Below, piece by piece: positions 1-61,106 of a stretch of 61,106 nucleotides of DNA (position 1 is its first letter; each line of letters opens with the position of its first letter). The translations under genes were made by a program, and so were the position numbers. Location: NCBI GenBank assembly GCA_017646685.1, contig JAGCLZ010000070.1:1-61106 (forward strand). Reading direction: 5' to 3'. The notes under the pieces are model-generated. The model did not search any database. It saw only the letters and a list, made by a program, of their open reading frames with translations, and was not told the origin of the DNA. The stretch is from Bacteroidales bacterium (GTDB lineage: Bacteria; Bacteroidota; Bacteroidia; Bacteroidales; P3).

Positions 1-124
1 AGAACGTTGCGATTAAGAAAGTAAAGAGCAATGCCTAAGCATTAGCTCTTTCGAGCGATAGCAACATCGACGAAGTCAGTATTCCGTAAATCACTTGCAA
101 AGCAATTTTTAGAAATTGCCTTAA
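1..124. repeat. Partial, rearranged copy of a dispersed TIR repeat
   Basis: Third copy of the repeat seen complete at 1554-1823 and 16412-16687, cut by the window edge. Its right end (about 85-124) is in the same orientation as the other copies and ends in TTTTTAGAAATTGCCTTA, the terminal inverted repeat. The core (about 8-78), containing AATGCCTAAGCATT, is the reverse complement of the core in the 16.4 kb copy. Part of the element is also missing. This is read directly by eye; the left end lies outside the window. Confidence 0.7.
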
Positions 125-134
125 GACGGTGATA

Positions 135-788
135 TTAATGTTGTTTTACTGCGATGTTGTGGCTTATCACAATGTCGAAATGTGCCGTGTCTACAAGGGG
201 AGCAAAGCCCAATGCCGTGATTGCCGCCTTGTTGGGATATAGGTCGTGGCCGAAATTGTCGAGTAGGATTTTCCAAACCAGCTCTGTGCAATATATTTCG
301 GAGCTGTCGTTGAGGTCGAAACTATTGTCGAAAGGCATCTGTGCATCGAGGTATCGTTTTGCTTGTGTGGCAATAAGTTGTGTGGGGTGTGAGGTTGTGT
401 CTTTAAAGCGTACCACTATTATGCTGTTTTCTTTGCTTTCGCTTGTAAACCTTTTTAGGCTGCAACTTTGCACCCCGTCTATGTCAGACAGTGTGCTCGA
501 TACCGAGTGTATAACCGTGGGGCCGTCTAGGGCAGTGGTGTTGCACACTATTCCGCAGTGCGACACATTGTAGGGTTCGTCCAATAGTTCTGTTATTTTG
601 TTGCTTACAAAGCCAAAACCTTTTCTTATTATTATGTCGCCATCGCGTAGCATGGCCACTTCGTCGGAGGAAAGGTAGTCGGTGTGGTATTTGACACTAC
701 TATTGTTGTAGCTACCTATGACAAGGTATGCTGCAACCAAAGCAATGGATAGTAGTACCAGCGGTAGTATAAATTTGCTCTTTTTCAA
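135..788 (-). CDS. YiiX/YebB-like (NlpC/P60 superfamily) cysteine hydrolase
   Basis: 217 residues with an N-terminal hydrophobic segment (about 7-25) that acts as signal or anchor, so the enzyme probably sits at the periplasmic face. The order of motifs fits the permuted papain-like YiiX family: LRDGDIIIRK (about 48-57), NVSHCGIV with the likely catalytic His, and a later YCTELVWK holding the likely catalytic Cys. Family members are thought to act on amide bonds in cell wall or lipid substrates, but the substrate here cannot be read from sequence. The gene lies 12 bp downstream of the lipoprotein gene at 801-1229 on the same strand and is probably cotranscribed with it. No terminator is seen after it; a dispersed repeat follows directly. 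Confidence 0.75.
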   Translation of the reverse strand: MKKSKFILPLVLLSIALVAAYLVIGSYNNSSVKYHTDYLSSDEVAMLRDGDIIIRKGFGFVSNKITELLDEPYNVSHCGIVCNTTALDGPTVIHSVSSTLSDIDGVQSCSLKRFTSESKENSIIVVRFKDTTSHPTQLIATQAKRYLDAQMPFDNSFDLNDSSEIYCTELVWKILLDNFGHDLYPNKAAITALGFAPLVDTAHFDIVISHNIAVKQH

Positions 789-800
789 TAGTGTATATTG

Positions 801-1229
801 TTATTCTGCACCGTCGTGCAATAGTGCCGATGTGCAACTCTCCTTGGTTTGATGAACCAGCCATTGGTTGCCCACCTTCTTCATGGTCAATACGTTGTCG
901 TCAATAAGCACATTGTCTTGGTGTGCTCTGTATTCAACATTGGCGGTGCTATCGCTGGTTACTTCTACATTTAGTATGGATATATTTACGTTGTTGATTG
1001 TTCGTTCCACGGTATCGGGGTTTGACGATTTGTACACTTCTTCCAATATGTCGATTAGTTTTTTAGTGTCGTTGTCCGAATACTTGTATGCCTCGGCAAA
1101 GTCGTCTTTGTTGATAGCATCTAAGTAACCAAGTGCCGACTTCTCGATTTTTTTCTTTTCGATTATGCTGCATGATGTTATTGATGTCATGAGGCATAGT
1201 GTAAAAAATAGTATCAAATGTCTTTTCAT
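801..1229 (-). CDS. Small lipoprotein, DUF4878/NTF2-like
   Basis: 142 residues. A lipoprotein signal is clear: KRH start, hydrophobic stretch, then TSCS lipobox with the acylated Cys at about residue 20. The mature part (KSALGYLDAINKDDFAEAYKYSD, then a beta-rich half with VEYRAHQDNVL and a final W-L-V) resembles the DUF4878/NTF2-like fold common in Bacteroidetes lipoproteins. No enzymatic residues are apparent. A -7 box about 30 bp upstream supports this start. It is the first gene of a two-gene unit with the YiiX-like hydrolase. Confidence 0.65.
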   Translation of the reverse strand: MKRHLILFFTLCLMTSITSCSIIEKKKIEKSALGYLDAINKDDFAEAYKYSDNDTKKLIDILEEVYKSSNPDTVERTINNVNISILNVEVTSDSTANVEYRAHQDNVLIDDNVLTMKKVGNQWLVHQTKESCTSALLHDGAE

Positions 1230-1257
1230 AATACCTAATACCTTAATAATTCGGGTG

Positions 1258-1265
1258 CAAAGATA
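1258..1265 (-). promoter_or_regulatory. Bacteroidetes -7 box for the lipoprotein gene
   Basis: TATCTTTG on the minus strand, about 30 nt upstream of the ATG at 1229. No convincing -33 TTTG is seen at the usual distance. Confidence 0.5.
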
Positions 1266-1553
1266 TGACTTTTTTTGCGATATTACGGCCTATGTATTTG
1301 CCGATTTAACATTTGGAGAGCCTTTATGGTTCTTGCCGGTAGTAATAACATATTGTTTTACAAATTATCTTTTCTTTTTTTATATCAATGTATTAAAAGA
1401 TGTAAATTGTAGTTGGCTTAACATATAGAACTCCCGATTTAAAGCAAATTAAAAGATTTTGGCAGTGCAAAAGATCCGGCATTGCCGTTGTGGATCGATA
1501 TTTTGAGTAAAAAATCGTCTATTTGCCAAAATTGTTTGTTGTTATAGAATTAG

Positions 1554-1823
1554 AGGCAACTTCTAAAAAAAACATGTTCCATGAAACATACTAATGACGA
1601 TAAAAGAGCTTTTGCATAGTTGACTTCGTTGATGTTTCTATCGCTCTAACGAGCTAATGCAGAGGCATTGCTCTATGCTCGCTTAATAGCAACATTGTGT
1701 TTTTGCCGAAATTTTTCTGTTTCTTTTTCAAACGCATAGCCAGCTATACCGAATCAGAAGAAGTAGAAATATTCCTAAGAAAATTCCACAAATCACCTGC
1801 AAAGCAATTTTTTGTAATTGCCT
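1554..1823. repeat. Dispersed MITE-like repeat, complete copy
   Basis: About 270 bp. The left end AGGCAACTTCTAAAAAA and the right end TTTTTTGTAATTGCCT are imperfect inverted repeats of each other. The inside matches the copy at 16412-16687 along its length: the GACTTCGTTGATG block, the GAGCTAATGC...GCATTGCTCT hairpin, a CTCGCTTAATAGCAA block, GTAGAAAT, and CACAAATCACCTGCAAAGCA. There is no ORF for a transposase, so it is non-autonomous if mobile. No clear target-site duplication was identified. Confidence 0.7.
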
Positions 1824-1850
1824 ATGAATGATTAATTGACAAAAAATGTG

Positions 1851-1858
1851 TATTTTTG
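1851..1858 (+). promoter_or_regulatory. -7 box for the rhomboid gene
   Basis: TATTTTTG, 21 nt before the ATG at 1880. It lies just outside the right end of the dispersed repeat, so the repeat sits immediately upstream of the promoter. Confidence 0.5.
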
Positions 1859-1879
1859 CATACTTAAAACTAATAGAAT

Positions 1880-2749
1880 ATGAGGCTATATGATATTGTA
1901 ATACAGTTGAAAACCTTCTTTAAGAGTAGAAGCTTTTTATCCAACATCATACTTATAAACGTTGTTGTATGGTTGGCGACGCTTGTTTTTGGCGTTGTTG
2001 AATTTTTATTTTCCATGGGCGATGGTGCTATGGATGGTTATGTTTATGACTATTTTGCATTGTCGTCCGATTGGGGTTCGCTATTTAGGAAGCCATGGAC
2101 ATTGATTACGTATATGTTTTTGCATGCCAATGTGTTTCATCTTCTCTTTAATATGCTTATGTTATATGTTGGAGGAATATTGTTTTCGCAATACTTGGGT
2201 CAACGCAAACTTGTAGTTAGCTACTTTTCAAGTGGTGTGGTAGGCGGTTTGCTGTATTTGCTGGCATGGAATTTCTTCCCGGCTTTTTCGTCGTCGACCT
2301 CTGTTGCAGTGGGGGCCTCGGCAGCGGTGATGGGCATATTTGTTGCAGTGGCTACATATATTCCCAACTATACTGTAAATGTGCTACTGATAGGCAATAC
2401 CAAATTGAAATATCTGGCTATTGCTTTTGTACTTATAGACATGCTGAGCATAAACCGAGGCAATGCCGGTGGCCATATAGCACATTTGGGTGGTGCTTTG
2501 TATGGGTTCCTTTCGATATACCTTCCGCGACACATCCATTTCAACCATACGCACAACGGTTTCAAAAAGGTGGTGAAGAACGAAAAGAAAACTGTACACC
2601 AACGTCCCGTTTCGGACGAGGAGTATAACCGTCGGAGGGCTGAAGAGCAAAAACGAATTGACGAGATATTGGACAAAATATCCAAATACGGCTATGACAA
2701 ACTGTCGAAGGAAGAGAAAGAATTCCTATTTAAATCATCAAAAAAATAA
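1880..2749 (+). CDS. Rhomboid-family intramembrane serine protease with C-terminal DUF6576-like tail
   Basis: 289 residues, multi-pass membrane protein. Rhomboid landmarks are present: HANVFHLLFNMLML in TM2, GASAAVMG with catalytic Ser147, and GGHIAHLGGA with the paired His202. These cleave transmembrane segments of partner proteins within the inner membrane. After the last TM helix (about 220) comes a soluble basic tail with PVSDEEYNRRR...IDEILDKISKYGYDKLSKEEKEFL, matching the short helical domain (DUF6576) often found on Bacteroidetes rhomboids. The next gene starts 8 bp downstream, suggesting one transcript with the EEP-family gene, nth and rsmG. Confidence 0.9.
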   Translation: MRLYDIVIQLKTFFKSRSFLSNIILINVVVWLATLVFGVVEFLFSMGDGAMDGYVYDYFALSSDWGSLFRKPWTLITYMFLHANVFHLLFNMLMLYVGGILFSQYLGQRKLVVSYFSSGVVGGLLYLLAWNFFPAFSSSTSVAVGASAAVMGIFVAVATYIPNYTVNVLLIGNTKLKYLAIAFVLIDMLSINRGNAGGHIAHLGGALYGFLSIYLPRHIHFNHTHNGFKKVVKNEKKTVHQRPVSDEEYNRRRAEEQKRIDEILDKISKYGYDKLSKEEKEFLFKSSKK

Positions 2750-2757
2750 TACCCTAT

Positions 2758-3798
2758 ATGAAAAAACTACTCACATCAATAGTTCTTATACTAAATCTGA
2801 TAATGGCGATGCTTTTTATTGTGTCGACGTTGGCGGGCTTTGTTAAGCCATCGGTATTCGTATGGGTATCGTTGTTGAGCTATGGATATGTGCCATTATT
2901 TGTTATAAATGTTTGTTTTGTATTGTTTTGGCTCTTCTTTTCGAGCAAGTATTTCCTTATATCGCTCATAGCTATAGCTATACGTTACAGCTTTTTGCCA
3001 CTGTACTACCAAACGTCGGGCAATGATGTAAATACCGATGAAGGCAATTTTTCGGTTATGTCGTTTAATGTTCATAAGTTTACCGAAGAGGATAATGCCA
3101 CCCTTGCCACTATAGATGTTGTACGTAAGGATAAGCCCGATGTGATTTGTTTTCAAGAGTTTCACCCCAAGCCCGGTAAGGTAAACATCTATGATTCCAT
3201 TCGTAAGGAAGGCTATGCCTACAATCATAGCCATGTGCGCAAGAATAAGTTGCCACGTGGTACTTCGGTATTCTCAAAGTATCCTATTGTAGCAAGTGGA
3301 AAGGTGGATTCCACCAGAAATATTTATGTGGATATAAAATTGCCTACCGATACTATAAGGGTATATAATGTGCATTTTTCGTCGTACAGGTTGGACGAAG
3401 AGGATAGAGACGAGATAGACCGCATAAAGCATGGCGATGTTACGGAGACCAGCATAAAGACATTGGATAAGTTTAAGACCACAGCACTAAAGCATGAGAA
3501 GGAGTTGGACAAATTGATTATGCATATAGAGGGGTCGCCGTATAGGACTGTGATGTGTGGCGACCTTAATGACACTCCGGCTTCGTATGCCTACCAGCAG
3601 TTGAAGGAGATATATAACGATGCGTATGTGGAGCAAGGTAGTGGACTGAGTGTAACCTATGATGGTATGTTTCCTGCTTTCAGAATAGACTATGTGTTGG
3701 TAGACAAAGCTTTTATTGTTGATTCGTACAAGAGGATGAAGAGCGATATATCTGACCATTATCCGCTTATAGTATCATTCAAAACCGTTGAACAATGA
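2758..3798 (+). CDS. Membrane-anchored endonuclease/exonuclease/phosphatase (EEP) family protein
   Basis: 346 residues. The first 85 or so contain three hydrophobic segments, so the catalytic domain is membrane-tethered. The EEP (DNase I-like) fold follows with its metal and catalytic signatures: MSFNVHKF near 101-108, CFQEFH, GDLNDTP near 267-273, and the terminal SDHYPL near 331-336. Substrate cannot be read: family members act on DNA, phosphoinositides or sphingolipids. This N-terminal membrane plus EEP layout is common in Bacteroidetes. The stop codon overlaps the nth start (ATGA), so translation is coupled. Confidence 0.85.
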   Translation: MKKLLTSIVLILNLIMAMLFIVSTLAGFVKPSVFVWVSLLSYGYVPLFVINVCFVLFWLFFSSKYFLISLIAIAIRYSFLPLYYQTSGNDVNTDEGNFSVMSFNVHKFTEEDNATLATIDVVRKDKPDVICFQEFHPKPGKVNIYDSIRKEGYAYNHSHVRKNKLPRGTSVFSKYPIVASGKVDSTRNIYVDIKLPTDTIRVYNVHFSSYRLDEEDRDEIDRIKHGDVTETSIKTLDKFKTTALKHEKELDKLIMHIEGSPYRTVMCGDLNDTPASYAYQQLKEIYNDAYVEQGSGLSVTYDGMFPAFRIDYVLVDKAFIVDSYKRMKSDISDHYPLIVSFKTVEQ

Positions 3799-4448
3799 AA
3801 ACATCGGAGCGATACAGCAGGGTGATAGAATACTTTGAGAAGGAACGCCCCATTGCCAACAGCGAGCTTAACTACAACAATCCGTTTGAGCTACTGGTGG
3901 CCGTTATACTTTCGGCACAGTGTACCGACAAGCGTGTGAATATGGTTACCCCACCGCTGTTTGAGGCTTATCCCGATGCTCGGGCTATGGCAAAGGCATC
4001 GGTAGAAGATATTTATGGCTACATCAAATCGGTGTCGTACCCCAACAACAAGAGTAGGCATTTGGCTGCTATGGCTCGTACTTTGGTGGAAATGTTTGAT
4101 GGTGTGGTGCCTTCGGATGTAGATGATTTGCAAAAGCTGCAAGGGGTAGGGCGTAAGACGGCCAATGTTATTGCATCGGTTATCTTTAACAAGCCTACGA
4201 TGGCGGTGGACACTCATGTGTTTAGGGTGGCTAATCGAATTGGGCTTACCACCAACTCCAAAACTCCGTTGCAAACAGAAATGGTCTTGACCAAGAACAT
4301 ACCGGAGGAAAAAATACCTATAGCCCACCATTGGCTTATACTGCATGGCAGGTATGTGTGTATTGCTCGTAAGCCTAAATGCCACGAATGTGGTATTGCC
4401 GAGGTGTGTAGGTACTTTGATTCGAAGATGAAAAAAGATAAACAATAA
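3795..4448 (+). CDS. nth: Endonuclease III (base-excision repair glycosylase/AP lyase)
   Basis: 217 residues, normal for Nth. The helix-hairpin-helix LQGVGRKTANV carries catalytic Lys121, and AVDTHVFRV supplies Asp139; E. coli Nth uses Lys120 and Asp138. The 4Fe-4S cluster ligands are complete at the C-terminus: Cys189, Cys196, Cys199 and Cys205 (C-x6-C-x2-C-x5-C). It removes oxidised pyrimidines and cleaves the abasic site. Its start overlaps the EEP gene by 4 bp. Confidence 0.97.
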   Translation: MKTSERYSRVIEYFEKERPIANSELNYNNPFELLVAVILSAQCTDKRVNMVTPPLFEAYPDARAMAKASVEDIYGYIKSVSYPNNKSRHLAAMARTLVEMFDGVVPSDVDDLQKLQGVGRKTANVIASVIFNKPTMAVDTHVFRVANRIGLTTNSKTPLQTEMVLTKNIPEEKIPIAHHWLILHGRYVCIARKPKCHECGIAEVCRYFDSKMKKDKQ

Positions 4449-4467
4449 TATAATAAGACTATCGCTG

Positions 4468-5094
4468 ATGGAACAATTGATAAAATACTTTCCCAATCTT
4501 ACCGACTTGCAGAAACAGCAATACGAGGCGTTGCCCTCGCTATATGCCGAATGGAACGAGAAGATAAACGTTATCTCGCGCAAGGATATTGACAACCTTT
4601 ACGAGCGCCATGTGGTTCATTCGTTGGGTATTGTGAAGGTTATGCCTTTTGTGGATGGTGCCGCTGTGCTTGATGTAGGTACCGGTGGTGGTTTTCCGGG
4701 AATACCGTTGGCTATAATGTTTCCCAATGTGAAGTTTACCCTTGTAGACTCTATAGGCAAAAAGATAAAGGTGGTAAATGCCGTTGCCGAGGCCTTGCAG
4801 CTGAAGAATGTGGAAGCCTATCAAACTCGTGCCGAGCAGGTGAAAAAGCACTACGACTTTGTGGTATGTAGGGCAGTAACAGATATGAACGACTTTGCAC
4901 GATGGGTACAAGGAAAGATATTGCCTACAAACCGTCATGGATTGCAGAACGGGATATTGGCACTGAAAGGTGGCGACCTTGATGAAGAGCTTAAAAGTTT
5001 TGGCAACAAAGCAACGGTGTACCCGTTGAGCAAATATTTTGACGAAGAGTTTTATGAAACCAAGAAGGTGGTACACCTAACTTTTCAACGCTAG
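4468..5094 (+). CDS. rsmG: 16S rRNA (guanine-527-N7) methyltransferase
   Basis: 208 residues, the usual RsmG/GidB length. The SAM-binding loop LDVGTGGGFPGIPLAI at about 68-83 is characteristic, and NVISRKD and ERHVVHSL upstream match the family N-terminal domain. It methylates G527 of 16S rRNA; loss in other bacteria gives low-level streptomycin resistance. It lies 19 bp after nth and 21 bp before the glycosyltransferase. Confidence 0.96.
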   Translation: MEQLIKYFPNLTDLQKQQYEALPSLYAEWNEKINVISRKDIDNLYERHVVHSLGIVKVMPFVDGAAVLDVGTGGGFPGIPLAIMFPNVKFTLVDSIGKKIKVVNAVAEALQLKNVEAYQTRAEQVKKHYDFVVCRAVTDMNDFARWVQGKILPTNRHGLQNGILALKGGDLDEELKSFGNKATVYPLSKYFDEEFYETKKVVHLTFQR

Positions 5095-5115
5095 TGCTCA
5101 AATTGAGATACGTCT

Positions 5116-6318
5116 ATGCCTATGTATAATCATATATCGGTGGCTGTGCCTGCACTTGACGAGATGGTGGCAATGCCTAAACTGATAGACTGTTTGCGGA
5201 AGCAAAGTTTTGATAGGTTTGCCCTATATGTGTGTGTAAACAACCCCGACGACTGGTGGAACGATAGCGGTAAGGTTGCAGTGGCCCGGGCCAATATGGC
5301 ACTGATGGACTACCTCAATGCCATAGACGATATGGACGTTGCGGTTATAGACTGTTGCAGCAAAGGCAAAGGCTGGGTAGGCAAAAGGCGTGGTGTAGGT
5401 TGGGCAAGGAAAATGCTGTTTGATAGGATTGTGGCCGAGCGTGGTAGTCACGAGCTTGTTGTAAGTATGGATGCCGACACTGTTTTTGGAGCCAACTATT
5501 TGCAGTCGGTTATTGATATGATGAATGCCGATACCTCACTTTCGGCACTAGCAGTGCCGTACTATCATCAGTTGGAAGGTGGCGACGACGAATGCAGAGC
5601 AATACTACGATACGAAATATATATGCGCTACTATCTGCTTCAGCTTATTAGGATAGGTAGCCCATACGCTTTTACGGCTTTGGGGTCGGCAATGGTGTTT
5701 TCGGCCAAAGCCTATGGCAGTGTAGGAGGGATAACCCCTCTGCAAGGGGGCGAAGATTTCTATCTTATGCAGAAGTTTGTAAAAACGGGCAGGGTTTCGA
5801 TATACAATTCGAGGTGTGTTTACCCTTCGGCAAGGGTGAGTGATAGGGTGCCTTTTGGTACCGGGCCGGCGGTATGCAAATCGCTAGAGGAGCAGGAGCG
5901 CTCATATCCGTTCTATCCAACGGCTGTTTTTGACAGGGTGGGGCAGACGTTTGCTGCATTTGATGGACTATATACTGCCGACAACGACACGCCAATGACT
6001 GATTTTTTGCAACAACAGCTTAAGACTACCAATCTATGGCAGCCACTGAGGGCAAACTATAAGCGGAAAGAACTATTTGTAAGGGCATGTGCCGAGCGTG
6101 TAGATGGGTTGAGGATACTGCAGTATTTAAAGCAGCAGTATACCGGATACTATTCGGCCGAAAGAAGTTCTACTCCTCACCTGATAGACTTTTGTAGGGC
6201 TGAGGGTATAGAAATAGATGACGATTTTACGTTCCATACAGCACCTATAGCAACTATCAATCGTCTGCGTGATGACTTGTTTGACAGAGAAATGTTGCTT
6301 AGAAAGAATAAAGGATAA
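5116..6318 (+). CDS. Family 2-like glycosyltransferase
   Basis: 400 residues, cytoplasmic, with no membrane segment. The N-terminal GT-A fold is visible as ISVAVPALDE (about 6-15), LYVCVNNPDDWW, and VSMDADTVFG with a DxD-type metal motif at Asp119-Ala-Asp121. A later GGEDFYLMQKF fits the family acceptor-side motif (ED). The C-terminal 130 residues are not recognised. Sugar and acceptor are unknown. It is last in the nth-rsmG run and is followed directly by the palindromic terminator. Confidence 0.8.
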   Translation: MPMYNHISVAVPALDEMVAMPKLIDCLRKQSFDRFALYVCVNNPDDWWNDSGKVAVARANMALMDYLNAIDDMDVAVIDCCSKGKGWVGKRRGVGWARKMLFDRIVAERGSHELVVSMDADTVFGANYLQSVIDMMNADTSLSALAVPYYHQLEGGDDECRAILRYEIYMRYYLLQLIRIGSPYAFTALGSAMVFSAKAYGSVGGITPLQGGEDFYLMQKFVKTGRVSIYNSRCVYPSARVSDRVPFGTGPAVCKSLEEQERSYPFYPTAVFDRVGQTFAAFDGLYTADNDTPMTDFLQQQLKTTNLWQPLRANYKRKELFVRACAERVDGLRILQYLKQQYTGYYSAERSSTPHLIDFCRAEGIEIDDDFTFHTAPIATINRLRDDLFDREMLLRKNKG

Positions 6319-6320
6319 TA

Positions 6321-6354
6321 AAAGCGGTTCTACGCAATTGCGTAGAACCGCTTT
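6321..6354. terminator. Bidirectional intrinsic terminator
   Basis: A perfect 34-nt palindrome: AAAGCGGTTCTACGCAA followed by its reverse complement, with A-runs on one side and T-runs on the other. It sits between the convergent glycosyltransferase and Omp28-like genes and can serve both strands. Confidence 0.92.
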
Positions 6355-6384
6355 TGTATTTGTAACTATTGTACTGTTTACTAA

Positions 6385-7233
6385 TTATTCAACTATTGAT
6401 GTTTCGGCACATTGCAATATCTCGCGGGTGTCTTTGTTGGAGATAAAAGCTACAATATGGCAGTTTTCGGCCACATATTCTTGGGGCAATGTGTAGGTAA
6501 AAGCACCCATTCGGCATGTGCCTTGGTTGCCGTCGGCATCAATGTCGGCACCCCAAAGGTCGGTGATAACATCGCGTAGCACATGGTTGAACACATAATT
6601 TTCGTCGTTACCTTCCGGTGTAGTTTGCTTACCTACGATGCCATCTTCCATAACAAGTAGGGTAATGGTAAGAGGTGCGGTTATGTTTTCAACAAACTCG
6701 ATATTAGGAAATATGGTAACGCCACGAGAGGCAGCATCATATTCTGTTGTTATATTCATAGCTATATCGGCAGGTAGGCCTATGGCATTTTCCACACCTG
6801 CTGCTATACCACCTACAGCGGTGATAATGTTCCAAGCGTTGCCGGTCTTGCTACGGTTTATCATTATCGAAGGGTATGCTTCGATACCGAAATAGTTGTT
6901 CCACTCATCGCCGTCGGTAGTGCGTAGGTCGGCAAACCCATTCCATGGACGCGCCAAAGCACCGGCATGGATACTTACAGCCACTACATCATGACCGTAT
7001 GTGTTTTGCAGTGCTGATATTGCTACATCGGCCGATGGACAGTTTACGCATCGTACACCGGTATATTTTTCAACAAATACACGCTTGGTGTGGTCGGCCA
7101 CCGGTTGACCTTCGTACCATGAGCCACTGCTACCGGCAAATATAAGGTAATCGCCTTCTTCTATTTTGTCGCAGCCGGCAAAAGCTACTATGGTAGCAAA
7201 TATAATGGCTGTTATATTTAATAATCTCTTCAT
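6385..7233 (-). CDS. Omp28-related outer membrane lipoprotein
   Basis: 282 residues. Lipoprotein signal with lipobox AFAGC (Cys21). After it, VFVEKYTGVRCVNCPSAD holds a CxxC (Cys62, Cys65) in a thioredoxin-like context, the hallmark of the Omp28 family first described in Porphyromonas gingivalis. The rest is beta-rich (VTIFPNIEFVENITAPLTI, EDGIVGKQTTPEG). The role is not settled; it lies at the outer membrane. It is the last gene of the run after the TlpA-like and DUF6029 genes, 21 bp after the latter. That grouping suggests a shared envelope thiol or assembly role, which is inference. Confidence 0.85.
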   Translation of the reverse strand: MKRLLNITAIIFATIVAFAGCDKIEEGDYLIFAGSSGSWYEGQPVADHTKRVFVEKYTGVRCVNCPSADVAISALQNTYGHDVVAVSIHAGALARPWNGFADLRTTDGDEWNNYFGIEAYPSIMINRSKTGNAWNIITAVGGIAAGVENAIGLPADIAMNITTEYDAASRGVTIFPNIEFVENITAPLTITLLVMEDGIVGKQTTPEGNDENYVFNHVLRDVITDLWGADIDADGNQGTCRMGAFTYTLPQEYVAENCHIVAFISNKDTREILQCAETSIVE

Positions 7234-7254
7234 TTTGTCAATATGTTTGGTTTA

Positions 7255-8922
7255 TTAAAAACTGCTAGTAAGTGAAATCATTAAACCATTGCTGGCCGGT
7301 ACTTCGCGACATACACCGCCTATACACAACAAACCTTTGCGTTGTTTGCCATAGCCTATTTGTAGGCGAGTAGTATTGTGGGTGTATCCTACCGACACGT
7401 TATAGTAGTGTTCTTTGCTACCATTGTAATTGTATTGGTCGGAAACCGAAAGGAAGAATGCCGAAGTGAAGTTCCATTCCACCAACGCCATCAGCCAATC
7501 GCCACTACGTTTGTCTTCGTCGAAGTATTCGATATTGCTCTTGAGCCATTGTAGTTCGCCACGCAACACATTCTTCGAGTTCATTTTATATGTATAGTCG
7601 GCTACCACAACATTGTTGTAATGTATATCGCCATGCTCGTTCTCCATTATGGGGTTGAACGCAATGTAGGCGTAAGTAAGTGCAAGTTTGGATTTCTTAG
7701 ACAATTTTTTGCTTATCTCTACATTGAAATCTTGGTAGTAAAGTTCATCGCCAACTTTGAAGAAGTTGGAGGTATAACCATTGGTTCCCATCTCGCCTAT
7801 AGTGGTAGAACCTTCCAATGGTTGCTTATCTATCGACATTATTTGCGAGTAGTTCATCTTAAGAGTTGTACCGTATTTGCCACCAAGCAAAGTGCCTTTC
7901 TTTATTGAATAAGTAACGTCGGCTTGTATGCCCATCTCGCCGTTTACTTGAGTAATGGCGGGGTATAGAGCCATAAGGGCATAGGTATGTTGTTTGCTCA
8001 TAGCCGGAATATAGTTGATGTAAAGCATTTCGCCAGCCAATGATCGTTCCGATTTGAATCCCATATTGTCTATTCGTTTGGCTTGCAAGTTTATGCCTAA
8101 TCCTTTTTGAGAATAAGATGCCGATACAAATAGGGCGTTGCCACCTTTATAGATATAGTTGTTTAGCACATTTGGGTCTTGACTTTTGATAGCATATTCT
8201 GCTTGCAATCCCCAATTGCCATGGGCCAAGTCCATTCTGAATGATCCTGCACCTACATTAAGCGGCAGGTTTAGCTTGAAACCATCGGTAGGGGCCAATA
8301 TTGTTTGGTCTTCTTCGTACTTACTTACAAAACCTGCACCTAATGTTACTCGGGTCTTGCTCTCTTCGAACTTCTTTATGATTGAGTTTAAAGAAAATTC
8401 TCCATCAATACCTCTTACCAATCCTTTGCCATAGTCCCAATAGTAGCGTTGTTTTCCCACCATTGTTTTGATGATAATGCCGTCCATTGGACGTATTTTT
8501 ACATTTACCCCCATCATTGCATTATCAAGGCCAAGGTTGCGGTCTTCGTAAGATCGGAATATAAGTCCGCTACCATATTGTTCGTAAAAGTTTCCGGCAG
8601 TTATTTCAAACATATCGCCTTGATAGCTCATAAATTTGTTGGCGATACCGGCACCCTTATATTGAGAGTTGAATCCTAAAAGAGGGTCGAGGTACGACTC
8701 GAAGCGTATACCGGCCGAAAAACCTCCATTGGTGTATAGAAGGTTGGCAAATACGTTTGACAATAACTTTTGTGGTACATCTTCGGCACCTATTGACGAA
8801 TCTTGACGCGAGAGTTGTGCATCTATTTGGAAGTTGCCGGTAACTTGTCCTCCACCAAGGTTTTGAGCTTGTAGCTCTATGGTTACAGCCACTACCAGCA
8901 ACAGCAAAAATAATCTCTTCAT
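7255..8922 (-). CDS. DUF6029 family outer-membrane beta-barrel-like protein
   Basis: 555 residues with a signal peptide ending LQAQ. The mature N-terminus (GGGQVTGNFQIDAQLSRQD, then GFSAGIRFESYLDPLLGF and GNFYEQYGSGLIFRSYEDR) is typical of DUF6029 proteins. Alternating hydrophobic strands run to the C-terminus, which ends with the aromatic barrel signature SLTSSF. It is probably an outer-membrane beta-barrel. Function unknown. It lies between the TlpA-like and Omp28-like genes with gaps of 16 and 21 bp, so one transcript is likely. Confidence 0.8.
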   Translation of the reverse strand: MKRLFLLLLVVAVTIELQAQNLGGGQVTGNFQIDAQLSRQDSSIGAEDVPQKLLSNVFANLLYTNGGFSAGIRFESYLDPLLGFNSQYKGAGIANKFMSYQGDMFEITAGNFYEQYGSGLIFRSYEDRNLGLDNAMMGVNVKIRPMDGIIIKTMVGKQRYYWDYGKGLVRGIDGEFSLNSIIKKFEESKTRVTLGAGFVSKYEEDQTILAPTDGFKLNLPLNVGAGSFRMDLAHGNWGLQAEYAIKSQDPNVLNNYIYKGGNALFVSASYSQKGLGINLQAKRIDNMGFKSERSLAGEMLYINYIPAMSKQHTYALMALYPAITQVNGEMGIQADVTYSIKKGTLLGGKYGTTLKMNYSQIMSIDKQPLEGSTTIGEMGTNGYTSNFFKVGDELYYQDFNVEISKKLSKKSKLALTYAYIAFNPIMENEHGDIHYNNVVVADYTYKMNSKNVLRGELQWLKSNIEYFDEDKRSGDWLMALVEWNFTSAFFLSVSDQYNYNGSKEHYYNVSVGYTHNTTRLQIGYGKQRKGLLCIGGVCREVPASNGLMISLTSSF

Positions 8923-8938
8923 ATTATTCTATTTATGT

Positions 8939-9469
8939 TTATTTGCTTTCCGAGATGTCTTCTCCGTTCATTACTTTTTTTACTAGCTCGATAAGTTCCT
9001 CTTCGCTACCTTCAACAAAGGATGTGTGTTGCCATACAATTTCGCCGTTGCCGTTGATTATAAAAGTATGAGGAACATTTACTACATTCATGGCACGTTT
9101 TAGGTCTTGGTTTTGGTCGATATATACTTCGTATTCCCAACCACTACCGTTAACCAATGGCTTAACACGCGATGCACCTCTGGCATCGTCAATGCTTACA
9201 GCAATTATCTTAACCCCTGTTTCTTCTTGCCATTCTTCGTACACTTCTTTTATAGTGTTGAGTTCTCTTAAACATGGTTTGCACCATGTGGCCCAAAACG
9301 ATAGTATATAAGGTTTTCCATCGTTGTTGAACGCAGATGTTTGAACTGTTTTTCCATCTAATGTTTTTACCGATATGTTGTCGGGTAAAACGCTTTTCTT
9401 TGCTTCTTGTGCAAATACTCCTATTGATAAAAATAGAGCTAATGCACTTACTAATAACTTCTTCATCAT
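8939..9469 (-). CDS. TlpA/ResA-like periplasmic thioredoxin
   Basis: 176 residues. Signal peptide (LFLSIGVFAQ) then a thioredoxin fold of the AhpC-TSA/Redoxin TlpA type: SFWATWCKPC with redox cysteines Cys63 and Cys66, the cis-Pro region NVPHTFIINGNGEIVW, and an acidic C-terminal helix. It probably reduces or oxidises thiols of exported proteins in the periplasm. Being just upstream of the CxxC-containing Omp28-like lipoprotein and the DUF6029 protein suggests these are partners or substrates (inference). Confidence 0.9.
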   Translation of the reverse strand: MMKKLLVSALALFLSIGVFAQEAKKSVLPDNISVKTLDGKTVQTSAFNNDGKPYILSFWATWCKPCLRELNTIKEVYEEWQEETGVKIIAVSIDDARGASRVKPLVNGSGWEYEVYIDQNQDLKRAMNVVNVPHTFIINGNGEIVWQHTSFVEGSEEELIELVKKVMNGEDISESK

Positions 9470-9503
9470 TTTTAGTATTAAGTTGATTAATATTCGATTA
9501 TTT

Positions 9504-10478
9504 TTATTTCTCCCGTGTTGCTATATCGTGTATAAGCAATTGGAGTGATTGTTTGTATTGGTTATTTGGTAGACAATCGAGTAGTGTGTATGCCTTGTTG
9601 ATATACATATCTATGGTTTCTTTGGCTTTGGCTATTCCTCCCAATTCGGTTATTGTATCTATTATATTGTCTACTTCTTGTTGTGTTATAGTTTCTTTAT
9701 GGTATAAGTCTCTTATTTCGGCTCTTTGTTTTTCAGTGGCGTTGTTTAGACCCAATATTAGAGGAAGTGTTATTTTCTGTTCACGAATATCGTTGCCGTA
9801 TGTTTTTCCGGTGTTCAATTCTTTGGAATAGTCGAGAATGTCGTCTTGTATTTGGAATGCGATACCCAAACATTCGCCAAAGAGTGTCATTGTTTTTATT
9901 TCTTCTTCGGTTGCATTGCCTGCAATAGCACCTATCTTGCAACATGCCGAAAACAATACAGCAGTTTTTTTGCGTATCACTTCGTAGTATCTATCTTCCG
10001 TAAGGTTGTATTCGCGAGCATTCTCTTGCTGTAGCAGTTCACCTTCGCCCATTTCTTGAGCTACAGAACTTATGGTTTTCAATATTTCTTTGTCGTCGAT
10101 TTCAACCAATATATTTAATGCCTTTGCATAGAGGTAATCACCAACAAGTACTGCCAATTTGTTGCCCCAAATACTGTTTAAGGTTTGTTTGCCACGTCGT
10201 AGTAGGGATTCATCCACTACATCATCGTGGATTAGAGTTGTTATGTGCAATGTTTCTATGGCCAATGCGGCACGTACAGCTTTGTCGGACGTTTTGTTGA
10301 AGGCACCGGATATAAGTAACAATAAAATAGGGCGTAGCTGTTTGCCACGTGTTTGCCCTATATGAGAAACCATGGTATCCAGTAGCTTTATACCACTGTC
10401 AGACAACCCTTCATATTGTAGGTTAAATTCCTTTAGGGAATCTTCGATTGGTTTTATTATTTCGTATCTCAATGCCAT
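9504..10478 (-). CDS. Polyprenyl (octaprenyl-type) diphosphate synthase
   Basis: 324 residues, the usual length for long-chain trans-isoprenyl diphosphate synthases. First aspartate-rich motif HDDVVDE (Asp85, Asp86, Asp89) followed by RRG, and second motif QIQDDILDY (Asp212, Asp213, Asp216). GKQLRP near 45-50 gives the IPP-binding lysine/arginine. It elongates FPP for the quinone side chain; the small residues before the first motif suggest a long product. It starts 9 bp downstream of the PurF-like gene, so the two are probably cotranscribed. Confidence 0.9.
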   Translation of the reverse strand: MALRYEIIKPIEDSLKEFNLQYEGLSDSGIKLLDTMVSHIGQTRGKQLRPILLLLISGAFNKTSDKAVRAALAIETLHITTLIHDDVVDESLLRRGKQTLNSIWGNKLAVLVGDYLYAKALNILVEIDDKEILKTISSVAQEMGEGELLQQENAREYNLTEDRYYEVIRKKTAVLFSACCKIGAIAGNATEEEIKTMTLFGECLGIAFQIQDDILDYSKELNTGKTYGNDIREQKITLPLILGLNNATEKQRAEIRDLYHKETITQQEVDNIIDTITELGGIAKAKETIDMYINKAYTLLDCLPNNQYKQSLQLLIHDIATREK

Positions 10479-10487
10479 TTCACTATT

Positions 10488-11894
10488 TTATTCACCCCAA
10501 CTAGTTCCATCAAAACAGTGGGTACAAATCTTTTCTTTAGGAAGACCTATTGCTTTTACTATTGTAGGTAATGTATTGAATTTTAAAGAATCGACACCTA
10601 AATGTTTACGTAGAACCTCAACCATATTGGCGTATTCTTTTGACGTTTCGTCCATATATTTATCAAGTTTTTTTGCACTATCGCCTTCCAGTTCTTTAAT
10701 AACTCTACGGGTAATTAGTTCCATCTCATTCTTTGATGCTGTAAAGTTCAAGTAGTTGCAACTACATACTAATGGAGGACAACTAATACGTACATGTACT
10801 TCTTTTGCACCATATTCATATAGCATTTTCACATTGTCGCGAAGTTGTGTGCCTCTTACTATCGAGTCGTCGCAGAATACAGCACGTTTGCCGGAAAGTA
10901 TTGCTTTGTTGGGTAGAAGTTTCATTTTGGCCACATGTTCACGTTCTTCTTGGCTTATAGGCATGAAACTTCTTGACCAAGTTGGCGTGTATTTTACCAC
11001 ACCACGTTGGTACGGTATTCCTTTTCCGGCAGCATAACCTAGAGCCATACCTATACCGGAATCTGGTATAGCCGATACAAAGTCGGCTTCAACATCATCG
11101 TTAAGTCCAAGTTCATATCCACCTTTGTAACGAACATCCTCGGCATTGATTCCCTCGTAGTCCACGCATGGAAATCCGTAATATATCCATAAGAAAGAGC
11201 ATATCTGCATCTTGTCTATAGGAGCAAGCAACTGTGTTATTCCCAAAGGTGTTATTTTTATGATTTCGCCGGGAGCAACGAATCGTTCTGTAATATAATC
11301 TAGATTTATATAGCTGTGGCTTTCCATTGCCACTGCATATCCATCGTCGTTTTTACCGATAGCAATTGGGGTACGTCCGTATAAATCTCTTGCTGCAATA
11401 ATACCGTCTTCGGTAAGTATGAGCATTGAACATGAACCTTTTATTCGTTTGAACACATTTTTTATACCATCAATGAAATCGGATCCTTGTGTTATCATCA
11501 GTGCAACCAACTCGGTAGGGTTGGTCATTCCGGAACTTAGTTCAGTGAATTGTTGGTTCCTTTCTAAGCATTCTTTTTCCAGTTCGGCAATGTTGTTTAT
11601 TCTGCCTACTGTAACGATGGCAAAGCGACCTAGATGTGAATTTACAACTATAGGCTGAGAATCGGTATCGCTGATAACTCCTAATCCATATTTTCCTTTG
11701 AATTTACCTAATTCGTCATTGAATTTGGTTCTGAAGTATGAATTTTGAATATTGTGTATAGAACGATAGAAAATACCATCGTCAATTGTTACCAATCCAC
11801 CTCTTTTTGTACCTAGATGTGAATGATAATCTGTTCCGTAGAATAAGTCTGTAGAGCACGAGCGTTTGGAAACTATACCAAAAAAACCTCCCAT
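10488..11894 (-). CDS. PurF-like amidophosphoribosyltransferase homologue without the N-terminal catalytic Cys
   Basis: 468 residues from ATG 11894. An in-frame ATG at 11948 exists, but a -7 box at 11947-11954 puts transcription start downstream of it, and family similarity begins at MGGFFGIVSK. Canonical PurF starts Met-Cys-Gly with Cys as the glutamine amidotransferase nucleophile; here the residue is Gly. The phosphoribosyltransferase half is intact: FCDDSIVRGTQ (about 340-350) is the PRPP loop, and IPDSGIGMALGYA and a terminal CTHCFDG match PurF, including possible Fe-S cysteines. This variant is known in Bacteroidetes and is usually annotated amidophosphoribosyltransferase. It may use ammonia or have another role (inference); a normal purF is probably elsewhere. 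Confidence 0.85.
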   Translation of the reverse strand: MGGFFGIVSKRSCSTDLFYGTDYHSHLGTKRGGLVTIDDGIFYRSIHNIQNSYFRTKFNDELGKFKGKYGLGVISDTDSQPIVVNSHLGRFAIVTVGRINNIAELEKECLERNQQFTELSSGMTNPTELVALMITQGSDFIDGIKNVFKRIKGSCSMLILTEDGIIAARDLYGRTPIAIGKNDDGYAVAMESHSYINLDYITERFVAPGEIIKITPLGITQLLAPIDKMQICSFLWIYYGFPCVDYEGINAEDVRYKGGYELGLNDDVEADFVSAIPDSGIGMALGYAAGKGIPYQRGVVKYTPTWSRSFMPISQEEREHVAKMKLLPNKAILSGKRAVFCDDSIVRGTQLRDNVKMLYEYGAKEVHVRISCPPLVCSCNYLNFTASKNEMELITRRVIKELEGDSAKKLDKYMDETSKEYANMVEVLRKHLGVDSLKFNTLPTIVKAIGLPKEKICTHCFDGTSWGE

Positions 11895-11946
11895 AGTATT
11901 GTTATTTAATATATTATGAATATTATAAGTGTGTGTTTTATTTTGC

Positions 11947-11954
11947 AAATATAC
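11947..11954 (-). promoter_or_regulatory. -7 box for the PurF-like gene
   Basis: TATATTTG on the minus strand. Transcription would start near 11940, downstream of the ATG at 11948, which decides the start codon in favour of 11894. Confidence 0.55.
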
Positions 11955-11995
11955 GCATTTCTAGCATATATATGAAGGCTTGTAGATAAAAAAAT

Positions 11996-12028
11996 AAAAA
12001 AAGGAAGACATTTGCCTTCCTTTTTTTA
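11996..12028 (-). terminator. Intrinsic terminator after the T9SS type B gene
   Basis: Stem AAGGAAG (12001-12007) pairs with CTTCCTT (12016-12022) around an 8-nt loop, with A-rich and T-rich flanks. It lies 20 bp beyond the stop of the 12049-15099 gene. Confidence 0.8.
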
Positions 12029-12048
12029 TTTTATGTAGGTATATCTCG

Positions 12049-15000
12049 CTATTTTATTACTTCGATTACCCCGTTTCGTTGGATGTTTCCTAAGTAACCT
12101 TTTCCAACAAATCTGTAGAAGTAAGTACCCGCAGGAGCATTGTCGGCACCCGGATCCCAAAATTCATCTTTGCTAGAGATATTTTCTTTGTGGAATACTC
12201 TCTTACCCCAACGGTCGAAGATAGACAATTCGTTAGTTGGATAGCCTAATCCATCAACAAGGTTTATTATTTCAAACACATCATTGATACCATCGCCATT
12301 AGGAGTTACAACGTTAGGGAATTGCAAGAAGTCATTTACCAATACAAGGCTGCTTTCGGTAGTATCGGCACATGTGATATAGTTTCCGCTAGGTGCCAAG
12401 TTTTTGGTAAGTGCTACCAATTCGATGTTGTATTTACCGGCTATACTTTGGTCGTCGAACGCTTTGAATGTGTATAGAGGTTCTTCTTCTTTGAGTGTTG
12501 TTACCGAGTGTGTGATATCTTTGTCATATTGTATTTTCCAATAGTATATATTGTCAGAATTGTGTGGCATTGTCAAGTTCTTAAACTGTACATCCGGATG
12601 AAGAACAGTTGGAGTTTCTGGTTCCCAAGAAAATTTAGCTTTAGGACTAGAAAATACCGAAACAAAGTCATCATATTTTATAGAGTCTATGCATCCTCTT
12701 TCGGATGTTGCATAGTAGTAAAAGTCGTAGTTTCCTGCATAGTATGTGTGTCTTGGGCTAGCCTCGGTTGATGTGTGTCCATCGCCATATACCCAAAGGT
12801 GTTTAGCAGCGCCTACTGTGCGGTTTTCTATCTGTATATCCAATGGTTCACATCCTTCAACAAATGGAAGGCCAACAATATTGAAGTTAGGAATAGGTTT
12901 TGGTGCTACATCTATAATTTTGTCGTCTCGAGCCGAGCAACTGATTCCATGCATAGTGTTCGATACTTCAACTTCGTATGTTGTGGCTATACCACCGGTT
13001 TTAAGAGTCCATATTTTTTGTGTTGTTTCATATGTTGGAGACCACATATAAGAGTAGTTATATTTGTATGCTCTACCATCATCGGCATTCAAAAGGAATG
13101 ATTCGTCGTCGCATACAGCAGTATCATTACCTAAGTTTGGACGAGGTTCCCATACAGTGGTAATACCAGTACAAGTATCCCATTGGCAGCCAAATTCGTC
13201 TATAATACTTACATTCAGTAGGAAATATCCTGCAGTGTCGGGCGTTGTTACTCTACCTTGTGTGCTACCTTCGGTTGATATTCTTACACCTGGAGTTCTT
13301 TCGGACCATAATACAGAGTCTATTCCCACATCGTATGTCCAATCCGAAGTATTGATATTACATAGCTCCATAGACCAACTGAATACCCAACCATTATCAG
13401 CACCCCATGTATCGCAGACCTCGATATTCCATTCACCGTTCAAATCACATCCTACAAGGTTGTCGAATCCTTGTGATGGTTTGTAAAAACCTAACTTATC
13501 TGCACGGTGGCTAGAGTCGGTAGTGTTACATGTAATTTCGCCTGGACCACTGCCTGATTGGTTGTATCCCGGAGGAAGAGTTGTACCGAAATTATGTGTT
13601 ACCTGTACTTGTCCGGCATCATTTATAACGTATATTGCATTGCTGATATCGGCATCCATATTTCTATTTACGTCCCAATAGCCATAATCTCTATTGTTGG
13701 ACCAACAATAGTTCCAACATACACCGGGGATGTTATACAGAGAGTCGCAATAACCTTCGGATCCACTACCATCGTATGTATGGTGATTGTTTCCTCCATA
13801 GGGTATTCCTAAGAATTTACCACCACCACCACCACCGGGGTTTTCCCATTCGTTAAGTACTTGGTTGAATCTTTCGACTGGTTTGTATTTAAGAACAGCC
13901 CTACCTTGCTCATCAGGACATACGATAGCAATCTCGATGTCTCCCATGAATTCGTGTTCCATATTTACGCATATAGCACAGATATCGGATGCAGATTGAA
14001 TTTGTCTTCCGGAAGGGAATTCTGTGAAGTTTACCGGTGCATAGAAACATGGGTTATCGCAGTTTGGACCATCGGGCACAAACGTACGAGAATCGTTTTC
14101 TTTCATGGCTTCTTTTACGAATTCCAAGGGCTGAGTAATAATGGTAGCATCACTACCGGCACCTACCGATATGGTGGCATACGATGTGTTACAAATTGTA
14201 GGAAGGTCGAACAGTGTTTTTATAGGATTTCGTGCAATACGCACACGTGCAGTCATAGATTGTGTAGTTTGGCATCCGTTGGAGTCGGTAACAACCAAGA
14301 ATAAATCATAGCCTTGCACAGAACCATAGGAATGTCTTACAATGTCGGCTCCCCAGTTGTTTACTGTATCGCCATCACCAAAGTTCCATTTAAAACGACA
14401 ATATTCGTTTGATTGATGATAGTACAACCCATTTTCGGGAAATTCAGTAATTACCGGTATTGCAACTCTGTCACCATCACATAAGTCGAAACTTTGCCAA
14501 TAGTTAGTGTCGAAAGTAGTAATTCCGGTTATAGAGTCGTATAGTGTGTCCAAGTCGAAACCGTTTGTTACTTTGTAAGGAATTTCTTCATCATCTACTA
14601 CTTTATAGAATACAGAGTCCCAACGCAATACTATTTTCTGACAAGGTTTTGTGCAAATTACATTGGCTATAAAGCCCTTGGCTGTGTCTGCTCCGTTAGA
14701 TCTGAAACGTATTGTCAGGCAGTCTCCGGTTGCATAAAAAATTTCAGACATGGCAGAGTTGCTGTTGTTTCCTTTGTACAAAATAGGTGCAGATGTATTA
14801 GGACCATCGTGTACATACAAAGTGTCACTTGGATGAATATCAAAATCGTCAAATCTAAAACTTAAACGATTTGGGTGAGAGCAAATTGTATCATACAATG
14901 TTACCACATAATCCTCGTTACTTGCGTATGGACCTCCTGCAGCATCAGAGTCTGTAAGACGTAAACCTACAGTAGTTAAATATTTGGTTTGTCCGTTAAG

Positions 15001-15099
15001 TTCCGAAATCTTTTTTACTTCTTGGTTTTCTTGTGCAAACAAACTAAAGTTTGTCATGCACATCAACAAAACACCAAATAGAGCTAAAAATCTTTTCAT
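12049..15099 (-). CDS. Large secreted protein with T9SS type B sorting (CHU_C) domain
   Basis: 1016 residues with a signal peptide (LLMCMTNFSLFAQ). Order of parts: a CUB-like region (about 55-145: FDDFDIHPSDTLYVHDG, CLTIRFRSNG); a PKD-type domain (about 235-285: WNFGDGDTVNN); a beta-rich middle ending in a P-domain-like segment (DLNGEWNIEVCDTWGADNG, about 555-580); a second PKD-like repeat (WVYGDGHTSTEASPRHTY); and the gliding-motility-associated C-terminal domain with TPNGDGINDVFEI, LSIFDRWGKRVF and PAGTYFYRF. That tail directs export by the T9SS. It is probably surface-displayed and adhesive; no protease active site was seen. The gene lies 19 bp after the small secreted protein at 15119-15586. 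Confidence 0.9.
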   Translation of the reverse strand: MKRFLALFGVLLMCMTNFSLFAQENQEVKKISELNGQTKYLTTVGLRLTDSDAAGGPYASNEDYVVTLYDTICSHPNRLSFRFDDFDIHPSDTLYVHDGPNTSAPILYKGNNSNSAMSEIFYATGDCLTIRFRSNGADTAKGFIANVICTKPCQKIVLRWDSVFYKVVDDEEIPYKVTNGFDLDTLYDSITGITTFDTNYWQSFDLCDGDRVAIPVITEFPENGLYYHQSNEYCRFKWNFGDGDTVNNWGADIVRHSYGSVQGYDLFLVVTDSNGCQTTQSMTARVRIARNPIKTLFDLPTICNTSYATISVGAGSDATIITQPLEFVKEAMKENDSRTFVPDGPNCDNPCFYAPVNFTEFPSGRQIQSASDICAICVNMEHEFMGDIEIAIVCPDEQGRAVLKYKPVERFNQVLNEWENPGGGGGGKFLGIPYGGNNHHTYDGSGSEGYCDSLYNIPGVCWNYCWSNNRDYGYWDVNRNMDADISNAIYVINDAGQVQVTHNFGTTLPPGYNQSGSGPGEITCNTTDSSHRADKLGFYKPSQGFDNLVGCDLNGEWNIEVCDTWGADNGWVFSWSMELCNINTSDWTYDVGIDSVLWSERTPGVRISTEGSTQGRVTTPDTAGYFLLNVSIIDEFGCQWDTCTGITTVWEPRPNLGNDTAVCDDESFLLNADDGRAYKYNYSYMWSPTYETTQKIWTLKTGGIATTYEVEVSNTMHGISCSARDDKIIDVAPKPIPNFNIVGLPFVEGCEPLDIQIENRTVGAAKHLWVYGDGHTSTEASPRHTYYAGNYDFYYYATSERGCIDSIKYDDFVSVFSSPKAKFSWEPETPTVLHPDVQFKNLTMPHNSDNIYYWKIQYDKDITHSVTTLKEEEPLYTFKAFDDQSIAGKYNIELVALTKNLAPSGNYITCADTTESSLVLVNDFLQFPNVVTPNGDGINDVFEIINLVDGLGYPTNELSIFDRWGKRVFHKENISSKDEFWDPGADNAPAGTYFYRFVGKGYLGNIQRNGVIEVIK

Positions 15100-15118
15100 T
15101 TTATTAATCTCCTATAAT

Positions 15119-15586
15119 TTATTGCATGTTTTTTATTGTATTCTCAATATCGGTATTGTATTTATACGAATTATCAACTATGTGATGTATGGTTCTTATG
15201 CTTCGCAAAACCAAATACCTATTTGTAGTGTCCGATGTTTCGAAATACACTTCTCTGTCCCAATGTTGGTATTGATAACTATCGAAGTTGTATGCAAACA
15301 CACTGAATGTATTTAAATCTATTTGTACTGTTTGCGGTAGCGCTACATTGGTTTGCTTGTTTACAACATCTGAGATTTGATAAACAATTGCACTATCGGG
15401 AAGTACATTCGTTTTGTAAAAAGCTGCCTGGGCATATCTACAGTAGTATTCCACTTTTTCGCTTGGCAAATCGTTGTAAACACTTGCCGAAAAATGTGGT
15501 GATACCAATTGTTGGCAGTTTTGTGCTGTTGCTGTCATTCCTAAACAGACAAACATGCAGATGAACAATAATTTCGACTCTTTCAT
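15119..15586 (-). CDS. Small secreted protein of unknown function
   Basis: 155 residues. Signal peptide MKESKLLFICMFVCLGMTATAQ, then NCQQLVSPHFSAS and a soluble alpha/beta stretch (EYYCRYAQAAFYKTNVLPDSA, QIDLNTFSVFAYNFDSYQYQHW). No known domain recognised. Two cysteines remain in the mature protein. It lies just upstream of the T9SS type B gene on the same strand, so it may be coexpressed and could be a partner of that surface protein (inference). Many Phe, Tyr and Asn residues are typical of exported Bacteroidetes proteins. Confidence 0.6.
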   Translation of the reverse strand: MKESKLLFICMFVCLGMTATAQNCQQLVSPHFSASVYNDLPSEKVEYYCRYAQAAFYKTNVLPDSAIVYQISDVVNKQTNVALPQTVQIDLNTFSVFAYNFDSYQYQHWDREVYFETSDTTNRYLVLRSIRTIHHIVDNSYKYNTDIENTIKNMQ

Positions 15587-16172
15587 AAATTTTCTATTTT
15601 AATATGTTAGACACTAATTTATTTCTATTTTTTTGTTTCTACTTAATATGACAGAGTTTTTGAAATATCGGTTGTTAAATAAGTGTTAAATCTTTATTTT
15701 CTCTCGAAAATATTTTCTTCAATTACTTATTTCTCCACAACTCGGTGCACAAAAATGCTACAGTAATTTGTATATTAAAGCAATATAAATCAAATTATTG
15801 TGGATATATTGTGCCCAAAAACCCAATATATAATTATCTGCAAAGATATATTTTTTTTGCCATTGCTACAAGTATTTTCTTTTATAGTTTACACAAGATT
15901 TCAACATTCTTTGTGCATTTCATCTTATATTTTTCTATTTAACTGAAAATTAGTCTTGTATTGTGATGTTTTTTAGTTGATGTTTTATATGTTATCCAAT
16001 AGTATGTTATAAACTTATTTATAAGAAGGTTTTATTGGTTTTGTTATATAGGATAAAATATAATTGACCCATTGGATGAATTATATTTATTGCTGCATAA
16101 CTTTCTGAGTATAAACTTAAAATAATTATTTGATATGCAAATTAAAAAAAGCAAACGATGAAATGAAATTTG

Positions 16173-16252
16173 TATCACGAGGGAGATTCGTTTACATCAC
16201 GTAGTAGATGAACATAGATCGGGAGGAAAATTTATCTACATCACGATGTATT
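16173..16252. repeat. 22-bp direct array, GTGATG family (minus orientation)
   Basis: Four units whose CATCAC-like core (reverse complement GTGATG) begins at 16173, 16195, 16217 and 16239, an exact 22-bp spacing. The third core is diverged (GATCGG). Flanking bases include GAGGGAGATT and GGGAGGAAAATTT. In reverse complement the order of unit types (catcGTGATG, tcctCCCGATc, ctacGTGATG, ccctcGTGAT) matches the array at 46478-46549. Confidence 0.8.
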
Positions 16253-16304
16253 TTTGAGGGACTATATTGTCTGAAAATTGATGGTATATCATCACGCTCG
16301 TGAC

Positions 16305-16335
16305 ACCCTATTACGAAACAATTGACAATAGGGTA
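16305..16335. repeat. Conserved hairpin associated with the 22-bp array
   Basis: ACCCTAT...ATAGGGT inverted repeat around a loop of about 17 nt. Its reverse complement matches the hairpin at 46386-46419 almost base for base, including the loop (TTGTCAATWGTTTC), and it lies on the same side of the array at a similar distance. Confidence 0.7.
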
Positions 16336-16411
16336 TAAAAAAACATGTGAATATTATCAGGCAACTTATGAGAAATCCATGTTCTGAAATATTTCACTTC
16401 TACTTTGAATT

Positions 16412-16687
16412 AAGGTAACTTCTAAAAATTCCACGTTTCGGATAAACAAAAGAGTGTTCTTTGAAACTTTTGCGTGCTTTGACTTCGTCGATGTTGCTAT
16501 CGCTCGAAATAGCTAATGCTTAGGCATTGCTCTTTACTCGCTTAATCGCAATGTTGTGTTTTTTTTACCGAAATCTTTCTATTTCTTTTTCAATCGCATA
16601 GCCCGCTATGCTCAATCAAAAAAAAGTAGAAATCTTTCTAGCAAAATTCCACAAATCACATGCAAAGCAGTGGTAGAAGTTGCCTTT
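16412..16687. repeat. Dispersed MITE-like repeat, complete copy
   Basis: About 275 bp. Left end AAGGTAACTTCTAAAAA and right end GTAGAAGTTGCCTTT are inverted repeats. The interior follows the copy at 1554-1823, including the hairpin AGCTAATGC-TTAG-GCATTGCT. No transposase ORF is present. The 63-aa ORF at 16556-16747 is inside and beyond the repeat and has no family features. Confidence 0.75.
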
Positions 16688-16851
16688 AGAAATTGCATTA
16701 ATTTATCCAATGTATTGCTAGTTTGTTTTCTATTTGAATGTTGTTGATTTTTACTTTGAGAATAAGTAAAATACATTGTCAATTTCTTGTTGTAGACATG
16801 TATTGTTATTCTCCGAATTATTGATGATGGAATACTAAGCTAATATTGCCC

Positions 16852-16883
16852 TTTGTATATATGCCGAAAAAGATGTATATTTG
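16852..16883 (+). promoter_or_regulatory. Promoter of ychF (-33 and -7)
   Basis: TTTG at 16852-16855 and TATATTTG at 16876-16883, separated by 20 bp, an optimal Bacteroidetes sigma-ABfr promoter. It lies about 47 bp before the ychF ATG. Confidence 0.75.
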
Positions 16884-16929
16884 CAGTGTTATACAATAGT
16901 TGAATAATATATATAGATAGCATAATATC

Positions 16930-18030
16930 ATGGGATTACAATGTGGAATAGTAGGACTTCCCAATGTTGGAAAGTCAACATTATTTAATTGTTTAAGCAA
17001 TGCAAAGGCACAAGCTGCCAATTTTCCGTTTTGCACAATAGAGCCCAATGTAGGGGTTATTACCGTTCCGGACGAACGTTTGAACAAACTTGTAGAGATT
17101 GAAAATCCTCAGAGCGTGGTGCCTGCCACTGTGGAAATTGTGGATATAGCCGGATTGGTACGTGGTGCCAGCAAGGGCGAGGGATTGGGTAATAAATTTT
17201 TGTCTAATATACGTGAAACAGATGCCATTATTCATGTGCTTCGCTGTTTTGAAGATGATAATATTACTCACGTTGATGGTAATGTAAACCCCGTTCGTGA
17301 TAAGGAAACTATTGATACAGAGTTGCAAATAAAAGACCTCGAGACTATAGAAAACCGTTTTGCCAAAGAGGAGAAGAAGGCCAAAACCAATTCCGACCAA
17401 AAGGCCAAAAAATTGGTTGAGGTTATGACACTTTACCGCGAAGCCTTGTTGCAAGGTAAGTCGGCACGTACAGTGGAACTCGATGATAGTCAACAAGAAG
17501 CTGCTAAGGATTTAATGTTGCTTACGGCAAAACCAATACTATATGTATGCAATGTGGATGAGAGTGCTGTGGTGAAAGGAAACAAATATGTTGATGCAGT
17601 ACGCGAAGCCATAAAGGATGAGAATGCTGAACTTCTTGTGATAGGTGCAGGTATAGAGGCTGATATTGCAGAGTTGGAATCGTTTGAAGAAAAGCAGATG
17701 TTTTTGGAAGACCTCGGTTTGGAGGAATCGGGTGTAAACAGATTAATAAAGGCTGCCTATAAACTGCTGGATTTACAAACATTTCTTACTGCCGGACCTA
17801 AAGAAGTGCGTGCTTGGACTTTCCGCAAAGGCATGAAAGCTCCGCAAACTGCCGGCATCATACATAGCGACTTTGAGAAAGGATTTATACGTGCTGAGGT
17901 GATAAAATATGACGACTATGTTACACTTGGTTCCGAAGCAAAATGTAAGGAAATGGGTAAGATGAGTGTGGAAGGTAAAGAATATGTGGTACAAGATGGT
18001 GATATTATGCACTTCCGCTTCAATGTGTAA
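16930..18030 (+). CDS. ychF: Redox-regulated Obg-family ATPase YchF (OLA1)
   Basis: 366 residues, the family length. P-loop GLPNVGKST at about 8-16, switch region DIAGLVRGASKGEGLGN, and CNVDE in place of the GTPase NKxD, which is the basis of the ATP preference of YchF. The C-terminal TGS-like domain ends VQDGDIMHFRFNV. It binds ribosomes and modulates stress responses and translation. uvrB follows 21 bp downstream on the same strand. Confidence 0.97.
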   Translation: MGLQCGIVGLPNVGKSTLFNCLSNAKAQAANFPFCTIEPNVGVITVPDERLNKLVEIENPQSVVPATVEIVDIAGLVRGASKGEGLGNKFLSNIRETDAIIHVLRCFEDDNITHVDGNVNPVRDKETIDTELQIKDLETIENRFAKEEKKAKTNSDQKAKKLVEVMTLYREALLQGKSARTVELDDSQQEAAKDLMLLTAKPILYVCNVDESAVVKGNKYVDAVREAIKDENAELLVIGAGIEADIAELESFEEKQMFLEDLGLEESGVNRLIKAAYKLLDLQTFLTAGPKEVRAWTFRKGMKAPQTAGIIHSDFEKGFIRAEVIKYDDYVTLGSEAKCKEMGKMSVEGKEYVVQDGDIMHFRFNV

Positions 18031-18051
18031 CTAATCTAAAAGTTGCTGAGC

Positions 18052-20079
18052 ATGAATTTTAGTATAGAGGCCGATTATAAACCCATGGGCGACCAACCCG
18101 AAGCCATACGTCAGTTGGTGGCGGGGGTAAGGAACAACCAAAAAGGGCAGGTGTTGCTAGGAGTAACAGGCTCCGGCAAGACCTTTACAGTGGCCAATGT
18201 GATTGCTCAGCTAAATAAACCTACGTTGGTGCTTAGCCACAACAAAACTTTGGCGGCACAACTTTATGGCGAGTTTAAGCAGTTTTTTCCTCACAATGCT
18301 GTGGAGTATTTCGTGTCATACTACGACTACTACCAGCCGGAGGCTTTTATTCCTTCGACCAATACATATATCGAGAAGGATTTGCAAATCAACGATGAGT
18401 TGGAAAAGTTGAGGATACGTGCTAGTTCGGCATTGCTATCGGGTAGGAGAGATGTGATAGTAGTATGCTCCGTATCGTGTATATATGGTATAGGTAATCC
18501 GGAGGAGTTTAAGAACGGGACTATTTATCTGAAGGTTGGAGATAGGATGGACCGCGATGCTTTTCTGCTACATCTTGTAGATTCGCTATATACCCGAAAC
18601 GAGATAGATTTTATTAACGGCCGTTTTAGAGTGAAGGGTGATACTGTTGATGTATTTCCATCTTATGCCGATTTTTGCTATCGTATATCCTTTTGGGATG
18701 ATGAGATAGATGGTTTACAGTCGTTCGATCCTCTTAGTGGAAGAACTATTGATACTATGGATGAGATTGTTATATATCCTGCCGGTAATTTCCTTACATC
18801 CAAAGAACGACTCAAAGAGGCTTTATTCAGTATCGAGAATGATATGTTTGAGCGTAGGGATATGTTTATAAATGAAGGTAGGCTTCTTGAGGCTAAGAGA
18901 TTGGAGGAGAGGGTTAATTACGACTTGGAGATGATACGTGAGGTGGGTTATTGTAGTGGTATAGAAAACTATTCCCGTTATTTTGATGGGCGTAAGGAAG
19001 GATCGAGACCATTCTGCCTTATAGACTATTTTCCCGATGATTTCCTTATGGTTATCGATGAGAGCCATGTTACCATACCTCAAATACATGCAATGTATGG
19101 AGGCGATAGAAGTAGGAAGATGAACTTGGTGGAATATGGTTTTCGCTTACCATCGGCGTTGGACAATAGGCCACTTACTTTCGACGAGTTTTACAACTTA
19201 AGCAATCAAACAATATATATCAGCGCCACACCTGCCGACTATGAGTTGCAAGAAAGTGAAGGGGTGGTAGTGGAACAGGTGATACGTCCTACCGGGCTAC
19301 TAGATCCTGTGGTAGAAGTGCGTCCGGCAACATCACAAGTCGATGATTTATTGGACGAGATTGAAGATGTAGTATCTTCTGGCGAGAGGGTGTTGGTGAC
19401 TACCCTTACCAAACGTATGGCCGAGGAGTTTACCAAATATCTTGGTAATTTAGGAATACGTTCCAAATACATACATTCAGACGTTGATACATTGGAACGT
19501 GTTGAGATTATGCGAGATTTGCGCATGGGTGTGTTTGATGTGCTGGTGGGTGTTAATCTTCTAAGAGAGGGTTTGGATTTGCCGGAAGTGAGTTTAGTGG
19601 CTATACTTGATGCAGACAAAGAAGGTTTTCTTCGCAACGATAGAGCGTTGATACAGACCATAGGGCGTGCAGCTCGTAACGTGCATGGTAGGGCTATATT
19701 GTATGCCGATAAGATAACTGCATCCATGCAGAGGGCTATAGACGAAACCAATAGACATCGTGAGAAACAGATACGTTACAATCAGGAGCATGGTATAGTA
19801 CCTAGGCAGATAGTAAAATCAACCGAGGCTATATTGGGGCAAACATCAGTGATAGACCTTGCAGCAGAGCAGAGTGCCGAATACTATGTTGCTTCTTCAA
19901 CCACTACGTTCAAGGAACCGGAAGTGGAAAAGGTGTATCGTAGCAAAGAAGAGATAAAGAAAGCTCTCAACACTGCTCACCGCAATATGCAAAAGGCTGC
20001 CAAGGAGTTGGATTATATGGCTGCTGCCAAATATCGTGATGAGGTAAAATATTTGCAGCAGTTGCTAGAGAGTAGGTAA
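18052..20079 (+). CDS. uvrB: Excinuclease ABC subunit B
   Basis: 675 residues from the ATG at 18052; an upstream in-frame TTG at 18043 is less likely because UvrB proteins begin like MNFSIEADYKPMGDQPEAI. Helicase motifs: GVTGSGKTFTVAN (Walker A), VIDESHVT (Walker B), LVTTLTKRMAEE and GRAARNVHGRAILYAD. The damage-probing beta-hairpin YYDYYQPEAFIPSTNTYIEKD is intact, as is the C-terminal UVR motif (NMQKAAKELDYMAAAKYRDE). It works in nucleotide excision repair with UvrA and UvrC, neither of which is in this window. Confidence 0.98.
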   Translation: MNFSIEADYKPMGDQPEAIRQLVAGVRNNQKGQVLLGVTGSGKTFTVANVIAQLNKPTLVLSHNKTLAAQLYGEFKQFFPHNAVEYFVSYYDYYQPEAFIPSTNTYIEKDLQINDELEKLRIRASSALLSGRRDVIVVCSVSCIYGIGNPEEFKNGTIYLKVGDRMDRDAFLLHLVDSLYTRNEIDFINGRFRVKGDTVDVFPSYADFCYRISFWDDEIDGLQSFDPLSGRTIDTMDEIVIYPAGNFLTSKERLKEALFSIENDMFERRDMFINEGRLLEAKRLEERVNYDLEMIREVGYCSGIENYSRYFDGRKEGSRPFCLIDYFPDDFLMVIDESHVTIPQIHAMYGGDRSRKMNLVEYGFRLPSALDNRPLTFDEFYNLSNQTIYISATPADYELQESEGVVVEQVIRPTGLLDPVVEVRPATSQVDDLLDEIEDVVSSGERVLVTTLTKRMAEEFTKYLGNLGIRSKYIHSDVDTLERVEIMRDLRMGVFDVLVGVNLLREGLDLPEVSLVAILDADKEGFLRNDRALIQTIGRAARNVHGRAILYADKITASMQRAIDETNRHREKQIRYNQEHGIVPRQIVKSTEAILGQTSVIDLAAEQSAEYYVASSTTTFKEPEVEKVYRSKEEIKKALNTAHRNMQKAAKELDYMAAAKYRDEVKYLQQLLESR

Positions 20080-20120
20080 ATGGGATATAATAACGATATA
20101 ATATGTGAGGATAGCAGTAT

Positions 20121-21116
20121 ATGATGTATCGGTCGGAAAATACGCAACATGTGCAACGCAGTAAAAAAAAGCAACGATGGCAACGTATTGTTATGGTTGT
20201 TTTATTGTTTGTTGTTGGTAGTGTGGTTGCAATTGTTGTTATTAACAAAGAATCGACCGATGGATATACTAATATCGTGGAAAGTAGGGATGAAACCAAT
20301 GCACGTATGAAAGCAAAGCATAGCTTGGATAACTATATTATTAGTAGTGATGAACCATTATCTTCACGTAAGTATCATAAGATATTCAACGATAATAACG
20401 ATATACAACTTGCGGCAGCTCGGCTCAATGGTATTAGTAAGCCATTCTCTACAAGGGATGATTTTGTAAATCTACCACAACTTATGTATATAAACCATTG
20501 TTCGTTATATTATATAAATGAACTTACACATTCTTTGCCATATCTTGTACCATCGGCAAGAGTTTTGCTGGATGATATAGGACTCCTCTTTAGACGTAAA
20601 GTAAAAGAAAAATATGTCGATGCCGACTATCGTATTATAGTTACGAGTCTTTTGCGAACAGAGGAGGATATACGTAAATTGCGACGTCGAAACCGTAATG
20701 CCACAGAAAAATCATGCCATCGTTATGGTACCACATTTGATATTGCTTATGCTCGATTTGATAAAGGAGAAGGCCGTAGTGTAAACGAAACTATTCTTAA
20801 GCATATTCTTGCCGAAACGCTATATGAATTGCGTCAGCAAGGCAGATGTTTTGTTATATACGAACGTCGGCAACGTTGTTTTCACATCACTGTTCGTAAA
20901 GTAGATTATAAATTCACCTCAGTGCCTGATTGTATAGATATGATACATCGTTATGCTCTGATAGAGCGTGGAAATGGACATTTCCAAATAAGTGCATATC
21001 ATCCGGATATTAATGTAGTATCATCGCATACTACAGAATCTAAATCGTCAGAAATCAAGAAAAAGGTTGTTATTTATGACAATTACGACACTTCTTCGCA
21101 TGTGCCATTTCTGTAG
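20121..21116 (+). CDS. DUF5715 family membrane-anchored protein, peptidase M15-like
   Basis: 331 residues. A basic N-terminus (RSKKKQRWQR) precedes one TM helix (about 25-42), so most of the protein is periplasmic. The motif SCHRYGTTFDIAYARF (about 198-213) resembles the zinc-binding SxHxxGxAxD of M15 D-Ala-D-Ala peptidases, and RCFHITVRK (about 250-258) could give the second zinc His. This places DUF5715 near VanY/DacB-type peptidoglycan peptidases, though activity is inferred. It follows uvrB by 41 bp. Confidence 0.75.
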   Translation: MMYRSENTQHVQRSKKKQRWQRIVMVVLLFVVGSVVAIVVINKESTDGYTNIVESRDETNARMKAKHSLDNYIISSDEPLSSRKYHKIFNDNNDIQLAAARLNGISKPFSTRDDFVNLPQLMYINHCSLYYINELTHSLPYLVPSARVLLDDIGLLFRRKVKEKYVDADYRIIVTSLLRTEEDIRKLRRRNRNATEKSCHRYGTTFDIAYARFDKGEGRSVNETILKHILAETLYELRQQGRCFVIYERRQRCFHITVRKVDYKFTSVPDCIDMIHRYALIERGNGHFQISAYHPDINVVSSHTTESKSSEIKKKVVIYDNYDTSSHVPFL

Positions 21117-21156
21117 ATTATAATTAGTTTGCATTATAAATTATGGGTTATAAATC

Positions 21157-21187
21157 TTTGCATATTTAAATAAAAGTTGTATCTTTG
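21157..21187 (+). promoter_or_regulatory. Promoter of the 21257 gene
   Basis: TTTG at 21157-21160 and TATCTTTG at 21180-21187 with a 19-bp spacer; ATG is about 70 bp downstream. Confidence 0.7.
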
Positions 21188-21256
21188 CATGATGTACTTA
21201 AACACTGGTATATAATATAAGTGTCTGAATTATAAAAAACAAAAACATTTACAAAT

Positions 21257-21772
21257 ATGAAGAAACACATTTTATTTATTGCTATGGCAATATCGTTTAT
21301 GGGACTTTTTGCCCAAGTAAGAATACCGGATGGTAATTTTTCGTTCGAATTGCCTAAAGGATGGAAATATCTTTCTACCAATAAGGTTGATAACAGAACT
21401 AAAGTGTACTTGTATTCGGCTCAAGAACTTGTGTCTGCACAAGGTGATACGACGTTGCCTTTCTTGAGAATATATGTACGAACAGCCACCAAAAATAAAA
21501 CGGCTATGGAATTGAGTATAGATCGTTTTATGGAACAACCTTTCCAAACTATGGCTGAATACACATCTGGATTATTTCTCCCTACTCGTGATGCAATAGC
21601 ATATTTAGGAGCCAATCGTGATGAAGTAGATGGTACTGAAAATCAATTCTATATACTTTATTTTATGCATAAAAATACAGCAATAGAATTTCGTTTGCAA
21701 ACAACAAAAGAAACATTTGAACAAGTAAAGAACGAATTCGAAACCATACTGAAGTCTATAGTCGCTTACTAA
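21257..21772 (+). CDS. Small exported protein, PsbP/DcrB-like fold suspected
   Basis: 171 residues with a signal peptide (AMAISFMGLFAQ). The mature protein starts VRIPDGNFSFELPKGWKYLS, the pattern of PsbP/DcrB/DUF1795-type domains (a surface strand then LPxGW), and ends with an amphipathic helix (TFEQVKNEFETILKSI) as these domains do. The function is unknown. It has its own promoter and terminator, so it is probably a single-gene unit. Confidence 0.6.
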   Translation: MKKHILFIAMAISFMGLFAQVRIPDGNFSFELPKGWKYLSTNKVDNRTKVYLYSAQELVSAQGDTTLPFLRIYVRTATKNKTAMELSIDRFMEQPFQTMAEYTSGLFLPTRDAIAYLGANRDEVDGTENQFYILYFMHKNTAIEFRLQTTKETFEQVKNEFETILKSIVAY

Positions 21773-21821
21773 ATTATGGTATGTAGACTGTTTTTTTAAG
21801 AGGATAGTTGTTCTTGTATAG

Positions 21822-21857
21822 TATGCGAAGTTGAAAAGCTTCGCATTAATTTTTTAT
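21822..21857 (+). terminator. Intrinsic terminator after the 21257 gene
   Basis: TGCGAAG (21824-21830) pairs with CTTCGCA (21839-21845), loop TTGAAAAG, then a T-rich run ATTTTTTAT. Confidence 0.8.
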
Positions 21858-21973
21858 ATGCATATGTAAACTTATATGATGGGTAATATTTTTACCTTTC
21901 TATGAAACATTGGGCGATATTTTACGTACAACGGTAAACGCTGAAATACTATATTTATACGAGAGAAAAGGAT

Positions 21974-24766
21974 ATGAAGAGACTGATAATATTTCTTACA
22001 TTATGTTTGTCGGCTATCTATGCTATGGCTATTGCAGAGGGTGATACAAATTATATTGACTACTACCAGAAAGAGTACAATAAGGTATTTAGGGAGTATA
22101 CCAACGACCCATCTTCTATAACAAATAAGTTGGCGATGTCTGAGTTTTATTCGGCAGAAAATAATCCGATGAGAAATTTGGCATTGGCTATGCGATATTT
22201 GCTTGAGGCAGAGGAAAAGTATTTGGCATTGGTTAATGATAATTCTCAGTATAAAGAGGTGAATAAGTTGATAAAGCAGAAGATTACAATTGCTTCGATA
22301 CGAAAGTTGAAAACAAGGATAACTGATGATTTATATAACTGTATTGATAGTGAGAAGATACTATTTCATCAATGTGATGATTATATTGAAATTTTTGCAT
22401 TCAGTAATCAAGCATTGGAAGCTTTGAAACATTACAAGGCAGAGTTGGCATACCGCAAAACAGAAGAACTTAACACTGTAGAGGCATATCTTGAATTTGT
22501 GAATAATTATGCCAACCACAAGAGAGCAAAGCAAGCTTTGAAAAAGGTGCAAGATTATATTATAGAGGATATAGATAATGCCGATACTGAAGAAAAAGTG
22601 GATAAGGCCTTGAAATCATATATCAACGACACTATACGTCGATATGCTGAAAAGAAAAAGGGTAAGATTGCTTACCGTACCACGTTGAAGATAAATACGG
22701 TGGAATCATATAAAGAATATTTGTCGCGTTATCCTTCGTCGGATGAGTATGTTATGGCTTTGGAGAGAATAGATGGCTTGTTGTATGATAAATTTGTAAC
22801 ACTATCTACACCAAGCGAATATGCTGCTTTTGCAATGTCATATTCTGATAGTCAATTATCTGAGCAAGCTGTGGATAGTATAGTGGTAATGATATTGAAC
22901 GATAGGAGTATAGAGGCATTGGATGTGTATCTGAAAAACTTTACGATGGATTATCGATACAATGATGTGTTCCAAACATACTATCGTTGGCACACGGTGG
23001 AGGGTGGAGTAGCTCCTATAGAGTACTTTGCTACCGAATATCCCAACTATCCATTCTTATACTCGCTTTCAACGGACCTCGAAAACTCTCGTAAGATAGA
23101 TGAGATGAATCTTATGGTTGATTTCGAGGAGAAAAATTTGCGAGAATATACTGATTTTATAAAACAGAATATGACTGTAGGTGTGGCATACGTAGCTTTA
23201 CAACGTATGGTACAGGATATGATAAAGAAAAAACGATGGAACGATGCTGTGAGGAGGTTGCAGTCTGTATCAATATGTTTTGAAGATAATAATGTAAAGA
23301 ACTATAATGACCTACTTACTATACTGAAAGATTCTGGAGATAAGAATCTGAAGTTAGAATCTACTTTTTCTCCAAAATTTGAAGTTAAAAATGTGGCTGT
23401 AACGTCGGATGGTACAACGATGTATTATACACAGCAGGATGTGTTTGGAGGTGTTACAAGGATAGCTAAAGCCAAAAACGTGAAAGGTAGGTGGGCTGAA
23501 GATAATACTGATGTAGTGTTTGGTAATATTGATAACAAAGGCTTGGCAGTATTTTCCTTGTTTGATGACGATACCAAAATGCTGATAGGTAAGGATGAAA
23601 ATATTGCAATAGCTGAACTAGATGTAGTTACAAAACAATGGATGCTAACCTCTATAATGCCATATCCTATCAATACAGATGCTTATGATGGTGATGCTTT
23701 TATGTTGCCTGATGATTCTGGAATATTGTTTGTGAGCGACAGAAGGGGAGGTTTAAACCTACAACCTTCAAAAGCATACTTTCATGGTGATACTGCTTTG
23801 GCATCCGATATATACTTTGTACCTCGAAAACAAGTCTACGGATGGGGTGATGCCATAAACCTTGGACCTGCTATAAACACTATCTATAGTGAGAGGTCGC
23901 CGGTTATGAGCAAAGATATGAAAACTATATATTTTGTATCTGATGGTCATGGTGGATTGGGTTATTTGGATGTATATAAATCCACTCGACCCTCGGCAGA
24001 TTCATGGAACAATTGGTCGGAACCGATGAATATTGGCAAGGTAGTAAATACAGGATTTTCAGAGTTGTCATTGGCATTGAGTCAAAACGAGGACTATCTC
24101 TATGTGATAACAGACAGAAATGGAAAATACGAAATGTTGGAGATGTCGCTCAACAACGATGATAATGTATTTGAAAAGGATATGAAGATATATTGTAACA
24201 ATGACCTACAATTAGGTAGCAACAAGGCATCCTTTGTTGTAACCGACCTTGATGCAGGACTGCCGAAAGGTAACTATATGTTTTCTGATGATGAAAGGCA
24301 AGTGGAAATGAGGCTTTTTACTGGGAAAACATATATAATAAATTCATTGTTGCATGGTTATTATTCACCAATATGTGTTCTGAATGAATATTCGTTGGAC
24401 AATGTGGAGATGGTATATCACAACATTGATGTGCTGAAAACTAATAAAACCACATTGCCTCTTGTATTAGTTGATTATTTGGGAAAAAATAGTGTTATGC
24501 TCGTTGATAAATCATATTATGAACTGAATAATATTGCTGATTTTATGAAGAATAATCCAAATTATACAGTGGAAATAATAAGTAATGTTGATATTGACGA
24601 TGTAGAGAAGGCTTATAATCTTTCTCAAAGTAGAAGCCATGCAATAAAGAATTATCTTGTAAGTATAGGTGTTGATAAAGATAGGGTGATAGCATCGGGT
24701 TTTGCCAATACTGCCTATCTATCTGAATCGGACACCATATATCAAACAGAAATAAGGATTTGGTAG
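21974..24766 (+). CDS. PorE-like protein: helical repeats, PD40 beta-propeller and OmpA-like domain
   Basis: 930 residues, signal peptide ending AMAIAEG. Residues about 30-440 are mostly helical with repeated motifs (KINTVESYKEYLSRYPSSDEY; LNTVEAYLEFVNNYANHKR), TPR-like. About 455-730 carries PD40/WD40-like blades: DGTTMYYTQQD, DDSGILFVSDRRGG, KDMKTIYFVSDGHGGLG, NEDYLYVITDRNG. The final 120 residues resemble OmpA_C: YYELNNIADFMKNNPNYTVEI then QSRSHAIKNYLVSIGVDKDRVIASGF. This order mirrors the T9SS component PorE. Differences: the signal lacks a lipobox, and the helical part is longer. A role in T9SS or peptidoglycan anchoring is inference. Confidence 0.75.
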   Translation: MKRLIIFLTLCLSAIYAMAIAEGDTNYIDYYQKEYNKVFREYTNDPSSITNKLAMSEFYSAENNPMRNLALAMRYLLEAEEKYLALVNDNSQYKEVNKLIKQKITIASIRKLKTRITDDLYNCIDSEKILFHQCDDYIEIFAFSNQALEALKHYKAELAYRKTEELNTVEAYLEFVNNYANHKRAKQALKKVQDYIIEDIDNADTEEKVDKALKSYINDTIRRYAEKKKGKIAYRTTLKINTVESYKEYLSRYPSSDEYVMALERIDGLLYDKFVTLSTPSEYAAFAMSYSDSQLSEQAVDSIVVMILNDRSIEALDVYLKNFTMDYRYNDVFQTYYRWHTVEGGVAPIEYFATEYPNYPFLYSLSTDLENSRKIDEMNLMVDFEEKNLREYTDFIKQNMTVGVAYVALQRMVQDMIKKKRWNDAVRRLQSVSICFEDNNVKNYNDLLTILKDSGDKNLKLESTFSPKFEVKNVAVTSDGTTMYYTQQDVFGGVTRIAKAKNVKGRWAEDNTDVVFGNIDNKGLAVFSLFDDDTKMLIGKDENIAIAELDVVTKQWMLTSIMPYPINTDAYDGDAFMLPDDSGILFVSDRRGGLNLQPSKAYFHGDTALASDIYFVPRKQVYGWGDAINLGPAINTIYSERSPVMSKDMKTIYFVSDGHGGLGYLDVYKSTRPSADSWNNWSEPMNIGKVVNTGFSELSLALSQNEDYLYVITDRNGKYEMLEMSLNNDDNVFEKDMKIYCNNDLQLGSNKASFVVTDLDAGLPKGNYMFSDDERQVEMRLFTGKTYIINSLLHGYYSPICVLNEYSLDNVEMVYHNIDVLKTNKTTLPLVLVDYLGKNSVMLVDKSYYELNNIADFMKNNPNYTVEIISNVDIDDVEKAYNLSQSRSHAIKNYLVSIGVDKDRVIASGFANTAYLSESDTIYQTEIRIW

Positions 24767-24768
24767 TT

Positions 24769-24788
24769 TATAAATTATCAAATTTATA
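24769..24788 (+). terminator. Possible weak terminator, AT-only hairpin
   Basis: TATAAATT-ATCA-AATTTATA just after the stop of the PorE-like gene. No G or C in the stem and no long T run, so termination is doubtful. Confidence 0.3.
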
Positions 24789-24977
24789 CGAAGTCTCAAA
24801 TGTCGAATTATTATGTAATATATGCTGCATTATGAATTGATAACCGCATAATTATGTATTCAGTTTACACATTGAAATAAAATTGTTGGTTTCTTTTTGT
24901 AGAAAATACTCGTAAATTGCAGATAAATGTGTAATTTTGTCGCTCGGATTATTGTAATATAATAACATATTTACGTT

Positions 24978-25787
24978 ATGGAACATTCATTCATTCAATT
25001 CGATGGAAAGAAAATACATTATCAAGACGAAGGGCGAGAATATGATAATGTAATAGTGCTCTTGCATGGATTTCTCAACTCCTTAGATGTATGGGCATCC
25101 TATGTCTATACTTATATGAGAGCATCAAGAGTTGTTGCCATCGATTTGCCTGGTCATGGATTGTCCGATACCTATGGTGAGGTGCATAGTATGGAGTTTA
25201 TGGCTCGTGCAGTAAAAGCTGTGCTCGATAATTGTGGTATAACACATTGTGTGTTGGTGGGTCATTCGATGGGTGGATATGTCTCATTGGCGTTTGCTGA
25301 TGCATACCCTTATATGCTCAAAGGTTTGGTATTGTTGCATTCACAAGCCCTTATGGATAATGATATGGTAAAGGAAAACCGTATGAAGGCTTGCAAGGCT
25401 GTACAAGATAATAGGTCGGCTTTTGTGGTAGGTTTTATACCTGAACTATTCGCAAAAGACAACCGTGATATGTTCAATAGAGAAATAAAAGATTTGCAAG
25501 AAGATAGTCTAAGAACTTCGGAAGAAGGTATTGTGGCGGCACAAAATGGAATGTTGGTCCGCCCAAGCAGAGTATATCTCCTTTCGGAGTTGGAATGTCC
25601 TATATTGTTTGTGTTTGGTAAGCATGATGGTCGTATTCCTTTAGAGTTAGGTTTGAGTCAAGCTATGCTACCAAAATATTCCGAAACAATTGTACTTGGC
25701 AATGCTTCGCATATGGGACATATTGAAGAAAGAAAATATTTGAAGATGAAGATTTACAATTTCCTACAGTCGTGTTATTTGATGTAG
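24978..25787 (+). CDS. Alpha/beta hydrolase
   Basis: 269 residues, no signal peptide. Classic fold: oxyanion loop LLHGFLNS, nucleophile elbow GHSMGG with Ser97, acid in FGKHDGRIP, and His245 in NASHMGHIE. The N-terminus MEHSFIQFDGKKIHYQDEG fits the haloperoxidase/esterase-like branch. The substrate is not evident. It stands alone, with 211 bp before it and a terminator after. Confidence 0.88.
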   Translation: MEHSFIQFDGKKIHYQDEGREYDNVIVLLHGFLNSLDVWASYVYTYMRASRVVAIDLPGHGLSDTYGEVHSMEFMARAVKAVLDNCGITHCVLVGHSMGGYVSLAFADAYPYMLKGLVLLHSQALMDNDMVKENRMKACKAVQDNRSAFVVGFIPELFAKDNRDMFNREIKDLQEDSLRTSEEGIVAAQNGMLVRPSRVYLLSELECPILFVFGKHDGRIPLELGLSQAMLPKYSETIVLGNASHMGHIEERKYLKMKIYNFLQSCYLM

Positions 25788-25834
25788 TGGTTTTCCTATA
25801 AGAGAAAGTTAATGATTATATATGATAATTTCGG

Positions 25835-25878
25835 TAGCAGTTAAATATTCTAGATGGATATAGTAACTGCTATTTTTG
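25835..25878 (+). terminator. Intrinsic terminator after the hydrolase gene
   Basis: TAGCAGTTA (25835-25843) pairs with TAACTGCTA (25864-25872), followed by TTTTTG. It lies between convergent genes. Confidence 0.75.
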
Positions 25879-25884
25879 TATATA

Positions 25885-27156
25885 CTATAAACAGCTTACC
25901 AAAACCTTGTCAATTCTCACACCGTCCATATCTATTATTTCCATGCGAAAATTTTGCCACTCTACCACCTGTCCTTCTTGTGGTATATTATGTGTTATGT
26001 CCATTATAAGTCCGCTGATGGTGTTGAATTTGCAGTCCTCGCTGAATAATTCCTCCTTGTCGAAGTATGCTAGGAAATCGTAGTAGCTGTAGCGTCCGTC
26101 TATTATATAGCTACCATCTTCACGTTCTATTATGTTACCGGTTTCGTTCTCGTCCAGCATTTCGCCTACAAGGGCTTCCATTATATCTTTCAAACTTACA
26201 ATGCCTACCACACTGCCAAACTCGTCGATGATAAGTCCGCTCTTGATACGTTCACGTTTAAACTGTTCCAATGCACTATACACACTTATGCTTTCGGGAA
26301 AGTAGCTGGCCTTTGATAGTATGTCTTTTAGGCAAAAGTTGTTCTTGTTTATGGATGCAAATAAATGTTTGAGATGAACAAAGCCAACAATATTGTCCAA
26401 GTCTTTGTCTATAACCGGGTATGTGTTGTATACATTGGCTTCTATTTTCTTGTGTAGTAGTTGATTGTCCTCATTTATATCTAAGAAAATAATCTCGCTA
26501 CGGTGTGTCATTATTGATGATATTTTTCGGTCGCTTAGATTGAAAGCTCTTTCCACAATATCGTGTTCCACTTCTTCGATTTCACCATCTTCGAGACTTT
26601 CTTTCATCATATTCTTAATTTCCTCTTCTGTAACAGGTGTATCTTTTACTTTGTTCAGTCCAAAAAGTCCTGCCACAAAACTGCTACTTTTGGCTAGTAC
26701 CCATACCAATGGATAGCACATTTTGCTGAGTATCATCATTGGGCGAGCTATAAATTTGGCTATACTTTCGGCTTTGGATAGTCCCAAACGTTTGGGAAAC
26801 AGTTCGCCAAATACGAGGGTGAGGTATGTGATAAATATTACTATTATGGTCTTGCTTATGCCGAAACTGTATGTTTCAAATGCTGGAAACCAATGACTGA
26901 GCACTTCTGATAGGCTTCCGGCAAAAGCCTCGCCCGAAAATAAACCGGTAAGGATACCTATCAGCGTTATTCCTATCTGTAAAGTGCTGAAAAAGTCATC
27001 GGGATTATTAGCAAGTTCCAACGCTTTTTGCGATTTTTTGTTACCTTGTCGGCTTTCGGTTTCCAATTTGCTTTTGCGTGCACTTACAACGGCCATTTCG
27101 CTCATGCTCAAAAAACCGTTGATTAATATAAGTATTGCTATTATTACTATTTCCAT
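25885..27156 (-). CDS. CorC/HlyC-type (CNNM) transporter-associated membrane protein
   Basis: 423 residues. Order: DUF21/CNNM membrane domain with four hydrophobic segments (about 1-155; MEIVIIAILILINGFLSMSE at the start), a CBS pair (about 205-335; MTHRSEIIFLDINE and SGLIIDEFGSVVGIVSLKDIMEALVGE), and a C-terminal CorC_HlyC domain (EREDGSYIIDGRYSYYDFLAYF ... RIDKVLVSCL). Members are linked to Mg2+/Co2+ efflux or resistance; many carry the old label hemolysin. In Bacteroidetes some relatives (GldE) belong to gliding/T9SS loci, but nothing next to it supports that here. Confidence 0.88.
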   Translation of the reverse strand: MEIVIIAILILINGFLSMSEMAVVSARKSKLETESRQGNKKSQKALELANNPDDFFSTLQIGITLIGILTGLFSGEAFAGSLSEVLSHWFPAFETYSFGISKTIIVIFITYLTLVFGELFPKRLGLSKAESIAKFIARPMMILSKMCYPLVWVLAKSSSFVAGLFGLNKVKDTPVTEEEIKNMMKESLEDGEIEEVEHDIVERAFNLSDRKISSIMTHRSEIIFLDINEDNQLLHKKIEANVYNTYPVIDKDLDNIVGFVHLKHLFASINKNNFCLKDILSKASYFPESISVYSALEQFKRERIKSGLIIDEFGSVVGIVSLKDIMEALVGEMLDENETGNIIEREDGSYIIDGRYSYYDFLAYFDKEELFSEDCKFNTISGLIMDITHNIPQEGQVVEWQNFRMEIIDMDGVRIDKVLVSCL

Positions 27157-27303
27157 TACTGTCTTTTCTGTTTTATGCCATATAACTGAAACATCATTCT
27201 TTTATTGTATTCATAAGGCGTTAACTTTGCAGATTGAGGATTATCTAAATCAGTCAAACCTATTTTTGTGGTAAACAATGCTTGCCGATAGGGATGAAAA
27301 ATG

Positions 27304-27380
27304 ACTCGTAATGTAGGTTAAACTCCATCGTGATGTAGTTGGATTTTCCTCGTGATGTAAATCAATCTCCCTCGTGATGC
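27304..27380. repeat. 22-bp direct array, GTGATG family (plus orientation)
   Basis: Core GTAATG or GTGATG at 27308, 27330, 27352 and 27374, exactly 22 bp apart, each preceded by a pyrimidine-rich TCCCTC-like stretch and followed by TAG/TAA. It is the same family as at 16.2 and 46.5 kb, but without an obvious copy of the associated hairpin. The last unit is about 35 bp upstream of the recA -33 element. Confidence 0.8.
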
Positions 27381-27412
27381 AGATAAAAGAGATAAAAAAT
27401 CTATCTCCGATA

Positions 27413-27443
27413 TTGAATATGTGAAAAAAAAATCGTAAATTTG
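27413..27443 (+). promoter_or_regulatory. Promoter of recA
   Basis: TTG at 27413-27415 and TAAATTTG at 27436-27443 with a 20-bp spacer; the recA ATG is 44 bp downstream. Confidence 0.65.
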
Positions 27444-27487
27444 TATCTTCTTAAATTAGGTTGAATATAAATAAAATATTGATAGTC

Positions 27488-28516
27488 ATGGCAAAAGAAG
27501 TAGATGAGGCACAAGCGTCGAAACTAGAAAAGTTGAAAATCCTACAAAGTACTTTGGATAAGATAGAAAAAAATTATGGCAAAGGAGCCATTATGAAGTT
27601 AGGTGATGCACCTATCGAGGAGTTGGAATGTATATCTACAGGTTCGGTAGGATTGGATATGGCATTGGGTGTAGGTGGATTTCCAAAAGGAAGAATTATA
27701 GAGATTTATGGTCCCGAATCGTCGGGTAAAACCACATTGGCCATACATGCAATAGCCGAGGCTCAGAAGAAAGGTGGTATAGCAGCTTTTATTGATGCTG
27801 AACATGCTTTTGATAGCTTCTATGCCAAATCATTGGGTGTAGATACTGACAATCTTCTTGTGTCGCAGCCCGATAATGGAGAGCAAGCGTTGGAGATTGC
27901 CGACAATCTTATACGTTCGGGTGCTATAGATATCATAGTTATAGACTCTGTAGCTGCCCTTACTCCTAAAAGTGAGATAGAAGGCGAAATGGGCGACTCT
28001 AAGATGGGACTTCAAGCACGCCTAATGTCGCAAGCCTTGAGAAAACTTACTGCCAACATCAGCAAAACAAAATGTTGCTGCATATTTATCAACCAATTGC
28101 GTGAAAAGATTGGTGTGATGTTTGGCAATCCCGAAACCACCACCGGTGGTAATGCATTGAAATTCTATGCTTCGGTGCGTGTGGATATTCGTCGAACACA
28201 AGCTATAAAAGATGGCGAAAACCACATAGGTAATCGTGTGAAGGTTAAGATAGTAAAAAACAAAGTAGCACCACCATTCCGTACAACCGAGTTTGACCTT
28301 ATGTTTGGCGAGGGTATCTCGAAGACTGGTGAAATAGTGGATTTGTGTGTTGAACTTGGAATAATGAAGAAGAGCGGTTCGTGGTTCAGCTATGGCGACA
28401 CTAAGTTGGGACAAGGTCGTGAGAGTGTGAAACAGATGATAAAAGACAATCCCGAATTGGCCGACGAATTGGAAGAAAAGCTAAGAGAGGCATTGAAAGA
28501 AGAAAATAAACAATAG
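27488..28516 (+). CDS. recA: RecA recombinase
   Basis: 342 residues from the ATG at 27488 ([15 protein letters not shown]); an in-frame TTG at 27461 is too close to the promoter and not conserved. Walker [10 protein letters not shown] (about 75-83), Walker [12 protein letters not shown]1/L2 region with [21 protein letters not shown], and the acidic C-terminal tail ([18 protein letters not shown]). It catalyses strand exchange and homologous recombination, and LexA-type cleavage where LexA exists. The next gene begins 28 bp later. Confidence 0.98.
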
Positions 28517-28544
28517 TTTTCGAACAATTTTATGTCTGCACCGT

Positions 28545-28970
28545 ATGATAGCAGGATTGGAACGCTACAACATAAAGATACTTATGGCTCTGCTAGAGTC
28601 TATAAAGGGAAGGAAAGACTTTTTCAAGTGGCTGTTGAACAATGGCTACCCGGAGTTGGCTGCCTTTTCCAATGCTGTACGTGGCGATGTGGATGCTATG
28701 TTGTGGCTCTTCAAGCATAAGCACGAATGGTTGGCCATACTTTCCAACGCCATTGATGGCGAGGATGAGGCTCGGACGTGGATAGCCAAAAATCTTACGG
28801 AGGTAAACATACGTATGGCGTTGGCTTGCCGAAAGGACGAGAAGGCCTTGCAGTGGCTTACTCAACGAGATTTGAGAATATTCCTAATGATGGCCAAGGA
28901 GATATACATAGTATTGGATACTCAGGCATTGGAAAATGTGTCGTGGTACAGATTAAAGTTCGGACAATAA
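28545..28970 (+). CDS. Unrecognised protein downstream of recA
   Basis: 141 residues, soluble and helical, with many Trp, Leu and Ala. Internal resemblance is visible between DFFKWLLNNGYPELAAFSNAVRGD, AMLWLFKHKHEWLAILSNAIDGED and ALQWLTQRDLRIF, so it may be a short helical repeat protein of roughly 30-residue units (each W-L followed by LA-x-x-SNA-x-x-G-(D/E)). It is not RecX. Position after recA on the same strand suggests cotranscription. A role in recombination or repair is only a guess from that position. Confidence 0.6.
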   Translation: MIAGLERYNIKILMALLESIKGRKDFFKWLLNNGYPELAAFSNAVRGDVDAMLWLFKHKHEWLAILSNAIDGEDEARTWIAKNLTEVNIRMALACRKDEKALQWLTQRDLRIFLMMAKEIYIVLDTQALENVSWYRLKFGQ

Positions 28971-29031
28971 AAACAACAATATATAGAAAAACTTAAAACA
29001 AGCAGTGATTGCTTGATACATAATAATTTTT

Positions 29032-30273
29032 ATGGAAAATAGAAGAAATAACAATCGCCGTGATGGTGGAAATGAATTTAAGAAGAACAATGGCTTCAAG
29101 GGACGTAATGGTAATAGCCAAGGTGGTAGAAGAGCATCGGCAAAGCCATATCGCAAGGAAAGTTTCGCTGAGGAATCAGCCTACGACAGCAATTGGTTCG
29201 ACATCGAGGTAGGTGAATCAAAACCTTTTGCTCCACGTTCACAATATGCCGAAGGTAGAGAAAAAAGAAAGTCCACTGCTCGTCCGTTTGCTCAGAAAGA
29301 CAAAAAGTACAGCTCCGATAAGACTGTAGGTAAAAATACTTCCTCGGGCGAAAAGCGTGGTAAGGACTATTGGAGTAGCGACGACAGATTTGACCGCAAA
29401 GAACGTCGTAGTAGCGGAAACAAAGACAGATACACCAATCGTAAGAACAACAGTAGATACAACGATTATGATGAAGACGATGATATGTCGTTCTACGAAA
29501 GAAAGGTAAACTTCCGCAAGCCACGTACAACCCCTAGACCATCTCAACCAAAGAAGGATGATGGTACCGTACGCCTAAACAAATACATTGCCAATGCAGG
29601 TATATGTTCACGCCGCGAGGCTGATGTGCTTATAGCAAGCGGTGCTGTAAGTGTGAATGGCGAGGTAATAACCCAAATGGGCTACAAGGTAAAACCCGAT
29701 GATGTGGTAAACTATGGCGGCGAACGCCTTGTGTCGGAAAAGAAACGCTATGTGCTTCTTAACAAACCTAAGGGCTACATAACCACCAGCGACGACCCTC
29801 AAGAACGTAAAACAGTGATGATGTTGGTAGAAAACGCCTGCACCGAACGTATTTATCCTGTTGGGCGTTTGGATAGAAATACCACAGGGGTACTGCTCTT
29901 TACAAACGATGGTGATATGGCTAAGAAACTTACCCACCCATCCACGGGAGCGAGAAAAATATACCACGTGGAGTTGGATAAAAACCTTACCCACGCCGAT
30001 ATGCAACGTATGGTGGACGGATTGATGCTCGAAGATGGCGAAATAGCTGTAGACGATGTACAATACGTAGGCAATGGCGAACATAAAAACATTGTAGGTG
30101 TGGTGCTCCATTCGGGACGAAACCGCATTGTACGTCGTATATTCGAGGCTATGGGATACGAGGTATGCAAGTTGGACCGTGTGGTATTTGCAGGACTCAC
30201 AAAGAAAGACCTCCCTCGCGGTCATTGGCGTTTGCTTACAGATAAAGAAGTATCGTTCTTAAAGATGCTATAA
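29032..30273 (+). CDS. RsuA/RluB-family rRNA pseudouridine synthase with long basic N-terminal extension
   Basis: 413 residues. Residues 1-175 are low-complexity and rich in Arg, Lys, Asn, Gly and Ser (RRNNNRRDGGNEFKKNNG, then KERRSSGNKDRYTNRKNN), probably disordered and RNA-binding. The S4 domain follows (VRLNKYIANAGICSRREAD), then the catalytic domain with PVGRLDRNTTGVLLFT, where Asp281 is the nucleophile. It isomerises uridine in 16S or 23S rRNA; which site cannot be fixed from sequence, though the LLxxP and RIVRR patterns fit RluB better than RsuA. Such basic extensions are frequent in Bacteroidetes. Confidence 0.9.
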   Translation: MENRRNNNRRDGGNEFKKNNGFKGRNGNSQGGRRASAKPYRKESFAEESAYDSNWFDIEVGESKPFAPRSQYAEGREKRKSTARPFAQKDKKYSSDKTVGKNTSSGEKRGKDYWSSDDRFDRKERRSSGNKDRYTNRKNNSRYNDYDEDDDMSFYERKVNFRKPRTTPRPSQPKKDDGTVRLNKYIANAGICSRREADVLIASGAVSVNGEVITQMGYKVKPDDVVNYGGERLVSEKKRYVLLNKPKGYITTSDDPQERKTVMMLVENACTERIYPVGRLDRNTTGVLLFTNDGDMAKKLTHPSTGARKIYHVELDKNLTHADMQRMVDGLMLEDGEIAVDDVQYVGNGEHKNIVGVVLHSGRNRIVRRIFEAMGYEVCKLDRVVFAGLTKKDLPRGHWRLLTDKEVSFLKML

Positions 30274-30330
30274 CATTGAAATATTGATAATAAACAAAAA
30301 AAATACACAATAACAAAAATAGTAATAACA

Positions 30331-32499
30331 ATGAATATAAAAGTAAAATTTCTTGCATTGGTGTTGAGTATGCTAATGCTTGTACCAAGCTCGGTTAAAG
30401 CCGACGAAGGTATGTGGTTATTATCGCTAATAGGTAAAAACTACAGCGATATGCAACAAAAAGGTTTCAAACTTACAGCCGACGATATTTACAATATCAA
30501 TCAAAGCTGTATAAAAGACGCTATAGTAGGTTTGGGCAATGCAGGTAGTCCTTTTTGGCACTTCTGTACTGCCGAAATAGTATCGGACAAAGGTCTTCTT
30601 ACCACAAACCACCACTGTGGTTATGGTCAAATCCAAGAACACTCCACTGTAGAGCACGACTATTTGCGTGATGGTTTTTGGGCTTATACTATGGAAGAAG
30701 AACTTCCAAACCCGGGGCTTACTGCCTCTATACTTGTACGTGTAGAAGATGTTACTAACCAAGTGCTTGCAGCTCTTAACGACGATATGACCGAAGCTGA
30801 ACGCAACAAAGCTATAGTCGAAGTATCTAAGCAAATTTCGGCAAAAGCTAAAGAAGGTACAAACTACGAAGCTACTGTAAAAAGTATGTTCAACAACAAC
30901 CAATTCTTCCTATTTGTACACAATATATATAAGGACGTGCGTTTGGTAGGTGCTCCTCCATCATCGATGGGTAAGTTTGGTGGCGATACCGACAACTGGA
31001 TGTGGCCTCGTCATACTGCCGATTTCTCTATGTTCCGTATATACACTGCTCCGGATGGTAGCCCTGCCGAATATTCTAAAGACAACGTGCCTTTAAAACC
31101 AAAACACCACCTTCCTATCAATATTAAAGGTGTGGAAGAGAACGACTTTGCTATGATTATGGGTTTCCCCGGTACTACAAACCGTTTCGTTACTTCTTAC
31201 GGTCTTGAAGAAGTTATGAACATAACCAACAAACTTCGCTACGAAATACGTACTCAAAAAATTAACGTATGGAAAGCAGCTATGAACGCCGACCAAGCCG
31301 TAAAAATTAAATACGCTTCCAAATATGCCAGCTGCTCAAACTATTGGAAATACTCCAACGAACAAAACAAAGCCCTTAAAGCTTTGAACACCATAGGTGT
31401 AAAACAAGATATTGAAAAAAGATACAACGAATGGGCTAAAGGTAAAGATGCTAAATACCAAAACGTTCTATCTGAAATAGAAAAGATGATAGCTGCTCGC
31501 AAGCCTTATATGGCTGCTCGCACATACTTGGCCGAAGGTTTGCTTAGCGGACCCGAATTGCCTATGCAGGCTTTTGGTGTGCAAATGGCTCTTATTCAAG
31601 CCGAAAATGCTACTGCCGAAGAAAAAGCTAAAATAATGGACGAATTGAAGAAAGAAGCAAAAACTTTCTACAAAGACTACGACCAAGCTCTTGAAACAAA
31701 AACTATTGCAACTTTGTTTGAATATGTTTACAAAAACATCGAACCGGAATATTGTCCGGAATTTTTGGCCGAAATAAACAAAAAATACAAAGGCAACTTT
31801 GAAAAATATGCTGCCGATGCTATGAAAAAATCTGTTTTCGCCAACGAAGAAACTTTTATGAAATTCTTGGAAAAACCAAACGTGAAAAAACTTGCAAAAG
31901 ACCCAATGGTAGTAGCAGGTTCGGGTGCGTATATGGACTATGTTGCTGTGGCTAAGAAAATTAAAAACGCTGCTCCTGATTTGGACAGAATGCAACGCCT
32001 ATTCGTTTACGGCCTGTTGGATATGAACGGAAACAAACCTATTGCTCCTGATGCTAACTCTACTATCCGTTGCACCTACGGAAACTGCTTGGCATACGAG
32101 CCTCGTGATGGTGTATACTACAGCTACTATACTACCCTAGACGGTGTGATGGAAAAAGAAGACCCAACAAACCCCGAATTTATTGTTCCTGCTAAACTTA
32201 AAGAACTTTGGAATGCTAAAGACTATGGCCGCTACGCTAACGCTAAAGGTGAATTGCCTACTTGCTTCATCACCAACAACGACATTACAGGTGGAAACTC
32301 AGGTAGCCCCGTTATGAACGCACAAGGTCATCTTATTGGGCTTGCTTTCGACGGAAACAGCGAAGCTATGAGTGGCGACATCGATTTTGAAGAAAATATG
32401 CAACGTTGTATCAACCTCGACGTTCGTTATATGCTTTTCATAATCGACAAGTTTGCAGGTGCAAAGAACCTTATCAACGAAATGACTATTGTGGAATAA
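30331..32499 (+). CDS. S46 family dipeptidyl peptidase, DPP7-type
   Basis: 722 residues with a signal peptide ending VKADEG, so periplasmic. Chymotrypsin-like catalytic parts: TTNHHCGYG (His94/95), GGDTDNWMWPRHTADF with the Asp region, and GNSGSPV with Ser657. Eighteen residues after the serine is Gly675 (FDGN). In this family Gly at that place marks DPP7-like specificity for hydrophobic P1 residues and Arg marks DPP11 (Asp/Glu). It releases dipeptides from N-termini of imported peptides, central to asaccharolytic growth in Porphyromonas. The neighbouring C25 peptidase at 34.3 kb could supply peptides (inference). Confidence 0.93.
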   Translation: MNIKVKFLALVLSMLMLVPSSVKADEGMWLLSLIGKNYSDMQQKGFKLTADDIYNINQSCIKDAIVGLGNAGSPFWHFCTAEIVSDKGLLTTNHHCGYGQIQEHSTVEHDYLRDGFWAYTMEEELPNPGLTASILVRVEDVTNQVLAALNDDMTEAERNKAIVEVSKQISAKAKEGTNYEATVKSMFNNNQFFLFVHNIYKDVRLVGAPPSSMGKFGGDTDNWMWPRHTADFSMFRIYTAPDGSPAEYSKDNVPLKPKHHLPINIKGVEENDFAMIMGFPGTTNRFVTSYGLEEVMNITNKLRYEIRTQKINVWKAAMNADQAVKIKYASKYASCSNYWKYSNEQNKALKALNTIGVKQDIEKRYNEWAKGKDAKYQNVLSEIEKMIAARKPYMAARTYLAEGLLSGPELPMQAFGVQMALIQAENATAEEKAKIMDELKKEAKTFYKDYDQALETKTIATLFEYVYKNIEPEYCPEFLAEINKKYKGNFEKYAADAMKKSVFANEETFMKFLEKPNVKKLAKDPMVVAGSGAYMDYVAVAKKIKNAAPDLDRMQRLFVYGLLDMNGNKPIAPDANSTIRCTYGNCLAYEPRDGVYYSYYTTLDGVMEKEDPTNPEFIVPAKLKELWNAKDYGRYANAKGELPTCFITNNDITGGNSGSPVMNAQGHLIGLAFDGNSEAMSGDIDFEENMQRCINLDVRYMLFIIDKFAGAKNLINEMTIVE

Positions 32500-32637
32500 C
32501 GCAAAAATTCTGTATTGAAAATTTATCGGATAGAGGCGCAATTTGATGCGTCTCTATTTTTTTTACCCTCATGCCCAAGGACAAACTTCGGCCGGAAAAG
32601 GGTAGGGGACTTGGGGAAATTTTTCCGAAAGGAAATG

Positions 32638-32815
32638 AAATTTGTTCGAACCGAAAATGGAAAGATTTCTATCGGAAAACAAAATTTCTTTGGCAGAAAA
32701 GCAGAAAGATTTTTTGAGTAAAACAAAATTTGTTCGAACGAAAAACGAAGAGATTTCTATCTTCGAACGGAATTTGTTCGAGATGAGAATCGAAAGATTT
32801 CTATCGAGATAGTGA
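32638..32815. repeat. Tandem array with exact 44-bp period (two 22-bp halves)
   Basis: AAATTTGTTCG-like blocks start at 32638, 32682, 32726 and 32770, and AAAGATTTCTATCG-like blocks at 32661, 32705, 32749 and 32793. Both series are exactly 44 bp apart and offset by 21-23 bp, so the array lies on a 22-bp register. Confidence 0.85.
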
Positions 32816-33052
32816 AAGACTTCGGAAGCGATAGTCGACAAAGTTCGGAAGCGATAGTCGATAAAGTTCGAGAGCGATAGTCCGCTAACGGCGTTAGGGA
32901 AGCGTCCTAACGCCGTTAGGAGACCGCCCTAACGCCGTTAGGGAAGTGCCCTAACGGCGTTAGGAAACTATCGCCGCCGAAGTTTGTCGACTATCACTGC
33001 CGAAGTCTTTCAACCATCGCTTTCGAACTCTTTCGACCATCATTCTCGAACA
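32816..33052. repeat. Mirror-symmetric 22/23-bp array with palindromic centre
   Basis: Left arm: GGAAGCGATAGTCGA-type units at 32824, 32847 and 32870 (23-bp period). Centre: CTAACGSCGTTAG palindromes at 32885, 32907, 32929 and 32951, exactly 22 bp apart, with 9-bp spacers. Right arm: ACTATC/ACCATC units at 32967, 32990, 33013 and 33036 (23-bp period), which are the left-arm units inverted (for example GTCGACTATC against GATAGTCGAC). The symmetry axis is near 32924, so the whole could fold as one long imperfect hairpin. Confidence 0.88.
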
Positions 33053-33091
33053 AAGTTTAAATTGCTTGAAATACAAATATATAAAACAATA

Positions 33092-33248
33092 GAAACGGTG
33101 TAGGGATCGAATTGTATTTGCCCTGATTGCATTTGCCCATTGCATAGAGGGCGTTTGCGAAACGCCGCTACATAATGTGGAATGAAACGGTGTAGGGGCG
33201 AATCGTATTCGCCCATTGTATAAAGGGTGTTTGCGAAACGCCGCTACA
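33092..33248. repeat. Two-copy long direct repeat (GTAGGGG / CGTTTGCGAAACGCC type)
   Basis: GAAACGGTGTAGGG occurs at 33092 and 33184. The 20-mer starting GTTTGCGAAACG and ending GCTACA occurs at 33153 and 33229. Between them sit GTATTTGCCC or GTATTCGCCC and TTGYATARAGGG. A third fragment (GTAGGGGTGTTTCGCAAA, 33252-33269) is partly inverted. GTAGGGGCGAAT-type repeats are common interspersed elements in bacteria. Confidence 0.8.
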
Positions 33249-33369
33249 TGGTAGGGGTGTTTCGCAAATGACCTCAATCAGGTATTGGTCTAAAATAAAA
33301 AATCTTATCGTTATTACAATACTAAAATTCCACTTTTTCAGTTATTGTGTTCGACAAAAAAAAGAAAAA

Positions 33370-34137
33370 ATGAATACCGAATTGGAACAATTTGACAGAC
33401 TATCAAATATATTGGACGAGCTTAGGGAGAAATGCCCGTGGGATAAGAAGCAAACGATAGACAGTTTGCGATACCTCACCATAGAGGAGGTGTATGAGCT
33501 GAGTGATGCTATAGTGGAACAGCAATACGACGAGGTGAAGAAGGAGCTTGGCGATATACTTATGCACATTCTTTTCTACTCCAAGATAGCCAAGGACGAG
33601 AAGCTCTTCGACCTTACGGATGTTCTTAACAGTATATGCGAGAAGTTGATACGCCGCCATCCACATATATACGGCAATGTGGAAGCCAACGATGCGGAGG
33701 CTGTGAAGCAGAATTGGGAAAAGATTAAGATGACGGAGGGTCGGACCTCGGTACTTGATGGGGTGCCAAACTCGTTGCCTGCCATGGTGAAGGCGGTGCG
33801 TATGCAGGAGAAAGCCCGTGGGATAGGATTTGACTGGGACAATGCCAACCAGGTGAAGGACAAGGTGATTGAGGAGTGGAACGAACTGAAGGTGGAGCTA
33901 TCGAAAGTGGACAACCACGATAATATAGAGGCCGAGTTTGGCGACTTGCTGTTTGCCCTAATCAATTGGTCTAGATTTATTGGCGTAAATCCCGAGGATG
34001 CTTTGGAACGAACCAACAAGAAGTTCAAGCAGAGGTTTCAATATATGGAAAAACGTAGCCGCGAAACAGGTATACAGCTGCAGGATATGACTTTGGACGA
34101 GATGGATGTATGGTGGAACGAAGCTAAGAAAATGTAG
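33370..34137 (+). CDS. mazG: Nucleoside triphosphate pyrophosphohydrolase MazG
   Basis: 255 residues from the ATG at 33370 (MNTELEQFDRLSNILDELREKCPWDKKQTIDSL); the longer in-frame reading upstream runs into repeats. Tandem MazG folds: TIEEVYELSDAIVE...KKELGDILMHILFYSKIA (metal-binding EExxE and ExxD) and a second EFGDLLFALINWSRF. It hydrolyses NTPs to NMP and PPi, cleaning the pool or moderating alarmone signalling. Confidence 0.95.
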   Translation: MNTELEQFDRLSNILDELREKCPWDKKQTIDSLRYLTIEEVYELSDAIVEQQYDEVKKELGDILMHILFYSKIAKDEKLFDLTDVLNSICEKLIRRHPHIYGNVEANDAEAVKQNWEKIKMTEGRTSVLDGVPNSLPAMVKAVRMQEKARGIGFDWDNANQVKDKVIEEWNELKVELSKVDNHDNIEAEFGDLLFALINWSRFIGVNPEDALERTNKKFKQRFQYMEKRSRETGIQLQDMTLDEMDVWWNEAKKM

Positions 34138-34261
34138 TAGGGGGGGCAAAAAAAAATTTGGCATTAATCCTCAAAAAAAAAGAAGAAAAAAATAGGTGGT
34201 GAAGGCTGTGTGTGTGTGTTTGCCGAGAGAAAAAAAAGTCTTGTATACAGATATGTGATTT

Positions 34262-37200
34262 ATGAAAAGATATGTATTGATAATATTATTGTGCTTTGTT
34301 GGAGCCTTGCCGTTGTGGGCACAAGGTTTGCAGTCCAAGGCTACTTTTGTGGTGAGTGAAAACAATGGGCATACATTGGTGTTTGAAAATCTTGTTTCCG
34401 ACTTTTTAATAGATACCTCTATGGGATATTTCCGCATAAATGTATCGGACTGTTATTCGGTGCCAATGCACAATGTTGGTTGTCCGTCGTTGCCAGTGGT
34501 GCAAAAGATATTGTCGGTACCGGTGGGCAGCAGAGTGGAGGTGGAGATACTTACCGACGAGGTGGAGCACCATTCGTTGGCAGTGGAGCAAAAGTTGTAT
34601 CCCGTTCAGCCCTCGCAGTCCAAAAGTTCGGAGGTAGCTCCTTGGCAGTTTAACCACGAGGTTTACACCACCGATTCTTATTACTCCAAGCCCTTGGTTG
34701 AGGTCTCTGCGATGGGTATAATGCGTGGGGTTCAGCTTGTGAGGCTCTGCATATCGCCGTTCGAATATAATCCGGTGCGTAATACGTTGAAGGTTCATAC
34801 ATTGGTCTCGGCCCGTGTGAAAACGTCGGTTGGAGCAAGCGGTGGTGTTTGTTTGGGCTCGCCATTGGTACTTGCTACCCATAGTTCGCAATTGCTTACC
34901 AAAGCCTATTATAATGATTTGCAGTATGGTGGCGATATTCCGTTGAAGTATGTGGTGGTAGCCAGGGATTCTTTTCGCGAGGCTTTGCAGCCTTTTATAA
35001 ATTGGAAAACACAGCAAGGCTTTGAGATGGTGGAGTATTATCCGCCCTATGGTTATAATAGGGACAGCATACGTTCGTATTTGTCTGCCCTTTATACTAG
35101 CGGTACGCCTCTAAGTCCTGCTCCAACATTCCTTTTGATAGTGGGTGATGTGGAGCATATACAATCGTTTATAGGCCGATACAAATTGCCCGGCGGTGCT
35201 ACACACGCCACAGACCTTTATTATGCCGAATATACCGGCGATATTTATCCCGATGTGTTATATGGCAGAATATCTGTTGCCAATGTGGGTGAGCTTGAGG
35301 CTGTGGTGAGGAAAACCATAGAATATGAGCAGTATAATATGCCCGACAAAGCCAACTTGGATAAGGCGTTGCTTGTGGCAGGCCGAGAAACACGGGAGCC
35401 TGCACCTACGGTAGTAAACGGACAGCTGAACTATTTGAAAACAGAGCTGGTGGAGTGGTTTGGTATGGATACTGCTTGCTTTTACAATCCTACTTCGTAC
35501 GACAGTAAGGACGATATAGTATCTCATTTGTCGGCCAATCCCGGTTTTATAAGTTATTCGGGCCATTGTACGGCTGCCGGTTGGATGTATCCTAATATTG
35601 GTAAGTCGGAGTTGGATACTTTTTCGCAACGGGGCAATTATTCTTTTTGGGTGAACACCTGCTGCAAGTCCAGCAACTATACCATAGGAATGTGTTTTGG
35701 CGAAGCCTTGTTGCGTAAGCCCAATGCAGGTGCTGTGGGTGTTGTGGGTGCTGCCAACGAAACCCTTTGGAACGAAGATTATTATTGGACTATGGGTGCC
35801 AAGTATCCTTTCTCTTTGTGGCCGGAGTATAACCGCTTTGCTTTGGGTGCTTTTGATAGGTTGTTTCACGCTCGTGAGCTAAACCTCGAGGATTATGTTG
35901 TAAATGTTGCCCAGATGGTTCAGGCGGGTAATATGGCTGTTGCCGAAAGTGGTTCGCCATACGAGAACTATTATTGGGAGATATATAATGTATTGGGCGA
36001 CCCCTCTCTTATGCCCTACATTGGTAGTCCACAGCCTATTACTCTTACATTGGACGATACGGTGCACGTGGGCGATGTGATAGTGGGTTGTAGTGGAACT
36101 CCACTATCGCGTGTGGCTATAATGCAGGATACGGTGCTGTTGGGTACCACAATGTTGGATGAAAATGGTAGAGGAACACTTAGATTGGTTAGACCCATAA
36201 CAAATGCCGAAGTAGTGCTTACAACTACGGCTCAATATCATATACCTCTTATAGATACGATATATGTTATGCCCAACACTGGTGCAAGGGTTGTACTTAC
36301 CGATTATAGTTTCAGAGACACTTTGGGTAATGTTATTGCCACAGTGCAGCCCAATCAGGTTGTATGTCTTTATGGGCGGTTGCATAATGTGGGTTCGTCT
36401 GTTGCCTATGGTATTACTTTTGATATGGATAATGCTGTGGGTGTAGACAGTGTGTGGCAAGATGTTGTTCTTGATTCGTTGATGTCTGATGCTGTTTACG
36501 AAGGGGTGCTTTCGTTGTTTGTGGTGTCTGGTCATTGCAGGGATAATGATGTACTTTCATTTGAATCGGTAGTTCACCATTCCGATGATGAATTTAGGAA
36601 TAGGGCAGGCATAATGGTATTGGCCTCAGCAGTAGAACAACTTGCGGTTATGTTTACAGATATGGAATCAACCAACGCTGCAACCACTCTGTATAATGGT
36701 AGTACTTACAAGGTTGAAGTACCTATTGTAAATAGAGGAAGGAGTGTGTCCGATTCGGTGCAGGTATTGTTGGAGGTGAATGATGTTGCGGTTGTGCAGT
36801 CCGTTGCGGGTGTACAGTTAGCACCTTTGTTTGTTGGTGATACAGCCAAGGCGGTGTTTATCATTAAATTAAATTCTTACTCCGATTCGTCGTTGAGGCT
36901 TAGGATAGGGGTGGAAGAACGTGGCATATACAACGAAACTACTACATATTATTCTATAGGCAGGGCATTGGAAACTTTTGAGAGTGGTAATTTTACATTC
37001 CTTCAATGGGATACCACAGCGGTATACCCTTGGTATATTGATACTGTGGAGGCAAATGCCCATAGCGGTAAATATTCGGCACGCTCTGATAAGATACGAG
37101 GCAGGCAGTTGTCTGTCTTGAGTTTGCCCTTACATACCCTTGTGGACGACACAATCTCTTTTTGGGTAAAAACATCATCCGAGGGTAGCTACGATTATTT

Positions 37201-37675
37201 ATATTTCATTATCGATGGCGAAAAGGTAGGACAGTGGTCGGGAATGAAACAGTGGATGCACTGCAAGTTTGCCTTACCTAGTGGCATCCATATGCTTACG
37301 TGGCAGTATGAAAAAGATGATGAAACAAGCAGTGGACAAGATGCAGTGTGGATTGACGATTTGGAACTGCCGCTAGCACAGCATTTTCATCCAATCTTAC
37401 AGCCCGACTCGGTTGTGGGGATAATTCCAATTGCTGAAAAATACGATATAAGAATATACCCAAATCCTGCAAAAGATTATATATTTCTAGAGACGGACAA
37501 TAATACAAGCACACAAGTGTTTATATATAACATACAAGGTGTACTCTCGGATAGTTTTGAGTTTGATACAGCCGTTTATAGGTATTCTATTGCCAATTAT
37601 CTAGCGGGGGTATACACTTTGATGATGATAAATGATGGTAATATAGCAGTAAAAAAACTACTGACAATTAAATAG
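34262..37675 (+). CDS. Secreted C25 (gingipain-like) cysteine peptidase with T9SS type A sorting domain
   Basis: 1137 residues, signal peptide ending LPLWAQ. Propeptide-like region to about 215, then the C25 catalytic domain: FLLIVGDVEH, YYAEYTGDIYPDVLYGRI, FISYSGHC with His435, and WVNTCCKSS with Cys467/468; the His-to-Cys spacing of 32-33 matches gingipains. An Ig-like region follows, then a cleaved-adhesin-like jelly roll (about 900-1040: ALETFESGNFTFLQWDT...VWIDDLELP), and the type A tail (IRIYPNPAKDYIFLE...GVYTLMMINDGNIAVKKLLTIK). It is exported by T9SS and probably attached to the surface. PorU is also C25 and of this length, but the adhesin-like domain and lack of a porV neighbour favour a secreted protease. 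Confidence 0.88.
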   Translation: MKRYVLIILLCFVGALPLWAQGLQSKATFVVSENNGHTLVFENLVSDFLIDTSMGYFRINVSDCYSVPMHNVGCPSLPVVQKILSVPVGSRVEVEILTDEVEHHSLAVEQKLYPVQPSQSKSSEVAPWQFNHEVYTTDSYYSKPLVEVSAMGIMRGVQLVRLCISPFEYNPVRNTLKVHTLVSARVKTSVGASGGVCLGSPLVLATHSSQLLTKAYYNDLQYGGDIPLKYVVVARDSFREALQPFINWKTQQGFEMVEYYPPYGYNRDSIRSYLSALYTSGTPLSPAPTFLLIVGDVEHIQSFIGRYKLPGGATHATDLYYAEYTGDIYPDVLYGRISVANVGELEAVVRKTIEYEQYNMPDKANLDKALLVAGRETREPAPTVVNGQLNYLKTELVEWFGMDTACFYNPTSYDSKDDIVSHLSANPGFISYSGHCTAAGWMYPNIGKSELDTFSQRGNYSFWVNTCCKSSNYTIGMCFGEALLRKPNAGAVGVVGAANETLWNEDYYWTMGAKYPFSLWPEYNRFALGAFDRLFHARELNLEDYVVNVAQMVQAGNMAVAESGSPYENYYWEIYNVLGDPSLMPYIGSPQPITLTLDDTVHVGDVIVGCSGTPLSRVAIMQDTVLLGTTMLDENGRGTLRLVRPITNAEVVLTTTAQYHIPLIDTIYVMPNTGARVVLTDYSFRDTLGNVIATVQPNQVVCLYGRLHNVGSSVAYGITFDMDNAVGVDSVWQDVVLDSLMSDAVYEGVLSLFVVSGHCRDNDVLSFESVVHHSDDEFRNRAGIMVLASAVEQLAVMFTDMESTNAATTLYNGSTYKVEVPIVNRGRSVSDSVQVLLEVNDVAVVQSVAGVQLAPLFVGDTAKAVFIIKLNSYSDSSLRLRIGVEERGIYNETTTYYSIGRALETFESGNFTFLQWDTTAVYPWYIDTVEANAHSGKYSARSDKIRGRQLSVLSLPLHTLVDDTISFWVKTSSEGSYDYLYFIIDGEKVGQWSGMKQWMHCKFALPSGIHMLTWQYEKDDETSSGQDAVWIDDLELPLAQHFHPILQPDSVVGIIPIAEKYDIRIYPNPAKDYIFLETDNNTSTQVFIYNIQGVLSDSFEFDTAVYRYSIANYLAGVYTLMMINDGNIAVKKLLTIK

Positions 37676-37688
37676 AAAAAGAATATTG

Positions 37689-38771
37689 ATGGATAATAAT
37701 TTAATTTCATATAGTCCACAGGTGGATAGCACAAAGCTATCGGTTGTTGGCGATACATTGCGAAAAAAAACTTTATCGGACACCCATTCCACCACTGTGT
37801 CAAACAACCACCCTGTCGTTTTGACGGATACACATTCTTCTGCAACTTTGGTAGATACAAATCAGCCAGCCACTGATTCTGTTGCACCTCCTAAGGCAGT
37901 ATATTGGTTTAAACCCTATGATTATTCATACCCGATAAGTGTTGTACCGGTGTATGATTCGATGTTTGCTTTTGAAGATAGCATTGCATTGGCTGCCGAA
38001 AATTACGATAAAATTTCGCTCGATTCGATATTTGAAGCTACAACAGCCGAACCTGTTCCCCATAAGAGTCTGTTTGAAAATCACGAATATCAGCGTAAGT
38101 CGTTGTTTACCCACAATAGGCAATCGTTTTCATATCCTTCGTGGTTGTTTTTAATATTGTTTGCCATAGTGCTTATTGTAAGTTGGAATCTCAATGTTCA
38201 TCGTGTGCGTGTGCAGCAAATATTTTTGGCTTGTTTTGGACGTAGAAACCTTAATTTGCTATTTTACGATGGCGATATTTTGCACGAAAGAATAGTAGGT
38301 GTTCTTATGTCTTCTTTCACTATTTGTTTATCTTTGACTATCTTTGGCTTTTTGCAGATGTATGGTTATACATTGTTTGACTATGGTGTATTTGTCAATT
38401 TCCTCATAATTCTTTTGTGTGTAGTAACATTTATATTGTTTAAGCAGATTATAATACGTTTTTTTGGTAATATTTTCAGAGCCAAAAATGAAATAGTTAT
38501 TTATTTGACAAATAATGTTTGCTATTATTTTTTGGAAACAGTACTATTGTTGCCCCTTCTGTTTTTCTTGTTTTATGTACCCTTTTCGTATCATCAAGTA
38601 GTGTCGTTGGTACTCCTAATTCCGCTTACAATAATGGCTTCGGTAAGGATTATACGAGGCTTATCAATGATTTTACTTGATTCGAAATTTTCTCAATTGC
38701 ATTTATTTTTGTATCTTTGCATCGTCGAATTAGTGCCTGTTTTAGTGTTAATAAAGCTTGTATTATTTTGA
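37689..38771 (+). CDS. DUF4271 family integral membrane protein
   Basis: 360 residues from ATG 37689. The first 150 are soluble and rich in Ser/Thr/Asp (KLSVVGDTLRKKTLSDTHSTT), then five or six TM helices from about 155 (YPSWLFLILFAIVLIVSWNL) to the end. This fits DUF4271, which in Bacteroidetes habitually precedes the hemD-like gene, as here. The soluble part lacks a signal peptide, so it is probably cytoplasmic. Function unknown. Confidence 0.8.
   Translation: MDNNLISYSPQVDSTKLSVVGDTLRKKTLSDTHSTTVSNNHPVVLTDTHSSATLVDTNQPATDSVAPPKAVYWFKPYDYSYPISVVPVYDSMFAFEDSIALAAENYDKISLDSIFEATTAEPVPHKSLFENHEYQRKSLFTHNRQSFSYPSWLFLILFAIVLIVSWNLNVHRVRVQQIFLACFGRRNLNLLFYDGDILHERIVGVLMSSFTICLSLTIFGFLQMYGYTLFDYGVFVNFLIILLCVVTFILFKQIIIRFFGNIFRAKNEIVIYLTNNVCYYFLETVLLLPLLFFLFYVPFSYHQVVSLVLLIPLTIMASVRIIRGLSMILLDSKFSQLHLFLYLCIVELVPVLVLIKLVLF
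38713..38720 (+). promoter_or_regulatory. -7 box inside the DUF4271 gene, upstream of the hemD-like gene
   Basis: TATCTTTG followed by CATC, 85 bp before the hemD-like ATG. It lies in coding sequence, and no -33 at proper distance is evident, so it could be chance. Confidence 0.35.
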
Positions 38772-38804
38772 CATATAACTTGTTATTAAATTCTGAAAAC
38801 TAAA

Positions 38805-39809
38805 ATGAAAGTAAAAAAAATTCTAATTTCTCAACCCGAACCTGCAAATATTGAGAAGTCTCCGTACTATAGATTAGTTGAAAAATATAATTTAAATCTA
38901 ACTTTTTATAAGTTTTTTGACATAGTAGGATTATCAGCTTCCGAGTTTAGAAAAAGTAGAATTCACTTGAAAGATTATACTGCCGTAATCTTTAATAGTA
39001 AAAACTCTGTTGACCATTTTTTTAGATTGTCTAAGGAATTGCGTGAACCTATTCCCGAAACAATGAAGTATTTCTGTTCTACAGAAACTATTGCTTTGTA
39101 TTTGCAAAATTATATTCAGTACAGAAAACGTAAGATTTTCTTTGGAAATCAACATTTTTCTGAATTGGTTGATATAATGTCGAAGCATAAAGAGGAACGT
39201 TTCTTGTTTCCTTGTTCCGACGAAAAACAAACTGAATATACCAAGATGTTGGACAAGGCAAAATTCAAATATTCAAAAGCCACAATGTATCGTTCGGTAT
39301 CAAAAGATTTGAAGGAGTTTAATCTTAAAGATTTCGATATGATAGTTTTGTTCTCGCCAATGGGAGTACGCTCTTTGTTAGAAAACTTCCCCGATTTTAC
39401 AGGTGATGGTATTGTAGTGGCTGCTTTTGGTGTGTCTACCCATGCAGCATTGAATGCCGCCAATGTAAAACTATCGGTTGTGGCTCCTACAAAAGTAGCA
39501 CCATCAATGTCTACAGCCATCGAAAATTATGTGTTGGGCAAGCAGCAAGAGGCAGTCTTGGTTGTAAAACCTACTTCGTTGCGTAAATCATCGTTGAAGA
39601 AAACAGGAACACGAAAAACAAAATCGGTGTTTACAAGCAAGTCCAAATACAAGGCTTTGATGGAAGAAAAGAAGGCTAAAGCTGCAGAACGCAGAAGATT
39701 GCGTGCCGAAGAGAAAGCTCGTAAAGAAGCCGAAAAAGCTGCTGCCGTTGCATTGGAACAAAATACTGCTACAGCAACAACTACCACCACTACCGAAGGC
39801 GTTCAATAA
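38805..39809 (+). CDS. hemD: Uroporphyrinogen-III synthase-like protein (HemD family) with charged Ala/Lys tail
   Basis: 334 residues. Residues 1-250 match the HemD two-domain fold (KILISQPEPAN, FDMIVLFSPMGVRSLLENFPDF, GDGIVVAAFGVSTHAALN). The last 75 form a low-complexity tail (EEKKAKAAERRRLRAEEKARKEAEKAAAVALEQ), probably helical and not part of the enzyme. Bacteroidetes homologues of this kind sit beside DUF4271 and rnpA; whether they truly make uroporphyrinogen III is not established, since no other heme gene is near. Confidence 0.75.
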   Translation: MKVKKILISQPEPANIEKSPYYRLVEKYNLNLTFYKFFDIVGLSASEFRKSRIHLKDYTAVIFNSKNSVDHFFRLSKELREPIPETMKYFCSTETIALYLQNYIQYRKRKIFFGNQHFSELVDIMSKHKEERFLFPCSDEKQTEYTKMLDKAKFKYSKATMYRSVSKDLKEFNLKDFDMIVLFSPMGVRSLLENFPDFTGDGIVVAAFGVSTHAALNAANVKLSVVAPTKVAPSMSTAIENYVLGKQQEAVLVVKPTSLRKSSLKKTGTRKTKSVFTSKSKYKALMEEKKAKAAERRRLRAEEKARKEAEKAAAVALEQNTATATTTTTTEGVQ

Positions 39810-39826
39810 AAAAATATATCCAATAC

Positions 39827-39876
39827 AAAGAAAGAGGTGCCAACTATGTATATATAAGTACCTCTTTCTTATTTTA
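39827..39876 (+). terminator. Intrinsic terminator between hemD-like and rnpA
   Basis: AAGAAAGAGGT (39828-39838) pairs with ACCTCTTTCTT (39860-39870), an 11-bp stem with a 21-nt loop, followed by ATTTTATTTTG. It may be leaky because rnpA follows in 26 bp. Confidence 0.75.
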
Positions 39877-39895
39877 TTTTGTATTTGTATTGAAA

Positions 39896-40300
39896 ATGAA
39901 ACGATATACATTCAAAAAAAGTGAACGTTTGTGTAGCAAAAGGTATATAAAATATCTATTTGCCAAAGGCGAAAAAATATTGGTATTTCCGTTTAGTGTT
40001 TATTGGTGTGTGTGTGTCAACGAAGACATTCCTGCTCCTGCACAAGTGATGATAAGTGTCTCCAAACGTAAAATGAAACATGCTGTGGACAGAAATCACA
40101 CCAAGCGAGTGATACGTGAATGTTATCGTTTGCATAAAGAGAATTTGTATGAAACTTTGGCTCAAAAAGATTGTAAGATACTGCTATCTATAAACTATTT
40201 GCAAGATAAGAAGAGAAAATTCCCCTCAATGGAGCAGAAATATATGCGTATGCTCGACCGCCTTACAGAGGCTATATCAAACATAGATACAAAGCAGTAA
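39896..40300 (+). CDS. rnpA: Ribonuclease P protein component
   Basis: 134 residues from the ATG at 39896 ([22 protein letters not shown]); an upstream TTG at 39890 is unlikely. The RNR-type motif appears as [22 protein letters not shown], the conserved basic face that binds pre-tRNA leader and RNase P RNA. It usually pairs with rpmH, but in Bacteroidetes it lies with hemD and yidD, as here. Confidence 0.93.
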
Positions 40301-40316
40301 GAAACAAAATCTCCTA

Positions 40317-40550
40317 ATGATGAAGTGGATACGAAAAATAGTACTGAAAATACTTATAGGCATTGTGCGTTTTTATCAATGTTGTATATCGCCCTACACT
40401 CCACCATCGTGCCGTTTTACACCCACCTGTTCGCAATATGCCGTAGAAGCTCTGCGTAAGCATGGTCCTTGGAAAGGCCTATGGCTTACCATCAAACGCA
40501 TACTGCGGTGCAACCCTTGGGGTGGAAGTGGATATGACCCTGTACCATAA
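40317..40550 (+). CDS. yidD: Membrane protein insertion efficiency factor YidD
   Basis: 77 residues; a second ATG directly follows at 40320. Family signatures: [30 protein letters not shown]-type region with the conserved cysteines, and [15 protein letters not shown] at the C-terminus. Amphipathic N-terminal helix. It assists YidC-dependent insertion. It follows rnpA by 16 bp; yidC is not in the window. Confidence 0.95.
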
Positions 40551-40565
40551 TGGTAATAGCATTTC

Positions 40566-40602
40566 AAACTATGAATTAGAATAGCTAAATGTCATAGTTT
40601 TG
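40566..40602 (+). terminator. Hairpin after yidD, probable terminator
   Basis: AAACTATGA (40566-40574) pairs with TCATAGTTT (40592-40600). The T run after the stem is short (TTT then TGG). Confidence 0.5.
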
Positions 40603-40721
40603 GTACGTATTATTATTTCAAAGACTCATGTTTTGTTAAGGCTATATTCGGTGTCAATTGTTAGAAGATATCGTAGAATATCCATTTTACATTATATATT
40701 TGCCCTCACGTCAGTTCTAAG

Positions 40722-40876
40722 GTACTCCTTGCGTTAGCTAGCACCTTGCCTTCGCGTTAGTTTTATAGTCTACTTACCTACTTAGGAATATTTCCTTAGG
40801 GGCTAAGGAGACATCCCTTTCGGGCTAAGTAAAGTATAAACTTTACGCGAGGATTACTATAAATATAACGCAAAGG
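40722..40876. repeat. Mirror-symmetric array, 23-bp units
   Basis: Left arm CCTTGCGTTAG (40727) and CCTTCGCGTTAG (40749), GCGTTAG cores 23 bp apart at 40731 and 40754. Centre CCTTAG-GGG-CTAAGG at 40794-40808. The right arm, read as reverse complement, gives CCTTTGCGTTA then CCTCGCGTAA with the same 23-bp spacing. The mirror axis is near 40801. Arms are less conserved than in the 32.9 and 50.7 kb arrays. Confidence 0.65.
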
Positions 40877-41283
40877 CATCCATCAATTCACGGGTGATGT
40901 ATTTTGGGTTGCAAAAACACTGCAACGGAGTTGCAATATTAATAGCGATATATAAAAATTGTTCTACGAGCGAATTTTCCCTATAATATTCAAGCTGTGT
41001 TTTATCAATATTTGCATTTATAAGTATGGCTGTTGCTGGTCAAAAGTATAGGAGTTATGGGTGATAACCGTGGGAGTTTTCTGCTCTAAGTATGGCACTT
41101 TTAATGGCAAAGTACGGTAGTTTCTCTGTATATATCTTAGTTGTTTCGTATTTTTTCTCAAAAATAGTTTTGTCTGCTATGAAACATAGCAGGTTGGTAA
41201 GGATGTATACGGAATACTATATACCGCTGTTGTGCTGAAAATATTATGAGGTTATGTGTAGGAATTTTCTACTGTCAGACCTA

Positions 41284-43233
41284 TTATGAATTATGGATAC
41301 GTGTAATGTTTCGTAGTAGTATTATAAAATCTGTCATCACCTTATAGTTGCGAGCATATAGTAGGTTTAGGTGATGTTCATCAACATGCGATGGATGTTG
41401 CGACATGTCCATTGGCGAGAATATTCCTTTCTTTATCGTTGGCAAAGTGTTTTCTTTGTCTTTACGGCAATATCCAACCCAACTACGCTTGCCCAAAAGT
41501 ACACATATACAAGTGCTGTAGAAATGTTTTTTATCTCGTTGAAACCAAAATAGTATGGGCGAAAACAGTATTATAAGTGCTACTGAAGCAAAATCGAATA
41601 TACGTTTGTTGCGTTTGTTTTCGGCTGTAGCTATAGTGTTTATACTAACGGTGTAGAGGTCTTCGGATGAATGTATGGTGTTGGTTCCTATTATAAACTG
41701 AGTTTCGTGGGGAGCAATTTTGTATTCCACATTGGAGCCTTGCAGATTTGCCATCAGGCTTATTATCTCTTCGGTTGATAGGTTTTTGCTACAAAATATT
41801 ACCTCGTTTATTTTGTAAAAGCGTATAAGCTCGACCAATTGGTTGATGTTGCCAATAAAATGTTTGTCGCAAACTAGGTTGTTGTTGTTCACAAATCCCA
41901 CAAAGCTTGCATCTATACCAATTGAGTTGAATAGGTTGGCAACACGTGTGGTTTCTTCTTTGTCGCCAACAATAAGGTACGACTTCTTTTTGTCGGGGAA
42001 GAAGTTGTAGTTTTTGATGTTTAGAAGGTGAAGTATTCCACGCAGTCCTACTACCGATACTATTGCCCACATTGTTCCAAGCAGTATGAGTGCCCGCGAA
42101 TAGCGTTGGGTTTCGTCGAGCAGTGAGTAGAATATCAGCAATGCACATGTGCCTGCAAATAGACCTTTGAATATACGTCCAAGTTTTACGGGTTTTCGAT
42201 AACCACCATACAGGAATGTGCATAACAACCATATAAGTATGTATATAGGTATAACAATGTATGTATATTCGGCAGGATAGTAGTTGATGTTATCGGCTTT
42301 GAATGTGGCCCAGAGGTTCTTTATTGTCAAAAAACCTATGTATATAAGCAAGAAGTCGAGTAGAGGAATAATAATGTTGCTCACAGCACGTTTGATAAAT
42401 GCAAGTGAAGCACGCAGCCATATAGCTATCTTAATAAAGAAGGTGAATATCTTGGCATTGGATTGTGACAGATGTTTTTGTGCAAATATCACCATGGCGT
42501 TGTAGAAGGTGTATACATAGTTCATACTGCCTTTCTTGGTGCTTTCGCCTTTGTAGTGTATTATCCTGGCTGATGGCAGGTAGTAGTTTTTATATCCCGC
42601 CAATAGAATTCGGTACGAGAAGTCTATATCTTCACCATACATAAAGAAAGTTTCATCGAGTAGACCTATCTTATCCATCACCGTTTTGCGTATCATCAAG
42701 TATGCTCCGGGTAGTATTTCTATCTCGTTGGTTTCGTTCTCGTTTAGGTGACCAAGGTAGTAGCGCGCTATCCGTTTTGATTTTGGGAACAGATGTATAA
42801 GTCCTGATATTTTATAAAACGACACTTCCGGTGATGGAAATCCACGTTTGCTTTCCGGTAGGTATCGGCCTTCACCGTTTATCATTTTCACTCCCAAACC
42901 TCCGCAGTCGGGATGATTTTCCATAAAGTCTATACACTTTCGAAAGGTGTCTTTTTCCACCAAAGTATCGGGGTTCAGCAAAAGTATGTACTCGCCCGTG
43001 GTTTGTCGTAGAGCTTGGTTGTTGGCTTTCGAAAATCCGGGATTGTCGTTGTTGGCTATAAGTTTTACTTGTGGAAACTTTTCTTGTACCATTGTCACCG
43101 AGCCATCAACAGAGTTATTGTCCACAACCCATACTTCGGTATCTATGCCTACTGAGGCTTCGAATACCGAAACAAGGCATTGTTCCAAGAAGAACTTTAC
43201 ATTATAATTGACAATAACTATACTTAGTTTCAT
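41284..43233 (-). CDS. GT2 glycosyltransferase fused to a degenerate sugar-transferase (WcaJ-like) module
   Basis: 649 residues. Residues 1-250 are a rhamnosyltransferase-type GT2 domain (LSIVIVNYNV, WVVDNNSVDGS, ILLLNPDTLV, MYGEDIDFSYR). Four or five TM helices span about 275-410. A nucleotide-binding-like domain (SYLIVGDKEETTRVANLF) follows at about 415-535. The end (543-649) has the start of a bacterial sugar transferase domain (KRIFDFASVALIILFSP) and its finish (LLGKRSWVGY, LPTIKKGIFSP, LLYARNYKV), but the catalytic stretch between them, normally roughly 80-100 residues, is missing. So glycosyl transfer from GT2 is plausible while phosphoglycosyl transfer is probably lost. It stands alone on its strand. 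Confidence 0.8.
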   Translation of the reverse strand: MKLSIVIVNYNVKFFLEQCLVSVFEASVGIDTEVWVVDNNSVDGSVTMVQEKFPQVKLIANNDNPGFSKANNQALRQTTGEYILLLNPDTLVEKDTFRKCIDFMENHPDCGGLGVKMINGEGRYLPESKRGFPSPEVSFYKISGLIHLFPKSKRIARYYLGHLNENETNEIEILPGAYLMIRKTVMDKIGLLDETFFMYGEDIDFSYRILLAGYKNYYLPSARIIHYKGESTKKGSMNYVYTFYNAMVIFAQKHLSQSNAKIFTFFIKIAIWLRASLAFIKRAVSNIIIPLLDFLLIYIGFLTIKNLWATFKADNINYYPAEYTYIVIPIYILIWLLCTFLYGGYRKPVKLGRIFKGLFAGTCALLIFYSLLDETQRYSRALILLGTMWAIVSVVGLRGILHLLNIKNYNFFPDKKKSYLIVGDKEETTRVANLFNSIGIDASFVGFVNNNNLVCDKHFIGNINQLVELIRFYKINEVIFCSKNLSTEEIISLMANLQGSNVEYKIAPHETQFIIGTNTIHSSEDLYTVSINTIATAENKRNKRIFDFASVALIILFSPILFWFQRDKKHFYSTCICVLLGKRSWVGYCRKDKENTLPTIKKGIFSPMDMSQHPSHVDEHHLNLLYARNYKVMTDFIILLRNITRIHNS

Positions 43234-43289
43234 GTTTTTCTATTGATTTATAGATATTTTGCTTAATGATGGCTGATTTAATTACCTTG

Positions 43290-43297
43290 CAAAGGTA
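43290..43297 (-). promoter_or_regulatory. -7 box for the GT2 fusion gene
   Basis: TACCTTTG on the minus strand, 56 bp before the ATG at 43233 and downstream of the clpC terminator. Confidence 0.55.
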
Positions 43298-43330
43298 CTA
43301 AAAACTTTTCAATACTTGCCACTTTGTCAC

Positions 43331-43366
43331 AAAAAAGCCTTCCAACATCATAATTGGAAGGCTGAA
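43331..43366 (-). terminator. Intrinsic terminator after clpC
   Basis: AGCCTTCCAA (43336-43345) pairs with TTGGAAGGCT (43354-43363), followed on the minus strand by a T run (A run 43331-43335 on plus). Confidence 0.88.
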
Positions 43367-43415
43367 AAATGAGCACACAAATAAAACAAGTATTTAGTAT
43401 TCGTTGATTATCAAT

Positions 43416-46028
43416 CTATTTTTCGGTCATTGCATCATTAACTATTTCTTGAAGTGACAGCGATTCGATGCCTTTTGATATTATGAATTTTATTTCTTTG
43501 TTTTCATCAGCATCTATTACTATACTATCACCCGGAAGCAGTGTTGATTTTATTATTTCTTCTGCCAATTCGTCTTCTATGTATTTTTGTATAGCACGTT
43601 TCAGAGGGCGAGCTCCATAGTTTTCATCCCAACCTTTTTCTTGTATTATATCTTTGGCGGCTTCGGTTATTTCTATGTTGTAGCCCATCGATTGTATTCT
43701 TTTGAATAGTCCACGCAGTTCTATGTCTATTATTTTGTGAATATCCTTTCTTGTCAGACTGTTGAAGATAATCACATCATCAATACGGTTTAGAAATTCC
43801 GGAGAGAATGCTTTCTTCATAGCGTTCTCTATAACACTCCGTTCCATCGAGGCTTTGTTGCTTTCCCGAGCTGTGGTGGCAAAGCCTACTCCGGTACCAA
43901 AATCTTTAAGTTGTCGTGAGCCTATGTTGGAAGTCATTATCACTATTGTGTTTTTGAAATCCACTTTTCTGCCCAAACCATCTGTTAGTTGTCCATCATC
44001 CAACACTTGTAGCAGTATGTTGAACACATCGGGATGAGCTTTCTCTATTTCGTCGAGGAGTACTATCGAGTATGGTTTATGTCGAATTTTCTCGGTCAGT
44101 TGTCCACCTTCTTCGTATCCAACATATCCCGGAGGTGCACCTACAAGGCGCGATACGGTAAATTTTTCCATATATTCGCTCATGTCGATACGTATAAGAG
44201 AAGCATCGCTGTCAAATAGATAACGAGCCAATACTTTGGCTAAATAGGTTTTTCCTACACCGGTAGGACCTAAGAATATGAAACTTCCTATTGGTTTGTT
44301 TGGGTCTTTGAGTCCTGCGCGGTTACGCCGTATGGCTTTGGTTATTTTTTTGATAGCTTCGTTTTGGCCAATTACGGCATCTTCAAGTTCTTTTTCCATC
44401 AGCATAAGTCTGTTACTTTCGTTTTCGGCTATGCGTTGGATGGGTATGCCGCTCATCATGGCTACTACTTCGGCAACGTCTTGTTCGGATACAACTACAC
44501 GTTTTTCGCGTTCTTCATTTTCCCAATTCTTTTTTAGAGCTTCGAGTTTTGAGGTCAATTCACGTTCTTGGTCGCGATATTCGGCGGCCTCGTTGTAACT
44601 TTTTTGTTGTAGTACTTCTTTTTTTAGTTTACTTACCCGGCTTATTTCTTTTTCTATATTTAGAATCTCCGGGGGTATTTCTATATTGGTTATATGTACT
44701 CTAGCACCTACCTCGTCCATAGCATCTATGGCCTTGTCGGGCAATAGTCGGTCGGTGATATAGCGTGTGGTTAGCGACACGCATGCCTTCAAAGCCTCTT
44801 CGCTATATGTTACCAAATGGTGGTCTTCATATTTGCTTTTTATGTTGTTGAGTATCGCAAGGGTTTCTTCGGGTGATGTTGCTTCAACAAATACTTTTTG
44901 GAATCTGCGTTCCAAGGCACCGTCTTTTTCTATGTATTGGCGGTATTCATCTATAGTTGTTGCCCCGATACATTGTATTTCACCGCGTGCCAAAGCTGGT
45001 TTGAACATATTTGAAGCGTCGAGTGAACCGGAGGCATTGCCGGCTCCTACTATGGTGTGTATCTCGTCGATAAATACAATTATGTCGGGATTCTTTTCCA
45101 ATTCTTTTATTATAGCCTTCATTCTTTCTTCAAATTGGCCACGATATTTTGTGCCGGCAACCAATGAAGCCAAGTCGAGGGTTATCACCCTTTTGTTGTA
45201 AAGTGTTCGTGGAACTTTGCCTTCCACTATTCTTATGGCCAATCCTTCGGCAATAGCCGATTTACCTACACCGGGTTCTCCTATGAGAATAGGATTGTTT
45301 TTCTTTCTTCGGCTTAGTATTTGGGCTATGCGTTCAAGTTCTTTTTCGCGTCCTACTATGGGGTCTAATCTATTTTCTTCGGCTGCCCTTGTTAGGTCTC
45401 TGCCAAAATTTTCCAATGCAGGTGTTCTACTACCGCTATCGGGTTGTGAACGTTCTTGGTATTGGTTGCTGTGTGAGGAGTAGGGTATGGTGTCATCATC
45501 ATCATCGTTAATATCGTTACGTACTGTAAAATCTGATGATGTTTCGTTGTCTGTATGAAATGCCGAAGTTCGGCCTTCTTCTTCTGTAAGGTGTGTAGCC
45601 TTGTACAATGTGCTTAGTTTTTGGTAGCTTATACCCAACTTTTCTAATAGTTTGCACACAAGGTTTTCGTTTTCCACAAAAATGGCAAGCAAGATGTGAA
45701 TAGTGTGTATTTCTTTACTTTTGAACCACTTTTGTGATTCAAGAAATGATAATCGTAAAACTTTTTCAGCTTGGCGAAGCATAGGTATGTCGCTGTCCGG
45801 CGAGTATTTTACATTCATATTGTTGCGTACAGCGTCTTCGATTTTCATTTTTGCCGAAAGAATATCCACATTCATTTGTGTAAGCAAAGCAATGGCCGAA
45901 CAATCTTTTTCGCGTATCATGCCCAAAAATATATGTTCAACGCCAACGCTGCCACTACCTAAACGGATTGCTTCATCACGGCTGTTGACAATGACTTTCT
46001 TTACGTTTGTACTTAGTTTTGCTTCCAT
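43416..46028 (-). CDS. clpC: ClpC-type AAA+ unfoldase
   Basis: 870 residues. N-terminal Clp repeats (1-150), first AAA+ with GEPGVGKSAIAEG and VFIDEIHTIVGAG, a short middle domain (about 430-510, UVR-like RDQERELTSKLEAL), and second AAA+ with GPTGVGKTYLAKV and [19 protein letters not shown] in the second AAA+ domain is in the place of the ClpP-docking loop (xGF), which separates it from ClpB, present at 59 kb. It feeds misfolded or tagged proteins to ClpP. Single gene with its own terminator. Confidence 0.93.
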   Translation of the reverse strand: MEAKLSTNVKKVIVNSRDEAIRLGSGSVGVEHIFLGMIREKDCSAIALLTQMNVDILSAKMKIEDAVRNNMNVKYSPDSDIPMLRQAEKVLRLSFLESQKWFKSKEIHTIHILLAIFVENENLVCKLLEKLGISYQKLSTLYKATHLTEEEGRTSAFHTDNETSSDFTVRNDINDDDDDTIPYSSHSNQYQERSQPDSGSRTPALENFGRDLTRAAEENRLDPIVGREKELERIAQILSRRKKNNPILIGEPGVGKSAIAEGLAIRIVEGKVPRTLYNKRVITLDLASLVAGTKYRGQFEERMKAIIKELEKNPDIIVFIDEIHTIVGAGNASGSLDASNMFKPALARGEIQCIGATTIDEYRQYIEKDGALERRFQKVFVEATSPEETLAILNNIKSKYEDHHLVTYSEEALKACVSLTTRYITDRLLPDKAIDAMDEVGARVHITNIEIPPEILNIEKEISRVSKLKKEVLQQKSYNEAAEYRDQERELTSKLEALKKNWENEEREKRVVVSEQDVAEVVAMMSGIPIQRIAENESNRLMLMEKELEDAVIGQNEAIKKITKAIRRNRAGLKDPNKPIGSFIFLGPTGVGKTYLAKVLARYLFDSDASLIRIDMSEYMEKFTVSRLVGAPPGYVGYEEGGQLTEKIRHKPYSIVLLDEIEKAHPDVFNILLQVLDDGQLTDGLGRKVDFKNTIVIMTSNIGSRQLKDFGTGVGFATTARESNKASMERSVIENAMKKAFSPEFLNRIDDVIIFNSLTRKDIHKIIDIELRGLFKRIQSMGYNIEITEAAKDIIQEKGWDENYGARPLKRAIQKYIEDELAEEIIKSTLLPGDSIVIDADENKEIKFIISKGIESLSLQEIVNDAMTEK

Positions 46029-46385
46029 TTATTTTTATTTGTCTTTTATCTTTTATTACATTTTGGTAGATACTTATTATGGTATCATTTGATGTAAAAT
46101 AAAACAAATATCATATCACAATGTTTAGTGCGGTATATCGAATATGGTATTTGAATATATTTCCACAATATGTCTAATCAAAACTATTACAATGATTTTT
46201 GATACTCGTCGATTAGCAATATTGTTAATCAAAATTACATCGTTTTTTTTTCTCAAAATGAAATGCTGCTTTCTAATTTTCAACATAGGTATGTTAGCAG
46301 TGTGTTTGAATGAAAAAAGTTGTCTATTAAATAAAAATATGAAGTGTTTAGAAGTGTGATATAGCTCTTAAATGGTATTGAATTT

Positions 46386-46419
46386 ATACCCTATTGTCAA
46401 TAGTTTCATGATAGGGTAT
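46386..46419. repeat. Conserved hairpin next to the 22-bp array
   Basis: ATACCCTAT (46386-46394) pairs with ATAGGGTAT (46411-46419). Stem and loop correspond to the reverse complement of 16305-16335. Confidence 0.75.
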
Positions 46420-46467
46420 CATTGGCATGGCAGTATACCGTCAATAGGTATATGATATAGCCTTGAA

Positions 46468-46560
46468 AATTTCCTCGTGATGTAGTTGAAATTTCCTCCC
46501 GATGCCGATGAAGCTACTACGTGATGTAGATAAATCTCTCTCGCGATGTAAATTTTCTCT
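46468..46560. repeat. 22-bp direct array, GTGATG family (plus orientation)
   Basis: Cores at 46478 (GTGATG), 46500 (CCGATG), 46522 (GTGATG) and 46544 (GCGATG), exactly 22 bp apart, with the same order of variants as the 16.2 kb array read in reverse complement (tcctCCCGATg second, ctacGTGATGTAG third). Confidence 0.85.
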
Positions 46561-46600
46561 CCAAACAGATGTTAAGTTTATGATTCGCCTTTAAGGTCGG

Positions 46601-47077
46601 TTAGTAGTCGAAGCGATTGTTTTTCATGCGTTGAACTCTATCCATTTCTCGGCGGCTGTCCTTTTCTTTCAAGCTTTCTCGTTTGTCGAAAAACTTCTTA
46701 CCTTTGGCTAGTGAGATAGTCAATTTGGCCAATCCCGAGGGGTTGATATACAGCATTACGGGTATTATGGTAAAGCCACGTTCCTTGCTTTTGGCTGCTA
46801 GCTTCAGTAGTTCGCGTTTGTTTAGAAGTAGCTTGCGTTCACGTTTGGCAGGATGGTTGAGGTACGATCCAAAGCGGTATTCGGCAATGTGCATCTCGTT
46901 GACATATAGTTCTGTGCCACGAAACATACAGAAAGCATCGGATAGGTTTACCTTACCGTCGCGGATAGATTTGATTTCGGTGCCTGTCAGCACTATGCCG
47001 GCCGTGTAGGTATCCATAAGAAAGTATTCGTATTCGGCTCGTTTGTTGCGTATCTCTATAATGTTTTTTGCTTCCAT
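46601..47077 (-). CDS. smpB: SsrA-binding protein
   Basis: 158 residues from ATG 47077 ([19 protein letters not shown]). A longer in-frame reading starts at 47194, but the -7 box at 47095-47102 lies inside that extension and SmpB proteins start here. Motifs: [49 protein letters not shown] and the basic tail. It brings tmRNA to stalled ribosomes. The tmRNA gene itself was not seen. Confidence 0.96.
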
Positions 47078-47094
47078 AATATCACTAAAAATAA

Positions 47095-47102
47095 CAAAGA
47101 TA
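47095..47102 (-). promoter_or_regulatory. -7 box for smpB
   Basis: TATCTTTG on the minus strand, about 18 nt before the ATG at 47077; it decides the start. Confidence 0.55.
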
Positions 47103-47311
47103 TTCCGAAAACGTTGTTTTGTCCTTTTTATTTTGGCAACGATGGATAATCTTTTCAAATAGCAAACAATATTTTGTTTATTTAGTTCTGTCATCAGTGG
47201 TTTGCCTATATGCTATGTTTTATCTCTCAATTATTCAGAGTTATAGTTGGTAGTGGCTTGGGATATGAAAGTATTGTTTGTCAAAAAAGCGTATTACTTA
47301 AAAAGTTTTTG

Positions 47312-47319
47312 TATCTTTG
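47312..47319 (+). promoter_or_regulatory. -7 box for lptB
   Basis: TATCTTTG followed by CAAC, 25 nt before the lptB ATG; no clear -33. Confidence 0.55.
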
Positions 47320-47344
47320 CAACGTTTTTGAAAGATAGGGAGTA

Positions 47345-48067
47345 ATGATATTACGTACTGATAATGTTATAAAAAAATACAAGAAACGTGTTGTAGTAAA
47401 GGGCGTTTCGGTTTCGGTAGAACAGGGCGAGATAGTAGGTTTATTAGGCCCCAACGGTGCCGGAAAAACTACTACTTTTTATATGATAGTAGGTATAATC
47501 AAGCCTTTTGATGGCCATGTTTATCTCGACGACCAGGATATTACCACCATGCCTATGTATCGTAGGGCTCAAAATGGAGTGGGCTATTTGGCACAAGAAG
47601 CATCGGTGTTTAGGCACCTATCGGTTGAAAATAATATTATGTCGGTGCTTGAGTTTACACCGCTTACCAAGCAGCAACGCAAGGATAAGCTGGAAAGTTT
47701 GCTTGACGAATTTGGTCTACAGCATATTCGCAAGAGTTTGGGTATACAGCTTTCGGGTGGCGAACGCAGACGCACAGAGATAGCACGTGCATTGGCAATG
47801 GACCCAAAATTCTTATTGCTCGATGAGCCTTTTGCCGGTGTAGACCCAATAGCTGTACAAGATATTCAAAACATAGTTTCGAAGTTGAAAGATAAAAACA
47901 TAGGTATACTTATAACAGACCACAACGTACACGAAACCTTATCAATAACCGACCGTGCTTATCTGCTTTTCGAAGGCTCGGTACTTAAGTCGGGTACTCC
48001 CAAAGAGTTGGCTGCCGACGAGCATGTGCGTAAGGTTTATCTTGGCGATAAGTTTGAATTGAGATAG
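47345..48067 (+). CDS. lptB: LPS export ABC transporter ATPase
   Basis: 240 residues, the usual LptB length. Walker [14 protein letters not shown] (about 39-51), Q-loop [12 protein letters not shown], signature [15 protein letters not shown], Walker [14 protein letters not shown]-loop [10 protein letters not shown]. The HNVxETL and ASVFRxLSVEBN-type features mark LptB among ABC ATPases. It powers LPS extraction with LptFGC, not encoded here. The next gene starts 2 bp later. Confidence 0.95.
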
Positions 48068-48069
48068 CA

Positions 48070-48765
48070 ATGTTGGCAATTGCAAACAGTATTATCCCTG
48101 CCGAAGCACGGCAGTCTTTGTCGTATTTGGCCGACTATGTGCCGTTTTCTACAAGTGGCATTACCTTCAAACCTCTGTCGGGGCATATAGATGTGTTTGC
48201 TTATTGTACCTCTGATACATTGGTGCTTGCGCCCAATATTCCACAGAGATATGTTGATTTGTTTACCCAACGTGGTGTAAGCTATTGTTTTGGAACTACT
48301 CCGGTAGGGGAAGATATAGATAGTGTGGTGGCCTATAATGTGGCCACAAACAGCCGTATAGCAGTGCACAACTTCAAGAAAACCGATTCGGTCGTAGCCA
48401 ATATCATACATGATTTGCAGCATATTGCCTGCAAACAATCGTTCTCAAGATGTAGCACATTGTTATTGACAGATGCCGCTATCACATCGGACAGAGGTAT
48501 AGTCAAGGAGTTGCAAAAAGCCGCTATTGATGTTCTATATGTGTCGCCTAGCGAAATTGCCTTACCCGGCTACCGTTGCGGATGCTTTGGAGGATGTTGT
48601 GGAGTGGTAGAAAACAAAGTGGTGGTTTGCGGTAGTATGGATTTTCATCCCCAAGGAAATGATATAAGAACCTTCATCGACAACCATGGATTTCAGATTA
48701 TAGAACTAGCTCATTTTCCACTCTTGGACGTGGGGAGTATATTCTTTGTAAAAACAGAGAGATAG
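48070..48765 (+). CDS. DUF6873-like GME-fold protein
   Basis: 231 residues, cytoplasmic. Motifs: LLLTDAAITSDRGIVKELQKAAIDVLYV, then PGYRCGCFGGCCGVVENKVVVCGSMDFHPQGNDIRTFI and PLLDVGSIFFV. The ordered set (ITSDRGI, GF/GC-xGGxxG, HP-xxxxIxxFI) fits the DUF6873 family, which has the guanidino-modifying-enzyme fold. No activity is known. The catalytic Cys of amidinotransferases has no certain counterpart, though CGCFGGCCG is cysteine-rich. Tight spacing to lptB suggests coupling but not a shared pathway. Confidence 0.6.
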   Translation: MLAIANSIIPAEARQSLSYLADYVPFSTSGITFKPLSGHIDVFAYCTSDTLVLAPNIPQRYVDLFTQRGVSYCFGTTPVGEDIDSVVAYNVATNSRIAVHNFKKTDSVVANIIHDLQHIACKQSFSRCSTLLLTDAAITSDRGIVKELQKAAIDVLYVSPSEIALPGYRCGCFGGCCGVVENKVVVCGSMDFHPQGNDIRTFIDNHGFQIIELAHFPLLDVGSIFFVKTER

Positions 48766-48828
48766 TATTTGGGCAGTGTGTAATTTATTTTTTTCCTCAT
48801 TATATCAGAAATTTCCCAAAAAAATTTG

Positions 48829-48836
48829 TACCTTTG
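48829..48836 (+). promoter_or_regulatory. -7 box for kamD
   Basis: TACCTTTG followed by CATT, 87 bp before the chosen ATG at 48924. An alternative in-frame ATG at 48870 lies between. Confidence 0.55.
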
Positions 48837-48923
48837 CATTCGATTTAGTGGGTCGATATTGCTCGAATATTGTCCCGTAAATATATTCATAAGTTTGATA
48901 TTCAAAAATATAAATTAAAAGAT

Positions 48924-50480
48924 ATGCAAAAGAGTAAAGTAGGCTTAGATTTTACAAAAGTAGAATATGCACGTGGTATAGCCAAAAAAATAGCCGACCA
49001 AGTACAAGATTTTGTTGGAAATTATACAACAGTAGCCGTTGAACGTACGCTATGTCGTTTGTTGGGAATAGATGGAGTAGATGCCAACGATGTGCCACTT
49101 CCAAACGTAGTGGTTGATGAATTGAAGGGCAAAGGTGTGCTTAACCAAGGTGTGATGTTCTACATTGGTAATGCAATGTTGGAAACCAAGCTTTCGGCAC
49201 AAGCCATTGCAGAACAAATGGCAGAAGGAAAGTTGGACGTAACCCAGCTGCCTCTACATACTGTTGAAGAGATAAAGAAGGCTTTGCAACCAACTATCGA
49301 CGCTACAATCGAGCGTATTCGCAACAACCGTTTGCGTCGCGAAAACTATATCAATACCATTGGCGAAGGCTCTAAACCTTATTTGTACATCATCGTTGCC
49401 ACCGGTAATATATACGAAGATGTGATACAAGCTCAAGCCGGAGCTCGCCAAGGTGCCGACATCATAGCAGTAATACGTACCACCGGTCAAAGTTTGTTGG
49501 ACTATGTGCCATACGGCGCTACCACCGAAGGCTTTGGAGGTACATTCGCTACTCAGGAAAACTTCCGCATTATGCGTAAAGCACTAGATGAAGTGGGAGA
49601 AGAAGTAGGCCGTTACATCCGTTTGTGCAACTACTGCTCCGGACTATGTATGCCCGAAATAGCAGCTATGGGTGCTTTGGAAGGTTTGGACGTTATGCTT
49701 AACGATGCTTTGTACGGAATCTTGTTCCGCGATATAAATATGCAACGTACTCTTATCGATCAATATTTCTCGCGTATAATCAACGGTTTTGCAGGTGTTA
49801 TTATCAACACAGGTGAGGATAACTACCTTACTACTGCCGATGCTTACGACGAAGCTCATACCGTATTGGCTTCCGATCTTATCAACGAACAGTTGGCTCT
49901 TTTGGCAGGTTTGCCCGAAGAACAAATGGGACTTGGTCATGCTTTCGAAATGAATCCGGAACTAGAAAATGGTTTCTTGTATGAGTTGGCTCAAGCTCAA
50001 ATGCTACGCGAAATATTCCCAAAAGCTCCTTTGAAATACATGCCTCCTACAAAATTTATGACAGGTAACATATTCAAAGGCCATATACAAGACGCCTTGT
50101 TCAACATGATTGGTATATGGACAAACCAAGGTTTGCAATTGTTGGGTATGCCTACCGAGGCTATACATACCCCATTTATGAGCGATCGTTACCTTGCAAT
50201 TGAAAATGCCAAATACATATTCGGCAATATGAAAAACATTGGCGATGAAGTAGAATTCAAAGACGGTGGTATAATCAAAACACGTGTTCAAGAGGTGTTG
50301 AACAACGCTACAACATTGCTCGAAAATATGGAAAAAGAAGGACTGTTCACCGCATTGGAAAAAGGTATATTTGGCAATGTGAAACGTCCAAAGAATGGCG
50401 GTAAAGGTTTGGATGGCGTTACCGAAAAGGGTGCCAACTACTTCAATCCGTTCGTTGACCTTATGAAAGGTAAGAAATAA
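48924..50480 (+). CDS. kamD: D-lysine 5,6-aminomutase alpha subunit
   Basis: 518 residues from ATG 48924 (MQKSKVGLDFTKVEYAR), near the 516 of characterised enzymes; the in-frame ATG at 48870 adds 18 residues not typical of the family. Diagnostic stretches: LYIIVATGNIYEDVIQAQA, VIRTTGQSLLDYVPYGATTEG, NYCSGLCMPEIAAMG, INTGEDNYLTTADA, MGLGHAFEMNP. The alpha subunit forms the TIM barrel that, with KamE (B12-binding), moves the terminal amino group of D-lysine or L-beta-lysine in lysine fermentation. Neither kamE nor other kam genes are adjacent: a terminator follows, then the BspA cluster. Confidence 0.93.
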   Translation: MQKSKVGLDFTKVEYARGIAKKIADQVQDFVGNYTTVAVERTLCRLLGIDGVDANDVPLPNVVVDELKGKGVLNQGVMFYIGNAMLETKLSAQAIAEQMAEGKLDVTQLPLHTVEEIKKALQPTIDATIERIRNNRLRRENYINTIGEGSKPYLYIIVATGNIYEDVIQAQAGARQGADIIAVIRTTGQSLLDYVPYGATTEGFGGTFATQENFRIMRKALDEVGEEVGRYIRLCNYCSGLCMPEIAAMGALEGLDVMLNDALYGILFRDINMQRTLIDQYFSRIINGFAGVIINTGEDNYLTTADAYDEAHTVLASDLINEQLALLAGLPEEQMGLGHAFEMNPELENGFLYELAQAQMLREIFPKAPLKYMPPTKFMTGNIFKGHIQDALFNMIGIWTNQGLQLLGMPTEAIHTPFMSDRYLAIENAKYIFGNMKNIGDEVEFKDGGIIKTRVQEVLNNATTLLENMEKEGLFTALEKGIFGNVKRPKNGGKGLDGVTEKGANYFNPFVDLMKGKK

Positions 50481-50500
50481 TACAATATTTATTTAGTTGT

Positions 50501-50543
50501 AAGCCGCTATCTTAACGAAAAAAAAGATAGCGGCTTTTTTTGT
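50501..50543 (+). terminator. Intrinsic terminator after kamD
   Basis: AAGCCGCTATCTT (50501-50513) pairs with AAGATAGCGGCTT (50524-50536), a 13-bp stem followed by TTTTTTG. Confidence 0.92.
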
Positions 50544-50594
50544 TGTCTATGCCTATCCTTTTTGGGAAAGAGGTATAGATATTTTTGTAATATA

Positions 50595-50835
50595 CCACTA
50601 TAAAAGTTCTCATCCCCCACTATAAAACTTCCTTTATACCATTATTAAAGTATATCCCAAGCTTTGGGACAAATATCCCAAGCTTTGGGACAAATATCCC
50701 AAGCTTTGGGATAAATATCCCAAGCCTTGGGACGAATATCCCAAGCCTTGGGATATAGAAATACTGTGGGGTTGGACAACTTTATTGGTAGGGTATGGAA
50801 ACTTTTATAGTAGGGTTTTGATGTTTTATAGCCAT
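50595..50835. repeat. Mirror-symmetric 21/22-bp array with palindromic centre
   Basis: Left arm CCACTATAAAA, CCACTATAAAA and CCATTATTAAA at 50595, 50617 and 50639 (22 bp apart). Centre: CCCAAGCTTTGGG or CCCAAGCCTTGGG at 50656, 50677, 50698, 50719 and 50740, exactly 21 bp apart. Right arm: AACTTTATTGG, AACTTTTATAG and TGTTTTATAG at 50778, 50800 and 50822 (22 bp apart), the left units inverted. The axis is near 50704. Confidence 0.9.
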
Positions 50836-50921
50836 GGATTGAAATGCTTACTTATACCTATATCATATATCATCCCCTATTGGATGTTTGTTACCGGTAC
50901 GAAAAATAAGTGTTAAAACCT

Positions 50922-50952
50922 TTTGCCAATCAAAAAATAAGTAGTACTTTTG
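50922..50952 (+). promoter_or_regulatory. Promoter of the BspA-like cluster
   Basis: TTTG at 50922-50925 and TACTTTTG at 50945-50952, spacer 19 bp. The ATG of the first gene is 47 bp downstream. No comparable box precedes the other four genes, which suggests one transcript. Confidence 0.65.
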
Positions 50953-50999
50953 CAACACAAAAAGTAAGTCTTCTGATTACGAAATTAAACAATAATGAT

Positions 51000-53114
51000 A
51001 TGAAAAGACTATTCTTATTGTTATTTACCATTATATGTACAACTGTATGTTTGGCACAAGAAAGGTTTACCATAGGCGATTTGACCTATGAGGTGATAGA
51101 TTCGAATAGAGTGGAGGTAGATAGATGTAGCATTTCTGCCACCGCAGTAGTTATCCCCGACTCAGTGCAATTAGACGGAAAGACCTACACAGTTAGTCGC
51201 ATTGGAACCGAAGCTTTTAAGGATTGTAGTAGATTAGATTCGGTTATTATTCCATCAAGTGTTGCTACTATTGGAATGCATTCATTTTTGTGTTGTAGAA
51301 GGTTAAAATCAGTTGTTATCTCCTATGGCGTTAAAACTATTGGCTATGGTGCCTTCTCGGGATGCATTAGTTTAACTGCTATTGATATTCCTGTTAGCGT
51401 TGATTCAGTTGGAGCAAGTGCGTTTTACGGCTGTAATAGTTTGGAGGCAGTGGTTGTTCCCAATGGTGTTAGAAGTATTGGCGATGCAATGTTCTTTGAT
51501 TGCAATAGTTTGAATTTTATCTCTATTCCCGGTAGTGTTGGTTTTATTGGTTCGTATGCCTTTTACAACTGCAACAGTTTACATACAGTTCTGATTCCTC
51601 AAGGCGTTACCTCTATTGGATATGGTGCTTTCATCCGGTGTATGAATCTAACTATTGTTGATTTGCCCGGTAGCCTCAATTATATTGGCGATTACGCATT
51701 TGCCAAATGTGGTTGCTTAGACTCTGTTTGTATTCCAAGGGCTATTACTTCCATTGGTACAGCGGTATTTGATGGTTGTGTAAGTCTTACATCTGTTGTA
51801 TTGCCCGATAGTCTTATTTCAATTGGTGATGATGCCTTTTTGGGATGTAGAGGATTAACCTCGGTATCTATTCCCTCCACTGTTGCTACTATAGGAAACA
51901 ATGCGTTCAATAGTTGCGAGTCATTGTCTGCTATCATTATACCCAATAGCGTTACCACTATAGGTAAAGGAACATTCTCTTATTGTAACAATCTTAGTTC
52001 GGTGGTTATTCCAGACAGTGTTGTTACCATAGGCAAGAATGCTTTTTTCCGCCTAAGACACATCGTTTATCACGGCACAGCATCTGGTGCCCCATGGGGT
52101 GCATCGTTTATGAATGGGATTGTTGATGATGGATTTGTTTACGACGATAGTGTAGAGACGCTATTGTTGGGCTATGTTGGTAGCGAAGCAAATGTAGTTA
52201 TTCCCAATGGTGTAACAGCTATTGGCAAGGAGGCTTTTTGCCATTACCAAAGATTAATCTCGGTAAATATCCCCGCAAGTGTTGCAACCATAGGTGAAGG
52301 TGCTTTTTGGAATTGTAGAAACTTGAGCTATATCAATATTCCCAATGGCGTTGTTTCCATAGGCAGGGCTGCTTTTTTGGGATGCAGTAGTTTGACCTAT
52401 GTAGATATTCCCAATAGTGTTACATCCATTGGAGATGAAGCTTTTAACAAGTGTGATAATCTAATTAGGGTATCTCTTTCCGATAATATTGAGATTATAG
52501 AAGACAAATTGTTCTTCGAATGTAGCAATTTGCTGTCGGTAGATATTCCTAATGGAGTTACTACTATTAGAGGAAATGCTTTTCATTCATGTACCAATCT
52601 GCTTTCTGTTTCTATCCCGAATAGTGTTACATCTATTGGATATGGTGCCTTTAGAGGGTGCAAAAGTTTGACATCTGTAATTATTCCCGATGGAGTTATT
52701 ACTATTGGAGAGTTTGCATTCAATGGATGCAAGAGCTTGACTACTATAAGTATACCTTCCACTCTTTTATCTATCGGAGGGTTTACATTCAATGGATGTA
52801 AAAGTTTAACCTCCGTTGTTATTCCGGGTGGATTGACTACGCTAAAAACTCATGCGTTTTCAGGATGTAGTAATTTGTCATCATTTACTATTTCAAGCAC
52901 TGTTGTTTCGATAGGAAAATATGTACTTTCCAATTGCGATAATTTGAAAGAAATCATTTCGTATGCGACTAATCCTCCTACGCTTGATTATAAAGCATTT
53001 GCCCACATACCTACTACAACCATCCTCCAAGTTCCACGCGGTAGCCTGGAGAGATACAAAGCCTCCGATTGGAACAAGTACTTTGAAGGAAGAATCGTTG
53101 AAATAGAAGAATAA
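51000..53114 (+). CDS. BspA-like leucine-rich repeat protein 1
   Basis: 704 residues from ATG 51000; the longer in-frame reading from 50910 begins upstream of the promoter. Signal peptide (LFLLLFTIICTTVCLAQ), then the shared ERFTIGDLTYEVIDSN block. About 24 LRR_5/TpLRR units of about 23 residues follow (for example SLTSVIIPDGVITIGEFAF). One non-LRR insert lies near 355-395 (VYHGTASGAPWGASFMNGIVD). The C-terminal block TLQVPRGSLERYKASDWNKY ends IVEIEE. No T9SS tail is seen. Such proteins are typically exported and bind host matrix or other bacteria. It is the largest and first of five tandem paralogues. Its signal peptide differs from the next three. Confidence 0.9.
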   Translation: MKRLFLLLFTIICTTVCLAQERFTIGDLTYEVIDSNRVEVDRCSISATAVVIPDSVQLDGKTYTVSRIGTEAFKDCSRLDSVIIPSSVATIGMHSFLCCRRLKSVVISYGVKTIGYGAFSGCISLTAIDIPVSVDSVGASAFYGCNSLEAVVVPNGVRSIGDAMFFDCNSLNFISIPGSVGFIGSYAFYNCNSLHTVLIPQGVTSIGYGAFIRCMNLTIVDLPGSLNYIGDYAFAKCGCLDSVCIPRAITSIGTAVFDGCVSLTSVVLPDSLISIGDDAFLGCRGLTSVSIPSTVATIGNNAFNSCESLSAIIIPNSVTTIGKGTFSYCNNLSSVVIPDSVVTIGKNAFFRLRHIVYHGTASGAPWGASFMNGIVDDGFVYDDSVETLLLGYVGSEANVVIPNGVTAIGKEAFCHYQRLISVNIPASVATIGEGAFWNCRNLSYINIPNGVVSIGRAAFLGCSSLTYVDIPNSVTSIGDEAFNKCDNLIRVSLSDNIEIIEDKLFFECSNLLSVDIPNGVTTIRGNAFHSCTNLLSVSIPNSVTSIGYGAFRGCKSLTSVIIPDGVITIGEFAFNGCKSLTTISIPSTLLSIGGFTFNGCKSLTSVVIPGGLTTLKTHAFSGCSNLSSFTISSTVVSIGKYVLSNCDNLKEIISYATNPPTLDYKAFAHIPTTTILQVPRGSLERYKASDWNKYFEGRIVEIEE

Positions 53115-53260
53115 TAGTGTATATATATAATATAGTATAGCTATGAAGAGAATAATATTAAGCATAGTAGCAGTAGTTTGTGTAAATATCGGTTTGGCAC
53201 AAGAAAGGTTTACCATAGGCGATTTGACCTATGAGGTAATAGATTCGAATAGAGTGGAGG
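53025..53260 (+). repeat. Gene-junction direct repeat, copy 1
   Basis: Covers the 3' end of BspA gene 1, the intergenic leader and the 5' end of gene 2. Nearly identical to 54845-55092 and 56381-56610. Confidence 0.85.
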
Positions 53261-54936
53261 TAAGCGAATGCGACGATTACTCTACCGCAGTAGTTATCCC
53301 CGAAAAGGTAACAATAAAAGGTAAAACTTATATAGTTACTGTTATTGGTTATTGTGCTTTTCTAAATTCCGATACTTTAGAGTCGGTAGTTATCCCATCA
53401 AGTGTTACTACTATTTGTATGAATGCATTTAAGGGATGTAGGAAATTAGAATCAGTTCGGCTTTCAAATGGACTTAAAGCTATTTTAGATTATGCTTTTT
53501 ATGAATGTAGTAATCTGCGTTTTATTGATATTCCCAACAGTGTTGAAACTATTGGTATTGCAGTTTTTAAAGGGTGTAGTAGTTTTGATACCTTTGCCAT
53601 TCCGCCATCGGTGCGGAGTATAGGTACAAATGCATTTCATAATACAGCATTCTTCAATAATCAGAATAATTGGACCAACAAAGTTCTTTGCAAGGACAAT
53701 TGTCTTTTATCAGTCGATACTACTCTAAGTGGCGAGTATTCTATCGCAGAGGGTATACGGTTAATAGCCGGTGGTGCATTCGAAGAATGTAATGCTTTAA
53801 CGTCCGTTGTTATTTCCAATAGCGTTAAATCAATAGGACATTGTGCATTTGCTCATTGTGATAATCTAACTTCGATTAGCATTCCAAATAGTGTAAAGGA
53901 GATTGGAAGTGATGCATTTCGAGATTGTCGAAGTTTAATATCAGCTATAATTCCAGATAGTGTCAGTATTATTGAGAGTTTTGTATTTGAGGGTTGTAGT
54001 AGCTTAACATCGGTAGTAATTCATAATAATGTTGTAAGCATTGGATATGGAGCATTTGAAGCTTGTACTGCTCTAACCTCTTTTTCTATACCAAAATCTG
54101 TACAACATATAGATAATAGGGCTTTCATCAATACAGGATACTATAACGATAAATCTAATTGGAACGGTAATGTGTTGTATAAAGACGATTGCCTTTTAAG
54201 TGCAGATACTTTGATAAGTGGAGACTACATAGTAAATGAAAACACACAATTAATCTCAAATAGTGCATTCTCGGATTGTCATCGCTTGATTTCGGTTTCT
54301 TTGCCAAATAGTATTACCACAATTCCACATGGTATGTTTGTATATTGTTATAATTTGACCACAGTCAATATCCCAAACAGTATTGATACAATTGGAGAGA
54401 GTGCATTTTACTATTGTACTAAATTAGAATCAATAACTTTGCCTAGTAGTATTAATAGCATTGAATGTAACGCATTTTTTGGATGCTCAAGTTTAACTTC
54501 GATAAATCTTCCCGAAGGTATAACAAATATAGGTAGTGGAGTATTTATTGCATGCTCAAATTTAAGTGCATTATATATTCCTAATAGTGTTAAATCTATT
54601 GGAGAGTACGCCTTTATGGCTTGTACTAATCTTTCATCAATAAATATTACAGATAGTATTACTACTATTGAATATGCAACATTTTGGGATTGTAAAAACC
54701 TAAAGGATATTGTTATTCCTTCCAATGTATATACTATAAAAGACTATGCTTTTTATGGTTGCGACAATCTAGCAAATGTAATCTGCCTATCACAAGATCC
54801 ACCAATACTTGAAAAAGAAGTTTTCCCGTATCCCAACGCCACCACTCTCCAAGTTCCACGCGGTAGCCTGGAGAGATACAAAGCCTCCGATTGGAACAAG
54901 TACTTTGAAGGGAGAATCGTTGAAATAGAAGAATAG
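53143..54936 (+). CDS. BspA-like leucine-rich repeat protein 2
   Basis: 597 residues. Signal peptide MKRIILSIVAVVCVNIGLAQ is identical to genes 3 and 4. About 17 LRR_5 units. Two copies of a special insert interrupt them: NTAFFNNQNNWTNKVLCKDN... near 165-210 and NTGYYNDKSNWNGNVLYKDD... near 328-370, each with a short hydrophobic-polar segment (CLLSADT, IAEGIRLIAGGAF). The C-terminal block is shared. The last LRR and adjoining residues (FYGCDNLANVICLSQDPPIL) are nearly identical in DNA to gene 5. Gap to gene 1 is 28 bp with the leader repeat TAGTGTATATATATAATATAG. Confidence 0.9.
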   Translation: MKRIILSIVAVVCVNIGLAQERFTIGDLTYEVIDSNRVEVSECDDYSTAVVIPEKVTIKGKTYIVTVIGYCAFLNSDTLESVVIPSSVTTICMNAFKGCRKLESVRLSNGLKAILDYAFYECSNLRFIDIPNSVETIGIAVFKGCSSFDTFAIPPSVRSIGTNAFHNTAFFNNQNNWTNKVLCKDNCLLSVDTTLSGEYSIAEGIRLIAGGAFEECNALTSVVISNSVKSIGHCAFAHCDNLTSISIPNSVKEIGSDAFRDCRSLISAIIPDSVSIIESFVFEGCSSLTSVVIHNNVVSIGYGAFEACTALTSFSIPKSVQHIDNRAFINTGYYNDKSNWNGNVLYKDDCLLSADTLISGDYIVNENTQLISNSAFSDCHRLISVSLPNSITTIPHGMFVYCYNLTTVNIPNSIDTIGESAFYYCTKLESITLPSSINSIECNAFFGCSSLTSINLPEGITNIGSGVFIACSNLSALYIPNSVKSIGEYAFMACTNLSSINITDSITTIEYATFWDCKNLKDIVIPSNVYTIKDYAFYGCDNLANVICLSQDPPILEKEVFPYPNATTLQVPRGSLERYKASDWNKYFEGRIVEIEE

Positions 54937-55092
54937 TAGTGTATATATAAGTGTATATATATAATATAGTATAGATATGAAGAGAATAATATTAAGCATA
55001 GTAGCCGTAGTTTGTGTGAATATCGGCTTGGCACAAGAAAGGTTTACCATAGGCGATTTGACGTACGAGGTAATAGATTCGAATGAGGTGGA
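54845..55092 (+). repeat. Gene-junction direct repeat, copy 2
   Basis: Same composition at the gene 2/3 junction, with an extra GTGTATATATA in the leader. Confidence 0.85.
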
Positions 55093-56485
55093 AGTCTGCC
55101 AATGCGACACATCTGTAAATTCGGTATTTGTACCTGATATGGTGACAATAGAAAGTAAAAACTATGCAGTTACAGCTATTGGATTCGGTGCGTTTAATAA
55201 TTGTAGAAACTTAGTTTCGATAGATATATCAAATGGGATAAGGTATATTAAACCTTTTGCAATGGAAAAATGTACCAAACTGACAACAATAAACATTCCA
55301 AATAGTGTTACAGAAATTCATATAGGAGCATTTCAAGATTGTATAAGTTTGGAAACCTTTACTATTCCATCGTCTGTACAAAGAATAGCAGAAAAAGTAT
55401 TCTATAATACAGCATACTACAATAACAAGAATAATTGGAACAACGATGTTTTGTATAAAGATAATTGTCTATTAGTTGCCGATACGAATATAAGTGGCAA
55501 ATGCTCGATATTGGATAATACAAGATTGATAGCAACTAACGCCTTTATAGCTTGTACAAATTTAATAGTGATTGATATTCCACAAAGTGTTACTAAAATA
55601 AATCTTGGAGCCTTTCGAAATTGCATTAGTTTAAAATCGGTAATAATTCCTTCAAGTATCACTAATATTGAGACATCCTTGTTTGAAGGATGTTCTAGTT
55701 TAAATAATGTTGTTATTCCGCAAACTGTTAGAGAGATAGGTGTGTGTGCATTTTCTGATTGTATTAGTTTAACATCGATGATTATACCAAATGGTGTTAC
55801 AAGAATTGAATTTGCTACATTTTCTGGCTGTTCTAGTTTGACAGATATTACTCTACCAAGTAGTATTAAATCCATCGGATTGTCCTCTTTTTATAAATGT
55901 ATTAGTTTGAGGGCAATTGAAATACCTTATGGAGTTATAGGTATAGAGGAAAAAGCATTTTATGGTTGTGTAAGTTTATCGGCAATTAATATTCCCAATA
56001 CGGTTAAGACGATTGGGTATTCGGTATTTGCATATTGTGATTCCTTAACGGAGGTTGTAATTTCTAATAGTGTGAAAAATATCGGTAATGCTGTATTCTC
56101 GCACTGTAGTAAACTAACATCTGTTAAACTTTCTGATAGTATTGACGTTATTGGATACAATCTTTTTGATAGTTGTATTAATTTAAAATCTATTACAATT
56201 CCTAATCATGTTGAATATATTTGTCCGGATGCATTTGCCAATTGTATAAACTTAACAGATATTACTATTGGTAGTGGAGTGGATAGAATTGAATCATACT
56301 CATTCGAAACTAATAATTTAACTACCATAATAAGTCTATCGCAAAAACCACCGCGAATAGGAAACAAAGCGTTTCGTTATCCCAACGCCGCCACCCTTCA
56401 AGTTCCACGTGGTAGCCTGGAGAGATACAAAGCCTCCGATTGGAACAAGTACTTTGAAGGAAGAATCGTTGAAATAGAAGAATAA
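54977..56485 (+). CDS. BspA-like leucine-rich repeat protein 3
   Basis: 502 residues. Same signal peptide and ERFTIGDLTYEVIDSNEVEV block as gene 2. About 14 LRR_5 units, with one NTAYYNNKNNWNNDVLYKDN insert near 137-180. The shared tail TLQVPRGSLERYKASDWNKY ends IVEIEE. The leader upstream has a short tandem duplication of GTGTATATATA not found before the other genes. Very AT-rich. Confidence 0.9.
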   Translation: MKRIILSIVAVVCVNIGLAQERFTIGDLTYEVIDSNEVEVCQCDTSVNSVFVPDMVTIESKNYAVTAIGFGAFNNCRNLVSIDISNGIRYIKPFAMEKCTKLTTINIPNSVTEIHIGAFQDCISLETFTIPSSVQRIAEKVFYNTAYYNNKNNWNNDVLYKDNCLLVADTNISGKCSILDNTRLIATNAFIACTNLIVIDIPQSVTKINLGAFRNCISLKSVIIPSSITNIETSLFEGCSSLNNVVIPQTVREIGVCAFSDCISLTSMIIPNGVTRIEFATFSGCSSLTDITLPSSIKSIGLSSFYKCISLRAIEIPYGVIGIEEKAFYGCVSLSAINIPNTVKTIGYSVFAYCDSLTEVVISNSVKNIGNAVFSHCSKLTSVKLSDSIDVIGYNLFDSCINLKSITIPNHVEYICPDAFANCINLTDITIGSGVDRIESYSFETNNLTTIISLSQKPPRIGNKAFRYPNAATLQVPRGSLERYKASDWNKYFEGRIVEIEE

Positions 56486-56610
56486 TAGTGTATATATATA
56501 ATATAGTATAGATATGAAGAGAATAATATTAAGCATAGTAGCAGTAGTTTGTGTAAATATCGGTTTGGCACAAGAGAGGTTTACCATAGGCGATTTGACG
56601 TACGAGGTAA
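56381..56610 (+). repeat. Gene-junction direct repeat, copy 3
   Basis: Same composition at the gene 3/4 junction. Part of the tail block is repeated again at 57796-57887 and, less exactly, at 58775-58840. Confidence 0.85.
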
Positions 56611-57887
56611 AGAACAATGCGGAAGTGAAGGTACATAAGTGCAATAAGTCTGCAACAGAGGTGGATATTCCTACTAGTGTACGTTATAAATTAAGAAAAT
56701 ATGATGTTACAAGTATTGGCTTTGGGGCATTTGAGAATTGTACCGACCTGCTCTCTGTTGCTATACCCAATAGTATAAATGAAATAGAGGCTTGTGCTTT
56801 TTCGTACTGTACCGGTTTGACTTCGATAGATATTCCCAATACCATTTCAACAATCGAAACATATACCTTCAGAGCCTGTACTGCATTAAAGGAGATAAAT
56901 CTCCCGAATAGTGTTACTCACATAGAGCAAGGAGCGTTCTTTGATTGCATTAACACCGTTTCTATTACAGTTCCCAACAGCGTTGTAAGTATTGGTAGCT
57001 CAGCATTTGATAACTGTAGTAGTTTAGTATCTATCAATATTCCCGAAGGTATTGATACGATAGAGTATTCTGTATTTAATAATTGTAGAAGTCTTACTTC
57101 GATAACTATTCCCAATAGCGTTACTTATATTTCTACCGGAGCTTTCTATAAATGTACAAGTTTAGCTTCGTTTACAATTCCACAGTCGGTTCGGGGTATT
57201 GGTTGTGATGCTTTTTCATATACAGCCTTTTATAATGATAGTTCCAATTGGAATGGACATGTATTGTGTAAAGATAATTGTCTTTTAGAAGCAAGACGTG
57301 TAAAAGGCAAATATTCTGTTCCCAACAATATTCGATTAATAGCAGGTTCTGCTTTTTGGGACTGTGATAGTTTAATTTCAATTACCTTACACAAAGGAAT
57401 CACTAATATAAACAATAGTACATTCTCAGGATGTGAAAATTTAGTTTCAATTAATATTCCCAATACTGTTACATCTATTGGAGAGTCCGCATTCAGAGGA
57501 TGTGAAAGATTGGAGTCGATAATTATACCTGAAGGGGTTACTACTATAGGGATACATACATTCTGGTACTGTGAAAGTTTAGTTACAATTAATATCCCCG
57601 AAAGCGTTACTACTATAGGGTATGGAGCATTTAGCGGATGCAGAAAATTAAAGTCTATAACGATACCCAAGAATGTAAACTACATTGGTAATTTTGCATT
57701 CAATTATTATGATAGTAACTTAAGTACAATAATTTGTTTATCTACCGAACCGCCTATATTAGAAGGTAATGATGTATTTACTCGTAGCAATTCAACCACC
57801 CTCCAAGTTCCACGTGGTAGCCTGGAGAGGTACAAAGCCTCCGATTGGAACAAGTACTTTGAAGGAAGAATCGTTGAAATAGAATAG
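56514..57887 (+). CDS. BspA-like leucine-rich repeat protein 4
   Basis: 457 residues. Signal peptide identical to genes 2 and 3, ERFTIGDLTYEV then diverging (KNNAEVKVHKCNKSAT). About 13 LRR_5 units with one insert YTAFYNDSSNWNGHVLCKDN near 240-285. The tail ends IVEIE, one residue shorter than its sisters. Stop is 2 bp before the ATG of gene 5. Confidence 0.9.
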   Translation: MKRIILSIVAVVCVNIGLAQERFTIGDLTYEVKNNAEVKVHKCNKSATEVDIPTSVRYKLRKYDVTSIGFGAFENCTDLLSVAIPNSINEIEACAFSYCTGLTSIDIPNTISTIETYTFRACTALKEINLPNSVTHIEQGAFFDCINTVSITVPNSVVSIGSSAFDNCSSLVSINIPEGIDTIEYSVFNNCRSLTSITIPNSVTYISTGAFYKCTSLASFTIPQSVRGIGCDAFSYTAFYNDSSNWNGHVLCKDNCLLEARRVKGKYSVPNNIRLIAGSAFWDCDSLISITLHKGITNINNSTFSGCENLVSINIPNTVTSIGESAFRGCERLESIIIPEGVTTIGIHTFWYCESLVTINIPESVTTIGYGAFSGCRKLKSITIPKNVNYIGNFAFNYYDSNLSTIICLSTEPPILEGNDVFTRSNSTTLQVPRGSLERYKASDWNKYFEGRIVEIE

Positions 57888-57889
57888 TT

Positions 57890-58864
57890 ATGAAACAGAT
57901 AATATTTACAATAGTACTATTGTCAAACATATTAATAACATCGTGTACTGACAATCAATCAGCCTTGTCTATATCGACAAAAAATGTAGATAACAAAGAA
58001 ATAGCAGAACTGACTCAACAAAAAGAATACATTTATAAACCAACCGAGTTTACAATCGAAGATTTAACATACGAGGTAATAGATACAAACAAAGTTGCTA
58101 TAATAAGATGTAATACATCTGTTACAGATATAGATATTCCCACTATTGTAATGCACGATAGTATAGAGTATAAAATCGTTAGCATTGAATGTGATGCATT
58201 TTGTGAATGTGTCAAATTAAAATCTATTACTATTCCCGATGGATTAACTTGTATAAACGATAATACGTTCTACAATTGCATCAGTCTCTCATCGGTAACT
58301 ATTCCTAACTCTGTTACTCGTATAGGTGAGGGCGCTTTTAGATATTGTACTAGTCTTGTATCTATATATATACCTAATAGTATTCAGACTATAGATAATT
58401 ATGCTTTTGCCAATTGTACCAAACTAGAATCGATAAATATACCTAATGGTGTAAAGTTAATAGGAAGTGGTGTATTCAACGAATGTGAAAGTTTAACCTC
58501 TATAATTATTCCAAGTAAACTAAGCCTAATAAAGAGTGCTACATTTAGAAAATGTAAAAACTTAACATCTATCGTTATTCCTAATAATATAGAGGAAATT
58601 AGAAAAATATCGTTTTCGGAATGTATAAATTTACTCACAGTTACAATAGGTAAAGGTGTTCGTAATATAAGAACAACAGCTTTTTATGGTTGCGACAATC
58701 TAGCAAATGTAATCTGCCTATCACAAGATCCACCAATACTTGAAGAAGAAGTTTTCCCGTATCCCAACGCCGCCACACTTCAAGTTCCACGCGGCAGCCT
58801 GGAGAGATACAAAGCTTCCGATTGGAACAACTACTTCTCCCGCATTGAAGAGATTGACGATTGA
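57890..58864 (+). CDS. BspA-like leucine-rich repeat lipoprotein 5
   Basis: 324 residues. Unlike the others it has a lipoprotein signal (MKQIIFTIVLLSNILITSC; Cys19 is the lipidation site) and a linker (TDNQSALSISTKNVDNKEIAELTQQ) before a diverged TIEDLTYEVIDTN block. About 8 LRR_5 units and no NW insert. The tail reads TLQVPRGSLERYKASDWNNY, then FSRIEEIDD. The lipid anchor suggests it tethers to a membrane while the other four are released or bound otherwise (inference). It is the last of the cluster; clpB starts 110 bp downstream. Confidence 0.88.
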   Translation: MKQIIFTIVLLSNILITSCTDNQSALSISTKNVDNKEIAELTQQKEYIYKPTEFTIEDLTYEVIDTNKVAIIRCNTSVTDIDIPTIVMHDSIEYKIVSIECDAFCECVKLKSITIPDGLTCINDNTFYNCISLSSVTIPNSVTRIGEGAFRYCTSLVSIYIPNSIQTIDNYAFANCTKLESINIPNGVKLIGSGVFNECESLTSIIIPSKLSLIKSATFRKCKNLTSIVIPNNIEEIRKISFSECINLLTVTIGKGVRNIRTTAFYGCDNLANVICLSQDPPILEEEVFPYPNAATLQVPRGSLERYKASDWNNYFSRIEEIDD

Positions 58865-58974
58865 GGCTGACATTTTGTCATGTTTGTCGAACTTTGATTA
58901 CTTTGGATTTGTTTTTGATGTATAGTTTATCAGTAAGAGTAAATCATAACGTGTAAAAAATAAGAATAGAAACT

Positions 58975-61106
58975 ATGAATCTAAACAATTTCACAATCAA
59001 GTCGCAGGAGGCTATACAGAAGTCGCAGGAGATAGCTCTTTCGTATCAGAACCAGTCCATAGAGTGTGTACACATATTGAAGGGTATCTTTCATGTGGAC
59101 GAAAACATTGTGCCTTACCTGCTTAAGAAGATGGGCGTGAATGTCTCGCTTATGCAGCAGGCTGTGGATAAAATAATCACATCGTTGCCCAAAGTGGTGG
59201 GTGGCAATCAGTATCTTAGTTCCGAAGCCAATCAGATGTTGGTAAAGTCCACACAGATAGCTACCGATATGGGCGATGAGTTTGTGTCCATCGAGCATTT
59301 GCTGTTGGCTATGCTTAAGGCCAAGGACACTGTGGCTACGCTGTTTAAGGATGCCGGAGTAACCGAAAAGGCTTTGCAGGCTGCTATTGCCGACCTTAGA
59401 AAAGGTTCGAAGGTAACGTCGCAGTCGGCGGAGGATACCTACAATGCTTTGAGCAAATATGCCAAGAACCTGAACCAATTGGCACAGAGTGGTAAGCTGG
59501 ACCCCGTGATAGGTCGCGACGAAGAGATACGCCGTGTGCTGCAAATACTTTCGCGACGCACCAAGAACAACCCTATACTGATAGGCGAACCCGGTGTGGG
59601 CAAGACTGCCATTGCCGAAGGATTGGCACACAGAATAGTGAGCGGCGATGTGCCCGAAAACTTAAAAACCAAGACCATTTACTCGTTGGACATGGGTGCT
59701 CTGATAGCCGGTGCCAAATACAAAGGCGAGTTTGAAGAGCGATTGAAGAGCGTGATACGCGAGATAAACGAAGCCGATGGCGAGATAATTCTTTTTATCG
59801 ACGAGATACATACCCTTGTGGGTGCCGGTGGCGGCGAGGGTGCCATGGATGCCGCCAATATTCTGAAGCCGGCATTGGCTCGTGGCGAGCTGAGAGCTGT
59901 TGGGGCTACTACGCTAAACGAATATCAGAAATATTTCGAAAAAGACAAGGCTTTGGAGCGTAGGTTTCAAAGTGTGTTGATCGACGAGCCCGATGTGGCC
60001 GACACCATTTCCATACTTCGTGGATTGAAGGAACGCTACGAGGTGCACCACAAAGTGCATATCAAGGACGAGGCCATTATAGCAGCGGCAGAGTTGTCGC
60101 ACCGCTATATCACCGACCGTTTCTTGCCCGACAAAGCCATCGACCTTATCGACGAGGCTGCTGCCAAGTTGCGGTTGGAGATAGACTCGGTGCCCGAAGA
60201 GTTGGACGAGATAGAGCGTCGAATACGTCAGCTGGAGATAGAGCGTGAGGCTATAAAGCGCGAGAACGATACCGAGAAACTGCACAACCTAGCTCAAGAG
60301 ATTGCCAACCTAAGCGAAGAACGCAACAAGATGAAGGCCAAATGGCAGTCGGAAAAGAATATAGTGGAAAAGATTCAGGAAGAAGGAAAGAACATTGAAA
60401 CCTACAAGTTCGAGGCTGAGCAAGCCGAAAGGGTAGGGGACTATGGCAAAGTGGCCGAACTACGCTACGGCAAGATAAAGGAAGCCGAACGAACGGTGGA
60501 AGAGCTGAAGCAGAACCTCAAAGACATGCAGGCCGATAGTGCTATGATAACCGAAGAAGTGGATAGCGAGCAGATAGCCGAAGTGGTTTCCCGTTGGACC
60601 GGTATACCTGTAACTCGTATGCTGCAAAGCGAAAAGGAAAAGCTACTGAGCTTGGAAACGGAGATGCACAAACGGGTGGTGGGACAAAACGAAGCCATCG
60701 ACGTTATAGCCAATGCCATACGCCGAAACCGTACAGGACTTAGCGACGGCAAACGCCCTATAGGCTCCTTCATATTCTTGGGAACCACCGGCGTGGGCAA
60801 GACCGAGTTGGCTCGTACATTGGCCGAAACTCTCTTCGACGACGAGAATATGATGGTGCGTATCGATATGTCCGAGTATCAGGAACGCCATTCGGTGTCG
60901 CGTCTTATAGGTGCGCCTCCGGGATATGTGGGCTACGACGAAAGCGGACAACTTACCGAGGCTGTGCGTCGCAAACCATACTCTATTGTCCTCTTCGACG
61001 AGATAGAGAAGGCTCATCCCGATGTGTTCAACATACTGCTCCAAGTGCTGGAAGATGGCAGACTTACGGATAACAAGGGACGTATTGCCGACTTTAAGAA
61101 CACCAT
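58975..61106 (+). CDS. clpB: ClpB disaggregase, 3' end outside the window
   Basis: 710 residues are visible, in frame from ATG 58975 to the window edge without a stop. N domain (1-145), first AAA+ with [13 protein letters not shown] (about 204-216) and [12 protein letters not shown], a long coiled-coil middle domain (about 400-530: [18 protein letters not shown]) that is the mark of ClpB against ClpC, and second AAA+ beginning [17 protein letters not shown], with [15 protein letters not shown]. The second Walker A reads GTTGVGKT where most ClpB have GPTGVGKT; the consensus still holds. It works with DnaK to rescue aggregates. Base composition is richer in G+C than the BspA genes before it. 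Confidence 0.95.

Follow-up and report, generated by a model that had tools for sequence, protein, structure and literature searches.

How can five neighbouring genes be nearly identical at their ends and so different in their centres? The question is raised by an array of genes for BspA-type LRR proteins in a Bacteroidales genome, G000. The window comprises all 61,106 bases of one contig (C82) of this genome, the assembly of which amounts to 2.45 Mb in 169 contigs. Among the other genomes of the same genus, G001, G002, G003 and G005 carry arrays as well, and all array comparisons were made with one genome per species. The compared genomes appear to be MAGs, the sheep rectum and colon records that match G002 and G001 being titled as such. 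DNA identity to the window was about 88-91% for G001 and, over a 15.7-kb housekeeping stretch of the window, 65-85% for G002 to G005. Arrays of this type were present in five of the six same-genus genomes; with a C-terminal query of 34 residues, relatives were obtained in the same proportion (5/6) and, as a weak match, in a single further genome of the family among the 190 genomes searched.

Constant gene ends and variable cores

The five array genes are all intact and co-directional (51000-58864), with a lysine 5,6-aminomutase gene on the left and clpB on the right. The features are as follows:

48870..50480, + strand, left flank, lysine 5,6-aminomutase alpha subunit (KamD-like; NCBIfam NF052384 equivalog, 929.7 bits versus a cut-off of 600)
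50652..50756, no strand, five 21-bp near-palindromic tandem repeats (ATATCCCAAGCTTTGGGACAA; CCCAAGCTTTGGGA), 5' of the array promoter-like site
50922..50952, + strand, Bacteroidetes-type promoter-like site TTTG-N19-TACTTTTG, by motif match only
51000..53114, + strand, gene 1 (A1), BspA-type LRR protein, 704 aa, own leader (MKRLFLLLFTIICTTVCLAQ)
53020..53239, + strand, junction repeat J1, gene 1 3' end, spacer and gene 2 leader
53143..54936, + strand, gene 2 (A2), BspA-type LRR protein, 597 aa
54842..55084, + strand, junction repeat J2, spacer with a 12-bp insertion
54977..56485, + strand, gene 3 (A3), BspA-type LRR protein, 502 aa
56391..56610, + strand, junction repeat J3, 97% identical to J1
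56514..57887, + strand, gene 4 (A4), BspA-type LRR protein, 457 aa
57796..57884, + strand, half junction J4, common 3' end only
57890..58864, + strand, gene 5 (A5), BspA-type LRR protein, 324 aa, lipoprotein-like start (LITSC)
58975..61106, + strand, right flank, ClpB, cut by the contig end

The sole strict Bacteroidetes-type promoter match of the array was the putative site upstream of gene 1, which is kept in G001, and no such match was found in the internal junctions. Related but diverged copies of the 21-bp repeats occupy the equivalent place in G001. Generic sigma-70 and terminator scans did no better than on shuffled sequence, and an Rfam search of the window gave no match.

Alignment of the junctions showed 93.3% identity between J1 and J2 over 254 bp with one 12-bp indel, 96.8% between J1 and J3 over 220 bp and 95.7% between J2 and J3 over 233 bp. 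J4 is limited to the 3' half (89-92 bp at 96-98%), since the start of gene 5 is of another, lipoprotein-like kind. The non-coding spacer within the junctions was as similar as the coding ends. The exceptions to the alike ends are the leader of gene 1 and, in gene 5, the leader and the last ~25 bp, while genes 2 and 5 have a longer 3' tract in common (158 bp at 95.6%). The proteins encoded by the cores, on the other hand, had 39-48% amino-acid identity and dS values of 1.3-2.7, as compared to 0.12-0.28 for most homologous gene ends. The protein sequence of the ends is nearly invariant, yet synonymous changes are present; the conserved spacer and the low dS of the ends go beyond what protein constraint alone explains. 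The ORFs, the junction identities and the dS values thus confirmed the description in the first-pass annotation of a five-gene BspA-like array with near-identical gene ends and variable LRR cores, and its junction repeats, said to cover 3' end, leader and 5' end three times, were recovered as tracts of 220-254 bp at 93-97%. Its LRR unit counts of about 24, 17, 14, 13 and 8 held for genes 1 and 4 but not for genes 2, 3 and 5, a rough recount giving 24, 19, 17, 13 and 9.

Plain tandem duplication was rejected as an explanation, since the array genes, with ends at 93-98% and core proteins at 39-48% identity, are not alike along their length. A tandem pair of LRR genes elsewhere in the same genome (L015, 371-3981), with T9SS-like C-termini, served as control. 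This pair is an ordinary recent duplication and was 90% identical over its whole length; likeness confined to the ends is therefore not what plain duplication gives in this genome.

All five gene products matched LRR_5 (PF13306) with 282-580 bits (cut-off 27.7), and Pfam returned LRR-type and other repeat models only. Polymorphic toxins, which combine a constant N-terminal part with a variable C-terminal toxin domain, were considered and discarded, as the array genes are constant at both ends, variable in the centre and matched by LRR and repeat models alone. The structure model of the gene 4 product (pLDDT 93.4) has an N-terminal strand cap, a solenoid and a C-terminal cap. Its top fold match was 4fs7 (Z 33.6 over 380 residues, rmsd 10.4, 32% identity), and comparison with 6mlx gave Z 27.3 and rmsd 2.0. 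If this predicted fold holds, the secretion signal and the caps would lie in the constant ends and the solenoid in the variable part. By eye, a signal peptide or lipobox was recognized in the array proteins, the secretion of which is a prediction only. With B. ovatus BACOVA_04585 (4fs7), Treponema pallidum TpLRR (6mlx) and T. forsythia BspA, the array proteins share the BspA-like/LRR_5 family, the 23-residue unit and the solenoid; they differ from other LRR proteins of G000, which have a T9SS-like C-terminus that the array proteins lack.

Arrays and whole genes common to distant species

G000 holds a second type of array (L009), with three genes, a different set of ends and the same layout. 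Genes of the window type are called A (A1 to A5 in the window) and those of the second type B, with a prefix for the genome (G0_B2). The G001 array (L051) has the KamD-like gene as left flank, as in the window. Its gene 1 was 95.6% identical to window gene 1 over the first 206 bp and 84% over the last ~312 bp, and kept the promoter-like site; the two cores have nothing in common but the LRR pattern. Downstream of this gene lie a non-LRR gene, a residual 3' end and a further gene start, of which 77 bp precede the contig end inside the array; these matched array gene 2 of G002 at every position (77/77). The G002 array has three genes and also ends at clpB, with MiaA, not the KamD-like gene, as left neighbour. 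The last array genes of G000 and G002 have a common C-terminal tail that is absent from the other genes, with different cores, as expected if the flanks anchor the array ends. Arrays of the second type adjoin MiaB and FtsY in G003 and G005, so that this type occupied three different loci in three species. No array was found next to clpB in G003 and G005, at the site of the array-flanking gene for a 398-aa membrane protein in G002, G003 and G005, next to MiaB in G000 and G005, or next to FtsY in G000, G001 and G003.

Four array genes were shared between species. DNA identity was 96.7% over 1899 bp for G0_B2/G5_B2, 98.4% over 2139 bp for G0_B3/G3_B1, 98.3% over 1494 bp for G3_B2/G5_B4 and 96-97% over 848 plus 317 bp for G0_A4/G2_A1, that is, window gene 4 and the first G002 array gene. 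The dS values of these four were 0.026-0.059, against a background in the equal species pairs of mostly 1.0-2.4 for KamD, MiaB, FtsY and an outer-membrane gene. The shared tracts, with bounds taken from BLAST, span one gene and at most ~190 bp of the neighbouring gene end. The closest pairs, G000-G001 and G002-G003, had no complete array gene in common, contrary to what vertical descent would give. Recent gene exchange between otherwise quite distant species is well supported. Amino-acid changes in the shared genes showed a trend only towards variable LRR positions (16/462 versus 7/504, P = 0.055).

Window gene 4 and its G002 relative differ by an internal LRR block that has one unit fewer in G002 and lies between sides that are 96% identical, a difference that fits a putative recombination inside the core. 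In the G002 gene (L052, ~8940), a frameshift lies beside a stretch of eight A, on the right-hand border of the replaced block, and may represent decay, slippage or an assembly error. The proposal that recombination takes place within the LRR cores gained from this block and from the core of gene 1, apparently swapped in G001. The broader claim, that recombination generates diversity, is supported and reaches further than the annotation supposed: gene number, order and cores differ between related species, and whole genes are common to distant ones. Identical gene number and cores, the outcome that would have spoken against it, were not seen across the species compared (one genome each).

Outside the arrays, the dS of clpB from G000 was 0.27 to G002, 0.37 to G003 and 1.47 to G005. 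The low value for G003, although this genome has no array at clpB, means that exchange is not confined to array loci. Parts of the KamD region (window 48785-50434) were up to 99-100% identical to G001, and the sequence just upstream 85-93%. The raised identity in parts of KamD and in clpB hints at exchange tracts reaching into the flanks.

Proposed exchange through conserved ends and other readings

We conclude that the array is probably part of a genus-wide pool of BspA-type LRR genes, with the conserved ends providing the homology for swapping genes or cores. In each gene of the pool, a variable LRR solenoid would be framed by two near-constant ends, the 5' end with leader and N-terminal cap and the 3' end with the C-terminal cap. 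Wherever two genes or arrays meet, these repeated ends and the spacers would give homology, and ordinary homologous recombination, with RecA and the junction repeats as presumed drivers, could insert, delete or replace a whole gene. Alternatively, only the core might be swapped, with the resident promoter, leader and tail retained. Donor sequences could come from within the array or enter as DNA of another species. If the proteins are exposed at the surface, the benefit may be a changing set of binding surfaces. The founding of arrays at new, non-orthologous loci, as for the B type, needs some further step beyond homologous recombination at the conserved ends.

Gut Bacteroidales possess many BspA-like LRR proteins. 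The locus offers a testable case in which genes of predicted secreted LRR proteins have seemingly been exchanged whole within a genus while the housekeeping genes are far apart, the constant gene ends being the likely sites of recombination. Through this locus, a large family of proteins that presumably bind host or microbes would be linked to rapid sharing in the gut community.

Gene conversion within each genome could also keep the ends alike, the arrays being otherwise static and sharing across species rare and incidental. The ends are indeed alike inside each genome, and the 158-bp tract of genes 2 and 5 is in line with conversion; A-type tails, however, were no more alike within genomes (mean similarity 0.863) than between them (0.889), and sharing that involves four genes and the start of a fifth in five genomes is not rare. 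We consider this reading unlikely.

Chimeric assembly is the main caveat on the exchange reading: assemblers may have joined genes of co-resident species at the repeated ends and thereby mimicked both arrays and sharing. Repeats are a known cause of mis-joins, the genomes are apparently MAGs, and the G001 contig ends within its array. An artefact nonetheless seems improbable, given that the same architecture recurs in five separate genomes and that the G000 and G001 arrays have a common left flank. The longest exact match between window junctions was 101 bp, so that the repeated ends are short enough for ordinary reads to span, and the shared genes differ by 1.6-3.8% and hence are not copies of one assembled sequence.

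We likewise attach little probability to a dedicated mobile element or site-specific recombinase that moves the cassettes. The different loci of the B-type arrays in three species would suit such an element, as would a ~170-bp dispersed repeat directly after the G000 B array, but no obvious recombinase or transposase was seen by eye in the ORF lists beside the arrays. No relatives turned up in phage and plasmid records, for which the joined gene ends served as query, or in viral contigs, which were queried with an alignment and with two proteins, an LRR protein and the non-LRR one.

Least probable is an old tandem duplication in which purifying selection fixed the ends (signal and caps) and let the cores drift, with no special recombination, since the coincidence of the ends with leader and caps in the gene 4 model and their nearly invariant protein sequence despite synonymous changes would agree with it, but the equal conservation of the spacer, the low dS of the ends relative to the cores and the 96-98% whole-gene identity across distant species would not.

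Several known systems resemble the proposed pool of exchangeable genes. Recombining surface-protein gene arrays of pathogens and commensals have tandem paralogues with conserved ends and variable centres that are replaced by recombination. This layout recurs here, and so, as proposed, would the replacement; the exchange is apparently between species of a genus and at different loci. Antigenic variation with silent cassettes relies on one expressed copy and on promoterless silent copies that replace it. The window array has one promoter-like site, but its five genes are all intact and co-directional. PARCEL repeat proteins (Roske et al. 2010, PMC2996958) are likewise variable and belong to microbial surfaces; their tandem paralogues occupy sites that are 'empty' in a related genome, from which horizontal and intragenomic mobilisation was inferred (PMC2996958). 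The arrays compared here, too, consist of variable repeat-protein paralogues with array-free sites in relatives. PARCEL is, however, defined by dyad symmetry inside the repeat DNA, whereas here the constant parts are the gene ends and the spacer. The PARCEL model TIGR02167 gave 32.9, 49.4 and 31.2 bits for genes 2, 4 and 5 (cut-off 30), with no single stretch passing; gene 1 was not among the matches listed, and the scan did not include gene 3. A literature search found no paper on BspA-type gene arrays with shared ends, or on their exchange between species, in Bacteroidales.

A non-LRR module and a dispersed repeat

Two array genes contain a non-LRR module:

L051 7039-7953, G001 non-LRR array gene, lipoprotein-like protein of two joined modules
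L054 7384-7887, - strand, G003 last array gene, array leader and non-LRR module

The module of the G003 gene corresponds to the second half of the G001 protein (140 aa, 65% identical), and the array leader has become fused to it in G003. Relatives of the first half of the G001 protein are widespread in the family. The module had no Pfam or NCBIfam match and no meaningful PDB match. Tentatively, the conserved ends might act as a genus-wide adaptor standard, such that any module flanked by them, LRR or not, could be plugged into arrays at different sites and in different species, the arrays being open sockets for trading secreted binding proteins.

The ~170-bp repeat is intergenic, with ATCACG-rich motifs and a terminal hairpin; it had no match in Rfam, and its full copies were 75-77% identical. 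Copies were located as follows:

window 16170-16341
window 46383-46551, inverted
window 27297-27387, partial
L009 9534-9705
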